In this document: one piece after another, positions 1 through 64,000 of the stretch
Position numbering within the stretch: the first letter of the stretch is position 1
Layout of the letters: each line of letters begins with the position of its first letter
NCBI GenBank assembly: GCA_029783825.1
Contig: JAREIK010002665.1
Coordinates: 1-64,000, forward strand
DNA from: Sapria himalayana
Taxonomy: Eukaryota > Streptophyta > Magnoliopsida > Malpighiales > Rafflesiaceae
DNA length: 64,000 nt
Reading direction: 5' to 3'
Program-made: the position numbers and the translations under genes
The notes under the pieces: model-generated
What the model was told of the DNA's origin: nothing
Databases searched by the model: none
The model's input: only the letters and a program-made list of their open reading frames with translations

Positions 1-1993
1 ATGGAATTAGAATGTCACATCATTCTTATTGGGATAAAAATGTTGTGACTTTGTTGTGCATACCACAATATAGTTGGTTAAATGACTTTGTACTTTATGG
101 AATAAGAAAGTTACAATATTAAGATTGTCATGACTTGAACTGAAGAAGGTTGTGATTGGAGAAAATGTTAAAAACACGTGTGGTGAAAATATTAACATGA
201 ATTAGACCCTTTAAAATTTTGGCTCTTAAAAAAAAGCATGGTGCTTGATTTTGTTGACTAATTGTGTTATTGGGGTTATTTGGTTGTTGTAATAAAAAAA
301 TTATCATGATTAATAAATGTTGCCTTTTAGTGCGACCATGACTCTGATTATTTATAGCCATTGAGATAATAATGATTAATTTTGCAGAGCTACTAATATA
401 TAAAAGTGAAGGATGTGCACAATTATGACAATAGTAAAGGTCTTGATTTTCTACAGATTTTTTTCCTCCCAACTCTTCACTCACAAGTCATCCATTATCA
501 TACAAAAATATCTCAATGTTAGCACTTTTCCTCTTGTTAACTTACATTCAATAAAATTGTACTGTGAATATGTAATTACAACAACTAATTCATGCCAAAT
601 ATACATAGCTTGTTCAGCATATGGAAATCTGCATTGGAGGGTCACAATCCTATTCCACATCTTTGCTTTTAATGAATCCAAGAATTTGAGTAATGAGCCT
701 CCAATTGATGAACTGAGGGAATGGCAGCTACAACACTAACACTCTACCACTTTATCACTATTGCTTTTTGGTATAAAAAAAATTCTCTCCTTCGAAACCT
801 AATATCCTCTCTAACTTCACAATCAAGTTGCCTAACATTCTTTTCTTTTTCTAATGGAATTCAATAATACTTCAAATGAACCAAGTACAAAATTTTGGTT
901 CTCGTTAAATCTTCCTACTTTAACCCATTTTTTCTCCATATAATGTGAGTTTTCAGTGATTGTCTTGTCTTATTCATCGATCATCATTTCCACTCATGTG
1001 ATAGACATATAGAGTTTCTCGAACAATTCAATAATTCTATTATCATCTCTTCCTTTTGAGAGATGCATAATGGATTCTCTCATCTCCGAGATTCCAAGAT
1101 CTTTATAATTTGATTTTAAATATTTTCTAGAGTGGATATAAATAAAAACTCTTCTTTTTGAGATATATTTTCTACTATGCATCTCTCATCTCTGAATTCA
1201 ATATAGCTTCCATATCTTTCCTTTCACATATGTTTCTCATTTTCATATATTTTCTCTAACTCTGCTGTTAAGAAATTATGCATTGTTTGTGTATCGGCCT
1301 CAAGCATACATCCATATTAGCTTCTAATTTCAAATTTTCAGGATGATCATAAAGTCTCATAATTACCCGCCTTGTCCATCCAACGAGTCTTCCTATTAGA
1401 GGGTTGTCTCATCATCAAACTTTTCTCCTTCTTTCCATCGCTTCTCTATTGAGTTTTGGTATATGGCGACACAACTTGCTCAAATTTAATTGATTTTTAC
1501 CCTTTACGAATTACTTTTTTCTCTCTCATGTTGCTTCACTCTTCACCCCCACCAATGTTAAGAAAGATATTCATGAGCACTATTTATCACTATCATCTTT
1601 CATACGAGATTTGTCAACTTATCATAACAATATTATCATGGAAGGATAAATCATTTGGTCAAAAAAATGCCTCTCTTCACCCCCACCCAAACTCCTCGTT
1701 TATAGTAATTATTATATCTTTCATGAACTTCACATATTTATACATTTGAGCTAATACCCTAAACCCTGTGCATAATTCAGTCACAATTTTTTAGTGTTAA
1801 TAGCATCATTTCATATGAGTCTTTGGAATATTTCTTAATGGATGTCACAAATATGTGAAGACATTGGTAAAAGTCTTGTTTTTTTATAGATTTTGGGATG
1901 ATGAATATCAATATATATAAATATACGTATATATATTTGTGACATCTTTCAAAACTTTTACTAATGTATTCAACCCATATTCAACTCTTTAAG
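1..1993. other. AT-rich DNA with no recognised gene
   Basis: Both strands are broken by frequent stops. The longest open stretches, about 100 codons, have low-complexity composition and no motif I recognise. Part of 750-1450 has a slightly more coding-like composition on the minus strand and could be an old retrotransposon gag, but I could not confirm any conserved segment. No promoter, RNA gene or repeat boundary is supportable. Confidence 0.5.
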
Positions 1994-2930
1994 AAGATCT
2001 TATTATGAAATACCCTTAATAGTACTTCAAATATTTATGCTTTCGACTTTGATAACAACTCTCTTTAACATCTTCAGATTGATGATGAATTGATCATATG
2101 AATCAAGTCTACTTTGAAGTCTCAGAATGTTTATATTCTTCTGTTTTCTGTGACCCAACATAGTAATTTAAGAAACTAAAGTAATAAAGTATTGATATGA
2201 TAAGTTACCGTAATATATTCCATCATTCGAAGAGTGTACAATCTTCTTTTAAGATCTTATTGTGAAGAGCCCTTAATAGTAACTTCAAATATTTATGCTT
2301 TCAACTTTGATAACAACTCTATTTTACTTCTTCAGATTGATAACGAGTTGAATACCATTCATCAGATTGATGACGAGTTGAATACCATTCATCAGATTGA
2401 TGACGAGTTGATCATGTGAATCAGGTAGACTTTGAAGTAAAGTCTCTAAATGTTTAACTTATTCTATTAACCCAACAAGATAATTTGAGAAAATAGAGTA
2501 TTAAACTATTGATATGATAAGTTACCGTAATATATTCCATCATTCGAAGAGTGTAAAATCTTCTTTTAATATCTATTGTGAAGTACCCTTAATAGAAACT
2601 TCAAATATTTATGCTTTCTACTTTGATAACAACTCTATTTTACTTCTTCAGATTGATAACGAGGTGAATACCATTCATCAGATTGATGACGAGTTGATCA
2701 TGTGAATCAGGTAGACTTTGAAGTAAAGTCTCTGAATGTTTAACTTATTCTATTAACCCAACAAGATAATTTGAGAAAATAGAGTATTAAACTATTGATA
2801 TTATCAGTTACCGTAATATATTTCATCATTCGAAGAGTGTAAAATCTTCTTTTTAATATCTAATTGTGAAGTGCCCTTAATAGAAACTTCAGATATTTAT
2901 GCTTTCTACTTTGATAACAAATCTATAGTC
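1994..2930 (+). repeat. Tandem repeat, 257-317 bp unit, about 3.3 copies
   Basis: The anchor AAGATCTTATT / AATATCTATTG recurs at 1994, 2251, 2568 and 2855, giving periods of 257, 317 and 287 bp. Each unit then carries CCCTTAATAG, a TTTATGCTTTC segment, a TTCAGATTGAT segment and ACCCAACA. The second unit is 30 bp longer than the third because it has one extra copy of an internal 30-bp repeat (GTTGAATACC at 2347 and 2377). The fourth unit breaks off near 2930. A single diverged copy of about 100 bp lies at 51330-51434. It could be the LTR or leader of the copia remnant just downstream, but no TG...CA ends were found. Confidence 0.8.
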
Positions 2931-3029
2931 GCCATCAGTAAAATACAAAGGAAGTCATATGTTAATTATTGGAGTCTGGTACTAACAAAGTCGAAAGCAT
3001 AAATAGTGTTATTATCATATCAATTCTCA

Positions 3030-3300
3030 TTAAAAAGACATAAGCGATAGAAAAATAAGAATGAATATTTGAAGTAACTATTAAGAGCAGTTAAAAAGTT
3101 GCTTAAAAGGCTATGACTTGTGAATGACCTTCAAGTAGAGATGATTTATTATCTCAGTGATAAAATATTGAGTGGATATCTATAAGTAGACTATCATTGG
3201 AAATGACTCAATAACTGATTACACATTGTATGTATATAGGAAAAGAGGTCATTTATACAATTATCTTTCCTTGATTTTTTGATAGAGCACCATCATAACT
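3030..3300 (+). repeat. Fragment resembling the gypsy LTR family
   Basis: The order of words around 3100-3260 (GTTGCTTAAAAG, TGTGAATGAC, GTGATAAAATA, then a CATAGG-type segment) is the same as at 36880-37030, inside the LTR-like copy at 35880-37330. The match is by eye and diverged. There are no ends or target duplications, so this is a fragment only. Confidence 0.45.
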
Positions 3301-3599
3301 AGACCATTTATTAACACCATCACACGTGTATAAATGTGATGATAAATATTGTGAGAGTACTTGTGGTCATGAAGAGAGAAGATCACGAAAATTTATTCAT
3401 GTTTAAAGCAAAAATAATATAAAAAGTTGATGCATAAGTTGCATCAATTAGCAAAGGAGAAGAATAAATGATAATATGATATCGCATACTAGTCCACATA
3501 TTAGAACACGATTTAAAGATTATTTCTAACAAGTTATTTTTGTGGCTCAAATCAGTAAATTTACTTTTTTATGAGCATTATATTACAAAATAAGCATAA
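3301..3599. other. AT-rich spacer before the copia remnant
   Basis: No conserved coding word is visible. It probably corresponds to decayed gag or early pol of the copia remnant, judged only by position. Confidence 0.3.
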
Positions 3600-5500
3600 T
3601 AAATTTGTATTTAGTAGATCAATTGTAAAAAGTAAATATATTTTAGACTTGATACATTCTGATATACTTGAATCACCATCAATATTTCATGGATGAATAA
3701 AATATTTTGTATCTTTCATTGACAACTACTCAAAGAGATGTTGGGTGTATCCAATCAATAAGAAGTCAAATATATTTTCAATTATTAATAACTTCAAAGC
3801 ATAAGTGAAACTTAAATCTAGGAAAATGATTAAGTGTTAATGAACAAATAATGGAAGAGAATTTATAGTTGTCAAGTTTCTTGCTCTTTGCAAGTAAAAA
3901 AAGATTAAATGATGGTTCATAGTCAAATTCATATACATGACACAACAAAATTGATTAGCATGATAGTTAAACAAAACTCTTGTAGAATAAATAAGGGAAA
4001 TATTGAGGACTACAAGTCTACCCAGCTCTTTTTGAGTGAAAAAAGCCAGCACTGCATATTATGTGATAAATTAGTTGCCTTCAACTATGATTGACATGAA
4101 GATGCCGATGAAGATGTGTGCTAATAAGCAAGTAGATTAATCTTTGTACTTTTTGGATGTCCTACATATGTTATATACAATACCCAAGAAAGAACATTGT
4201 TAAAACTAAATTCAGAAAGTATATATTCTTAGGGTATACTGAAAGAGTGAAGGGATATCGCATGTGAGATCCCAATACCCACCAGATATTTATCAGCAAA
4301 CAAGTAATCTTTATAGAAAATCCATTATGTAGAATTACCCACAATAATAACACATTAAAAGAAATTTTAAAAACTATTACTATGAAAGTAAAAATAATCA
4401 GAGACTAAATATTTCAAATCTACGGAGGAAAAACTAGAGTGTAAAATAAATCAGCAGATTGTGCCTAAAACTCCAGAACTTAGTCAACCAACATGTGATA
4501 AAAGACTTCTAGTTTGATACCCAGAGTATGTTATGAACAGCAAGATTATATTATTTTCAAAGAGGATGAAGAACATTTAATATTCAATGAAGTTTTAAAT
4601 AATTTTGATGTATCCGTGGATAATAGTAATGGAGGAAAAAATTAAAACTCTACACAAATAATACTTGAAAGCTAGTATTGTTACCAATAAAAAAAAAATT
4701 ATTGATAACAAGTATTGACTTTATGGTCACAATCAGATTTTTTTTGTTAGTGATAAAGGGGTAGATCATAAATAAGATAATGGATTAAATGAGATATACT
4801 TCCTAGTAGTTCTTATAATAATCAGAAATGTAATAACTTTGTGTGCTACATTAATTTATATTTGAAGCAATTGGATGTCAAATTTGCACTTATTCATGGC
4901 AAAATTATAACAAAAAATTATATGTTCAAACCAAAAAGAATTACTGAATCAGGTAAGAAAAATTAGATTTATAAGTTGAACAAATCTCTATATAATCTAA
5001 AATATGCACCAAGGTGTTAACTTATGGATTATCAAATACAGAATTCTCAGAAGGACCAAACATTCTCTACACCAAAAAATATCAATTGTGAATTCAGTAA
5101 TAAAGCACAATCTTTGAATCATTTTCTGAGTTGTTATCCCAGGAACATCTTAAATGAGGTAAAAATCAGGACAATTTAAAGAAGATAAGCTCAAATCCTT
5201 AGAGTTTTAAAGTATTTAAGAATGACAAGTTAACTTATGAATGACAAGTTATTAGCATGTCTCAACAAATATTAAATCTAAGAATTGATAGCAATATTAA
5301 CCAAGGAGTTTGATATGAACGATTTAAAACTATCAAATAAGAAAATAGGATTATTGATTTTACTTAGAAACAAGAATATTTAGTTTTCAAAAAAACTTAA
5401 CAAGATATTGCGATGCTTCAACATGTAGCTAGTGATTTAACTTTATCCCACTTTTTATTAATTTCAAATTCTCAAGTTTCGTTCTAGCTCAGAAGAAAAC
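3600..5500 (+). pseudogene. Ty1/copia pol remnant (integrase, reverse transcriptase)
   Basis: This is a decayed copia polyprotein. In one frame near 3640-3780 the translation reads LDLIHSDI, then FVSFIDNYSKRCWVYPI, the plant copia integrase core signature. Near 4858-5010 it reads KQLDVKFALIHGK and, in a following stretch, LNKSLYNLKYAPR, which match the start of the RVT_2 reverse transcriptase domain. In an active element the product would copy RNA into DNA and insert it. Stops and frameshifts occur throughout, the catalytic region of the RT is not visible, and no RNase H is recognisable. A related integrase fragment lies on the minus strand at 45996-47290. The family assignment is firm; the outer limits are estimates because LTRs were not found. 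Confidence 0.85.
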
Positions 5501-5799
5501 AAGGTATTGTATGCATTAAAAGAGTTAGCGAAACGCATCTTTGCTAGATTGAAAATTGAAATGGGAAATCGAATTTCTTAATGTAAATATAATACTAAAA
5601 TACTACCAATGAATAGGTTTATTTGTATTTTTCTAATGTTAGTTTCTATGGGATTAAATATTCTAATTTCGCTTTGCTTTATGGAGAACTGAATCTGCAT
5701 AACAGATATGAAACTGTTAAAACAATTAGGCTGACTAATTTTGGTAATTTTATCAAACAAATTTAATGTCACTGTACAACTCAAATGATGCAGCAGCTG

Positions 5800-6780
5800 A
5801 TAGAAATTTAATTAAAGAATGAATTTTAAAGTTAAAGGGAAACGTGGAACTGAGGTAAGGAAAAGAAATTAAAGAATAAAAAAAATGAAAGAAAAAATGA
5901 TTTATCTAAGAAAAATAGAATAATAACTTAGATAGTTTAGTTTGTATTCCAAAATATTTTATTAATAACAATATGAATTTGAATTAGAAACATTTAATGT
6001 TTGGAAGTAAAAACCAGAACACCATGAGAAGAAAACATTTATCGATGGTTAATACATAACATAAAATCTAAATACAATAGAATGGACTGAATATAAATGG
6101 CATGATCTACTCCAAGAAAGCTGTTAATTTCACACCTAATTTTAGAAAAGTAGGTTGCATTATACTGAATACGGTAGGAATCTAGCGAATGATGTTTTAA
6201 TTAAATAACATCATCTTTCAACCAGAACCCTACCTTTTTGATTAGGGCGGGATGACATATTTGATCATTTAAATTAATAATTATCTTAGCTTTTAACTAT
6301 TTATTGCTTGACAGCTCATGTCCATTAGAAATTATTGAATTTACAAAACAATAAACATAAATTATGTATTGGTGCTATATTTAAAATAATATTTTATAAA
6401 ATTAATTCATCTTTTTATATTTTTGTAAAAACTAAATCCAAACTTATGTATATATAAATCTATATATGTAAATCTATATATATAAATCTATATATATAAA
6501 TCTATATATATAAATCTATATATGTAAACATATATATATATATATATATATATATCTATATATCTATATATATATACACACACACACACTATATATATAA
6601 TATATACACGTACATATAAATCTGTATTTACAGATATCTATATATAAGTTATCAAAAATGTTTATTTTATAGTTTTATGTATATAGGCTTAATTTGTGTG
6701 TGTAATACATGTATGTAAATGTATAAATGTATATATAGTGTGTACATATAAACATACATAATATATATAAGAAAAACTAG
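5800..6780 (+). repeat. Dispersed repeat family R, copy A
   Basis: It shares an ordered set of words with copies at 22340-24165, 26640-30300 and 59990-64000: AAATACAATAGAATGGACTG, a GCATGATCT segment, then a core at 6189-6255 followed by TCATTTAAATT and a TA/TG microsatellite. The core contains a stem ATGATGTT/AACATCAT (6189-6196 with 6207-6214), then AACCCTAC and GATTAGGGCGGGATGACA. No coding capacity is visible. The class is unknown: Helitron, worn LTR or duplicated non-coding DNA are all possible. Confidence 0.75.
6455..6620. repeat. TA/TATAAATC microsatellite
   Basis: Several TATATATAAATC units pass into (TA)n and a short (CA)n. It lies between a forward R core (6189-6255) and an inverted R core (6783-6852). 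Confidence 0.9.
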
Positions 6781-6782
6781 TA

Positions 6783-6852
6783 ATGCCATCTCGCCCCGAT
6801 CAAAAGCTAGGGTTGTGATCGAAGTTGATCTTATTTAATAGAAGCATTCAAC
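6783..6852 (-). repeat. Family R core, inverted orientation
   Basis: Read on the minus strand, it has the same order as the forward cores: ATGCTTCTATTAAATAAG, then ACAACCCTAGC and GGGGCGAGATGGCA. It faces the forward core at 6189-6255, so the two cores form a diverged inverted pair around the microsatellite. Confidence 0.65.
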
Positions 6853-7198
6853 CAGCAAGTTCATCAAAATTCTCTAAATAAATAGTTTTGAGGGATGTAC
6901 TATTTTTGCATAGTGTTATTATTTTTTCTTTGTATTGTTTTTGTTGTATTTATATTATTTTTCATATATGTCAAATAATATGAATTTTTTTTAACAATTT
7001 TTTTTTTCCAGATGTTCCACAATTACAAGTATTTAACCTTTGTATGCTTTATTCTATTTTAGTAAAATAAACAGTTGATATGTCATGCCATTTTAAAGAC
7101 ATGGCTTAGTATTTTCCATCATTTTTTAATTTGTAATGATTTTCCTCATTTAACATCAATAATTTTTGCATTCTCCTTTCAATTCTGCATCTTCAAAC

Positions 7199-7660
7199 TA
7201 GAGATGTCAACCGGTCCGGCCTGGCCTGGCACGAGGCACAGCACGGTTCAGCCATGCCTGGGCCGGCCCGGCACGGAAAAATTCCGTGCCCGGGCCCGGG
7301 TCGTGCCGTGCCTGGCTAGTGCCGTGTCGTGCCTGACTCGGCACGGTTCGGCTCGGGGCACGGCACACCGGCACGGGTTTGTCCCGTGCCGGGTGTCCCG
7401 TGAGCCAGACCCCACGATGACCCCTCCCGCAAAAAAGACCGCGGGTCGGGTCTGATTCGACCCGAGCCGTGGTCCCCCCGAATCCCGACCCGTACGGACA
7501 TGCAAGCCCGAGCGGGCCAGGCAAGGCACGACATGGCCCGTCGTGCCTGCGGGCCGTGCTGGGCCCGGCTATTTTAAACCGTGCCGGCTTGGCACGGCGG
7601 CACGCTCGTGCTCAAAAAATTCGGGCCGGGCCGGCCGGACGGGCCCATTTGACACATCTA
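7199..7660. mobile_element. Non-autonomous hAT element with perfect 8-bp target duplication
   Basis: The element begins TAGAGATGTCAA and ends TTGACACATCTA, an 11/12 terminal inverted repeat. It is flanked on both sides by CTTCAAAC (7191-7198 and 7661-7668), the 8-bp duplication expected for hAT. The 462-bp interior is very GC-rich and filled with GGCACGG/CCGTGCC words in both orientations, probably subterminal binding sites for a transposase (inference). It has no coding sequence of its own; open frames here are by-products of GC richness. The same termini occur at 10006, 40055, 44388 and 48888. Confidence 0.95.
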
Positions 7661-9300
7661 CTTCAAACTCTTATTCTTTAAAATTAAAAAAATATTTCAT
7701 CATTTCAAGCTTGAATTGTTTGTAATCTCACACATCTAGATTCTCCCCTAGACTTTGCCAAAGCAAATTGATTATCAATTTCAACACTGTAAATTTAGAA
7801 ATTGAGAAGAGGTTACAGATTAAACCAATGTGAATGATGGTAATTCGTATACAAGGCAAGAGTGAGAAGATTCTTTGCTTGATCTTTAATATTAAAAATA
7901 TCCTTTTTCATGTTTGTAGTTAGCTTCGTTTTTTTAACCTCTTGTGCTTTATTCAAAGAAAGAAATGGTTCCAGCTCTTTGAGTGGTAATAGATTTAAAA
8001 TGGTGAGGTATGTTGAAGCCATGGTTGAGTTCTATGACTGATAAGGCAAAGAACAAGGATTACTCATTATTATGGGCATTCTTTCTAGCTGTATCTATTC
8101 CTTATTTTTATCAATCACTTATATTCTAAGTAAAGCCTTGACCGGGCTTAATTTGTGAGCAATGATTGAATTGAAAGTTTCAAGTGCATTCATTATGTTT
8201 TATATGAAGATGTCCCTTGGTATACGTTGGTGCTTTAATCATTCAAGAATGGATGCAAAGTGACTCAGCGAGTGAACTAGCTTTTGGTACCCCCCTTTGA
8301 GCTTTTCCTTGTTAAAGGAGATTCAGTAAAGATGAAATAGGAAGATATTTTCACAACTAATAAGTTATGGGTTGAGAAGGGAGAGTTAGCAAAGTTAGAT
8401 AAGATTGTTACGGACATAGGAATATGTAATCATGTACCAGATTAGCAAATGCTCTCAATTTGATGTGATGTATTCCACAAGTTGATTGAAGATTTATTGG
8501 TATACTGATCAGTCTAGCATGGATTGAAATAGAAGTTGATTTGACATGAAGTTTTTTAAATGTAGTGCAACTTGGTAAATAAGGAAAGTGATGAATATAG
8601 ACTATAGAGATTAAAGCAGTATCCCACCCACATAAGGTGACCCACTTAGATCTTCCCCAAAACCCCCTAGCAACAAAGGCAAACAACATAAAAAAATCAC
8701 TCATTTTCTAGTCGTTTTGGAAGGACAAGAAAAATGGCATGTTTTATTAATAGCAACAAGAAAGCACATCTGAGCTGTAGGAATATTTACATATGGAATG
8801 TGAGATTTTTCACTTTGAAGATTTAGTGGTGTTATCCAAAGACATAGATGAATAGTCTAAGAATAATCAAGATCCATTGAGGATTTGCACGTAGCTTCTT
8901 TTCTTTGACATCAACAAATTAGGGTGTAATAACAAAACCAATATGTGATACTTTGGTCATAGCTAGTGGAAAAAGAAATACATGGATCTATATTCAATGT
9001 GTAATAAAATGATTGTTTCTTGCTCTGTTTTCACTCTTCTCTTGCGTGACACTTTGTTTGTGGATTGGCATACTGATAAAAAGGTAAATTCTCTTTGTGA
9101 CCAAGAGTTTCTCTTTTATTTCAAGCCAAGTTTTGCATTCCTTATTTTTTCTTCTCATTTCATATGTTAGAGAGGGGGTGATGGATTTTTCACCCTACCT
9201 AATTAGCAATGGGGTAGTGAAATCGGTCAACTCATTAGGCTCATTACTTTAAGATCGTCCCCTCTTAAACAAACAATTTTTTGAGACAGGAGTGGGGTGG
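7661..9300. other. No recognised gene; less AT-biased than its surroundings
   Basis: Past the hAT duplication, composition is somewhat less AT-biased, and 8580-9170 holds several short open stretches on the plus strand separated by stops. One reads AVSHPHKVTHLDLPQNPL. I recognise no family. It may be a worn retrotransposon or gene fragment. Confidence 0.4.
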
Positions 9301-9323
9301 GTCGTCAACTCGAATATCAAGCA

Positions 9324-9582
9324 CTAAGCTTGGTTGCCCTTTTTGGCCTTGCCAGATGCTTCTCGCTCAATAATCATCTCAACAAAATCCCTAGAAGTAG
9401 GAAGTTTTTTATTGATAATTAGGGCTTTCGACATTGATTCGATAATCGGAGTGAGGCTCTTGGCCAACTCCTTTGCTCTTCCAATTTTCATTTTATCAAT
9501 TTGGAGGATTTGTCATTTATTTCTTTCCTTCTCACTTGAAACCTCTAGTTTTGCTGGTACTGGGCCTATGGTGGGGCCAAAT
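9324..9582 (-). pseudogene. Unassigned C-terminal reading frame with one stop
   Basis: I do not recognise this gene. On the minus strand a frame runs from about 9582 down to a TAG at 9326-9324. It reads from GPVPAKLEVSSEKERNK, one in-frame TGA, then KIGRAKELAKSLTPIIES, and ends in a lysine-rich segment, ASGKAKKGNQA. The balance of charged and hydrophobic residues, and base composition unlike the flanking AT-rich DNA, suggest real former coding sequence of at least 80 codons. No start codon or upstream exon is secure; a neighbouring frame continues upstream to about 9819 with a possible frameshift. It could be the end of a retrotransposon gag-like protein or a captured gene fragment. Confidence 0.45.
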
Positions 9583-9734
9583 AGTGTTCAGCACATGTGG
9601 CAATGCTTCTGGAGAGATGCTCAAAGCTTCATTCATTTCATTAAATATTAGGTCATAAGAAGAAATATAACATAAAAAGGAAACTCTTTTTACGTTAAAA
9701 TAGGCATCAATGTAGCATAATAGTATGATAGATA

Positions 9735-9995
9735 TGTAGTTACTATCTAGGTAGCTGTACAGTTTGCCAGCTTGGTACTTTGAAAAATTAGCACTAGGTG
9801 AAAAAAGGTAGCTAGGCAACTTGGCAACTATGCAGCTTGGGAGCTGTACTGGGTAACTACAACTATGTAGCTTGGGAGTTATAACATGGCAACTACAACT
9901 AGGCTCTTAGTAAACTAGGCAACCAAGCAACAATACAACTTCATAACTTATAAGTTATGCAACTAAGCTGCTAGGTAGCTAGGAAACTTGGCAAA
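9735..9995. repeat. Degenerate AGCT-rich short tandem repeat, left part
   Basis: Words such as TAGCTAGGCAACTTGG and GCAGCTTGGGAGC recur with a period of about 9-10 bp in a diverged array. The same composition resumes at 12191-12310 beyond the hAT element, so the array was split by that insertion. Confidence 0.7.
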
Positions 9996-10005
9996 AATGT
10001 GGTAG

Positions 10006-12182
10006 TAGAGATGTCAATCGATGTCATGCCGTGTTAGCAAGACGACATGAAAGGTAGGGTTGACACGGCTTGAAATCCCACCTTCTTCAAACATACATTC
10101 CTGGTCCATGCTGACTTAGGGTGGCTATTGCCCATGCTCCCTCACCATTGCTGGTTGGTTATTGGCACTAGCCAGTCAACCAATGACCTTGTCCTAGTGG
10201 CCACTACCATTTGACTGGACTAGCCAATTTAACTCATCAACTAGTGTCAAGTTGCCACTAGCTATAATTAAAATCTTAAAATTAGTGGCAACTGGACATC
10301 AGGCATGGAATCGTGGGCCCTAACTTTATAAGATAATGTTTGTCTTTAAAATAAATTTTTAATTTTTAAATATCTAAACATTAAAATTTAACTATGTTAT
10401 GATATAAATAAAAATGAATGAAATTGACCTAAATAAAAAGATATATCCATTTCATAGTTTCAATTTCATCATAATATCGTAAATAATAATAAATTGAAAA
10501 ATTATTTAAGTATGATAATCATCAATAACAATCTGTCAGTCCTCTAATATCCATCATTAGTCTATATTATTTGAATTGTTATATCTAATGCTTATATCTA
10601 AATAAATTGTTATATCATAGTGATAGTGACGATTCACACCATACAGATGATTCAAACCACATAGACTAATATATAATTAGTAATTAATAATCAATGCACC
10701 ATAATAACATGCATAATCATCGAGACTAGTTTAGATGTTAGACATCACGGAGACCAATATTATGTTTTATAAGTATGTTAATTACTATTATTTTTCTAAT
10801 TTAAAATATTTTACATCATTCATATTGGTCAACTTAAGACTACAATGATAAGTGAGCTAGAAGGAGATATCTAAAGTATGAACTAGTCTAAAATCCTCTA
10901 AAAATTTAATTGGAAGACTTGTGCTAGAAATTAATTTTATCATGCATTCCTTTTCAAACTCATTATAGTGAATAAATGAGGTCAATGAACCTAAAATTAA
11001 TGTAATTTCAAAGATTTCACCACTCAGTTGGGTTACCTATGATCTAATATACTATATTTTTGGTGCATTGATCGACATGTTTTTTAATGTGATTAGTGTT
11101 GCTGGTACTCCTACACACATATTTTTTTATAATATATAAATTTTGGTGAATCTTATTTGCTACTCATATAATTTTTTTTTAATTTTGTTAAATTGTGTCT
11201 ACGCCACTGAAATTCACTTATTTTTAGATTTTTATATGCATGGATGGCTCTAGACTATGAGAGAACCAAGTTTCAGCCTTAAATATTTTTATTAAATTAT
11301 CATTATAATATATTTCTAGGTCTAATTTATTTTCATTAAAATTTAGAAGAATAGTAGCATGAGGAGAGCAATGTGTTTTTTTTTTAATTTTATACTTGTA
11401 TTGTTAATATATTTATTTATCTAAAAATTAATAATTAAAATAAAATACGTGCAATATTATATGTACTTTTACTTTAAGTGGGCAGCATGTACTTTTTCAC
11501 TTCAAGTTCCACCTCATATTCTTACACCTCAAAGTTGTAGGTTATCACCAAAATCACTTCGATGCTATACCAAATTTAAATTACAAATACATAAAAAATT
11601 GATTTCAGACATGATACTATGGTGATTTTATAATTTTTTTTAATTGGAGAGTCAGGAGATGAGAGAAGATTATAGATAAATTATAAAAAATAAAATATAT
11701 CAATATGATATTTATATATTTTTTTGATTAAAAAAATATTTTTTTTATTAGGGTAGAAATCTAACATTCATCAGATTTTGGCCATTGAGCCATGGGAGTT
11801 AATCCAATGGCTAAAATAAATTAAAACCATTTATTTAATTATTTAATTATTTAATTTTTGCTGACTGGATTGCAACATACACTACTTTGTTAGCAAAACG
11901 CAACCATTTTAAAATGACTGCACTTTTGAAATATCACCAGTACCATATTTCATGCCTTCCATTCTAGGCTCATAAGTCATCCCTAACACCATACGATGTT
12001 CATGTAACCCCGACACATCATGACACGAGTCATGCCATATGATGGCATGAGTTTGGTCCATACACTATTTTGGACTATACCATGCTAGGCCTAGCATTAC
12101 CTAGTCTTGTATGGCCTGGCTTGACTGAATCTTGTCATGTCTCGAGCCTTGCTCTAACCACGCATCCTACTTTACACCTCTT
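10006..12182 (-). mobile_element. hAT element with internally decayed transposase
   Basis: It starts TAGAGATGTCAA and ends TTTACACCTCTT (9/12 as an inverted repeat). It is flanked by TGTGGTAG (9998-10005) and TGTGGCAG (12183-12190), an 8-bp duplication matching at 7 positions. Inside, 10860-11180 aligns by eye, word for word, with the minus-strand BED-finger region of the larger hAT at 42350-42680, but the reading frame is destroyed. Most of the central catalytic region is missing. Subterminal parts near 10080-10330 and 12000-12170 carry weakened GGCATGG-type words. It is older than the elements at 7199 and 48888. Confidence 0.85.
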
Positions 12183-12190
12183 TGTGGCAG

Positions 12191-12310
12191 CTTAGTAGTT
12201 TGGTATCTTGGTGGATAAGCAAATAGTTTGCTTGGGTAGCTTGGTGTCTAGGCAGCTAGGCTACTTGAGCAACTAAGAATCTAGGAAGCTAGGCATCTAG
12301 TGAGCTTGGT
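12191..12310. repeat. Degenerate AGCT-rich short tandem repeat, right part
   Basis: This continues the array seen at 9735-9995: words TAGGCAGCTAGGCTACTTG and AGGAAGCTAGGCATCTAG. Its continuity across the hAT supports the hAT boundaries. Confidence 0.65.
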
Positions 12311-12639
12311 AGCTTAGAAGGACTACTATTGAGACATGCTCAATGATAATAATAACTTTGTATACTATCAGATAACAAGCTATTACATAATAACTCAATT
12401 TTTATTATGTATCCAACTTGATATAATTTGAGCTAATTTAAATGTACATCAAATAAATTAAATAAATAAACATATGAATCTAAGATTTATTCTATAATTT
12501 GAATATTTAATTTACTAGAATTTTGTTGTCTCGCTATTGAATAATTGAATTTCCAATATAATTTATGTGGAATTGATATCTAGATGAAAGTCTTCTTTAC
12601 TATTTATTTGATTCATGCACTTATAGATCTCTATCGACA

Positions 12640-14455
12640 AAATACACTCACAAATGAGCTTTTAAGACATTACTTAAGCAAGAAAATTATGAGGCATAAC
12701 AAAGTCACAATATGCTCCATCAATAACACACCAATATCATGGTCATTCCTAGGGCTATGACATTTTGCTGCATAGAGTAAACAAAAGCCTCGGTCATTTC
12801 CAACACTATGACATTTAGTTCTAAAGAGAATTTGTTTTAGTCATGATCATTCTCAATACCATGATATCGTACTCCAAATGAGATTTATTTGAATCATAAT
12901 ATTTATTGGTACTACGAATTTGGCACTCAAGATAGGATTTGACGAGATAAGAAAGTCACGATCTGAAGCTAATACTATGATTCACAACAAAAAATCTCAT
13001 AGAGATTCTTGAAGTATATAAGCAAAATTTAGAAGTTTTTTATAAAGGAGAAAAAGGGGAATATGCTTTTGGGCTAATATCAACTACATACCCTAAGTTG
13101 TGCAAATTCAGCTCCAAATTAGGGATAAATTCAAGGTGAACACAAAAAATATTTGATTAGCTTTAGATTTTGAAACTTAGTTCTTAAGTTTGGCTTTCAT
13201 TTAGAACCCTCAATTCCATGAGATACCTCTCCAAACATATAAACAAAATCTTTCCTAATGTTAAGCCAAATTAATATCTAGGATTTGTATAATACACTTG
13301 TATGTAATAAATACATGATTTTATCTCTTTATGTTTGTGTTAATGTTGCATTTGAAAGTTGATGGATATGGTGTTACTTAAAACTAAAATCTAGTTTTTA
13401 ATTTTTCATGGGTTTATTCATGTCACCATAGGGGATGATAAGTATGTCATGAGACACTTTTGGGTGGTATGGAAAAAATAAACTGATAGTAATTCTAAAT
13501 ATGGCATAATCTATGTGAAAACTCTAGATTAAGATAAGTTTAATTATTACAAGTATAATATCTATGAATTTGAAGGCACACACAAACATACTCATGATTA
13601 ATTCATTGTGCATATTTTAGAAAAACTAGCCTCAAATGATGTATAAGTTAAATAGAATGTCTAACCTAGAAGTTTTCTCATAATGCGGGAGTCATGTGTT
13701 AGTCATGATAGACGGTGATAGTTAAGTCACGAGGAACATACAAGAGGTGTTTTATATGATGGTGATAACCCTATGAGTCAATTCCTCTTGTTAGATCTTC
13801 ATATATGTAATTTATAAAAAGATGCATATTAATTATCATGAGTACGACACTTACAAAACTGAAAGTACAAAAGCTTTTATTATAACATCATCATATATCT
13901 TTAATATATTAGGAATAATAAATGCACATATTTAAAACAATTATCAATGGTAGTTGTATTACCTAAAAGGAATAAACATACAAATAATTTATAAATAAAA
14001 TAATGCGTGGCTTTGGTGGTGAGATATTGAGGGAAAACTACATTGTGATCAATCTTAGTAATGATAGTCTAAGGATGGCATTCACTTTGTTTGCCAAGAA
14101 GATAATGAGGTTTTATCATACTTAATCTACTCATTGCCTAATAATCAAATATTATATTGACCTAATTCTAAGGAAGTATAATCATGGACAAAAATATGAG
14201 TCAGTCCTAGAGTTTAAGTATTCTTTTGAAAACTCAAGTCTATATAATCAACTCAAAAAATTATTAGTTGACTTTTAGTCAATTAAACTATCTACACATT
14301 CCCTTTGAGATGATATCTAAACTTACATCTATTTTACTATTTGTATGACTTGTAAATTTATGCAATTATGTTTGACAAGAGAGATTTGCCAATTATATTT
14401 TGAGATTGTGTCAATTAATAATGAGTTTTGGCATCCTCATAAAATTATAAAATAT
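12640..14455 (+). repeat. Athila-type gypsy 5' LTR-like region (copy a)
   Basis: It ends just before a TTTTTGGCACCATTACTAGG segment (from 14455), which matches the primer-site region of Athila/Tat gypsy elements. The block shares ordered words with 19480-21650, 35880-37330 and 37330-38840: a TGCAAATTTA..CCAAATTA segment, a GTCATGAGACAC segment, a GAGTCATG..TTAGT segment and a GAGTACGACACTTA segment. The first part (12660-13000) has several spaced TCATGGTCATT/AAGTCAC words. The exact 5' end is not determined. Confidence 0.65.
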
Positions 14456-15400
14456 TTTTGGCACCATTACTAGGAATTATTTGATTATAATTTGATTAGT
14501 TAACTTGAGTTGATATAACTATTCGTGAAATAAGATAATTTTATTTCGTGTCGTTTAGATACAGTTATTATTTTGCATTTGAATTATATTTATGGATTCT
14601 TTTTCTTTTTTTATTTTTTTTATTTCTTTTGTAGCCACCACATTGATTTACATGAGAAAAAAAAATTCTAAGACTAAATTAACATCTATAAACCTTAAAA
14701 TTTAGAGAATGATGATATCACTAAGACAAAAGGTTGAAAGAGAGCAAATGAAAGAAATTGGTAGCAATATAGATTACCAAGATAGTAAAGGACAAGTTAT
14801 CCAATAGTCCAATCCACATTATATCTTTATTGGTGATTGATTATGATCGTTGGTTATCCAATAGTCTAATTCTATACTAGTAAATTATTTTGAGTTGAAC
14901 CTAAGTTTGATAGCTATGGTGCAATAGCAATAGTTCGATGATAATTTTTCAAAAGATCTAAATAGTCACTTTGGAACTTTTTTGGAGTAGTATACGACAT
15001 GGTGAAGATTAAAATTAGCACAAATACAATATGATTATGACTTTTCTCATTCTATTTGAAAGATATCTCATAGCTGATTTTAGTGCTTATCAAGAGATTC
15101 TATTGAGAGTTTGGATGATTTGTACAAGCTTTTCTTAAGTCATTATCACCTCAAATTACTTTTTAATTGTAAGACATGGTTAAGATAAATAAAATTAGCA
15201 CAAATGTAATATGATGATTATTTTTTCCATTCTGTTAGGAAGACAAAGCCAAAACCTGATTTTCGTACTTATCTAGAAATTTTATTGAGTTTGGATGATT
15301 TTTACAAGCTTTTCTTAAGTCCCACATCAAACTACCTAACCACTAAAAGAGATAAGGCAATTTTAATAAGAGTAGGAGATGTGTGATGCTTGAGAATGAT
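14456..15400 (+). pseudogene. Athila/Tat-type gypsy leader and gag N-terminal remnant
   Basis: After the primer-site-like segment, a frame near 14740-15000 reads KVEREQMKEI, then NYFELNLSLIAMVQ and NSHFGTFLE. These match the conserved start of Athila/Tat gag (FELKPALIxMVQ...DPxxHLxTFLE). Gag would form the particle in an active element. Several stops interrupt the frame, and a local duplication (15000-15330) has destroyed the rest. No protease or pol follows, so the element is truncated about 1 kb into its internal region. Confidence 0.7.
15000..15330 (+). repeat. About 178-bp tandem duplication inside gag remnant
   Basis: AAAATTAGCACAAATACAAT at 15011 and AAAATTAGCACAAATGTAAT at about 15191 begin two diverged copies. 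Each ends in a TTTGGATGATT..TACAAGCTTTTC segment. The divergence shows the duplication is old. Confidence 0.75.
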
Positions 15401-16354
15401 GTTTAAAGCTTTTGAGTAGATGCCTACAACATGAATGCAAATTATAATTCCAAGCTCATACTTTCTTTAATGCAATAAACTATATGATTTAAGTGCTTGA
15501 TTGATGTGAGCTTCAATGATTCTAATTATTAAAAAGTTACTCGAAAAAACACCTTACATATTTGAAGAATCAGCAAAGAATAACTATAACTATATATATA
15601 TAAACCAATTTTCAAAAATGAACACAATGGTTTTAAAATTCGAAAACCAATGGTTTTCATTAAATAAAAAGTAGTTTAAAATATGAAAACGATAGTTATC
15701 TAATTGTGTGCCCAAAACATAAATATTTTATATTTTGATTATGTTTTTCTAGGTTTTAAAAATAAGATCATGACATAAATATTTTTCTTTTGAGACCCTT
15801 AAACATAATTTCCTTGTAAAAATTATTACTTTTCATAATTAAAATAAATAAATAACTATATTTATTTTCTAATTGAGTAAGTATATTTTTTTAGTCCCTA
15901 TATTTCCTACCAAACCAAACTTATATTATCTCTTAAGCCCATATATGAGTATTGAGGCCTTTGAGTTGAATCAAAATATCAAAAAAGATTTCCTTCCCAA
16001 GCGCATGATAGGTGATAGAGCAAGTAGAATGAGAAAATCACATCAAACATCTTTGCCGCTCGAACTTATATACTCAAAATTAAAGCATTCATTCTCTTTT
16101 TATCGATCAAACTATCATGTCATTGATAACTACTATTGTTTTTGGACACAAAATATTTTTCTAATTTGAAGCTAATTATGCAATATTAATATATAAGTGA
16201 GATGACTATAAAAAATATTTTAGGTCTATATAAAATCATAACAAGTTGTCTATGTAAACTCCAAAGATTAAACGAACCTAAAAGTTTTTTTAACATGGTA
16301 TTTTCTAGAGCCAAATTGACACCTCAAATAGTCACTAAAATTTTAGGACGAGAG
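15401..16354. other. AT-rich DNA with no recognised feature
   Basis: A 98-codon open frame at 15873-16169 has no motif I recognise and AT-driven codon use. I do not support it as a gene. Confidence 0.45.
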
Positions 16355-16450
16355 TTGTGATATCTTGTCCCCATGCTCGGAGGTGTAACCTATAAAAATC
16401 AAACTTGTATTCTCATGGGCTACAATCATACCGATAAGGTATCCAATTCT
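16355..16450 (-). mobile_element. SINE fragment (tRNA-derived), copy 1
   Basis: On the minus strand it carries a B-box-like GTTTGATTTTT followed by GGTTACACCTCCGAGCATGG, matching the second copy at 16660-16767 in order and spacing. The A-box side is not clear. Confidence 0.5.
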
Positions 16451-16659
16451 ATGTAGACTGTAAATAACAATTTATATTCGACGAGTACCGATGATTAATT
16501 CTTCTATGAGTAAACTAATCTCTACGTACCAAATCATCTACAAATAAAATAAAGAATAATTATTTTTTATAATTCAGCTCACTAAAAAAAATTTATTAAA
16601 CTAACAAAAAGATGCAAATCAATAAAATAATCATGAATGACTTTTAATATAAACCAGTT

Positions 16660-16767
16660 CCAATGATCCCATCCTCATGCTTAGAGGTGTAGCCCATGAG
16701 AATCAAACTTGTGCCCCTAAGGAAGAGAGATTTAGTATTCTCACCTATTGGACTACACGCATCATGG
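16660..16767 (-). mobile_element. SINE fragment (tRNA-derived), copy 2
   Basis: Read on the minus strand it has an A-box-like TGTAGTCCAATAGGTGA (16757-16741) and, about 40 bases on, a B-box-like GTTTGATTCTC (16708-16698), then GGGCTACACCTCTAAGCATG. This is the internal pol III promoter layout of a plant tRNA-derived SINE. No poly-A tail or target duplication was identified. Confidence 0.55.
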
Positions 16768-16770
16768 ATA

Positions 16771-19115
16771 AATGAACTCTTAAGTTAATTTTATTGGAGT
16801 TGGAAAGGTTATGAGATGGGTGACCAACTAAATACATTCTCAAAGCTAGATGTTGAAGTATAAATTGTAAAATTTATAGAAAGTTACACATACAAAATTG
16901 TCATCCGAAGTGATTAAGTCATTATATAATTTTGAGATTGAAAATGAAGAGTATAGTTTTTGCCAAAGGATAATATGTAATTAATTATGGTTTTTGATTG
17001 GAAATAAAAGATCATAGCCTTTGATGATTGGTGCTCACTTGAAACTATGCTGGCTTTTAATGTGCATGATTTTTTAAATAAATACTAGAATGTTGATGAA
17101 TGACACTTCCAAACATTTCATTAAAGTTCATATATTTTTGTCTGACATTTTCATGCTTGAAAATTGAAGTATATAACAAATAACTAAATATATAGATGTG
17201 GAAGATTTATTTTATTCTTGTGGTTTTTATTAGAAAAGAAGTCTACAAATGATCATGAATGCAAAATCATAAGAATCATAATAAAATGTAAGTATCTAAT
17301 AGTAATGGGTCCAAAGATTGAAGAAACTCCAAACATAGCAGCACTTTTGGAGTTGAGAATATTCTACTATGGGGGAGGCATTAGGAAACTCCCACAAGCC
17401 CATAAGATGAAGGCAATGCTAAAAAAAACTTAAAGAAGATGAAAAATTCACTTAAGTTTATGATTTGATCAAGTCATTGTAATTTTTTTGATTTTGAAAA
17501 TGAAGAGTATATCTTTTTACCAAAAATAATGATATTTTTAAATGTTAATAATTTTTTTTTTCATTTTTAGTTTAAGATAAAAATAGGACTCTTGTATTAT
17601 TGAGAAATGTATTTACAAAATTGTTAACTTTCACATAATTTTATATAAGTCTTTCTGATTTGAAAAGAAAGAACATTAATGACTTCAAATACAAGATTTG
17701 ATTTCAACTATAACTTAATTTTATGTTCAAGATTTGATTTCATATACATGTAATATTGGTGACTTCTAAATAATCAAGCATTCAGAATTAGACTATTTTG
17801 TATTTAAATTTGTATCCTATTTGACAATTTTTACAATACTTTCCTAACCAATTAGTATTAATAATATGTTATTCAAATTCCCATTTCCAATGTAATATTG
17901 AAATTTTCCTAATTTTCAAAATATAAGTTGATTTTATTTATTATTTTAAAAATTAGGTCGCTATAAAATTTTTTAAAAAAAATTAATGTACATAATTTTG
18001 AGATTCCTAACCATATCACATAATTAAATTTTTTTTCTCCCTCCCCCAATCCCCCCTTACCAACCCCAGTATAAATGCATACGACAAACTTCCATACTAG
18101 TCAATCATTTCAGTAATGATCACGACCAAGCACATTTAAATTTGGAGTTCTTATGAGATCAATATATTAGTGATGGTTTAAACGCATCTAAGCATATCAC
18201 ATAATTGTTCATCAATAATTTTTATATCGAGAATAACATAAATGTTTATTCATAATTTTGTTTTCAAACAAAATTTGACTCTTTTATATCTAAATTATCA
18301 TCCTTTAATAATTGTGATCATTACATTCCAAAACAAACGATATTACTAACTATACTAATATTATCTAAAATTATCAAATAGTCAAAAAATTTTAAACTAA
18401 TTATTTTTTAGTCAAATATTAATCGCATAGACTTTGCTCATTAAAGTTATGAGATACTACCACTAACTATCCTAATATAGATATTACCATTATTTTTATT
18501 TCCATGTCTATGTCACATAATATGAATTATAGTATTAGAATTTCCATTAAAATATCTTTCAAATTATTCTACAATCACACAATTCTATATTGAATATTTT
18601 AAATTCTCAAGAGATGATAATTGATATAAGCCAATGACATTCTTCAAAATATCATATAGATTTTGTGTAAAATAGTTTTACAGAAGAAACTGTATATTTC
18701 ATCTATAATTTTAGGAAGAGTCGTTCATTGTTTGAAATTTCACATAAATTTGAGGCTCTAAATAATGATAGCCCCTTGTCACTTATATTACTATTGAGAT
18801 AATCATGATTTTATATAAGTACATCAATTTAGATATTAATACTGGGATATCATGTCTTTTGTGTATATATCAATATTTCCAAATTTAATTTTTAGTTTGA
18901 TGAATTTATCCTAAAATAAATGATGTAATTTTTTATCATGTACAATTGTATTGACGATGTCATAATTATCTATTCATTAATTATTTTCTCATTAAGTTTG
19001 AGACTATTTCATTTCCAATGAATCTCTTATTGCATTGATAAATTTTGATGTGAATCATCTTGATACTGAATTGGTGTTCTACATTCAAAGTATCAAATTT
19101 TTGTCATTGTTTTAA
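16771..19115. other. AT-rich DNA with no recognised gene
   Basis: A 71-codon frame at 17218-17433 is unremarkable. There is a short CT-rich patch near 18036-18068. I recognise no transposon termini or coding motif. Decayed gypsy internal sequence is possible by position only. Confidence 0.45.
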
Positions 19116-19217
19116 ATATAATATATAGAATTGGATATGACAAAATGCGTGACTTTATCTTGGATATATAATATATAGAATTGGATATGACAAAATGCGT
19201 GACTTTATCTTGGATAT
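19116..19217. repeat. Perfect 50-bp tandem duplication
   Basis: AGAATTGGATATGACAAAAT occurs at 19127 and again exactly 50 bases later, and both copies run on through GCGTGACTTTATCTTGGATAT without a mismatch. The identity marks it as recent. Confidence 0.95.
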
Positions 19218-19479
19218 CCATAATTTAAATGCAATATGTAATTACTCTCTTAATTCAAAGTATCGACAATATAACAATATGCATGATTTTATATTTTATT
19301 GAATTTGAGCTTTAATTGCAAGAATTTCACTAAATGATCTTATTTATGAAATTGGATGAATTGTAATAAAATTAAAGATATTTTATATAAATATATAGGC
19401 ATAGTGGAAAGCTAAAGTGAGTGGCAAAAGAATAAAGGAATTTCATTATATTTTGTAATGTGATGATTTGTTTACACTA

Positions 19480-21650
19480 GCGTATGCCTATTGAGAAGTC
19501 TCGGCAACCATTCATGGTTGAGACTCTACAAATAAGTCGTGATAATTTTTGTATGTTGCATCTCTACCGCCTAATTATCACAATTTATTACTATGCAACA
19601 TATTCTTCGTGACCATAATATTATCTTAGAATTACAGTCACATTAGTTCTAAAACACAAATTCAACCATGATATTATTTCTACACTGTGGCTATCTAGTA
19701 CTAAACTGATATAATAAGTCAACTTATTTTTTAGTGCCATGATATATTTATAATTGAGCTAGAAATCACAAAATACTAAGTAATTTTTAGTCATGACACA
19801 TTTTTCCACCATAACAATGTGTTCTAAAGAATAATTATATCAATTGTAATATTCTTGTTATCATGACTTTGTATTTCAGGAAAAAAATTATTACGGTCAT
19901 GATTTTCTTTCTACCATGACCAAAAATTCTAGATAGAAACTTTCTCAATCATTTTCATTCTTATTGTCATGACTTTGTGTTTTAGGGAGGATTCAAAGTA
20001 AGTCTAGAGTCATAATATAGACTTAAAGTAATGACCTTCAACTTGAAGATTGGTAAAACAACTAGATGGAAATTTAATGATATAAAAAGAGTACTTAGAT
20101 ATTTTCATAAAAAGAGCCAGGAGATTTAGATTTCAAGGTCGATAACATCCCAAACCTCAAGATAGATAAATTCTAACATCCAATTAGCATAAAATTCAAG
20201 CTGAACTCAAGTAATGATAGAGTGAACATTAGATTTTAGTATTAGATTTGAGACATAAATCCTCATATTGGATGTCATTGTGAACCCTCAATTTCTAATG
20301 TTATTTTTGCCACCACAATTTTGTGTTCTAAAGGATATTCAAAGAAAGTCTAAAATTGTGACTTTTGACTTGAAGTTTGGCATAACAACCTGATGAAACC
20401 CTGATGATATAAAAATTAGATTTAGAGATTTTTATAAAAAGAGTTGGAAGATTTGGATTTTGATACCAAAAAAAAATGCCAAACCTCAAGAGACATGAAT
20501 TCCAATTACCAATTAGAAGAAAATTCATTTGCAAAACCTAAATTTGATAAGACGATACTTCAATCCTTTTGTGAAAAATCTTTTTAAATGTCAGGTTAAT
20601 TAGGGATTTAGAATTTTTTTATGTAAATGTGTATGATAATTTTGGGTTATAATATTTAACTATTGATTTGTTATGTTTTTAATATTGATGGATATAGATG
20701 TTTTATAGAGAAAAGATTCAAGGTTCCATACCAAATAGATTGATGTATATTTATCATAGAGGATAATGACAAATAAGCTACAAAATACACTTATGAGGGT
20801 TGTATATGAAGGAAGTGACAACCCTTACATTCTTACCTCATGAAATAAAAATTTGTGTGAAAAACCTTGGAATATATATTCTAAAGATTTCATCATAATC
20901 TGTGAGTCATGTATTAGTTATAATGGATAACAATTAAGTCACAAGACATATATATGAGGATTTGCATCACAAGGTGAAGATAGTCCTATGATCACTTCTT
21001 TTTCTATGACTTCTATAAGAGAAATAATTAGGAAGATATATGTTAATTGACATGAGCATGACACTTATAAAGCTAAAAGATCAAATATAATTAATATCAC
21101 ATTATTTCTCATCTTTATAACAACTAAGGTCAGAGAATATAAATATATACTCAAAATAATTATAAAGAATAGTTGATATATTAACTAAAAGAAAAAGTAT
21201 AGACTCATGAATAGAATAAATATAAATTTAGTAATTAAATACTAAGGGTATAACTATAAGGGAGTCATGCTTAGTAGTGATTGTCCAATATTAACAAATA
21301 CTTTATATTCCATGGAGGCAAAGAGGAAATTCACATCATCTTATCATTCATCTAACAAACAAGTATAACATTGCATTAATAGTAAAAAAAATTTATCATC
21401 CACAAGTAAAATAACCCTAGAGTTTAAGTACCAATTTGAGATCTAAGTTTATATTCTCAACTCAAGCAGCCATTAGTTCATAGCTGGTTGGTCAAAATAC
21501 TCTTATAATTCTTGTGGGTTTGATATTTAGCCTTATATCTACTTTATACTGACTCATATACCTATAGATTTGATATGGATGAAATCGATCACCAATTGAG
21601 CTTTTGGGGTTGTACAACAATAATTAGTTGACACAGTAATAAATTCACAA
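19480..21650 (+). repeat. Athila-type gypsy LTR-like region (copy b)
   Basis: Same word order as copy a: spaced TCATGACTTTGT/TCATGACC words in 19500-20050, a CCTCAA..ATGTTA stretch near 20290, then from 20880 a GAGTCATGTATTAGT segment, AATTAAGTCACAAG and a GAGCATGACACTTATAAAGC segment. It ends at 21655, before a GATGTTATTGGGGAATT segment that fits an eroded Athila primer-site region. Two similar sub-blocks near 20030-20230 and 20360-20540 suggest an internal duplication. The start is uncertain. Confidence 0.6.
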
Positions 21651-21654
21651 CAAG

Positions 21655-22340
21655 TTTAGTGATGTTATTGGGGAATTATTTTTAGTTGGATTTGTCAACT
21701 TGAGTTGATATAACCATGTTTAAAAAATGATAGTTATATTTTGTTTGATAGATTACTATTTTTGATTAGTGTTTATTTTATGTCAATGTTTTGTTTTTTT
21801 TTCTTTTTTTTATAGCCATGAAAATATATGAACTGAAAATCTAAGAATATGCCAACACTATTGGACCCACGAGTAGAGAGAAGAAGATACATATTGAGAT
21901 AAAGAGTTGAGAGAGCAAACGTAGAGAATAATAATAGTAAAAGAAATAGCCTTGAAGGTGTAGGTGTAGAACAAGTTGTTCAATAGCTTATTCCTCAAAC
22001 CTTAAAAGATTATTGGAGGCTAGTATTGATGGAAAACTAATCTAGGATTGAAATTCAACAAATTCATGAAAATTGAGTTAAAACATAGTCTCAAAGTAAT
22101 AGTATAGTAATCAGTATAGTGGATGATTTTTATCAGGCTCATAAAATATTAAAATCACATTGTAGTTTTCTTGGAGTTGTGAGTGTAAAATGAATATAAT
22201 TAGTTTGATGCGATAAAGTTACTTTTCTTGCGTTCCTTGACAAATGACAATTGATGGTTCGAATGCTTACTTAGAAGATCCGTTTTCTAACCAAATTTCT
22301 TTCCATCTCAAATCATATCACAATTATATCAAGTAGTAAA
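21655..22340 (+). pseudogene. Athila/Tat-type gypsy gag N-terminal remnant (second)
   Basis: Downstream of the eroded primer site, a frame near 21850-22160 reads DPRVERRRYILR, then RVERANVE and PQTLKDYWRLVL, resembling the PxxLRDYxRP gag start of Athila elements. In-frame stops and lost segments make it non-functional. It corresponds to the same part of the element as 14640-15000, so both gypsy copies are truncated after their gag start. Family R copy B begins at about 22340, which may mark the breakpoint. Confidence 0.6.
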
Positions 22341-24165
22341 TTTATTTATATTTTCTTTTTTGATTTACAAATTGTCTTAAAAATGAGCAAATTGTAGAAA
22401 TAGCAGATTAGATTAAAGATGTTATAGAATAGTTTTGCAAATTGGAAAAACATAGTATAATTAAATGTGTATTGCTATAAACACAATGCATTATATATTT
22501 CAAGTGGCAATAACAAAATTTAACCAAGAAAGCCTAAGAAAAGATGGAAAAAAAGGAGATGCACAGTAAGAGACAAAGCTGATTTTGATTAGAGAGGCAA
22601 TAGCTAAATTTAGCTTAAAAGCAGACGAAATTAATGCTCTAAATTTATATAAATGTTTGATAAAACTAGTTGGAAATTAAAGAAGTAAACTCAGAACTGA
22701 GATTTAAAAGTTAATCTAAAATAAGTTAAAACCATCAGCTTGTAAATGTAAATAAAATTATTTTTTTTACAGCAAATATACGTAGAATTAATGAAAGTTT
22801 CACTTATAGCTGTATTTTTATTTAATTAGAAGTAAATTATGAAATTAATTCTAGACAATAATTTTCCATCAATTTGATGGCATGACAAAACAATTAAAAC
22901 CATATTAAATTTTTATTGTAAAGAATATTGAAATAAATTAAAAAAAAATTGTGAAAGACAGGGAAATGAATAAATTATTAATTAAGTAAAAACTAAATAC
23001 AATAGAAATACTGGCATGTAAATTTAAAAGCTTTTATACAGAATCAGTTTTATTTAGTCAATTGCTCTAGAAGTGTGAGATCCTTGAGCTATACATTATT
23101 GTTGAAGTTGAAGGATGCTTCAATTAAATAACAACAACTTTCAATCAGAACACTACATTTCTGATTAGGGCGGGATGAAATCATATAATTAAATGAATAG
23201 ATTTTATAATGTCCATTAGAAATTTTTGAATTTATAAAACAATAAACATAAACTATGTTTTGGTGCATATTTTTTAAATTATATTTTTTAAAATTCTTGA
23301 AAATGCATTTTGTGATAAATATACACAAACACACACAAACATGCACTATATATATATATAGTTACGTATCATGGTATATATCACAATATATAATTATTTA
23401 AACAATAAATATTTCATGAAATATATTTTTTTGAAAAAATTTGGAAAACTTTTTTTTTTGATTTTTTTATTCTTACATGATATGTTGATGTGATATGCCT
23501 ATAAGTATTTTGGAAAGTCAAAATAAATGTATCAAATTTTCAAATATTTTTGTGCTTGGTGCAGCATATGCCAAACCTAAAATTTTGGGTTCCTAAAATG
23601 TTAATTTTTTTTTCAAATGTATGCACTTTCACATAAATTTGTCAGTAACAATTAAAAAAAATATGAATTCACTAATGCATAAAAAGGTACACTATTTAAA
23701 TTTGTTATTAAGAGTAAACCTCAGGTGCTTAAAAAACAAAATGCAATCAATGAAAATCTAAATGGCAGGTCAACCGAATATATTAACTATTACAAAAGAA
23801 TATTAAACGAAAAATCTTATGTTAATTACTCAATATTCGGAGAGCTTATTTCTATAAGCTCGTGTGCTTATAGAAATTTGTGTGCTTCAAATTTGCTTGT
23901 GTGCTTATATTTATGTTGTGTGCTTAACGAAAAATCTTCAGTTGTTAAATACTTTCAACTTTGCTTGTGTGCTTCAAATTAAACTTGTTTATACATATTT
24001 TTTTGATGATATGTGCATTATGTGCATGATTAGTTTATGTTGGTTTTTTCCAAACTCAAATTATATATTTTCAAATAAATATTCTTTCATTGTTATTTTC
24101 TTTCTTTTATATCTGCGATTTAAATGTTGCTTATATTTTATTAATAGCTTATGTTGAGAACAATA
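22340..24165 (+). repeat. Dispersed repeat family R, copy B
   Basis: 22370-22550 matches 60010-60410 in order (GATTAAAGATGTTA, TTTTGCAAATTGGAAA, TTTCAAGTG, AAAATTTAACCAAG). 22620-22680 matches 60680-60740 (CTTAAAAGCAGAC, AATTAATGCT). The core is at 23113-23190, with GATGCT but a changed partner arm, AATCAGA/TCTGATT intact, and GATTAGGGCGGGATGA. 23640-23830 then matches 29790-30000 (AGAGTAAACCTCAGGTGCTT, AAATGGCAGGTCAA). Compared with copy C it lacks most of the middle. No coding content. Confidence 0.75.
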
Positions 24166-24429
24166 TCATCAAATGAATGATTGTTGAGTATTTTAAAATA
24201 TAAAATAATAATTGTTAAAATTATTCATCATCTTTTACAATTTGAAAATTATAGGCTAGAACTTCATTGATACTCATCTTGAAAAAAGTCCAAACAAAGA
24301 AAAAAAATGTTTTTAAATTTTTAAAAATATGAAAATTCAAGATATTTTTCTTAGTAAAATTCAAATATTACTAAATAGGAAAAAAAAAGAGAGGAGATGA
24401 CTATTATTATTCCAAAGAATTATAGAAAG

Positions 24430-26640
24430 TATTTGGCTTTTGTTTTAAATTCAGTTATGACGCATCTATCTAAATTTTAATAATTCTTTCTTTTTTCCAT
24501 CATGTAGCAAATGGGCCGAAACTCAATGGAAAATACCAAAATATGCTCTCCTTAACTTTCTCCTCTAAGAAAATAAAGAATGTTATATTTATCATGGGTA
24601 ATTCAAAATCGCCCTAGCCAGATGACTTCACTACAGAATTTTTCAAAGAGTCCTGGAAATATATTGGGCGGGATGTGATTGACGTGGTAAATAGTTTCTT
24701 CCATTCTGGAAGAATACTGAAGCAAATCAATCTTGCATATATAGCCTTAATTCCTACATCCTCGCATGCTTTCATGATTAAAGATTACAGGTCAATATCA
24801 TGTTGTAATATGATTTATAAAATAATTGCGAAACTCATTGCTTCGCAGTTGAAACTAGTATTGGGTAGCATAATAAATCCGGCACAAAAGGCTTATAATA
24901 CGGGAAGACTAATTTCTAATAATTTCCTACTGGCTTAGAATCTGATTAAAAGATATGCGATGAAAAGAATCTCCTCGAGATGTTTCTTCAAAATTGATAT
25001 GCCAAAGGCTTTAGACACCATGGAATGAGACTTCCTAATCGAAGTCTTAGTTGGCCTAAACTTCCCCAAATACTTCATAGAGATCATATATGAATGTGTT
25101 AGCACAACTTCCTACTTTGTGGTAATAAACATACATCTTCATGGTTTTTCTTTAAGGGTCATAGAGGTCTTAGGCAAGGAGATCTCATTTCCCTCTATCT
25201 TTTTACTATATGCATAGAGTACCTTACAAGGCAGCCAACCACAGCTACGTCTCTTGAATGATTCTTATTCCACATGGGATGTGCTCCTCTGCAAACTTTT
25301 CATCTTATGTATGTGGATGATTTGATCAACTTTTCTAGAGGCGACTTGTTGTCCACCACCTTAATCTTGGAAACTCTCAATGCATTTTACTGTTGTCTCT
25401 GGGCTAAATGTGAATCCCTCCAAATTAAATATCTTTTTTGAAAGAGTATGCAAAGAGATTAAAGAAGAGATTATTAAAAAATTCTGGATATGAGAAATGT
25501 ATTCTTCCATTCATTTTTCTTGGAGTTTCACTTTCTTCAAGTCAGCTAATCTCTTCTCAATTCTCAATCATTTTGGCAAAGATTACTTCAGTCATTCATC
25601 AATGAGCTGAAGAACTTATTTCCATTACTGGAAGCTTGGAACTCTTACACACGATTGTGCAAGGGATCGAAAGATATTGGTTCTCTATTTTTTTTTTCTT
25701 TAATTACATCATTAATACAATTAAAGAAGTATGCAGAAGATTCTTATGGGGAGGACCAAAGACTGATAGATATAGACAAAGGTTTGTTGGGAGAAGGTGT
25801 GCTCGCCGCCTATCTTCCTTAGAAGCCTTGGTATTGTAAATATATTTATATGGAATAAGTCATTCTTCGTTAAAATATTATGGCAGATAGATAAGAAGGA
25901 TGACTCACTTTATATTAAGTTAATACATCATTTCTACCTCGACCCCCAAAATATTTGGGATTACAAGACATCAAAGAAAGACTCTCCATTCTAGAAATCA
26001 CTAATATTTATTAGGAATGTATTGATCATTAAAATGGGATCTAAAGAGCAAGCTGGAATTTTATTGAATTTATTGGGCGAAAACGGCCAAATAATAATAA
26101 TGGCCTATAAATTCTTAATTGGAACTGATAATAAAAAAGAGTCTGGATTAAAGAAATTTGGATGAAATATTATCTACCCAAGCATTCTGTTAATCTATAA
26201 ATCACCAAGCACGGAAGACTTATGACCAAAGATCAAAGATTATTAACACCAAGCAGCACTAATTGTGAATTCTACAATCATGCCGAATCATTTCAGCATA
26301 TTTTTTTAATTGTTTGTTTTCTAGATACATCTTGCATGAACTAAAAATTTGGACAAATTTAAAATAAGACATGAGCTCAATTTCATTAGATTTTAAAGTC
26401 TTCAAGAGATTCTATTCGGGTGAAACTTCAAAAGACAATCTCCCTAAAGTATCTTTTGTAATAGATGTGTATCATTTCAGGCGAGAAAGGAATAGAAAAC
26501 TCTGAAGAAAAATCTCAAAATACAGATATCTTAGGAAAATCAAAAAAAAAATTTACATGATTTTCAGCAAAGAATGTAATAGTTTGAATGTTTCTGACGT
26601 TGTAGAGAAATAATATTGACAATAGAATTTTTTATTTATC
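24430..26640 (+). pseudogene. L1-type LINE ORF2 remnant (reverse transcriptase to zf-RVT)
   Basis: This is the 3' half of a plant L1-like non-LTR retrotransposon. From 24616 one frame reads PDDFTTEFFKESW and continues through INLAYIALIP and DYRSISCCNMIYKIIAK, the conserved start of the LINE RT domain. The catalytic box is visible as MYVDDLINFSRG, with YVDD at 25310-25321. Near 25430 a frame reads LNVNPSKLNIFF, and near 26260 a C-terminal zf-RVT-like CEFYNHAESFQHIFL. ORF2 protein nicks and reverse-transcribes at the target in active elements. Many stops and frameshifts make this copy dead. The endonuclease and ORF1 are absent, so it is 5'-truncated. The end near 26640, TTTTTATTTATCAAAAAAT, resembles plant L1 tails. 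Confidence 0.9.
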
Positions 26641-28655
26641 AAAAAATAAATAAACAAATAAGAACAATTTTAAAGCACAACCCTACCAGTTTGGTTAGGG
26701 CACAACCCTTGCAGTTTGATTAGAGCACGACATAATTATTTGACAAGGTCACAACTTACAAGTTTAATTATTGACATTATTTTTATTTATAATTATTGAC
26801 ATAAAAGTTGCTAATCAATTCATGATAAAACCTATTAAAAAGAAGAGCACTGTGATGATTTATAGGTATATTAGAGAAATTTGAAATTATGATTAATATT
26901 ATGTATGCGTAGACCTTATTGTTAAAGATTATGTTAATGCATACTATACTGAGGATATTGATAATAACATGTCTACCGAGTTAAGTTTTTATTCTTGCAG
27001 CAGGAACAGTAATTTGAATTTTAAAGCTAGTCTATTGTGTCGACTTCAATGACAAATTGAATGTTACTGCTAAACAAGCTAATAGAGAAACAAACTAATA
27101 GAAGATGCTATTGAAAGAGGTTAGAAAAAAATAAAATAAATTTATTTTATTTTATAGTCAGTCCAATAAGTTTTATGATAAAGAAACTCATATGGCCTAT
27201 TAAGAACATAATCAAACATCAACAAAAAATAAAATACTTTTAAAGTGAGAATGTAAAGGGAAGGAGGCTGGTGAATCATTACTTTGCTGACATTGAAAAT
27301 CTGAGATTTTCAATCTTTTCTATAAATATTTCATATGTGAAAATACCACCCAGGGTCAAGTTATAACTTGAATTAATTTTATTGCATTTTATTTTCAAAA
27401 GGACGGCATTTTTTATTTTAAAATTATCATGGCAGGTTTCATTTTCAAAGCAGTTAGGAAAAATTGATTTAATAAACAAGTTTATTTTAATTTAATATTG
27501 GTGATTAGATTTAGCATACCTAGATTTAATGGCAAATATTGATTCTGGAAATCTGCATTGTTATCTCTGGCAACTCAAATAAAGTTGTAGCAAATAGAAA
27601 ATTCAAAAACGAAGGTTTTTGAAAAGGCAAAAGGGGAAGGTGGTACACAAGTAAGTTAGAAATCAAAAGGACGGGTTGCGGTGTGGGTGACATGCGACAA
27701 ATGGCTGGAAATTTAATTAATCCCTTGCTTTAGAAATTAAAGAATATGAATTTCATAGCTATGATTTAACATGATTAAAATAAATATATTAAATACATTG
27801 AATTAGATATTAAAGTAAACAAATAAAAAGGATAAAAGATATGAAAAGCTAACTGGCAGATTGATAACATTAAAAGCTGGAAATATAAAAAAATATTCAA
27901 GAAACAAAATGGGTTGCCGATGAAATATGGCTGGCATTTAAATTTTTTTTTTGGAATTTGAGAAAAGGGGTGGTTGAGAGAATAAATTGGTGTATTTTTA
28001 TAACGTGTAGCCACTGACGAATGGGGCTAAGTTTGGATTAGATGAAAATGGTGTGTTTGCATAAGTTTAGAATTTGTGCTGAATCTGTTTTTATTTTGAC
28101 AGACGCGAGGTGAAAAGTAAAAGAGTGTGTTTGAATCAAATAAATTATCATATTGGAGATTGATGAATTAGACATGGAAGAAAAGTAGGGAGAAATATAT
28201 TTATCAAATATAAATCTACAAAGTAAAAAACTAAATACAATAGAAGCAACTGAATATAAATTGCGTGATTTGATACAAGAATCCTTTTAATTTCATCGAT
28301 AGATTAGTAAACGGATGCTTCGATTATATGACAGCATCTTTCAACCAGAACCCTACATTTCTGATTAGGGCGGGATGACATGTCTTACCATTTAAATTAA
28401 TAATTATTTTAGCTTTTAACTATTTGTTGCTTGCTAATGTCTTATTGTCATATAATATGGTATCAAAATGAGAACTTTGATTTCTAACAGGAGGAGTGCA
28501 TGATTATATTTTCTAAAGCCCATCAGAAATTCTTGTATTTACAGAACAATAAACATAATTTATGTTTTGGTGCTATATTTAAAATAATATTTTAAAAATA
28601 TCATTCATCTTTTTATATTTTTGTAAAAAGTAAATCAAAACTTATGTATATATAA

Positions 28656-28699
<44 letters not shown>

Positions 28700-30300
28700 T
28701 ATATATACACCTCCATATATATCTGTATTTACAAATTTCTATATATATAAGTTATCAAAAATGTTTATTATTATAGTTTTATGTTCATTGGCTTAATGTG
28801 TGTGTGTGTGTGTGTGTGATATATGTATATGTATATGATGTATATATAGTGTGTACATATAAACATACATAATATCTTTATATTTATTTATTTATATATT
28901 GGCACACTTATATAATTTATCCTTAATTATTTATCCATTGTGTGTTACTTTTTAATATTATTTTAAACAAAACAAATACATTTAATATGCCTAGGCGCCA
29001 TTGCATTTTTTAAAATGAATGGGAAATTTGTGAGTTCATATCTCTACTGAAATACCCTTACGGGTATTTTGAGTATGTGCTTATGAATTATGAGTGAATT
29101 TGATTCTTTTGCTCGAATCATAGTAATATTGTTCCTCTTTATATTGATGAATATAGAGGTGTAGTTTTTTTTTTTTGCACTCAAATAAACTAAGCTCTAA
29201 ATGTGGTTTTTATGTTCATCAAAAAGTACAATCCAAAGTCACATTAAGATAATCACGATGAGGTGTAGTTTTATTATATTATTTTACTTTAGTAAATATA
29301 TATTAGGTGAGTTATTTTTTTTTTTTTTTTATTTTGAAAATGTCAACTACGCAGCATGATTTTAAATCTTAAAATAACAAAAAATATGTTTTAGGAACAA
29401 AAAATTTTGGGTTGGTTTGTGGTGCACCAACTCAAAAATATGAATTTTGGTGTGTACATTTATGTCAACCAAAAATAATATACATTTGTCACGACAACAA
29501 GCTACAATACTAAAAAAATGTGAAAAAATTATGGAGAATGCATATTGTGATAAATATACACAGACACACACAAACATGCACTATATATATAGTTAAATAT
29601 CATGATATATAACCCAATATATAATTAATTAAACAATAAATATTTCATGATATATATTTTTTTGAAATGATTTGGAAAACTTTAATTTTGATTTTTTTTA
29701 TTATTACTTGACATGTTGATGTAATTTGTCTATAAGTATTTTGGAAAGGAATAATAAATGTATCAAACTTTCAAATATACTTTCACATAAATTTGTCTGT
29801 TACAATTAAAAAAAAAATGAATTCATTAATTCCTAAAAAGGTTCACTTTTTTAAATTGTTATTAAGAGTAAACTTCAGGTGCTTAAAAAACAAAATGCAA
29901 TTAATCAAAAACTAAATGGCAGGTCAAACGAATATAATGTACCATTACAAAAAAAAAATTAACAAAAATTCTTATGTTAATTACTCAATATTAAGAGAAC
30001 TTATTTCTATAAATTTTCTTTATTTGTTATATACTCTCAACTTTGTTTTTGTGTTTCAAATTTAACTTGTTAAAACAATTTGTTTTGATGGTATGTTTAT
30101 TATGGTATTACTTTATGTTGGATATTTGCAAACTCAAATGATATATTCAAACAAATATTGTTCAATGGTTATATACTTTAGGCATTGTAGTTATGTTTTA
30201 GATTAATCTTTCTTTTATATATGCGATTCAAATGCTAGTTATATATAGTGTGACATGTGAATGCATGTAGTTGTGGATATGGTGGCATGCGTTTATAAAT
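26640..30300 (+). repeat. Dispersed repeat family R, copy C
   Basis: It begins with an array of CACAACCCTA/TTAGGGC motifs (26680-26800), matched at 60455-60580. 27455-27500 matches 62070-62100. The core is at 28314-28380 with stem GATGCT/AGCATC, AACCCTAC and CTGATTAGGGCGGGATGACA. (CA)n and (TG)n follow at 28660-28690 and 28797-28820, then a stretch matching copy B (29790-30000). No protein motif was seen in 3.6 kb. Confidence 0.75.
26680..26800 (+). repeat. Degenerate 24-27 bp repeat with CCCTA/TTAGGG words
   Basis: Units start GCACAACCCTACCAG, GCACAACCCTTGCAG, GCACGACATAATTA and TCACAACTTACAAG, each followed by TTTGGTTAGG or a decayed form. Two related units occur at 60455-60520. The motif resembles the family R core. 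Confidence 0.65.
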
Positions 30301-30471
30301 GTAAAATAACTAGTATGATAGTTGTGTCGAAGGTGAAAGCTAGTGTGACCTTATATATTTTACAAAGCTGTATGATCTGCTTAAAATAAAAATTCTCAAT
30401 TTTAAAATATCTAAGTGGGTGATTGAATTCATTTAGAATGATTCTCATGGTTTTATCACTAGTTTAAAGAT

Positions 30472-30626
30472 TGTGTGCGTGTGTGTGTGTGTGTGCGCGC
30501 GTGTGCGTGCGTGTGTGCGTGTGTGCTTGTGTGCTTGTGTGCGTGTGTGCGTGTGTGCGTGTGTGCGTGTGTGCTTGTGTGCTTGTGTGCGTGTGTGCGT
30601 GTGTGCTTGTGTGCTTGTGTGTGTGT
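30472..30626. repeat. GT-rich minisatellite
   Basis: About 155 bp of GTGTGTGC / GTGTGCTT units, with a GCGCGC stretch near its start. Open frames across it are repeat artefacts (Cys-Val or His-Thr runs). Confidence 0.97.
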
Positions 30627-30639
30627 AAATGACGATTGG

Positions 30640-31470
30640 TTCAACGGGGCTTCCCTCCTTTTTTTTCAGTATTGACAACAGCTCCTGCAGCAACGAAGAT
30701 GTCGGTTGACGCTGATGAACCAACTTCTACCACTGACGCTAATTCGGAGGCTGATCTTCTTCAATAGCTCACTTCGATGGGAAGGTTAGGCACATCATGT
30801 TCGAACGAGCTCGCTGAGGCGTCACTGAAAGGATAGACGAATGAGTGGGTAAGCGATAGCTCATGCAAATGCAATTGAAAATCTATGTAATTGATACCGA
30901 AGAATGGAACCAACGGTAAGCCGAAGAAGGGAGTATAGGTTTTCGAACGTTTATCGAACGTTCGGCAAATTCTTTGGCATCAATTACAGAATCGTGTCTT
31001 GATTTTCAATTCTTCGGCGTCATTCTTCTCCATTACAGAATCGTGTTTGATTCTATAAAAATATTTATAGAATGTTTACAGTATCTTTATCCAATTTTTT
31101 TTACAAATACAAGTTGATAATTTATGTTTTTAGTGCTAAAACTAGTTCAAAATTATCTAGTAACTATTTGCATAAACATCTTGATAGATGATGATTTGAT
31201 TACATGTAATGTGATAAAAATGTATTTTAAGTTCTTGGATTCTGAATTGTGCATATAAATGATTTATTGATATATATTGTTTTGATAAATTCTGTTTTTT
31301 TGTTGTTCTTGGGTATTTAGAATAATGGATAATGAATTCTTTGATTCAAAGTTGATTAAATGTTTTGATAAATTCAAGTTTATTACTTTAAGTCTCCTTG
31401 TTGGATTTGATGTTAAGTATTTTTATTCATGTAAATAAATATTGCTTTTATGTGGTTAGCCCCAATTTAT
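30640..31470. other. Mixed-composition stretch, possible former coding fragment
   Basis: 30690-30780 on the plus strand reads MSVDADEPTSTTDANSEADL in one frame up to a stop, and base composition to about 30960 is less AT-rich than around it. I recognise no family. A foldback lies at 30873-31011. The rest is AT-rich and may be the 5' part of the Harbinger element that follows. Confidence 0.35.
30873..31011. repeat. Imperfect foldback around a CGAACGTTCG palindrome
   Basis: The left arm AATTGAAAATC..TAATTGATACCGAAGAAT (30873-30905) is mirrored by ATTCTTTGGCATCAATTA..GATTTTCAATT (30969-31011). CGAACGTTCG is in the loop, near 30954-30963. A second partial copy of ATTACAGAATCGTGT follows at about 31033. 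Confidence 0.75.
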
Positions 31471-31479
31471 CTTTGTTCT

Positions 31480-32552
31480 TCAACAATATAGGTACTTTGA
31501 TGGATGAACATGGATATTACTCTACCAATCTATTGAATGAGGCAAAAAACGTAGGTGAGTTTAACACTCAATCTGTAGAACAAATAACTCAGTCTTCACC
31601 AATATCACCTCAAAAATAATCAACCACCAAAAAGTATCGAGGCAGCAACTTTTCAATTGAGGAGGACTTAGTTTTAATCTCGGGCTGACTGAATACTAGT
31701 GTGGATGCTGTGAATGGGAATGAGCAAAAATCTAAAATATATTGACAAAGGGTTTGGGAGTACTTCAACAAATATAAACCTGAGTCAGATTGTAATCGAA
31801 ATCAAGTTTCTTTGATAAATCATTGGTCTTCAATTCAACTGGCCACAAATAAATTTTGTTGTTTTGACAAAATTGAAAGGTTGAATTAAAGTGGACTGAC
31901 TGAGAAAGATAATGTATGAATGTATTTTAATTACAAGTGTGATAATATTATTATGATACATAAAATAATTGTACAATTTTTATTTCAGATATGCACCATA
32001 ATGTATACATTTCAGGTTCGTGATGCAAAGAAAGTGTACAAGAAACTTTGTAAATCATCATTTTCATTTGAACATTGTTGGAATGAGTTATGGTATACCC
32101 CAAAATAGATGGAGGATTCTCACTCAAATAAACAAAAAATAAAAAGTGGTGGAACTCCTAGTAGCTCTAATCCTTCAACGCAAGAATCGGAAAACACGGA
32201 AGATGACAGTGCGGGCTTGGAGAGGCCAATTGGAAGGAAGCATGTGAAAAAGTGGGTAAAAAAATCAAAGAGCAAACTATCTAAAGATAATAATTCAAGT
32301 ACATCTTATTTTATTAAATTGTTTGAAGAAATGAATGAAGTGAAAAAAAAGATGGGGAGAAGAAAATAACTTTCATTTAAAAAAGGGTGGTTATTGAACA
32401 AGAGAAGTTAGTTACTGAACAAGAGAAGGTACAACTCGAGAAAATAAAGGAGGAACAAAAAATAATATGTATCAATACGAGTGTCCTTCCTTCGATTCAA
32501 GCTGAATATTTTAAGCACCTCCAAATAGAAATCATGGCAAAGAAAATATAGT
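31480..32552 (+). pseudogene. PIF/Harbinger ORF1 (Myb-like, NAM-associated) pseudogene
   Basis: This is the DNA-binding accessory protein of a plant PIF/Harbinger transposon, which in active elements acts with the separate transposase. Exon 1 (31480-31913) reads NFSIEEDLVLISG, a stop, LNTSVDAVNGNEQKSKIY, RVWEYFNKYKPESDCNRNQ and LATNKFCCFDKIERLN. The tryptophan of ISxWLNTS is now a stop. A GT...AG intron fits 31914-32015 in frame. Exon 2 continues VRDAKKVYKKLC, SFEHCWNELWY, a basic ERPIGRKHVKKWVKK segment and EYF-type C-terminal helices ending near 32552. Four or more stops make it a pseudogene. No DDE transposase gene is found beside it. The element's right terminus is at 32863-32874. Confidence 0.88.
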
Positions 32553-32862
32553 TTTTTCGTATTCACTGACTTGCAACTTGTGTTATAATCTAGATTAATT
32601 TTATGAATGAATGTTTGGATTTATTTTTTTTTTATTTCACTATTTTAAATTTGATGACATGGCACAACTCATATTCATCAAGACATTTTTACTGTTTTAA
32701 ATTATGATATTTTTTAATTATATTTTTGAAAATTAGTTAAAGTTAGTTGAGAAATTAATCTATTTTGCTAAGCGTGGTTGGAGTAAATTTTGAAGATTTG
32801 CTAGCTAAAATATTGAATTGATTATTTAAATATTTTTTTATAAGTTATTTTGTTGAGTATAG

Positions 32863-32877
32863 TTGGAGATGCTCTAA
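32863..32877. mobile_element. Right terminus of the PIF/Harbinger element
   Basis: TTGGAGATGCTC followed by TAA: the reverse of the GAGCATCTCCAA Harbinger-type terminus plus a 3-bp TWA target site. The same terminus is seen on the MITE at 61527-61824. The matching left end was not found. Confidence 0.7.
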
Positions 32878-33900
32878 TAGCAACTCCATTGTTAGATACA
32901 TTATTATCAATTGTGATACTAAATATTTTATTATAAATATGATAATTTCTAAATATTCTCATCATGCACTCATATATGGCCTAGCCATCATGAGGATCAA
33001 GAATCCATAAGTTTTTCTAAAATCTTTTTATTAAGTTTCCATTTAGAATCGACATAGTGAGAGGTGAGGCATGCAAAATATGCATCATCACAACTAGTCT
33101 AAATATTGAACATCACAGACACCATGTCATTATATTGCTTAAATTTATTAATTATTAATTATTTTTCTAAGATATAATATTTAATAATCTCATTCCTATA
33201 TGTGGACCTAGCAATCCTACGAAAAGAAGGTTGGAAATAGCTCTGCATGATACTGACAACTCTAGAATCCTCCGACAAACTAATCAAAAGACTCATAATA
33301 ATAATTAGTTTGGTTATGTCTTTGCTCCCTAAGTTATTACAATATATGAATGAGGTTAAAAAAGTTAAACTAGATCTAGCTTCAAAAACTACACTGATCA
33401 TGCACAATTAGGTTTGTCTAGGATCTAATGCATAATTTTTTTTGGTATATTAATCGGCATACCTTTTAGGTGCCCGATCCCACATGCATTCCAATACGTA
33501 TATATTTTTTATAATATTTATAGTGTGCAGATTCTTCATCGATATTCTTAGCATTTTTATTTTGTATTATATTATAATGACTCCAAACTATAGATATTAT
33601 TCTAATTTTTTTTAGGTATTTGAGTGAGTCGAAGTCATGAGAAAAGATATGGTTTCGGCCTCAGACCTTTTCATAGGATTATCATAATTATCTATATCTA
33701 AATCTAAGTTAATCTCATTTTTGTTATACTCACTATTAGCCATTATTTTTTTAATTATTCTATTCTTTATAACTTTAACTATTTAAAAAATTACAAAAAA
33801 ATTAACTGAATAATATTTTGAACTAGAGATGAAATAGATAAAGCCACAGCCTACACCCTAGTCTCTGTTCTCGTTGCAACAAGAAACAACAAAAAATGGT
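32878..33900 (-). pseudogene. hAT transposase fragment (N-terminal half)
   Basis: Minus-strand remnant of the same transposase family as 40880-42886. 32880-33000 matches the NNA..N region (42040-42170 in the larger copy). 33159-33407 translates as an open 82-codon stretch containing SEDSRVVSIMQSYF and RRIARSTYRNEI, which follow the BED finger in the larger copy. The BED finger itself (about 33440-33500) is decayed. The fragment starts exactly where the Harbinger terminus and TAA end, so it is truncated or interrupted there. The C-terminal dimerisation domain is absent. It cannot make a working enzyme. Confidence 0.8.
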
Positions 33901-35260
33901 TTCAACTACAAGTTGCAATACAGAAATGAGAGTTGAGAACTTAAGATTATTAGAGAGTAGAGGAGAATAGGAAATAGTGATGGATATTAGAGATTAAGAG
34001 CATAGAATTGAAATTCAAAGAACAAATTAAAATAAAAAACTTCAAATTCTTAATCTATATTTATAGATTATTTTATTAAAAAACCTTTTTTTTCATTAAC
34101 ATCTATAATTTCAATAAAATAATTTATATGGTGAACTTGAAATGAAAATAAAAAATTTCAAGAAACTTGTGCATTATTAAGAAATTTAAAATATTGTGGC
34201 TAAATAATTTTTTTTTATGCAAGAGATATATTTGGTGACAATAGGTTATGTTAGACAAAAGATGTCGAAGAAGTCTTTTTATCTATGCGATTAGAGTTGC
34301 TACAAATAAGGATTTTATGAAGACTAGATGGGCGAATATGAGTCACAATTTTTCTGTAAATAAATTTTAAATAATTAGTTTTTTTCTAAAAGATTTTTCA
34401 ATGATAAATAATAAGGCTATCAATCAAGGAATTGTTAGAGAACAAAAACTGATTTTATGAATTTTTAGTTAATTAAAAACAACAACAAATATTATAGATA
34501 ATTATTTACTAGAATTTTGAGTTTTTTATGAAATTAAAGAGAGGGTTTCTTATACGAGTTGTCAAAACATTTAAATATAATTTGTTATTTTTTGATATTA
34601 TACTTTTTTTTATGATTAACTTTGTGTATTAATTACTAAAAATGTTTTAGTATTTATTTTTATATCATGTTTAAGTAGTATTTAATCTAATATTATTTTA
34701 TAATTTCATTTTTTATTGACAAATTTTATGCTCATATTTGGTCACCACACATTTTGAAATTTGTGATAGAAATTGATTGTGATGAAATATGACTATTACT
34801 CTGATAAAATATAAGTACTTATTTCATAATTAGAATGCTTTGATTATGCACATGCCAATACACAAGATATGTCATTAAAAATATAAATGACAAACTCATA
34901 ATGTGAATTTATAAAAATGATGAGTATTAGCCATATCATGTAATAGAATGTTGTGCAACAATGACCACATCATTGTTGCACTTATAATTTCTTCAATGAT
35001 GTGCATGATTAAACGTAATATTAGGTGGTTACTGTTGCACTAAATAAATCTGCAAAATAATCTTGTGAAATTTACATATTGTTAAATATTTCTATATTAT
35101 TTAAATCTTCTAATATTTAACTACATTTGACTGATGCAATTAATGTTATGTTCCAATTTAATATTTACATCATTAGTAAATGTTTATAGACTTTGACTTC
35201 TAGCCAAGAGAAACGTGTTTCACATTTTTATGAATATTGGATGATATCAAAGATGCTTTC
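33901..35260. other. AT-rich DNA with no recognised gene
   Basis: Frequent stops on both strands. The only distinct structure is the hairpin at 34953-34981. Part of 33900-34150 may be the decayed 5' flank of the hAT fragment. Confidence 0.5.
34953..34981. repeat. Perfect 12-bp hairpin
   Basis: GTGCAACAATGA and TCATTGTTGCAC are exact reverse complements around a 5-base CCACA loop. A related ACTGTTGCACT lies at about 35030. No T-run follows that would suggest a pol III terminator. Confidence 0.9.
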
Positions 35261-35440
35261 TGTTGGGTTGTAATGGTATTTCAATAGTATATTATGTTTT
35301 TATTTTTATCATGAATTTATGTTGTGAATACCTAAACTAAGAGCAACTATAAGCAACACTACCTTGTTTGGAAACTCGTTATATTTATCATTTATGTGCT
35401 TTTCCTTTATAAATATTTATTTTTTACATGGTATCAGAGC
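35261..35440 (+). repeat. Short copia-type LTR with tRNA-Met primer site
   Basis: The LTR begins TGTTGGGTTGT and ends TTTTTACA at 35428 (TG...CA, about 168 bp). It is followed directly by TGGTATCAGAGC (35429-35440), the primer-binding site complementary to initiator tRNA-Met in plant copia and TRIM elements. A TATA-like TTTATAAATA lies at 35405-35416. No second LTR was found downstream, so this is a truncated 5' end. Confidence 0.75.
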
Positions 35441-35879
35441 ATGAGAATTGCACCTTTGCCTAAAAAACTACTTCAATTTCCATTGTAGACATGCCATTTA
35501 AATTGGTAGAAGAGTATTTTGTTGATCATTTGTAGAGGCATCATTGGAACTTCAAAGGTATGCTTATCATCTTAAAATAATTTATGCATACAAAAAAAAT
35601 TAATAGTCTTAATAATAAAATAATAGAAAAATTATTAATATTTTTATATTGAAGCATAAAATCAAAATAATATATATTTTCTAGCAAAAATGGGATAATA
35701 CAACAATTTCTGAAATTGTTATATTTTAGAAAATGTTTTCACTAGAAATCCAATGGTTTGAATAATATATAAATTTTTTTGAAGCATAAATAAAAATGAT
35801 CATTTCAATATTAAAGTGATATTTCAAAATAAAAATTCTACATTTTTAGGAATAAAATGATTAGATTAAATTTTAGTGC
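35441..35879. other. Short remnant downstream of the copia primer site
   Basis: After the primer site, a frame reads HHWNFKGML before stops, which could be the worn start of a copia gag. The rest is AT-rich with no recognisable motif. Confidence 0.35.
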
Positions 35880-37330
35880 TCATATCATTGGGTTTGATAG
35901 ATTGAAAGTTGAGTATTCTATGTGAGCAAAATTTCACTCAAATCTAGAGAAGATTTGAGAGCAAAGGAGTGATACAAGTAATAAGTATAGACCCTAAATA
36001 GAAAGGGAATGAATTTTGTCTCAACTTAGGTGAAAATTTAAGGTGCATGACCAAGAATTTTAGGCTTAAGAGTTGGTTCCTATACACTCTCGAGGGCTAT
36101 CATTGAGAACTTAAAACTTCATGAGATAAATTTCAAATTATCTTGTGTAAATTTCTTTGCAATATCGGGCTAAATTGAGATCTAAGTTTGTGCATTTGAT
36201 TTCATGTGATTATAGTTTAATGATTATATTTATTATTTGAATTATGTTGTGGTTTGGTTATTAATGGATATAATATTTATGTAGAACTAAAATTAAAGTT
36301 TTAATATTGGTGAATCTATACATGCGATCACGGTGGACATTGATAGTAAGCCATGAAGCACACTCACGTGTAATGGTAGGAAGGAAGTGACAGCTCTTTC
36401 GATCGTGACTCACAAGACAAACCTATATATTAAAACTCAATGTTGAAGTAAGTTTTTCATATTGGTACGACACTTACAAAGCCAAAAATATTAATACTTT
36501 TACAAACTAATTCATTATGCATATCCTAGAAAAACAAACTATTATTTAATATGGATGTTTTATAAAATATTATTCTAAAGGTTTTACCATTAGTGTGAGA
36601 GCCATATATCATAATGGTCGATAGTGATAGGAAAACCATACGACACGTTTGTTGGAAGTGACTCATAAGGTAGTGAAAGTTATATAAGTTACTTTATTTC
36701 ATATGATCCTTACCAATAATATTTGAAAAAAATGTATATTAATTATGTGAGTATGATACTTATGAAGATGAGAGTGCATATACTTTTTATGCCATATAAA
36801 TTCACATCTTTAATACATATGAGATTGGATAATAAGAAACATATATGAATCAACTATCAAGGAGATTCAACAAGTTGCTTAAAAGATATAAAATTGTGAA
36901 TGACTCACAAGCAAAACCATTTTGTTATTTCGGTGATAAAATACTCAGGGCAACAATAACTATAAGGGCATCATCATTAAAGAAGGTCTAATAGTTGATA
37001 AAATATTATATGCTCATAGGGAACTAGGACATTTTCAAAATAATTTTATATTTTTTCTATAACCAAGCACAATAACAACCAAATATGTTAAATAGACCAT
37101 CATGCATAATGAAATAGACCAAGCATAAAATCAAAAAATCTTATAGAAATTCAATGTTATCTTTTTAACTATAGTAGTTGCTGACTAATTTTTGGTTGAT
37201 CAAACTACTTGCACAATCCCTATGAGATTAATATCCAGATGAAATTTTACTTTACTTCTTGTATGACTTTTAAACTTGTGTGACTGGTTGGATGAGATAC
37301 TCTTGTCTAATGAGATTTTAGAATATTACA
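35880..37330 (+). repeat. Gypsy LTR-like region (copy c)
   Basis: It shares ordered words with copies a, b and d: a CATGAGATA..TTTC segment, GTAAGCCATGAAGCACACT, a GAGAGCCATATATC segment, GTGAGTATGATACTTATGA and a TTTCGGTGATAAAATACT segment. No internal gypsy sequence follows; copy d starts directly after it. Confidence 0.6.
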
Positions 37331-38840
37331 TTATCTTAAAAATTAGGATTATAACAAAGTCGCAACAAATTTCAACTTTAAGTATCATACAGATCCCTAA
37401 ATTATAAAAGCTATAATATAAAAAAAAGAAGGGGAACATGATATCATGCCAAGAATATTAGGTGATGCAAATTTAACCCCAAATTAATGGCATATCCAAG
37501 GTGAACAATAAGAAACTTTTATTGTAATTAGATGTTTTTGCTTTAAAAATAATTTGGTTTTTCATTTGGACCATCGAATCCATGAAATTTTGTTCAATAC
37601 ATCTCATGATTCTTCCCCAATATCTAACTAAATTGAATTCTAGTGTTGGTAATATAATTTTGTTGTGATTGATTATTGATTTAATAAGTTTATGTATGTG
37701 TTTATATGGTGTTTGGATGTGAATCAAATTCAAAGTTAAAGATTAAGTTTTCACAAATATGATTGTTTATGCATGTTGGCCATGGTTGACGATGAAGGGT
37801 AAGCCATGAGACACATTCACATGGTTAGATAAGAAGGAATGATAGCCCTTCTAAATTTTTCATGTGAGATAAACTAACGTGTGAAAACCCTAAATTCATG
37901 TATGTTTAATCATTATGAGTAAACTGCGTATAAAGCCAAAATCATGAATGTATTAAAAAAATAATTTATTATGTAATATCTAAAAGAACTAACATTCGAG
38001 TAATATAAGAATTAAGTAGAACATCTTTCCTATGAAGTTAATCATAATGTGGGATCATATTTTATTTATAGTGAATAGTGACAGATATGTCATGGGACAC
38101 ACACAAGTAGGAGAGACTCATATGGTAGTGATATCCATGTGAATTATTCATACTTATATGACTTTCATATATAATATTTATGGGAAGACATATGTCTAAT
38201 TATTTTGAGAATGATATTTATGAAGCTAAATGCTCAAATATAATTTGTACTATATTATTTCACATCATTGAGATAATTAGAGGTTTGAGAATATAAGTAC
38301 ATACTCACGATAATCATCAAAGATACTTGACGTATTGCATAAAGGATGTAAATGTGTGGATGAACCCTTGCATAGAAAGATTTGTTGCTTCGATATTAAA
38401 ACTTCAAAGGGATAACTACAAGGAGATCATCCTTTGTAGTTATAGTCTAGCAGATGATGACCACGTTGTATTCCAAGAGGACAAGTGCATTTCCATACTA
38501 ATATATCTTTCACCTAATAACCAAACATGATTTTGAATAATCACTAAAAAATATCATCGTGCTCAAATACTTTCACCAACCCTAGAGTTCGAGTATATTT
38601 CCAAAGACCAAGTACATCTATTCAACTCATATATAATTGTTAGTTTATTGTTAATTAATCAAACTATCAAAAATAATTCATCTCAAATTGATATTTAGAC
38701 TTATGTCTACTTTATTACTTATAGGACCAATATACTATTAGAGCTTGGTGAATGATAGATTCTCACTCAACTAGGTTTTGGAATCCTGTTAACTAATTAT
38801 GAGTTTTGACAACCTCACAAAGTCATAATACTTAGCTACC
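37331..38840 (+). repeat. Gypsy LTR-like region (copy d), tandem with copy c
   Basis: The same order is repeated: a CATGATATCATGCC segment, GTAAGCCATGAGACACATTC (37799), a GTGGGATCATATTTT segment, GAGAATGATATTTATGAAGC, then GAGTTTTGACAACCTC. The final part (38820-39130) passes into spaced TCATGACT/GTGACCATGACTC words like those at 12660-13000 and 19500-20050. The 67-codon frame at 38327-38530 lies within this copy and is not supported as a gene. Confidence 0.6.
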
Positions 38841-40054
38841 ATGATGAGAAAATAATGTCGTGGTCATTAAGTATTTTTGTGAAAGTGTGACCATGACTCT
38901 GAGAAAATATTATAGTCATGATGATTATGTTGCATAGTAAAATAATTTTAACAATCTAGTGATAAAGTCATGATATACAAAGAAAGCCATTTATATTTTT
39001 TTTGTAGAGTTATGAATAAGAATAGATACTATAACTACCTAATAATTATTGTGGAAGGTATACTCAAATTATGACAAGGGAACTATCATGACTCTATCAC
39101 TTTTCTTTTCTCTAGGTCTTTGATCCATCGACTCTACCAATATAAATCAAAATCATAATGAGTTTACTAACAATTATCAAATTCTCTCAAAATAAGTATT
39201 TAGTAAAAACTCTTCAATAAATACTATAATAAATGCACACAAAATAAGATAACCTCATCAAATAACCCAAAAAAGTTGATACGTGCAGTGCCGAACAATA
39301 ATGTATACATTATATAAAGTTAAAACATATATGTTATTAAATTATATATAGTTAACATAAAATTTGAATGTAAACATTATATATAGTTAAATATTTTCAT
39401 TTTAGTTAACATGTATAGTTAACATAAGTTTAATATATATTTAATAATTTTATTTTTGATTTACCTAACATATATTTAACATATACATTATATATAATTG
39501 ATAAACATTTTAGCATTTACATTTTCAAATTGTATATATTATATATACTTAAAACAAAAATATTTAACATATTAGATAAAACATATATGCTTATGATATA
39601 CGTTTTTGTTATATTTTGAAACGTATACCAAAAACATAAAATATTTAGTTAAAATATTAAATATATGATTTCGAAATGTATATATGTTATATAGTTAAAA
39701 TATAAACCATTTAAGATATATGCTTAAACTTATATGTTTTTGGAATATGATTTGATGTGTTTATCATATCTTAAAATGTATATAGTGTATACATTTTTGG
39801 CATATATTTTCTTAGATTATGTTTCAAAAACATATACCAACTATATATTTTTTCAAATATACTATGTATACATATACATTGTATATGTTTAGAAAACATA
39901 TATATTATATCCTAGCATATATAGTGCATACATATGCATTGTATAAGTTTTTTGTTATTTTTTTTTATTTAATGTTGATGTAATAGTAGTGAGTTTGTGT
40001 ATTTTTATAAGAGAAGGATAATTTTGGTTTTGCAAATTTAATATACCTAAAAGA
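38841..40054. other. AT-rich low-complexity spacer
   Basis: After the TCATGACT words, 39290-39960 is a degenerate array of ATATATAGTTAACATA-like words without a clean period. No coding sequence. Confidence 0.6.
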
Positions 40055-40879
40055 TAGAGGTGTCAAATTGGAGGTGCCGGGTCATGCCTGTACGGGCCTG
40101 GTTTAATAAAAAAAATTTTTTAAAAAAATTTTCAAAATTTTTTATTATACTTTATATAAAATATATATTATATTATATATAGATTATGTATAATATATTA
40201 ACTTTAGAAAATGAAAATTGTTAAAAATTTAATAAATTATAAAGTCTAAATTTTTTTTTAGAAATATATTATAAATAAATTACAAAGTTTAATATTTAAA
40301 TTGGTAAATTGATAACTATTAAAAATTAGTAACTTAAAAATATAAATAAAGTTTAACTTTTTTTTATAATTTAAACTAAATTTTAATTATAATTTTTGAA
40401 AATTAAATTATATATTTTTAATTTTTAAATGAAAATTTTTAAAAAAAAATAAATTAAACAAAAAATTTCGTTAAAAAAATTACAAAGTCAAAAAACAAAT
40501 GCAAATCAAATGAGAAATGACCAATCAGTGAATAGATACCGAACAAACAAATACAGGTTTCAACATAACGTAAAAAAACATACAATCAATAAAAAATTAA
40601 ACATCGAAATCAAAAGTAGAATTAAGAATAAATCACAAAAATCATCAACTGTGTTTGTGACCATGAGGTATCAAAAATAAAAACGAGTGGCAATGACAAA
40701 TGGAATGTGACGTGGTATATTGGCGTGGTGTGGCACTAGCAAATGGTGTCTGGCAACGAGCAGGGGAAACCGGCAATCACGTCAATCACCAATCGGCATA
40801 TCATGAGCATCTTCAATCGCAACATCAAGATCACTATCATATAGATCATCATCATCGGCAATCATCTCCTTCGCTTTCG

Positions 40880-42886
40880 CAGTGGATGCAGATGTAGTCC
40901 CTGTCCTAGCTCCAGCACGATCATGGATACTAAACCTCGAATCCTCTCAATCCTTCAAACAGACTAAGGCCTCAATAATATATGGACGTAATCTAGATCT
41001 CATATCTGAAATCATGTTCACTGCAACAGAAAAAGCAGACTCCGATGCTATGCTCGACACCATAGGAGTCAATAGATCCCGTGCCATCATAGATGGCACG
41101 GGAAAGGTGGACTCATATGATTTCAACCACTATAATATATCAAGAATCTTAGTATCAGAATGTGATATAATTGAGTAGTAATTAGTATCTAAGTACCGAG
41201 AAAGCTCACTCATATGCGATGGTCCACCCCAACGTTTCCACATCGCTAACTGATAGAAAAATCATCATCTCTAAGGAAGGTATCTATGTCCATAATCACT
41301 GTCTCACTACTACTACCACCATACTTAGTATCGTAGTATGTGAACAGGTCAGTCAACTTCCCATGAATGAACCCTTCAGGTGGGTCTTCCAGGTTCATGC
41401 ACGAGGAAATGTAAGTTAGTGTGTTATCTACCCCTTCCACCTTAACCATAGGGTCCATGAATGCACGAGACTATAAAGAGATGGAATGGTGGACAAGTAC
41501 TTTAAGTACTTGGTTTCCATCTCTACAACCATATGGCTAAGTGTCGGGTGAGCTTGATACTTCCTAAACATGCTACTAATATTGCACATGCACCTGAATA
41601 CAATGCAAGTTGTGGAAGTATAAATCGACGAACACATGTTCGTGTGTCATTAAAAATCTTCAGGAATTTCATTTATGAAATTCCTGAAGCCTAGTTAGTG
41701 TCATCAATAATAAGTTCGTCACTCTTACTATTGACGTAATCAGATATCAAGTGTTCGTATCCAACACAAGACTCCAACATCAGGTACGTGAAATTCCAAT
41801 GGTGTCTCACATCCGATTAGAATTTCTTCTTCTTAAGATTCGCAGACAAACAGAGACTACCAAACTCTTGTTGTCTGTGAGGAGTACAAATATATTTTAG
41901 TATATTACGTATATTATCCAACGTGGGGAAACACACCTTCATACCCGCTTGAACAATCAGGTTAATCACGTGACACATGCATCTGACATGAAAGATCTCT
42001 CCTAATGGTGCATCTCTAATATTCCTAACAAATATGTTAATTGCTACTCCATTATTAGATGCATTATTGAATGTGATACTACAAATTTTATTTTGAATTT
42101 TATATTCCCTAAAGATTTTCATCATACACTCAAAAATGGCTGGGCCATGCTGAGGATGGAGAATCTCAGAGAATCCTATAATTTTTTTTTATTCATTATC
42201 TAGTTAGAATCTACATAGTGGCTGGGTTGACATGCATAAGATAATTCATCGTGACTTGTCCAGAAATCAGACGTCACGGACACCACTCCACTATATGCCA
42301 TAAATTCATTAATTTTTTTTTATTTTTCTAACTCATACAATTTTAGTATGTCATTCCTAGATGTGGACTTAGAAATCCTATGATAAGCATGCTGAAAATA
42401 TGTCTGCATGATGCGCACTACCCTTGGATCTTCCGAAAATCTGATAGGAAAACCCATCAATGTGATAAGTCTAGTCATGTCGTCTCTACCCAACTCGCTG
42501 GAGTATATTAAGGGAGTAAACTTTGAGACTGTACTCGATCCAACCTCAAAAAATGCAGTGCTAAGTTGGGTTTGCCTAGGATCTAATGGATCATATTTTT
42601 TAGTACATAATTTGGCATGCCTCTTAAGGTGCCCAGTCCCGAACGAACTCTTACAAGTTAAATTTCTCATACAATATTTGCATTGTGTCATTTTTTCTTC
42701 CTCACCTCTAATATTTTTTTGTTTTATTAAATTAAAATGAGTTCAAACTACAGAAGTCCTATTATTTTTTTTTATTTTACAAGTTTGTGTTGAGATGACT
42801 ATAGAAACCAAAGTTTCAATGACATCAAAACTCTGTGTAAGATTCTTATTTTCTAAATTTAAATATGTTTCATTAGTATTTGTCAT
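40880..42886 (-). pseudogene. hAT transposase (RICESLEEPER-like) pseudogene
   Basis: In active elements this enzyme binds the terminal repeats and moves them by cut-and-paste. The ATG is at 42886-42884. A BED finger follows: KNNRTSVV, a stop where W is expected, then MTQCKYCMRN and GHLKRHAKLC (about 42691-42600), giving the C-x2-C...H...H/C set. SEDPRVVRIMQTYF and SRNDILKLYELEK follow (to 42320). A central RNase H-like part contains ITFNNASNNGVAINIFVRNI and FHVRCMCHVINLIVQAG (42080-41930). The end has SELSRYLDTNYYS, FPVPSMMARDLL, SIASESAFSVA and SRLRPYIIEALVCLKD (about 41215-40950), the C-terminal dimerisation domain. Stops and frameshifts break it into at least six pieces. It is the best-preserved hAT transposase in the window. 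Confidence 0.92.
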
Positions 42887-43394
42887 TTTTAGGATTTTTG
42901 TTAAACAGCACACATGAGGTAGAGACTAGATGATAGATTTTACTATTTTAGGACTAGAGAGAGAGACTGAGAGAGAGAGAGAGAAAGTAAAAAAAACTCA
43001 AAATAAATTACCTGGTAAAGCAGGGAGGTCGATCATGTGTACAATGCACCAAAGTCTAGTTCAAAATTCCAAACCCGATATGAGAGTCCCGAAAAGCCGA
43101 GTCGAATGATGAAATCTCGAGTCCCAAGAGAAAGTAGAGCAAGAGTTTTGAGAGTGTGAGAATGTGAAATCTTAGAATAAATATTTATGAAAAACATAAA
43201 TATTATAGAGAGGTGGGGGGAATTTTAAAGATTAAAGGAAATAATTTTTTTAAAAAAAATATATATATTTTTTAATTTTTATTGTATTTTAGGGGGCAGA
43301 ATCATGAGGGCCATCGGATTCTGCCCCCTACCCGTTGGAGGCGAGATCCAATGGCTGTATTTCAAATTTATGTTTTTTTTTACATTTGCCCGTT

Positions 43395-43416
43395 GGGGGG
43401 GGGGGGGGGGGGGGGG
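43395..43416 (+). repeat. Run of 22 G
   Basis: An uninterrupted guanine homopolymer in the leader of the hAT element, followed by ATCGGGTCCGG. The length of such a run is often misread, so the true count may differ. Confidence 0.85.
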
Positions 43417-43799
43417 ATCGGGTCCGGCTGGACCGCGGGTCGAATCTGATTGTACCCGTGCCGGTGTTGGCGTGGACCGTGGACGCGTGGGCATCGAGAT
43501 AGGGTGTGGTGCAGGTGGGGACTGGCTGACCGGGGACTTGGGGTCGGGGGTCGTGGGGTGCTAGGTGCGAGTATGATCTTGACCCGTGTAGATGGGCCAT
43601 GCCACGGGCCACCGAACCATGCAGGGTCAGGCACGGCACGAGGCCCGGTTGGCCTTGACTCGGCACAGCATGATAGATGCCTTACCCAGGCACAGGAATA
43701 TTCTCATGCAGAGCTGGCCCAGGCACGGCCGAATCATGTCGTGCCTCGTGCCGCCCCTGCCAGGCCCGGCCCGGTTGAAACCTTTACGAAAAGATAAAT

Positions 43800-44112
43800 A
43801 ATTTAGAATTTGGAAAACTTTTTAAAAGTTTTTTAATTACCAAAATAATTTATAATAATTCAAATGATTTATAATTAATCCCTATCAAATAGGGTTCTAA
43901 TAGAAAGTTGCTCTTATTTAATTGAAGCATCCTTCCATTAATTGCGTAATTGTAGAATAAAGTTAACAATCCATAAGAATCTTTTTGAATTTCAATAATT
44001 TTTATTTTTTATAACCTTCAAATCATTGTTTCGTCTTCCATTTCTTCATTCGTATTTATTTTGTTTAATTTAATGTAAAAAATATTATGAGTATATATAC
44101 GCACACATGTTT

Positions 44113-44147
<35 letters not shown>

Positions 44148-44387
44148 CATATATATACGTCTTTTCTTATACCAATAAATTATTTCAACTTTTTAAAAAA
44201 ATAATTTCACTTTTTTTAGTTTTTTGAATTACATAGAGCATGATTTTTGTTCAGATATAAACGTGTACAACCCTCACTATATATTGATACATTGTGTGTG
44301 GGTGTGTGTGTGTGTGTTTATCCAATGCAATATTATTTATAACACCTAAACTATTACAACCCAACTTATCTGAGCGTGATATCACTA
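43800..44387 (-). repeat. Family R copy E (partial, inverted)
   Basis: On the minus strand, 43935-43880 reads GGATGCTTCAATTAAATAAG, then a GAGCAACTTTC and GAACCCTATTTG segment, matching the R core. (CA)n and (TA)n at 44100-44160 sit at the expected place relative to the core. It is squeezed between two hAT elements. A short GT repeat lies at 44294-44317. Confidence 0.6.
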
Positions 44388-45995
44388 TAGAGATGTCAAC
44401 TAGGTTGGGGGCAAAGCCCATGGCACAACTTAATTCACCTGTGCCAGGCATGACATGACATTGTCCAGCACTATGCATAGTCCTGGATCATGCCAGCTGA
44501 GGCCCAGCTCATGCCATGTTGAGCTTATGCGAGCCATGCCTCATTTCAAGCCAAGCACAACGTGATTTCCTAGCCTCATGACATAGTCCACTAGCCTAGT
44601 GACTTGGGAATCAGGCATAAATGAGTGTTTGTTCATGGGTGTCATGTCCCATCAGGTAATCACGTGACATAGTTTTTTTAAAAAACATCCACATAAGTTG
44701 GGTTCCACTTATGTGGCTGATCGCCATTAGCCCCTATGGTAATGTGTGGCCTACCCCACCATGCTCATTGCATTTTCATACAACAGGCACCGATAAAGAC
44801 ATTGACATGCATATTATGTCATGGTCATTTCTAGATTTCTTTTAAAATATAAATTTTATTTTAAATTATAGTCGTCAAATTAAATAATGACGGCTATTGG
44901 ATCGATGATTGTGATGATTTTGATCAAATAAAATGTTTAAAAAATAAAAAAAATAAAAAAAATAAAAAAAATAAAAAAAATAAAAAAAATATTTTTTTAT
45001 TATTTTCAAATCTCTATAAATAAAGATTTGGAAATTAGTATTTTCATTCTATATTTCTTATCCCTCTCTTCTATGCTTTCTTCGCTTCCTTTGATATAGT
45101 GCTCTATTTTTTTTTCATTCATTTTTTGTTTAAGTATTTACTTTTGCTTATGGTTTATGTTATGCATAAGGTATATATAGTGTTGTGGTTGTGCAACTTA
45201 TATCGAGATTAGATTTTATAAGTGGTATAGTTTTAACAACAAAGTAGTTATTGCATGTTTTTATGGTTTTTCATTTTTTGTGAATTTTATATTCATTTAG
45301 TTTCATAATTTATTTAATAAATATAAATATTTTAAAAAATATCACATATTGAATTTAATGATATAGAATATGAAATTGACATAGATATAAATAATAATGT
45401 TAATGAGATATAAATTAAATTTTCTATAATAATCTCAACCCAAAATTCATTTGCCACCTAAAAAAATACCGTGCATACTTTAATAGTATGGATGAATTTT
45501 AAATAATAAATAATAAATATTCTAGGGATATCAATTAAGAATTAGTATTATATATATATATATTATCAAAAAATATATACATATAAGAGTATATGTGGTA
45601 CTGGTTACTTTAAGATGCATGTCAATTAAAGTACTAAAAATGTTTTACATTAAATATCATGTAAACCCACATGATCTTTAAGATTTTTAAGATTTTTAAA
45701 GTTTGATCTAGTTCAGACCTACTTCATATGTCACAATGATTTTAGGAGGAAAAATATGATCAAATTGATTATGATCATTGAGTCTTTCAATTAGATTTTC
45801 GAAGGATCTTCGGGTAGTCAGTATCATACAAACCTACTTCTAGCCTCTTTACCATAGGATTCCTAGGTCTACAAGTAAATATGTCATAATAAAATAATAT
45901 AAGTTAGAAAAAAATTAATAATTAATGAATTTAGGAAATTTAGTAGAGTAGTAACTAAGTACAGACACTAAGTATGATAATTATAGTCAGACTCA
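44388..45995 (+). mobile_element. hAT element, 5' part, transposase on plus strand
   Basis: It begins TAGAGATGTCAA at 44388. A decayed subterminal region (GGCATGACATGAC words) is followed by GACGGCTATTGGATCGATG (44888), which is common to sister copies, a CTATAAATA box near 45013 and a CT-rich leader. 45420-45620 and 45780-45960 match the BED and post-BED coding region of 42886-42290 in plus orientation: the segment near 45795 aligns with the SEDPRVV stretch and 45850-45940 with the RNDILKLYELEK stretch. The frame is destroyed. The element stops at about 45995, where copia sequence begins, and no right terminus is seen. Confidence 0.8.
44936..44990 (+). repeat. A-rich minisatellite (AAAAAAAT units)
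   Basis: Five to six AATAAAAAAA-type units in the leader of the hAT element. The complementary copy at 50740-50820 carries TTTTTTAATTTG-type units at the same position relative to its gene. Confidence 0.85.
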
Positions 45996-47293
45996 AATTA
46001 TGGACATGAACATCATATCCAAAGATGATGACTTCTTCACTCAGTTAACTATTGGCATATATATGATTCTGAATTATCATTTAATATCTGCTCACTTACA
46101 AAGAGAACAAAACTCATGATCTATCTATTCTCTTCTATTATCTATCTTTAAATATTAAATTCTTTTCCCGGATTCAAGTTTTTACCTGCTCTTTGAAGTT
46201 TTTAAAAATTAGAAATGATTCTGATTTCTTCTTTATTGGATATACCCAACATCTTTTTGAGTAATCATCAATAAAAGATACATAGTATTTTGCTTTTTCC
46301 TTTGGGACATTTCTAATGATTTTCATATATCAAAATGAATTATGTCTATAATATACTCACTCCTAAAATCTAATCTACTAATTGATAATATATATTACTC
46401 ACTTATAACATGATGCTTATAAAAAGGTAGATATACTAATTTGAGGCATGAAAGTAATTTTCAAATTAGAGAGAATTTTTAAATTTTGTCCTGACATGAG
46501 GGCTTTTTTGATATGTCACATCATCATTGACTCTTCTTCATTGGTAATTGAATTTTAATATATACATTACCTTCTTATATTATTTCTCTTTTAAGCATGA
46601 ATAATTTGATATGATCTTTTCTCCCTTCATAATCACATGCATGTCTCTCACAAACTTTATCAACTAATTCTCAATATAAGTATTACATCCAAAACTATCT
46701 ATTTATTTCAAGGAATTGATTTTTTTCTTCAAGTCTTTCATGTGTCATACCTCTTTAATAGTGCAAACCATACCATCTAATATTTTTATATCAATAGTAT
46801 TAATATTATCAATATTCAAAGCATGATCATCACATATTGCATAACCTCGTGACATGGGTTCATATGTGTGGAACTATTTTTTTCAAGATGTTATGTGTCA
46901 GGAAGCTCATAAGTTTAGTAACTAGACATAACCAAACTACTTTCTACTTTCAACTATTGTCACATACTATATAGGATGCTGCCATTATGATTGAAACTTG
47001 TTGTATTCCCTTTAGTATTTGATAACTAAATATTCATACTTTTTTCTTATACCAATACTCTTTTTTAAAGTATATTTCATACCATAGTTAGTACTTAATA
47101 TTCTTTTTATTTTTTGATTTTGATCTATCATAATTCTGATTCCCTCATGAGACATGTTGTGTTGATATCCCTAATTTCACCATCAAAGCTTCTACTTGTA
47201 GTGCACTTATATATATGTCTTCCTTATTTTTGCATATGATTTCTTCTTATAAAATAGTAGATACAATATTATTGAAGACTAAATAATCCATAA
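45996..47293 (-). pseudogene. Ty1/copia pol fragment (protease-integrase part)
   Basis: On the minus strand, 46310-46160 translates as KAKYYVSFIDDYSKRCWVYPI in near-continuous frame, then KKKSESFLIFKNFKEQVK, the copia integrase core. Near 46900-46835 WFHTYEPMSRGYAI and DDHA resemble the gag-protease junction motif (LDSG...WF) that lies upstream of integrase in copia. No RT is seen, and stops are frequent. It is related to the plus-strand integrase at 3640-3840. It lies between two hAT sequences in opposite orientation and was probably the host of one of them. Confidence 0.82.
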
Positions 47294-48887
47294 TAAAGAT
47301 ATCAAAAGGATCGTGTTGTACTGGCATGACCCATTTCTATGTGGTCCAGCCATGCGACCATGTCATGCCAGACACATCATCACTGCTAAATTATCAGGCA
47401 TAGCATGGGATGTTTGGCCCATCGAAGTGCTAAGTCATATTAGGCCATGTCGGGATGGGCCAATTCATGCTTGATCATGTTAATTTTTAGGTAGAAATCC
47501 AACTAATGTATCTTGAAATGTTAATTTTTTATTTTATTATTTATTTAAAATATTAAATTTAAATAAATAAAAAGAAATAAATAATAAAAAAATTGACATA
47601 TATTTCATTTAAAAAATTAAAGTTGTTTATAAAAAAAATTCATTCCATAATCAAAAACAAAATATGATATATATACATATATAACATATGATAAAGCAGT
47701 ACTCATAAGACTATCAGTGCATAATAATGACTATGACATAATATACAAAAAAACAATAATAATATCGTATCATATTAAAAAAAAGATCATTAAAATACAC
47801 ATGAATCATCAATTAGTATCTATAGTATGGTAGTGAGGATGCAGATGCAGATGTAGATCAACATCATCATGTAAGCATTTAAATGTATCATCACTAGTAG
47901 TGACCTTAATATCTTCAAACTCCATATCTTATGAATCATCATATGTCATCTTCTCTTATGTCTTATCCTAAATGTCAATATTAAATCTGCACAATCATTC
48001 ATGCATGTGCATATATGATATCTATTCATAATCTTGATCTTTTATTTTAAATAATAATGGTTATCATAAAAAACTAGACTTCAATACTATATTAGACACA
48101 AGATGGGATAGTAGATCATATGTCATCTTATATAGCACAGGATTGATAGATTCGTATGATTTCATAAAAATAAAATATCTAAATTCTTATTATTATATGA
48201 TAAGATGAAATAGTATTCAATATGTAAGTACCAAGATAGCTCGCTCATATTTGACAGACTACTCGATCATTTGCCTCTACCTAACTGAATGAAGAAGTCA
48301 TCTTTAAATATAATGTCTATATTCGTACTCGAAGCTATGCTACAACTATCATACCTATTGGCATATTACATAAATAAGTTAGTTAAATTTCATAGGTTGG
48401 TATTCCTAGTTCATGCACGTTTATATTTATGTCAAAATATTTTCTACCTCTTCCACCTTACCCTAGTATCTATATATCCGACAAAGCAATAAAATAATGA
48501 AATGGAAGACTAATATTTTAAATATTTAGTTTTCATTTCAACAACCATGAAACTAAATGTAGGGTACTTCTATACTTGCTAAACATGTTACTAATATTAC
48601 ACATACACCTAAGGGAAATACAAGTGGTAAAAGAAAACATTGATGAAAAAATAATCATCGTGTCATAAAAAATATTCAAGAATTTCATAAAATAAATTAT
48701 TGCATTTTAGTTATAATTATTAATAATAAATTTGTAACTTTTACTATTGTCTTAGTCAGATATTATGTATTGTTAGTCATCACATTCAGGTAAATATAAT
48801 TTTAATGATATCTCACATCCATTTAAATTTTTTTTAAAGTCTTCTAACAAATAGAGACTACTAAACTTTAATTGTATACTAAGTATC

Positions 48888-49405
48888 TAGAGATGTCAAT
48901 CGGGCCGGGCCGGCCCGGACCGGCATGAGGCACAACACGATTCCGCCCTGCCTAGCTTGGCCCAGCACAGAAATTTTTCATGCACAGGCTCGTGTCGTGC
49001 CCGACCATGACACCAGTCGTGTCGTGTCGTGCATAGGCCAATTGGGCCTCATGCCGTGCTTGGCCTGGCACGGTGCCACGGCCCACTAGCATGATACCTC
49101 GGCATGAGCCGAGAAACTGATTTTTTTTAAATTAGGGTTACGTGGGTGCCGAAACCCTAATTTTTTTAAATTAGGGTTTCGGGCACGCCAAAATCCTAAT
49201 TTTTTTTGAAACTAGGGGTTCGGCGTGCGGCGGCACGACGACGCACAGCAGAACCCCTAGTTTTTTTATATTAGGGGTCAGCCTGACCGGGCCGAACCAG
49301 GCGGATTCGTGCCATGGGCCCTTGCCAGGCTGACCTCCACAGAACAGTGCCAGGCCGGCTAAAAATGGGCCGGGCTGGCTAGGCACGTCCCATTTGACAC
49401 CTCTA
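48888..49405. mobile_element. Nested non-autonomous hAT, 518 bp
   Basis: It begins TAGAGATGTCAA and ends TTGACACCTCTA (11/12 inverted). It is flanked by TAAGTATC (48880-48887) and TAGGTATC (49406-49413), matching at 7 of 8. The host hAT sequence resumes immediately. The subterminal DNA is GC-rich (GGGCCGGGCCGG, GGCACGG), as in 7199-7660. The centre (49120-49275) is an array of alternating inverted AAATTAGGG/CCCTAATTT segments. No coding content. Confidence 0.95.
49146..49263. repeat. Foldback array in the nested hAT
   Basis: A 15-bp perfect stem, CCGAAACCCTAATTT (49149-49163) with its complement at 49168-49182, around four T bases, extendable by GTG/CAC past one bulge. Next comes a 13-bp stem, AAACTAGGGGTTC (49209-49221) with GAACCCCTAGTTT (49251-49263). 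Confidence 0.95.
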
Positions 49406-50164
49406 TAGGTATCCTAAGATATTTTAGTGAATTTCTTTTTTTTTCTAATGTGAGAAAAGTAACTTTCATTGTTGCATGTACTATCATGTAAATTATGTGT
49501 TACCTACACCTTTTAAAAATATTACTTAATGGCTAGTCTCTAATAGTTCTAACAAATATAATAATAGCTACTTTATTATTTGAAGTAATATAATAAATAA
49601 TACAAAATATTTTATTCTGAATATCATATTTTTTAAAGATACTCATCTACACTCATATATAGCAATACTATCATGAGAATGTAGGATCTTATGAAATCCT
49701 AAATTTTATTTATTAAATATTTATTTTGATTTAATATAATGAGTCGCGAAGCATGCATATGTTGCATCATCAAGACTAATCTAGATATCAGACATCATAG
49801 ATACTACTCAACTATATTTTCTAAATTTATTAATTATATATTATATTTCTAATTTATAATATTTTATAATGATATTTTTACTTGTTGACATATTAATCCT
49901 ATGATAAGTAGATTAAAAATAGATTTGCATAATACTGACTACCCTAAGATTCTCTGAAAATTTAATTGGAAGATCCATAATCATAATTAATTTAGTCATA
50001 TCTTTCTTCCTAAAATCAGTATGATATATAGAATGGATCAATGAAGATGAACTAGATCAAACCAGAAAGATCCTAGTCCCCACTACTAAGTTGGTTTTTC
50101 CTGTGATATAATGCATTATATTTTATGGTATATTGATTAATATACATCTTAAAGTAGCTAGTGT

Positions 50165-50195
<31 letters not shown>

Positions 50196-51330
50196 TCAAT
50201 TCTTATTTAATATCCCTATAATTTTTATTTTTTATTATTTAAAGTGAGTAAATACAATTGAAGTTCACCTAGTTTTATTTTTATGTGACAAATATGTTTG
50301 AGTCAAAATCATTAGTGAAAACATAATTTCGATCTTAGACCTCCTGGTTGGGTTGTCATTATTATCTATATCTAAGTCAAATTTATTATCACCATATTCA
50401 CTATTTATCATGTTTGAATTTTTTTATAATTTATTAATAAAACTAATAATAAATTTACAAACAAATAAAAAAAGTATATTATAACCGCAACCATTTTTTT
50501 ATAGTCAACTTTCCTTTGCAACATCTCAAATCTCTACTAAAATTTCTAATTATAACTTATAGCAAATATGCATAAATTAAATATAAAAATAGTAAAAAAA
50601 TTACAAAAACAAAAAATATAAGAAGAGAAAGGAGAGAGAGTTGTAGGACATAAAAAATTCAAAGAAATAGAGAATAAAATTCAAAAAAAAAATATATTCT
50701 TTATCCGTAGACATTTTTTAGATTAAAAAAATTATATATTTTTTAATTTTTTTTAAATTTGTTTTAATTTGTTTTAATTTGTTTTAATTTTTTTTAAATT
50801 TTTTTTAATTTTTTTAAACTTTTTTTATAATTTATATGACCGTAAATCTGATATCCATTTTGATTTCTGGTATGTAACTATTGGAAACAATCCAATGACT
50901 ACATTTGTTTTAAAAAAATTGTTTTTTAAAAGGTAGCAAAAGTGGCATGTTATGCCTACCATTATCATTATCGAGGCCCGTTGCTAGAAAACTTGGCAAC
51001 CAACTTTGGTTGGACCTAGAAGGTTTCAAACAAGATCATGTGGCCACATAATTCGAACAAGACTTATGTGTCTAGTTTTTTTTAAATAAAAACACCCAAC
51101 CCAATTGAGTGATTACCTGATAGGGTGTGATCCATGATGTGCGTCCCACCCATACCCGATCAAGGAGTCATGCCTAACCTAATACAAGGTACTGCTTGCT
51201 CCAGTCCAGAATGGCATGAGCCATGCATTGGGCTGGCATTGCACCTGTCTAAACATAATTATGGATCATGTCATGTCAGGCCTAGCATAGATAATTCAAA
51301 TCATATTTTTTCAGTCCGTAAGGACATTTT

Positions 51331-51434
51331 TTTAGATTGATGATGAGTTAATCATACAATTCATGTAAATTTTGAAGTAAAATCTAAATATGTTCAACTT
51401 TTTCTATTTTATGACCTAACATAGTAAGTTGATA
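51331..51434 (+). repeat. Relic of the 1994-2930 tandem repeat unit
   Basis: An AGATTGATGATGAGTT segment, a TTTTGAAGTAAAATCT segment and a GACCTAACATAGTAAGTT segment occur in the same order and spacing as in the tandem repeat (for example 2091-2175). One copy only, cut at 51434 by the CACTA element. Confidence 0.7.
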
Positions 51435-52255
51435 CACTACTAAAAATTACGATAATACTGACCAAAATACCGACCAAAAAATTCGATCGGTAATTACTGT
51501 CCAAAACACGACCAATTAGCGTTTAGGAAAGGGTATTGAAAAAAAAATTTCCAACCAAAGACCGACCATAATTATCGACCAAATGTATTTTTGTCGAATA
51601 CCACTCTGTAGAGTGGTTATCGAATATATTACCGACTATTTAACAACCTATTATTATAATTGGTACATGCAGTATTTTTTAAAATTATTTATAGTTTCGT
51701 ACATACCGACCATTTACCGACCAAATAATAGGTCGGTAATTACTGAGTAATTCACGACCAATTTAGAGATCCGAAGAGGTGCATTAGAGAAAAATACATC
51801 CGATCAAATTCCTGACCAACTAACGAAGATATATTACCGACAAAATATATTTGGTCGCTAATATGGTCTATAAATAAAAAGGGAATTAGTGAAAAATATT
51901 CCCGAAAAATTACCGACCATTTAATGACCAAAAATATATAATTATTAAAAATGATCGGTATAGTGGTTATCTAATATATTTATAAGGTTATAATTACTGA
52001 CCAAACTACCGACTGAATATTTAGGTCGGTAGCTACCGACCATTTCACGACTGAGTACCGATCATAACTCCCGACCAAAATATTTTTGGTCAGAAATTGG
52101 TCAGTAAATTAGGATGGAAATAGCGAATAGATTGCCGACTAATTACCGACCATTTAACGACCAAAAACGTATTATCATTAAAATTGGTCGGTAAATTGGA
52201 CTCCCAGATACTTATATTATTATTGACCGTTTGCCCATCATAATTTTGGTTGGTA
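51435..52255 (+). repeat. CACTA 5' terminus and subterminal motif array
   Basis: More than twenty ACCGACC or GGTCGGTA words occur in both orientations, about 30-60 bp apart. In En/Spm-type elements such subterminal motifs bind the TNP1/TNPA protein (family knowledge). The array thins out after 52250. Confidence 0.92.
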
Positions 52256-53319
52256 ATTCATTGTTTTAATTTTTTGATTTGAAAATCATTTGCTGAGTCA
52301 TTATAACTTAAAATCATCAAAACTCCATCATTTTTCTGAATCAAAGCCGACTGTAAGCACGAAATCGGAAAATTTTGATATTTCATCTGAATCCAGGTAA
52401 GTTTTTCTTTGTTCTTCTCCTTCAAATTGCTTATACACATCTCCATCTCTCTGAATTATATATAGACATTCGGAATTTCATTTTTTCAGTATATTCGGGT
52501 ATTAGTTTTTTTTTCTTCTCCTAATTTCTTAATTTTTGCTTCGATTTTATTTAACCTAACATGATTTTGACTCGACACAATTAATTAAACTATGAGTTTT
52601 CATTTTTTTAAATTTGTTCATCTACTATTTATATTTTCAGGGTTTGTGATTGATTTCAATTACATGATGTTTGTATCCGAATAATCTTAATGTTAATGCT
52701 TTATATTTATATAATCGTATGACATTATGTATAAATGTCAATACTTTAAGATATATAATGATTTATGTTGAATTAAACTTTTAATTAATGTTAATCTTAA
52801 ATGTCTATAACAGTATATATAAACGTTCATACATTTATATAATCGAATGATATTATGTATATATGTATATACTTTAATATATATAAACGTATTACATTAT
52901 AAATACACATTGATATGTTTATATAAACATATAATGTTATATATAAATATTTATACATATGTATTAATGATTATAAATATCTATACATAATTTATATTAA
53001 ACTATCCATTTATATATTTTCTTATATAACAATTATGTAATATTAATTGATTATACAATTTTGTAAATATTTATATTACATATTATTTTTTATATAAATA
53101 TAGAATATTTATAATATTTATATAAATGTGATATGTATACTATATATTATTTATAAAAGTATTAAATCTAAATATAATAATATTTAAGTAACATTTATAA
53201 AAATATTTTATTCACAAATATTATATAGATACACGTGTTTAATTATATATTCATATGTCATTATATATAAAAGTATTTATAATTATATTTATAATAAAGT
53301 AAACTACTTTTATAATTAT
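52256..53319 (+). other. CACTA leader and AT-rich intron-like DNA
   Basis: 52260-52500 is less AT-biased and could be the transcribed leader of the element. CCAGGTAAGTTTTTCTTT at 52392 fits a plant 5' splice site. From 52640 the DNA becomes almost pure A+T with ATATATAAACGT-like words, with no coding. Confidence 0.45.
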
Positions 53320-55760
53320 ATTCATAACTTTATATAACTAATTTGTAACTATATAATAATGTATAACTATATGTATAATTCTATATAACTATATTTCTAA
53401 AAAAATATACTATATATATATATATATACTAATATATAACTATATATAATTATATTTTACTAAATGTATACCTATATAAATGTTAAATATAATTATATCT
53501 CTAACTACATACATATTTATAACTATATGTGTATAACTATATATAAATATTTGTAAAAATATGTAACACTATATAATTAAATATAACTATATGTGTAACT
53601 ATATACATATATGTATTCATATAATTAAATTAAAATATTTGTTTATAACATTGTATATATTTATGTATAACTACTTATCACTACTTGTATAAATATATAT
53701 ATATATATATAACTATTTGTTTAATTATATATAACTATTTATAACTATATATATTATATATAAAATAATATATAACTATAAATAATTGTATCTTACTATG
53801 TGTATGACTTTAAAAGTTTTATTTATAATTATATTTAAATATTAAATTTACATCTTATATTTAATATATATTTGTATATAGTAGTATATAAAAAAGTATT
53901 TTACTATATCTATACCTATACATTATTATATGTATAAATATATAAAATTAAATTAACAAATATATAAACCTACATGTATAGATATACGTTTAACTATATG
54001 TGTAACTATATGTATAATCGAATGTAACAATATTTATAATTACATGTATAACAACATACAACATTATGTCAAACTATATATGTATAACTATATATTAATA
54101 TTTGTATAACTAAATAAATGTCTATATAATTATATATAATTATATTTGTAACTATATATACATTTATGTATTAATATAATTAAAGCAAAATATTTTTTTA
54201 TAACATTGTTTATATTTATGTATACCCACTTATAACTATTTGTATGAATATATCTATATATAACTATATGTTTAATTATATATAACTATTTATAACTATA
54301 TATATTATATCTAAAATAATATATAACTATAAATAATTATATCTTACTATGTGTATAACTTTAAAAGGTTTATGCATAATTATATTTAAATATTAAATGT
54401 ACTGCTTATATTTAATATATATTTGTATATAGTAGTATATAAAAAGTATTTTACTATATATATACCTATACATTACTTTATGTATAAATATATAAAATTA
54501 AATGAACAAATATATAAACCTACATGTATAAATATACGTTTAACTATATGTGTAACTATATGTATAATCACATGTAACAATATTTATAATTACATGTATA
54601 ACAACACACAACATTATGTCAAACTATATATGTACAACTATATATAAAAATTTGTATAACTAAATAAATGTCTATATAATTATATATAATTATATTTGTA
54701 ACTATATATACATTTATGTATTAATATAATCAAAGCAAAATATTTTTTTATAACATTGTTTATATTTATGTATAAGCACTTATAACTATTTGTATGAATA
54801 TATCTATATATAACTATATGTTTAATTATATATAACTATTTATAACTATATATATTATATGTAAAATAATATATAACTATAAATAATTGTATAGTACTAT
54901 GTGTATAACTTTAAAAGGTTTATGCATAATTATATTTAAATATTAAATTTACTGCTTATTTAATATATATTTGTATATAGTAGTATATAAAAAGTATTTT
55001 ACTATATCTATACCTATACATTACTTTATGTATAAATATATAAAATTAAATGAACAAATATATAAACCTACATGTATAGATATACGTTTAACTATATGTG
55101 TAACTAAATGTATAACCACATGTAACTATATTTATAATTACATGTATAACAACATACAACATTATTTTAAACTATATGTGTATAACTATATATAAATATT
55201 TGTACAACCAAATAAATATCTATATAATTATATATAACTATATTTGTAACTATATATACATTTATGTATTAATAAAATTAAAGCAAAATATTTTTTATAA
55301 CGTTGTTTTTATATATGTATAACTACTTATAACTACTTGTATGAATATATCTATATATAACTATATATATTATATGCAAAAAAATATATAACTATAAATA
55401 ATTGATCTTACTATGTGTATAACTTTAAAAAGTTTAATGCAAAATTATATTAAATATTAAATTTACAGCTTATATTTAATATATATTTGTATATAGTATT
55501 ATATAAAAAAGCATTTTACTATTTATATACATATACATTACTATATGTATAAATATATAAAATTAAATGAATAATATATAAACCTACATGTATAAATATA
55601 CGTTTAATTATATATGTAACTAAATGTATAACCACATGTAACTATATTTATAATTACATGTATAACAACACAACATTATTCTAAACTATATGTGTATAAC
55701 TATATATAAATATTTGTATCGCTAAATAAATGTCTATATAATTATATATACCTATATTTG

Positions 55761-55817
<57 letters not shown>

Positions 55818-56095
55818 GTATTTATGTATTAATATAATTAAAGTAAAATATTTTTTTATAACGTTGTTTATATTTATGTATAACCACTTATAACTATTTG
55901 TATGAATATATCTAAATATAACTATATGTTTTATTATATATAACTATTTATAACTATATATATTATATGTAAATTAATATATAACTATAAATAATTGTTT
56001 CTGACTATGTGTATAACTTTAAAAGTTTTATGCATAATTATATTTAAATATTAAGTTTACAGCTTATATTTAATATATATTTGTATATAGGTTCA
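53320..56095 (+). repeat. AT-only tandem array, about 516-594 bp unit, five copies
   Basis: The anchor TTTGTATATA (after TATTTAATATATA) occurs at 53871, 54422, 54970, 55486 and 56080, giving periods of 551, 548, 516 and 594 bp. Each unit repeats a fixed order: ACTATGTGTATAACTTTAAA, the anchor, AAACCTACATGTATA, TATACGTTTAA, AACAACA..CAACATTAT, TTATGTATTAATA. Units two and three are the most alike. The last is expanded by a (TA)n(TGTA)n run at 55762-55823. Open frames repeated 548 bp apart are artefacts of the array. Confidence 0.92.
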
Positions 56096-56100
56096 TAATA

Positions 56101-56300
56101 AAAATCACAAAATAATCATATTGTTCTAATAAAAATATTTATAACTACTATGCGTATGTTTACTTATAATGAAAATCACAAAATAATTATATTTAAATAT
56201 TTATAACTACTTTGTGTATATTTACTTATAATGAAAATCACAAAATAATTGTATTATTCTAATAAAATTTATAATTGTAATCTAAACAATCCACTTAATT
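56101..56300 (+). repeat. Short tandem repeat, 62-71 bp, three copies
   Basis: AAAATCACAAAATAAT occurs at 56101, 56172 and 56234, each followed by TTATAACTAC or similar. Confidence 0.85.
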
Positions 56301-56364
56301 TTGATTACATGTTCATAATAATGCAAATAAAATTTCTAATTATTATCTTTGAAGTATAGCACGA

Positions 56365-57062
56365 GGTTTCCTAAGAGAGGTTAAAACGTATAATGGTTAC
56401 TGTGTGAATAGTTTTAAATTTCACACTATATTGTATGGTAGCTACTGGGCAACAGACAATACGAGGGTATGCATTAAAAGATCCGTATACAATGAAACAA
56501 AATATGACTATTACGGAATGCTGGTCGAAGTGATCGAGTTAGAATTTGAAGCCCTCCCGGTGAAAAAAACTATGTTATTCAAATATGAATAGTTTGATCC
56601 AACACCACATTTTGATATTATTGTCCATCCTCGATATAAACTTGTCGATGTGCACAATAAAAATTAATCAACAAGTATGAACCTTTTGTCTTGGTAGTAC
56701 AAGCATCACAAGTTTATTATTGTGAATATCAGGGTTAGACCGGTCCTAGAAAGTATTGAAAAGTTGTGTGCAGGATAAAAGCAAGGACTCAAATTGATAT
56801 CCCCGCATTACCAAGTATTGATTTCATAGAACCAGCTTTTCAAAATGATGATAATGATGTTATAATCGAAGCTGTGGTGGGGGACAAAGACATCCTTTTA
56901 GTCGCAACTTCTGAGATGGATACAAGTGGCGATGTAGATGTTAATGAAAATTTAATTGATTATGAGGAAGAAATGAGTGATGAAGATGAGTTTGAAAATG
57001 ATGTTACTACATCTGAAGAAGAAGACGAACCAGATTTGGATGATTCTGATGAGAATGTGTAG
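56365..57062 (+). pseudogene. CACTA TNPD C-terminus (DUF4216) pseudogene
   Basis: This is the end of the CACTA transposase TNPD. In frame from about 56370 it reads GFLREVKTYNGYCVNSFKFH, then DYYGMLVEVIELEFEALPVK and TMLFKYE, a TAG where tryptophan is expected, then FDPTPHFDIIVHPRYKLVDV. This is the DUF4216 domain. After a frameshift, a QASQVYY-like segment and VVCRIKARTQID follow, and an acidic tail (EEEMSDEDEF, SEEEDEPDLDDSDE) ends in a TAG at 57062. The catalytic transposase core that should lie upstream is absent; its place is taken by the AT-only array. At least two stops and one frameshift. The gap to the next gene is about 80 bp. Confidence 0.9.
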
Positions 57063-57139
57063 ACAGTGAGTTTTATGTTATTTTTATTTTTGTTAATCAT
57101 TTTTGTTTATTATCATTGTCATATATATTTTTTATAGGT

Positions 57140-58875
57140 ATGGCATGTGGAGGAGGTAGAGGCAGCACATTGCAAGGTTGTATGAGCTATGGTATAGGCA
57201 GCACGACCTCATGTATGCCCGAAACTGGTAGAGGGTCATCGGTGGTAGAGATGCCACAGCAGACAGAGAAAGTTGTGAATATACCACAGCAGTAGTATCA
57301 GCTGACTGATCCACATAATGGTCATGAGATTTTGATGAATGATAAATAGATGTGGGAGGGAGAGGATGGAGAGGATGGAGAGGATGGAGATATCGAAGAA
57401 TCTTCCTCAGAGCACCCTACAGACAAGAGTCTCCCAATTGCTCATTTTGATCCGACAATTGATAATCCGTAAGATATAAAACTTAACAAATTATTTATCA
57501 ATTTATTAATTTATTTCTTACTTAATAATAATTTTTTTGTTACAGGATGAAGTTAGAGTCTTTTGGTTTCATTTATAGGGTTCTGAGGATAATTTTCAGG
57601 AAGTCCTTTAAATCTAATGGACATAATTGGAAGTCACTCACACATAGAGACCAGTTAATGATTTGAAAAGAATTTAAGATAAATATTATTACCTAAAAAT
57701 TTTTACATTTTTTATTTATTCTTTTGTTCACTAATTAAAATTTATTTATTTATAATTACAGAAAGTTTATAGGTGGATACAACTAAAGGAGTCGGTCAAA
57801 AGTGTATTCTATAAATATGTTGTCAATCAATATAAAGACACCGTGTACGAGATCAAAGATAAATGACTAAAGAAGAAAGAAAAAGATTCGAGTGTCCCGG
57901 ATCATGTTTTTGAGGAGTGGCGGAGAAGATGAGAAGATCCGAATTATAGGAAGATGTGTGATAAACAAAGCGACAATCATCGCTTAGAGTGGGCTGGAGA
58001 GAGTAGTGGCATGTCTACACACACTTGTGGATCTCACTCTATGCGTGAGCACGAACGAGCATTGGTATTATTTATAATTTATACTTTTTATGTTTTATTA
58101 CTTTATGAATTGTGTTCAATTAGGCCTAAAATCATTTCTCATAAGAAACTTTTTTCAATATAATTAACGTATGTATTGTGTGTAATTATAGACACGCAAG
58201 GAGGGTAAGAAGCCCAATGCTCCTCGCTTATTCAGATACACACACACGAAGGCTCATGATGATCAGACTTTCATTAATCAGAGATCTCGTGCAACAAATA
58301 TAAGTTTAAATAAAAAAAAATAATAATCTTTTTTTTGTTTGAATATAAATTGAAATACTTTTCGAACATTTTTATTAGGTTAGATATGAAAAAATATTAG
58401 CTACTGCGACTCAAGCATATTCCCAGTCTACTTCAGGTTCATGTGATAGTGCAACAGGTAATTCTCATTCATCAGCTCCACCAATTGATGCGAATTAGAT
58501 TTGGTATGTGGCTGTTGATGGCAAGGAGAAGATTCTCGTCTATGGCGTTGGTTCGTCGACATCATCATTCTACTCGCATAGACGACCAGACTATGAATCT
58601 GAATTTTTAGGACCAATTTCAAATTTATTCTTGAAGATAGAGAAATTTCAGGATGAGATGCAAAATTCGATACAATTTCAATTTTCCGATACCGAGCGAG
58701 GCATGATCGACTATGGGGATGATAGGGATGAGTTGCGAATGTGTTTTGACTGGCTTACAAAGAAGTTTCAGAAACGAGGACTGCAGTTCAACCCTGATGA
58801 TCTACCTCAGATTGTTTGGCGTAATACTATAGCTACCGCATCTACTCCATATGAATCAAAAATAGGAAACATAAT
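57140..58875 (+). pseudogene. CACTA TNP1-like (Ptta/En-Spm family) pseudogene, five exons
   Basis: This family binds the subterminal motifs of the element. The start is ATG at 57140 (MACGGGRGSTLQG). Introns that fit GT-AG and restore homology are 57469-57545, one ending AG at 57761, 58065-58191, and one ending at 58378. Exons read in turn: an acidic N-terminus; SNGHNWKSLTHRDQLMIWKE; VSDHVF-like PDHVFEEWRRR, then NYRKMCDKQSDNHRLEWAG and GSHSMREHERAL; RKEGKKPNAPRLFRYTHTKA; and a last exon with VAVDGKEKILVYGVGSSTS and LFLKIEKFQDEMQ. At least five in-frame stops (near 57295, 57350, 57866, 57931, 58498) inactivate it. The last 168-codon stretch (58508-59014) is still open, but its final third looks like run-on into non-coding DNA. 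Confidence 0.9.
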
Positions 58876-59013
58876 GTATAAAATACTTTACACTATGCAT
58901 GCTATCTATTTTACTATAGGCATGCTAAGCATATATCAATCTAACATCAGACAATTTTGGAAAACAATAAGATGCATAATCATGTATTTGAAAAGGAGCA
59001 ATGATTCTATTTA

Positions 59014-59281
59014 GGAATATAAAGCAAATAATCTTATACATATTGGATATTCAGACTTTGATTTCCAATTAGATGAGGATGTGAAAAAATTTAATCTTGA
59101 ATTGTGTTAACTTGGGAAGTAGAGTCAAAAGTTAAAGAATTATTAATCTTGTATTATTGATTATATCATAAAAATCAAGCATATGATATTTTTAGATGTC
59201 ACTAAGGAAGCTATATAACTTTAACTTTTTTACATGTCTAATTATTCATTATATACAAATGCCTATTACACATTATTATTA
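59014..59281. other. AT-rich DNA between CACTA and MULE candidate
   Basis: Searched for a CACTA right terminus or GGTCGGT subterminal words; none seen. No coding. Confidence 0.55.
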
Positions 59282-59777
59282 GGGAGAATTATGTATTAAG
59301 GTGTTTTCCTAAAAATCTTTAACATTAAAATAAAAATTTTGGTATTTTTAAAGGTCAAAAACTAAAAATAAAGTAAAAATAATGTTACTCGATTTCATAA
59401 GTCTTAAAATACAATTGCCCCTCCCCTGCCCCTAGCCCCTTGCCCACGCCAAAACCCCCACCCCTCTCATCCTCGTTAATCTGCCATCACCTCTCACCCC
59501 TCTCTTCCCACCCATCTCCCGCCAGCCTTTTCCACGAGCTCCTTCATGGAGCTCCGTCGAGCTCAATATGGAGCTCCAGTGAGCTCCACGTCAACCTCAC
59601 TAGAGCTCAACAGAGCTACGCAAAGGAGTTCATGGTGAAGTGCTTGGGTTAGTTTAGGACTTAAGAATTCAGGTGACCTTATTTTTAATTTATTTAGTTG
59701 ACTTTTATAAGCATATCAAAAATTTAGTTTCTAAATATTAAAAATTTTTGGAGAATCACCTCAAAACACAATTCTTC
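59282..59777. mobile_element. Mutator-like element with long inverted repeats (Pack-MULE candidate)
   Basis: The left arm GGGAGAATTATGT..AAGGTG..CTAAAAATCTTTAA (from 59282) is mirrored by the right arm ending TTTTTGG..CACCTC..ACACAATTCTTC (59777). The similarity continues inward to about 59412 and 59650, giving inverted repeats of about 130 bp. ATTATTATTA (59272-59281) and ATTATTATAA (59778-59787) are a 9/10 candidate duplication, within the size typical of Mutator-like elements, though AT-simple. The interior, 59413-59650, is GC-rich, unlike anything nearby, and open for 70 codons on the plus strand. A captured gene fragment is likely but its source is unknown. Confidence 0.8.
59440..59652 (+). 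pseudogene. GC-rich captured fragment inside the MULE candidate
   Basis: I do not recognise the source gene. The plus-strand frame begins MPTPKPPPLSSSLICHHLSP and is proline/serine/histidine-rich. It then has repeated GGAGCTCC words (59540-59590) giving HELLHGAPSSSIWSSS, and ends MVKCLG and a stop within the right inverted repeat. The minus strand is also partly open (a SMKELVEKAGGRWVG-like segment), so the true coding strand is undecided. The start codon lies inside the GC-rich part, just after the left inverted repeat. It could equally be non-coding GC-rich filler. The composition contrast with both sides is the main evidence of transfer. Confidence 0.45.
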
Positions 59778-61388
59778 ATTATTATAATAATAGAGTAGTT
59801 ATATATTCGAAAGTGGCAAAAATCCACAAGGCAAAACACAATCATAAATATCATGTAATAATAAAAATTATAAAAGAGATTCTGATAAAAATTACACTGA
59901 CAAACAATTTGACAAATCCTTTTACAAAGACTTCTAAATTAAATTTTTAAGACGTGGGATCTTGTCACTTTAAATTCAATAGAAGATTTTTGAAATTTAT
60001 TTATCCTAATTCTTTTTTGATTTACATATTTTTCTTCTCTTAATAAAATATTAAGATGAGCAAAATTAATAGAAATATCACATAGGATTAAAGATGTTAG
60101 AAGCTTAGTTTTGCAAATTGGAAATACATGGTTTAATTAAATGTGAATTACTATATAAACACATTACTACAAGACATACATTACATTCAACATATGCAAC
60201 AATTAAATTATGACAAATAAATTCAAGCAAGACGGTGAACTAATTACCAATATGATAGATGCAAAAATCAATGAGAATTAAAGGAAACAAAGAAAAAAAC
60301 AGACAATAAATCATATGCAGATTTCTGTGCGTGACAACTAAGCAGCATGCTTGAAAATTTCAAGTGCCATTCACAAAATTTAACCAAGTAAATAAGCAAG
60401 AAAAGCTGGTTGACTGCAGTTGCACACTTAAATTAAATAATAAATAATTCTAGGGCACAACCCTACTGGTTTGATTAGGGCACTAACCTGCGTGTTTGAT
60501 TAGAGAGCAAGGCAGTTAGCATAATTATGGCAAAAACTTATAGCTTGCTTAGAATAACATTACTTGGACAAGGTCACATCACAACCCAAGCTTAACTGAA
60601 CTTTTTTATTAATAATTATTGAATCATGAGTAAATATAAATATTTATCTTGATATGGGTATATACATAACTTTAATTTACCTTAAAAGCAGACAAAAATT
60701 AATGCTTTATATTTGTATAAATCTTTGATAAACTAGCATGTAATTTAAGCAATAAATTCAGAACTAAATCAGATTTAAATTTCATAAATCAAAAATAAGT
60801 ATTGTCACATTAGCTGGTAAATATAGCTATTATTATGTTTTTACAGCAATTTTAGGGAATTAATGCAAGATTTTACTTACCTAATACCTCTAAATTTTAT
60901 AATTACAATTATTTTTTGAAATTATTTCTAGACAACCATATTAGACTTTATTTTTATTTTTAATTATTGAATCATATTAACTTTTGTGTGTAAGTAAATA
61001 TGTGTGTGTGTGTGTGTGTTAATATGGGTATATATGCACACACGTATAATACTTTAATTTATCTTTAAATAGTTAACCAAAACTTAATTTATGTTTTTTT
61101 TCTCATATATTTATGGATTTTTGCTATGCTTTGGATAAACTAGTTACTAATTTAAGCAATAAATTTAAAATGAAAATACAAAAAAATTAAGATTAAATCT
61201 GTCAAAAATCAAAAAATGAACAGTTTTGATCAAAAGTTTATTATTTAAATAAAGTATCTCCTTTTATTATCATCAATAATTTTTCATTTTTTCTACAATA
61301 TAGTTATTCTATTGTATTTATTATTATTATTATTTACTTTAAATGTCACCTTTAAAATTGTGGTAATTATCTTTTATTAATCTTATTA

Positions 61389-61919
61389 GAGCGTTTACAA
61401 TCCACTCTCTATTTCTTTATTTTTAGCTAATTTAATTAGCCAAACATAATAAATTCTCTCCAACTAATTCTCTATTTCCAGTTTACACATGTCTCAACAA
61501 ACGTGGGAGCTATTTGAGCTATCTAAGAGCATCTCTAATAATATTTAACAAAATAGCTAATCAAAATATATTTAAATGCTATATTTACTAATTTAGCTAT
61601 CAAGTTTTTAGAATACACTCCAACCATTGTCTATTTTACACGTAACTTAGAATATTTTAAAAAAAGTTATACATATAGAGAGAAAAAAAAGAGCATTTAG
61701 AGAGCACAAATGATTCAAAATTTATTGAGCAAACTAAAAAAGAGTGGAATAAAGAGTGAATTTGAGAGAATTTTTATTATTTGGCTAGCTAAAATAGCTA
61801 AAAATAATGTCAGTTGAGATGCTCTAAATTGTATCTCTACCTTATTTTCTATATATATATATATGTTTGACTTTAAAATTATTAAAAGTTGTTTGCATAG
61901 AGTGTGGTGGGAGATACTC
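61389..61919. mobile_element. Outer PIF/Harbinger-type MITE
   Basis: It begins GAGCGTTTACAATCC and ends GGTGGGAGATACTC, an imperfect inverted repeat, with TTA on both sides (61386-61388 and 61920-61922). Removing the inner MITE and its 3-bp duplication leaves about 230 bp, a normal Tourist-like size. Confidence 0.7.
61527..61824. mobile_element. Inner PIF/Harbinger-type MITE, 298 bp
   Basis: It begins GAGCATCTCTAAT and ends AGTTGAGATGCTC, with nine perfect terminal bases (GAGCATCTC). TAA duplications flank it at 61524-61526 and 61825-61827. The terminus is the same as that of the Harbinger element ending at 32874, which may have mobilised it (inference). Confidence 0.9.
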
Positions 61920-63841
61920 TTACAACTTATTGTTAATTTGCCATATGTATATATATAATTTTATCTTTTTTATTTGTTTTACTTTTGTTCTCTACCTAGG
62001 GCAGGTACAGTACTTGAATTCATTTTTTCTTATAGGATTAAATTTTTTATTTTTTAATTATGGCAGGTCCTAGTTTCATACAGGTTAGAAAATTTGATTT
62101 TATAAACAAATAAAGATTTTTAATGGCATGTAAAGATTTTTGATTTGGTAATTTAACTCTGCATAAATAAACTTAATTTAGGTAATTTAAATTTGGTAAC
62201 TTTATTTAGGATGTATAAAATTAATGCAAAGTAAAAATATTTGAAACTCGTTGAGATTGGGCAACTCGGGAGCAGTAGCCGAATCATAATCAATTATAAA
62301 ACATTAGTTTAAGTGGAACGGGGAATAGAATAAAAAATGTGAAGTAAAAATAAATTACAAAGAAGAGTAATTTATGGCTATGGCGGATTAGGTGAATGTG
62401 TGGATGACTTATCCACAGCAGTTATTATTTATCATCAAAACAGTGAAATTATCAAATCAATTTTTCATTTTGAATTTATTCTGCGTACACATAACTGATA
62501 GTCGAGGTGATTTCATTCTGGATTATCCACTTGGCATGTTAATTTAATATCAATCAATCAATATGAATTCTGGCAATTAAATGCTTAAGGGAAGCGGCTT
62601 GCCACTTGCATGAATCACGTGGAGATGCATGCAACTTTGGGAAATATTAATTATTCTAATAAATAAAATATCAAATATTAAAAAAAAATGATTAAATAGA
62701 AATAATCATAACCGCAGTAAATTTCTTAAGTCAATCAACCCTGATAAATATTAAATAAACTATTTACTAAAAAATGTGCAAGTGAATTCAATCGACTCAT
62801 AACATAGCCAAAAGCCATACAAAGTAGAACAAGCTTAGATAGTACTCAACATTTAAAATAAGTAAAAAACAGCAAAAAAGTTGATAATTTATCAAAATAA
62901 GAAATAAATTCTATAATGTTAAGAGTTGTACGTGGCGTTAGAAGGATTAAAGGGTTTTTGATCCGATTTAGAATCGTTTGATCCATTTGGTTGGTAATAT
63001 GCCAATAGTGATAAGATAAAAAATTTGAGATTATCAAATAAAAAAAAATAACTGGGTGGTCAGCAGTATGAATTATATTTGGAATACAAGGGAAATATAT
63101 TATAAAAGGATGATTATCTAGGTACATAACCAAATACAAGAGAATGGACTGGTATGTAAATTGCATGATCTAATTCAACAAATCATTTACTTTCAACAGT
63201 AGTCAAGCAAGGAGGTGTCCTCGAACCGAATGTACGGGCAACTAAAACTAAAAGATGCTTCAATTAAATAACAGCATCTTTCAATCAGACCCCTACATTT
63301 CTGATTAGGGCGGGATGACATATCAGATCATTTAAATTGATAATTAGCTTAGCTTTTATAACTTTTTGTTGCTTGACAGCTCATCCATGCATGTAGATAA
63401 GTAAAATGTGGTATCAAAATGAGATATTCGATTTCTAACAGGAGGAATGCATTTCTAGAGCCCATTAGAAATTCTTGAATTTACAAAACAATATTAATAA
63501 ATTATGGTTTGGTGCTATATTTTAAATAATATTTTAAAAAAATTCATTCATCTTTTTATATTTTTTAAAAAGTAAATTAAAACTTATGTATAAATAAATG
63601 TATGCATATAAACATATATATATTATATATAAACCTACATATAAATCTATATATACAGATTTCTATATATAAGTTATCAAAAATGTGTATTTTTATAGTT
63701 TTATGTAGATAGGCTTAATGTGTGTGTGTGTGTAATATATGTATATGTATATAATGTATATATAGTGAAATCTATATATACAGATTTCTATATACAATTT
63801 ATCAAAAATGTGTATTTTTATAGTTTTATGTAGATAGGCTT

Positions 63842-63842
63842 A

Positions 63843-63879
<37 letters not shown>

Positions 63880-63883
63880 ATAT
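63842..63883. repeat. (TG)n microsatellite
   Basis: A clean GT/TG run within family R copy D. The AAATCTATATATACAGATTT-like segment before it is also present at 63644, so this part of the copy is locally duplicated (63640-63760 and 63765-63880). Confidence 0.9.
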
Positions 63884-64000
63884 ATATGTATATGTATATA
63901 ATGTATATATAGTGTGTACATATAAACATGCATAATATATATATATATATATATTGGCACACTTAAATAATTTATACTTAATTATTAGTTCATTGTATGT

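What the first reader, a model, noticed from the sequence alone, without database searches (positions are those of the whole stretch)
59282..59777. Pack-MULE candidate: long inverted repeats around a GC-rich foreign interior
Seen: arms of about 130 bp that match in inverted orientation, a 9/10 flanking repeat, and a 240-bp GC-rich centre in otherwise AT-rich DNA, open for 70 codons. Known: Pack-MULEs carry gene fragments, often GC-rich, between Mutator inverted repeats. Inference: this is such an element and the centre came from a host gene.
Basis: partly seen in the sequence, partly recalled or inferred. Interest (0 to 1): 0.75.

Follow-up and report, generated by a model that had tools for sequence, protein, structure and literature searches.

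The report
Jumping-DNA remnant with shared palindrome core
This is an old, non-coding jumping-DNA copy whose GC-rich middle is not a stolen gene but an array of short palindromes that at least two unrelated transposon families in this genome carry, which raises the question of how transposons exchange their cores.

Summary
In detail: 59282-59778 is a 497-bp element with ~130-bp inverted arms (100 identities in 121 ungapped pairs; 0 of 4976 random window pairs score as high), a 9-bp flanking duplication (8/9) and a 58% GC centre. Forty-one arm pairs (window copy included) share termini GGGRGAATTATG and a 9-bp duplication (23 of 41 at 8/9 or better): a non-autonomous Mutator-like family, "A". 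Gene capture is not supported: the centre's open frame has no Pfam match or protein homologue, and 20 of 20 fetched genome matches to the centre are GAGCTC-palindrome repeats beside an inverted arm. Five have A arms; 15 have a different arm, "B" (11 of these on both sides), which also makes a 9-bp duplication. A and B centres are homologous over ~80 bp, while the arms are not detectably related. Three spaced palindromes occur 15,415 times in the genome against 21 for the reversed pattern. So one non-coding palindrome module is shared by two Mutator-type end families, probably by a third context. The element itself is ordinary; the shared module is the interesting part.

The parts
59273..59281 (.). 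left target-site duplication, 9 bp (TTATTATTA)
   Evidence: 8 of 9 match the right copy
59282..59412 (+). left terminal inverted repeat, family A (starts GGGAGAATTATG)
   Evidence: alignment; profile match E 1.8e-19 in the window
59413..59535 (+). C/T-rich inner stretch (77% C+T in its first 110 bases), homologous to that of other A and of B elements
59536..59608 (.). GAGCTC palindrome array: six sites at 59536, 59549, 59559, 59571, 59581 and 59603
   Evidence: four adjacent pairs with 3-7-base spacers against 0 in 100 shuffles of the window
59609..59649 (+). rest of the centre; the G/A-rich mirror stretch found here in many relatives is not detected in this copy
59650..59778 (-). right terminal inverted repeat, family A
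   Evidence: profile match E 6.2e-26 in the window
59779..59787 (.). right target-site duplication, 9 bp (TTATTATAA)
59401..59652 (+). open frame of 83 codons, proline/serine-rich; most likely not a gene
   Evidence: negative; 1976 of 5000 shuffles have an open frame

Best explanation
An old, internally shortened copy of a multi-copy non-autonomous Mutator-like family (A). Shown: long inverted arms, shared termini, 9-bp duplications, no coding match in this copy, and a centre made of a C/T-rich stretch and a GAGCTC palindrome array whose size differs greatly between copies. Shown: a homologous centre sits inside elements with a different inverted repeat (B) that also makes a 9-bp duplication. 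Inferred: a Mutator-type transposase supplied in trans moved these elements by acting on the arms; the centre rides along and grows or shrinks by slippage and strand switching at the self-complementary GAGCTC units when element DNA is copied or gaps are repaired; long ago the centre passed between the two end families, most simply by template switching in gap repair or by separate uptake of the same repeat. It does not look taken from a gene.
For: Duplication of 9 bp: mean match 0.78 against 0.40 for mispaired flanks, 23 of 41 at 8/9 or 9/9. Arm divergence 15% from the majority base, left-right identity 65-92% over 38 elements: old copies. Centre shared: 84-base B core found in 65 of 91 A and 26 of 28 B inner ends, one match in 119 shuffled sequences. 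B duplications 0.78 against 0.42, 11 pairs. A profile against 21 B flanks: best E 0.49. Array rules: spacers of 3, 4, 6, 7 bases 152, 287, 119, 209 times, 5 bases 5 times; the same spacer word in one array in both orientations, 56 same and 28 opposite pairs for 6-7-base words. Mutator transposase domains are present in the genome (150 scored of 632 candidates).
Against: No autonomous element with A or B ends was found; the one transposase locus read has neither. 18 of 41 pairs have duplications of 7/9 or worse. 2 of 20 loci chosen by the A arm hold no GAGCTC and only one arm in the stretch read (L073, L081). The exchange route and the slippage/strand-switch mechanism are inference; no free copy or intermediate was seen.
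Confidence: 0.83

Rival explanations
1. A true Pack-MULE: the centre is a fragment of a host gene, for example one for a proline- and serine-rich protein, captured by this element or by the family ancestor.
For: GC-rich centre, open frame of 83 codons, a centre that also occurs with other arms; Pack-MULEs are reported to take GC-rich sequence (passages of PMC4858842).
Against: No Pfam match, no homologue, open frame expected from composition, 20 of 20 fetched matches are repeats beside inverted arms, palindrome array instead of gene-like sequence.
Confidence: 0.05
2. The GAGCTC array is a free genomic minisatellite into which, or out of which, several element families were built independently; A and B each took it up separately.
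For: Of 10 arrays taken by pattern on contig C9, 2 have B ends, 2 weak A ends, 4 (L090, L094, L096, L098) share a third kind of flank and 2 (L092, L093) are unassigned.
Against: The same C/T-rich edge lies at the inner end of A and of B arms in the same orientation, which one exchange explains more simply; I saw no long free-standing array, but few were read.
Confidence: 0.2
3. The palindrome array is functional cargo: GAGCTC sites at set spacing bind a host or transposon protein, and selection keeps them.
For: 355 perfect against 224 one-mismatch sites in 17 elements chosen by their arms or the window (shuffles 3.7 and 61), i.e. less decay than the 15% of the arms; spacing avoids 5-base spacers (5 of 772).
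Against: Homogenisation by copying within the array gives the same picture; the sites lack CG, so they may also mutate slowly (inference); no binding data.
Confidence: 0.1

Closest known systems
Non-autonomous Mutator-like elements and Pack-MULEs of plants (PMC3310237 introduction read; PMC4858842 passages seen)
   Same: Long inverted arms in the 100-500 bp range, 9-bp duplication in the 9-11 bp range, no transposase in the copy, GC-rich centre.
   Different: No gene fragment found in the centre; instead a palindrome array common to the family and shared with a second end family.
Tetris foldback element of Drosophila virilis (PMC4079207, abstract and outline seen)
   Same: Non-autonomous inverted-repeat element with internal tandem repeats of variable number, modular and rearranged forms, end sequence shared with another element.
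   Different: Repeats of about 220 bp lying in the inverted repeats and feeding satellite DNA; here 22-23-bp palindrome units in the centre, shared between different ends, in a different superfamily setting.
SaTar elements of guayule and rice (PMC5907723, abstract and section on structure seen)
   Same: Many small non-autonomous Mutator-like families (about 0.4-1.7 kb) in one plant genome.
   Different: Defined by targeting of microsatellites and linear clustering, 10-bp duplications; no shared GAGCTC core is described in the parts I saw.

Membership tests
Mutator-like element (non-autonomous) | Target-site duplication of 9-11 bp (PMC3310237) | tested here: met
   9 bp; mean match 0.78 against 0.40 in 41 pairs, 23 of 41 at 8/9 or better
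Mutator-like element (non-autonomous) | Long terminal inverted repeats, typically 100-500 bp (PMC3310237) | tested here: met
   about 130 bp in the window, 135 bp profile for the family
Mutator-like element (non-autonomous) | Moved by a MULE transposase that recognises these ends | tested here: inconclusive
   MULE domains present; one locus read, without A or B ends
Pack-MULE | Carries a gene or gene fragment between Mutator-type arms (PMC3310237, PMC4858842) | tested here: not met
   repeat matches only; the plant's gene models could not be searched
Pack-MULE | GC-rich acquired centre | tested here: inconclusive
   GC 0.58, but the GC-rich centre is the family's shared repeat, not a match to a parent gene
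Foldback element with internal tandem repeats (Tetris-like) | Inverted repeats that themselves hold tandem repeats of variable number | tested here: inconclusive
   The arms hold no palindrome array; the C/T-rich stretch and its mirror extend the symmetry in many relatives (65 of 91 A inner ends hold the core) but not in the window copy

The most novel reading that the evidence does not exclude
GAGCTC arrays are a separate, self-reshuffling DNA module: palindromic joints let short spacers be recombined in either orientation, and the module passes between unrelated transposon families, so that it has spread to thousands of places in one genome, perhaps because something binds it.
Probability: 0.18. 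Interest if true: 0.75.

Novelty: new variant of a known kind. Interest (0 to 1): 0.48.

Why it matters
How transposons acquire and swap internal sequence is mostly inferred from captured genes. Here a repeat with no detected coding role is carried by two Mutator-type end families without detectable similarity, at high copy number, with joints that can be counted. That makes strand switching in transposon gap repair testable by sequence statistics, and it shows that a GC-rich, open centre between long inverted repeats is not enough to call a Pack-MULE.

Tried and rejected
Gene capture: not supported (shuffle control). Chance inverted repeat: rejected. A and B as diverged forms of one end: no sign in a profile search (best E 0.49 among 21 flanks). 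Autonomous partner: one locus read, nothing found. The third context (L090, L094, L096, L098): its right-hand flank matches among these loci and partly L092, its AT-rich left flank also matches many loci weakly; termini could be placed for some copies only and no clear target duplication was seen, so it is not assigned to a superfamily. Identification of the species through matK: no match, and the control genomes gave none either, so the search says nothing. Rfam over the window: no match. Two other GC-rich stretches of the window: no inverted repeats of 40 bases or more. Literature: nine searches listed nothing on GAGCTC arrays in transposons; one search gave one paper with GAGCTC, on rice epigenomes, seen in the listing only; apart from PMC3310237, PMC4079207, PMC5907723 and PMC4858842 I saw listings only.

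Limits of counts: the fetched loci hold close duplicates (L075, L076, L077; and L029, L030, L031, L038 look like close copies), which were removed only in part: one search used 38 of the 41 pairs (L032, L075, L077 dropped), one search left out L075 and L077 and loci L001-L028, one search left out L030, L031, L075 and L077; (spacers) did not remove them. One search scored 40 of 1380 candidates and one search scored 40 of 317; I fetched 20 places from each list. Of 18 arrays listed on contig C9 I fetched 10; left out were two mid-list ones, which have the most sites, and the last six. The figure of about 5,500 arrays is 15,415 sites divided by 50/18 sites per array on that list, by hand, and is rough.

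Full report
Observation. At 59282-59778 two arms of about 130 bp match in inverted orientation: 100 identities, 21 mismatches, 11 gap positions; none of 4976 random pairs from the window scores as high. The flanks carry a 9-bp repeat, 8 of 9. The 237-bp centre has 58% GC.

Family A. Genome searches with the whole element, the centre and the left arm gave many matches (each scored 40 candidates only). From 60 fetched places and the window, 41 arm pairs could be formed. They share the termini GGGRGAATTATG and are 497-1,678 bp long where both ends could be anchored. Over end positions and duplication lengths, 9 bp next to that terminus stands out: mean match 0.78 against 0.40 for mispaired flanks; shorter windows inside the same repeat also score (7 bp, 0.83 against 0.42). 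23 of 41 are 8/9 or 9/9; 18 are 7/9 or worse, some of them poorly anchored. Arms diverge by 15% from the majority base, and left and right arms of one element are 65-92% identical in 38 elements, so the copies are old. Long arms and 9-11-bp duplications are the features that PMC3310237 (introduction read) gives for Mutator-like elements.

The centre does not look like a gene. Its open frame gives a proline- and serine-rich peptide without Pfam match or homologue (a search that needs shared 5-residue words). 1976 of 5000 shuffles also leave a frame open. The 20 places fetched from the list of centre matches are all GAGCTC arrays beside an inverted arm: 5 with A arms (4 on both sides), 15 with another arm, B (11 on both sides within the stretch read).

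Anatomy of the centre. Inward from the arm come a C/T-rich stretch and an array of the palindrome GAGCTC; many relatives then have the mirror image of the C/T-rich stretch before the other arm. In the window copy that mirror is not detected, so I read it as an internally shortened form with six palindromes. In L036 and L074 the G-rich side has expanded into a GGGCGA-type repeat and the inside reaches 73-74% GC. Over 87 arrays there are 1538 palindromes in 28,057 bp against 11 in shuffles, and distances peak at 9-10 and 12-13 bp. Spacers of 3, 4, 6 and 7 bases number 152, 287, 119 and 209; 5-base spacers only 5. Short and long distances alternate (279 alternating, 80 short-short, 19 long-long), which amounts to a 22-23-bp unit with two palindromes. 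The same spacer recurs within an array in both orientations: 56 same and 28 opposite pairs for 6-7-base spacers, 112 and 53 for 3-4-base ones. Single strands of three array stretches fold better than shuffles (z -4.1, -10.0, -5.9); a window arm gives -1.0; a palindrome array would be expected to do so. In 17 elements (16 chosen by the arm, and the window copy) 355 perfect and 224 one-mismatch sites stand against 3.7 and 61 in shuffles. I infer growth by slippage and strand switching at the palindromes; selection on the sites is possible but not shown.

Family B and the shared module. B arms are about 240 bp, begin GAGTTTTGTACGG, and also make 9-bp duplications (11 pairs, 0.78 against 0.42). 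The A profile finds no B arm (best E 0.49 against 21 flanks). Yet an 84-base core of the B centre is found in 65 of 91 A inner ends and 26 of 28 B inner ends, with one match among 119 shuffled sequences. Of these, 72 were long enough to compare: mean identity A-A 0.73, B-B 0.80, A-B 0.75; the nearest neighbour below 97% is of the same family for 56 of 72 (41 of 51 A, 15 of 21 B). The simplest reading is one or a few old exchanges of the centre between two end families. One element with B ends has a different centre without GAGCTC (L084:183-1323). Two of 20 loci chosen by the A arm have no GAGCTC and only one arm in the stretch read (L073, L081).

Abundance and a third context. Three palindromes with 3-7-base spacers occur at 15,415 sites against 21 for the reversed pattern; several sites can fall in one array, so I estimate roughly 5,500 arrays by hand. 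Of ten arrays read on contig C9 (of 18 listed), two have B ends (one of them on one side only), two weak A matches, four share a third kind of flank, two are unassigned. The third kind has no clear target duplication.

Mechanism and novelty. Shown: Mutator-type structure, a shared centre without coding match, array rules. Inferred: transposition in trans, passive expansion, exchange by template switching. MULE domains are present (150 scored of 632 candidates), but the one locus read has neither A nor B ends. Pack-MULE membership fails on its defining feature as far as it could be tested here. The element is a new variant of non-autonomous Mutator-like elements; the closest published parallels I saw are Tetris (PMC4079207, abstract and outline) and SaTar elements (PMC5907723, abstract and one section).

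Noticed in passing
L084:183-1323: An element with B-type arms (about 185 bp matched on both sides) whose 42-44% GC centre has no GAGCTC; a candidate for a differently loaded relative. Six frames all carry stops.
   Followed up: partly
L062:774-1943, L034, L086: A-type arms in close clusters: back-to-back arms in L062, two elements each in L034 and L086.
   Followed up: no
window 42320-42691 (-): Open frame with a C-x2-C...H-x4-H-like stretch that reads like a BED-type zinc finger of hAT transposases; recalled motif, not searched.
   Followed up: no
window 7075-7455 and 43328-43797: Two other GC-rich stretches with open frames on low-complexity sequence; no inverted repeats of 40 bases or more around them.
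   Followed up: partly
window 54001-56000: Extremely AT-rich 2-kb bin, GC 0.143.
   Followed up: no
G000 contigs C18130, C3642, C5559, C12639, C1495, C7634, C9743: Seven MULE transposase matches with equal or nearly equal scores and open frames of 399-404 codons, several on places near contig starts; may be a recently multiplied family.
   Followed up: no
window 58508-59014 (+): Open frame of 168 codons just upstream of the element, no Pfam match.
   Followed up: partly
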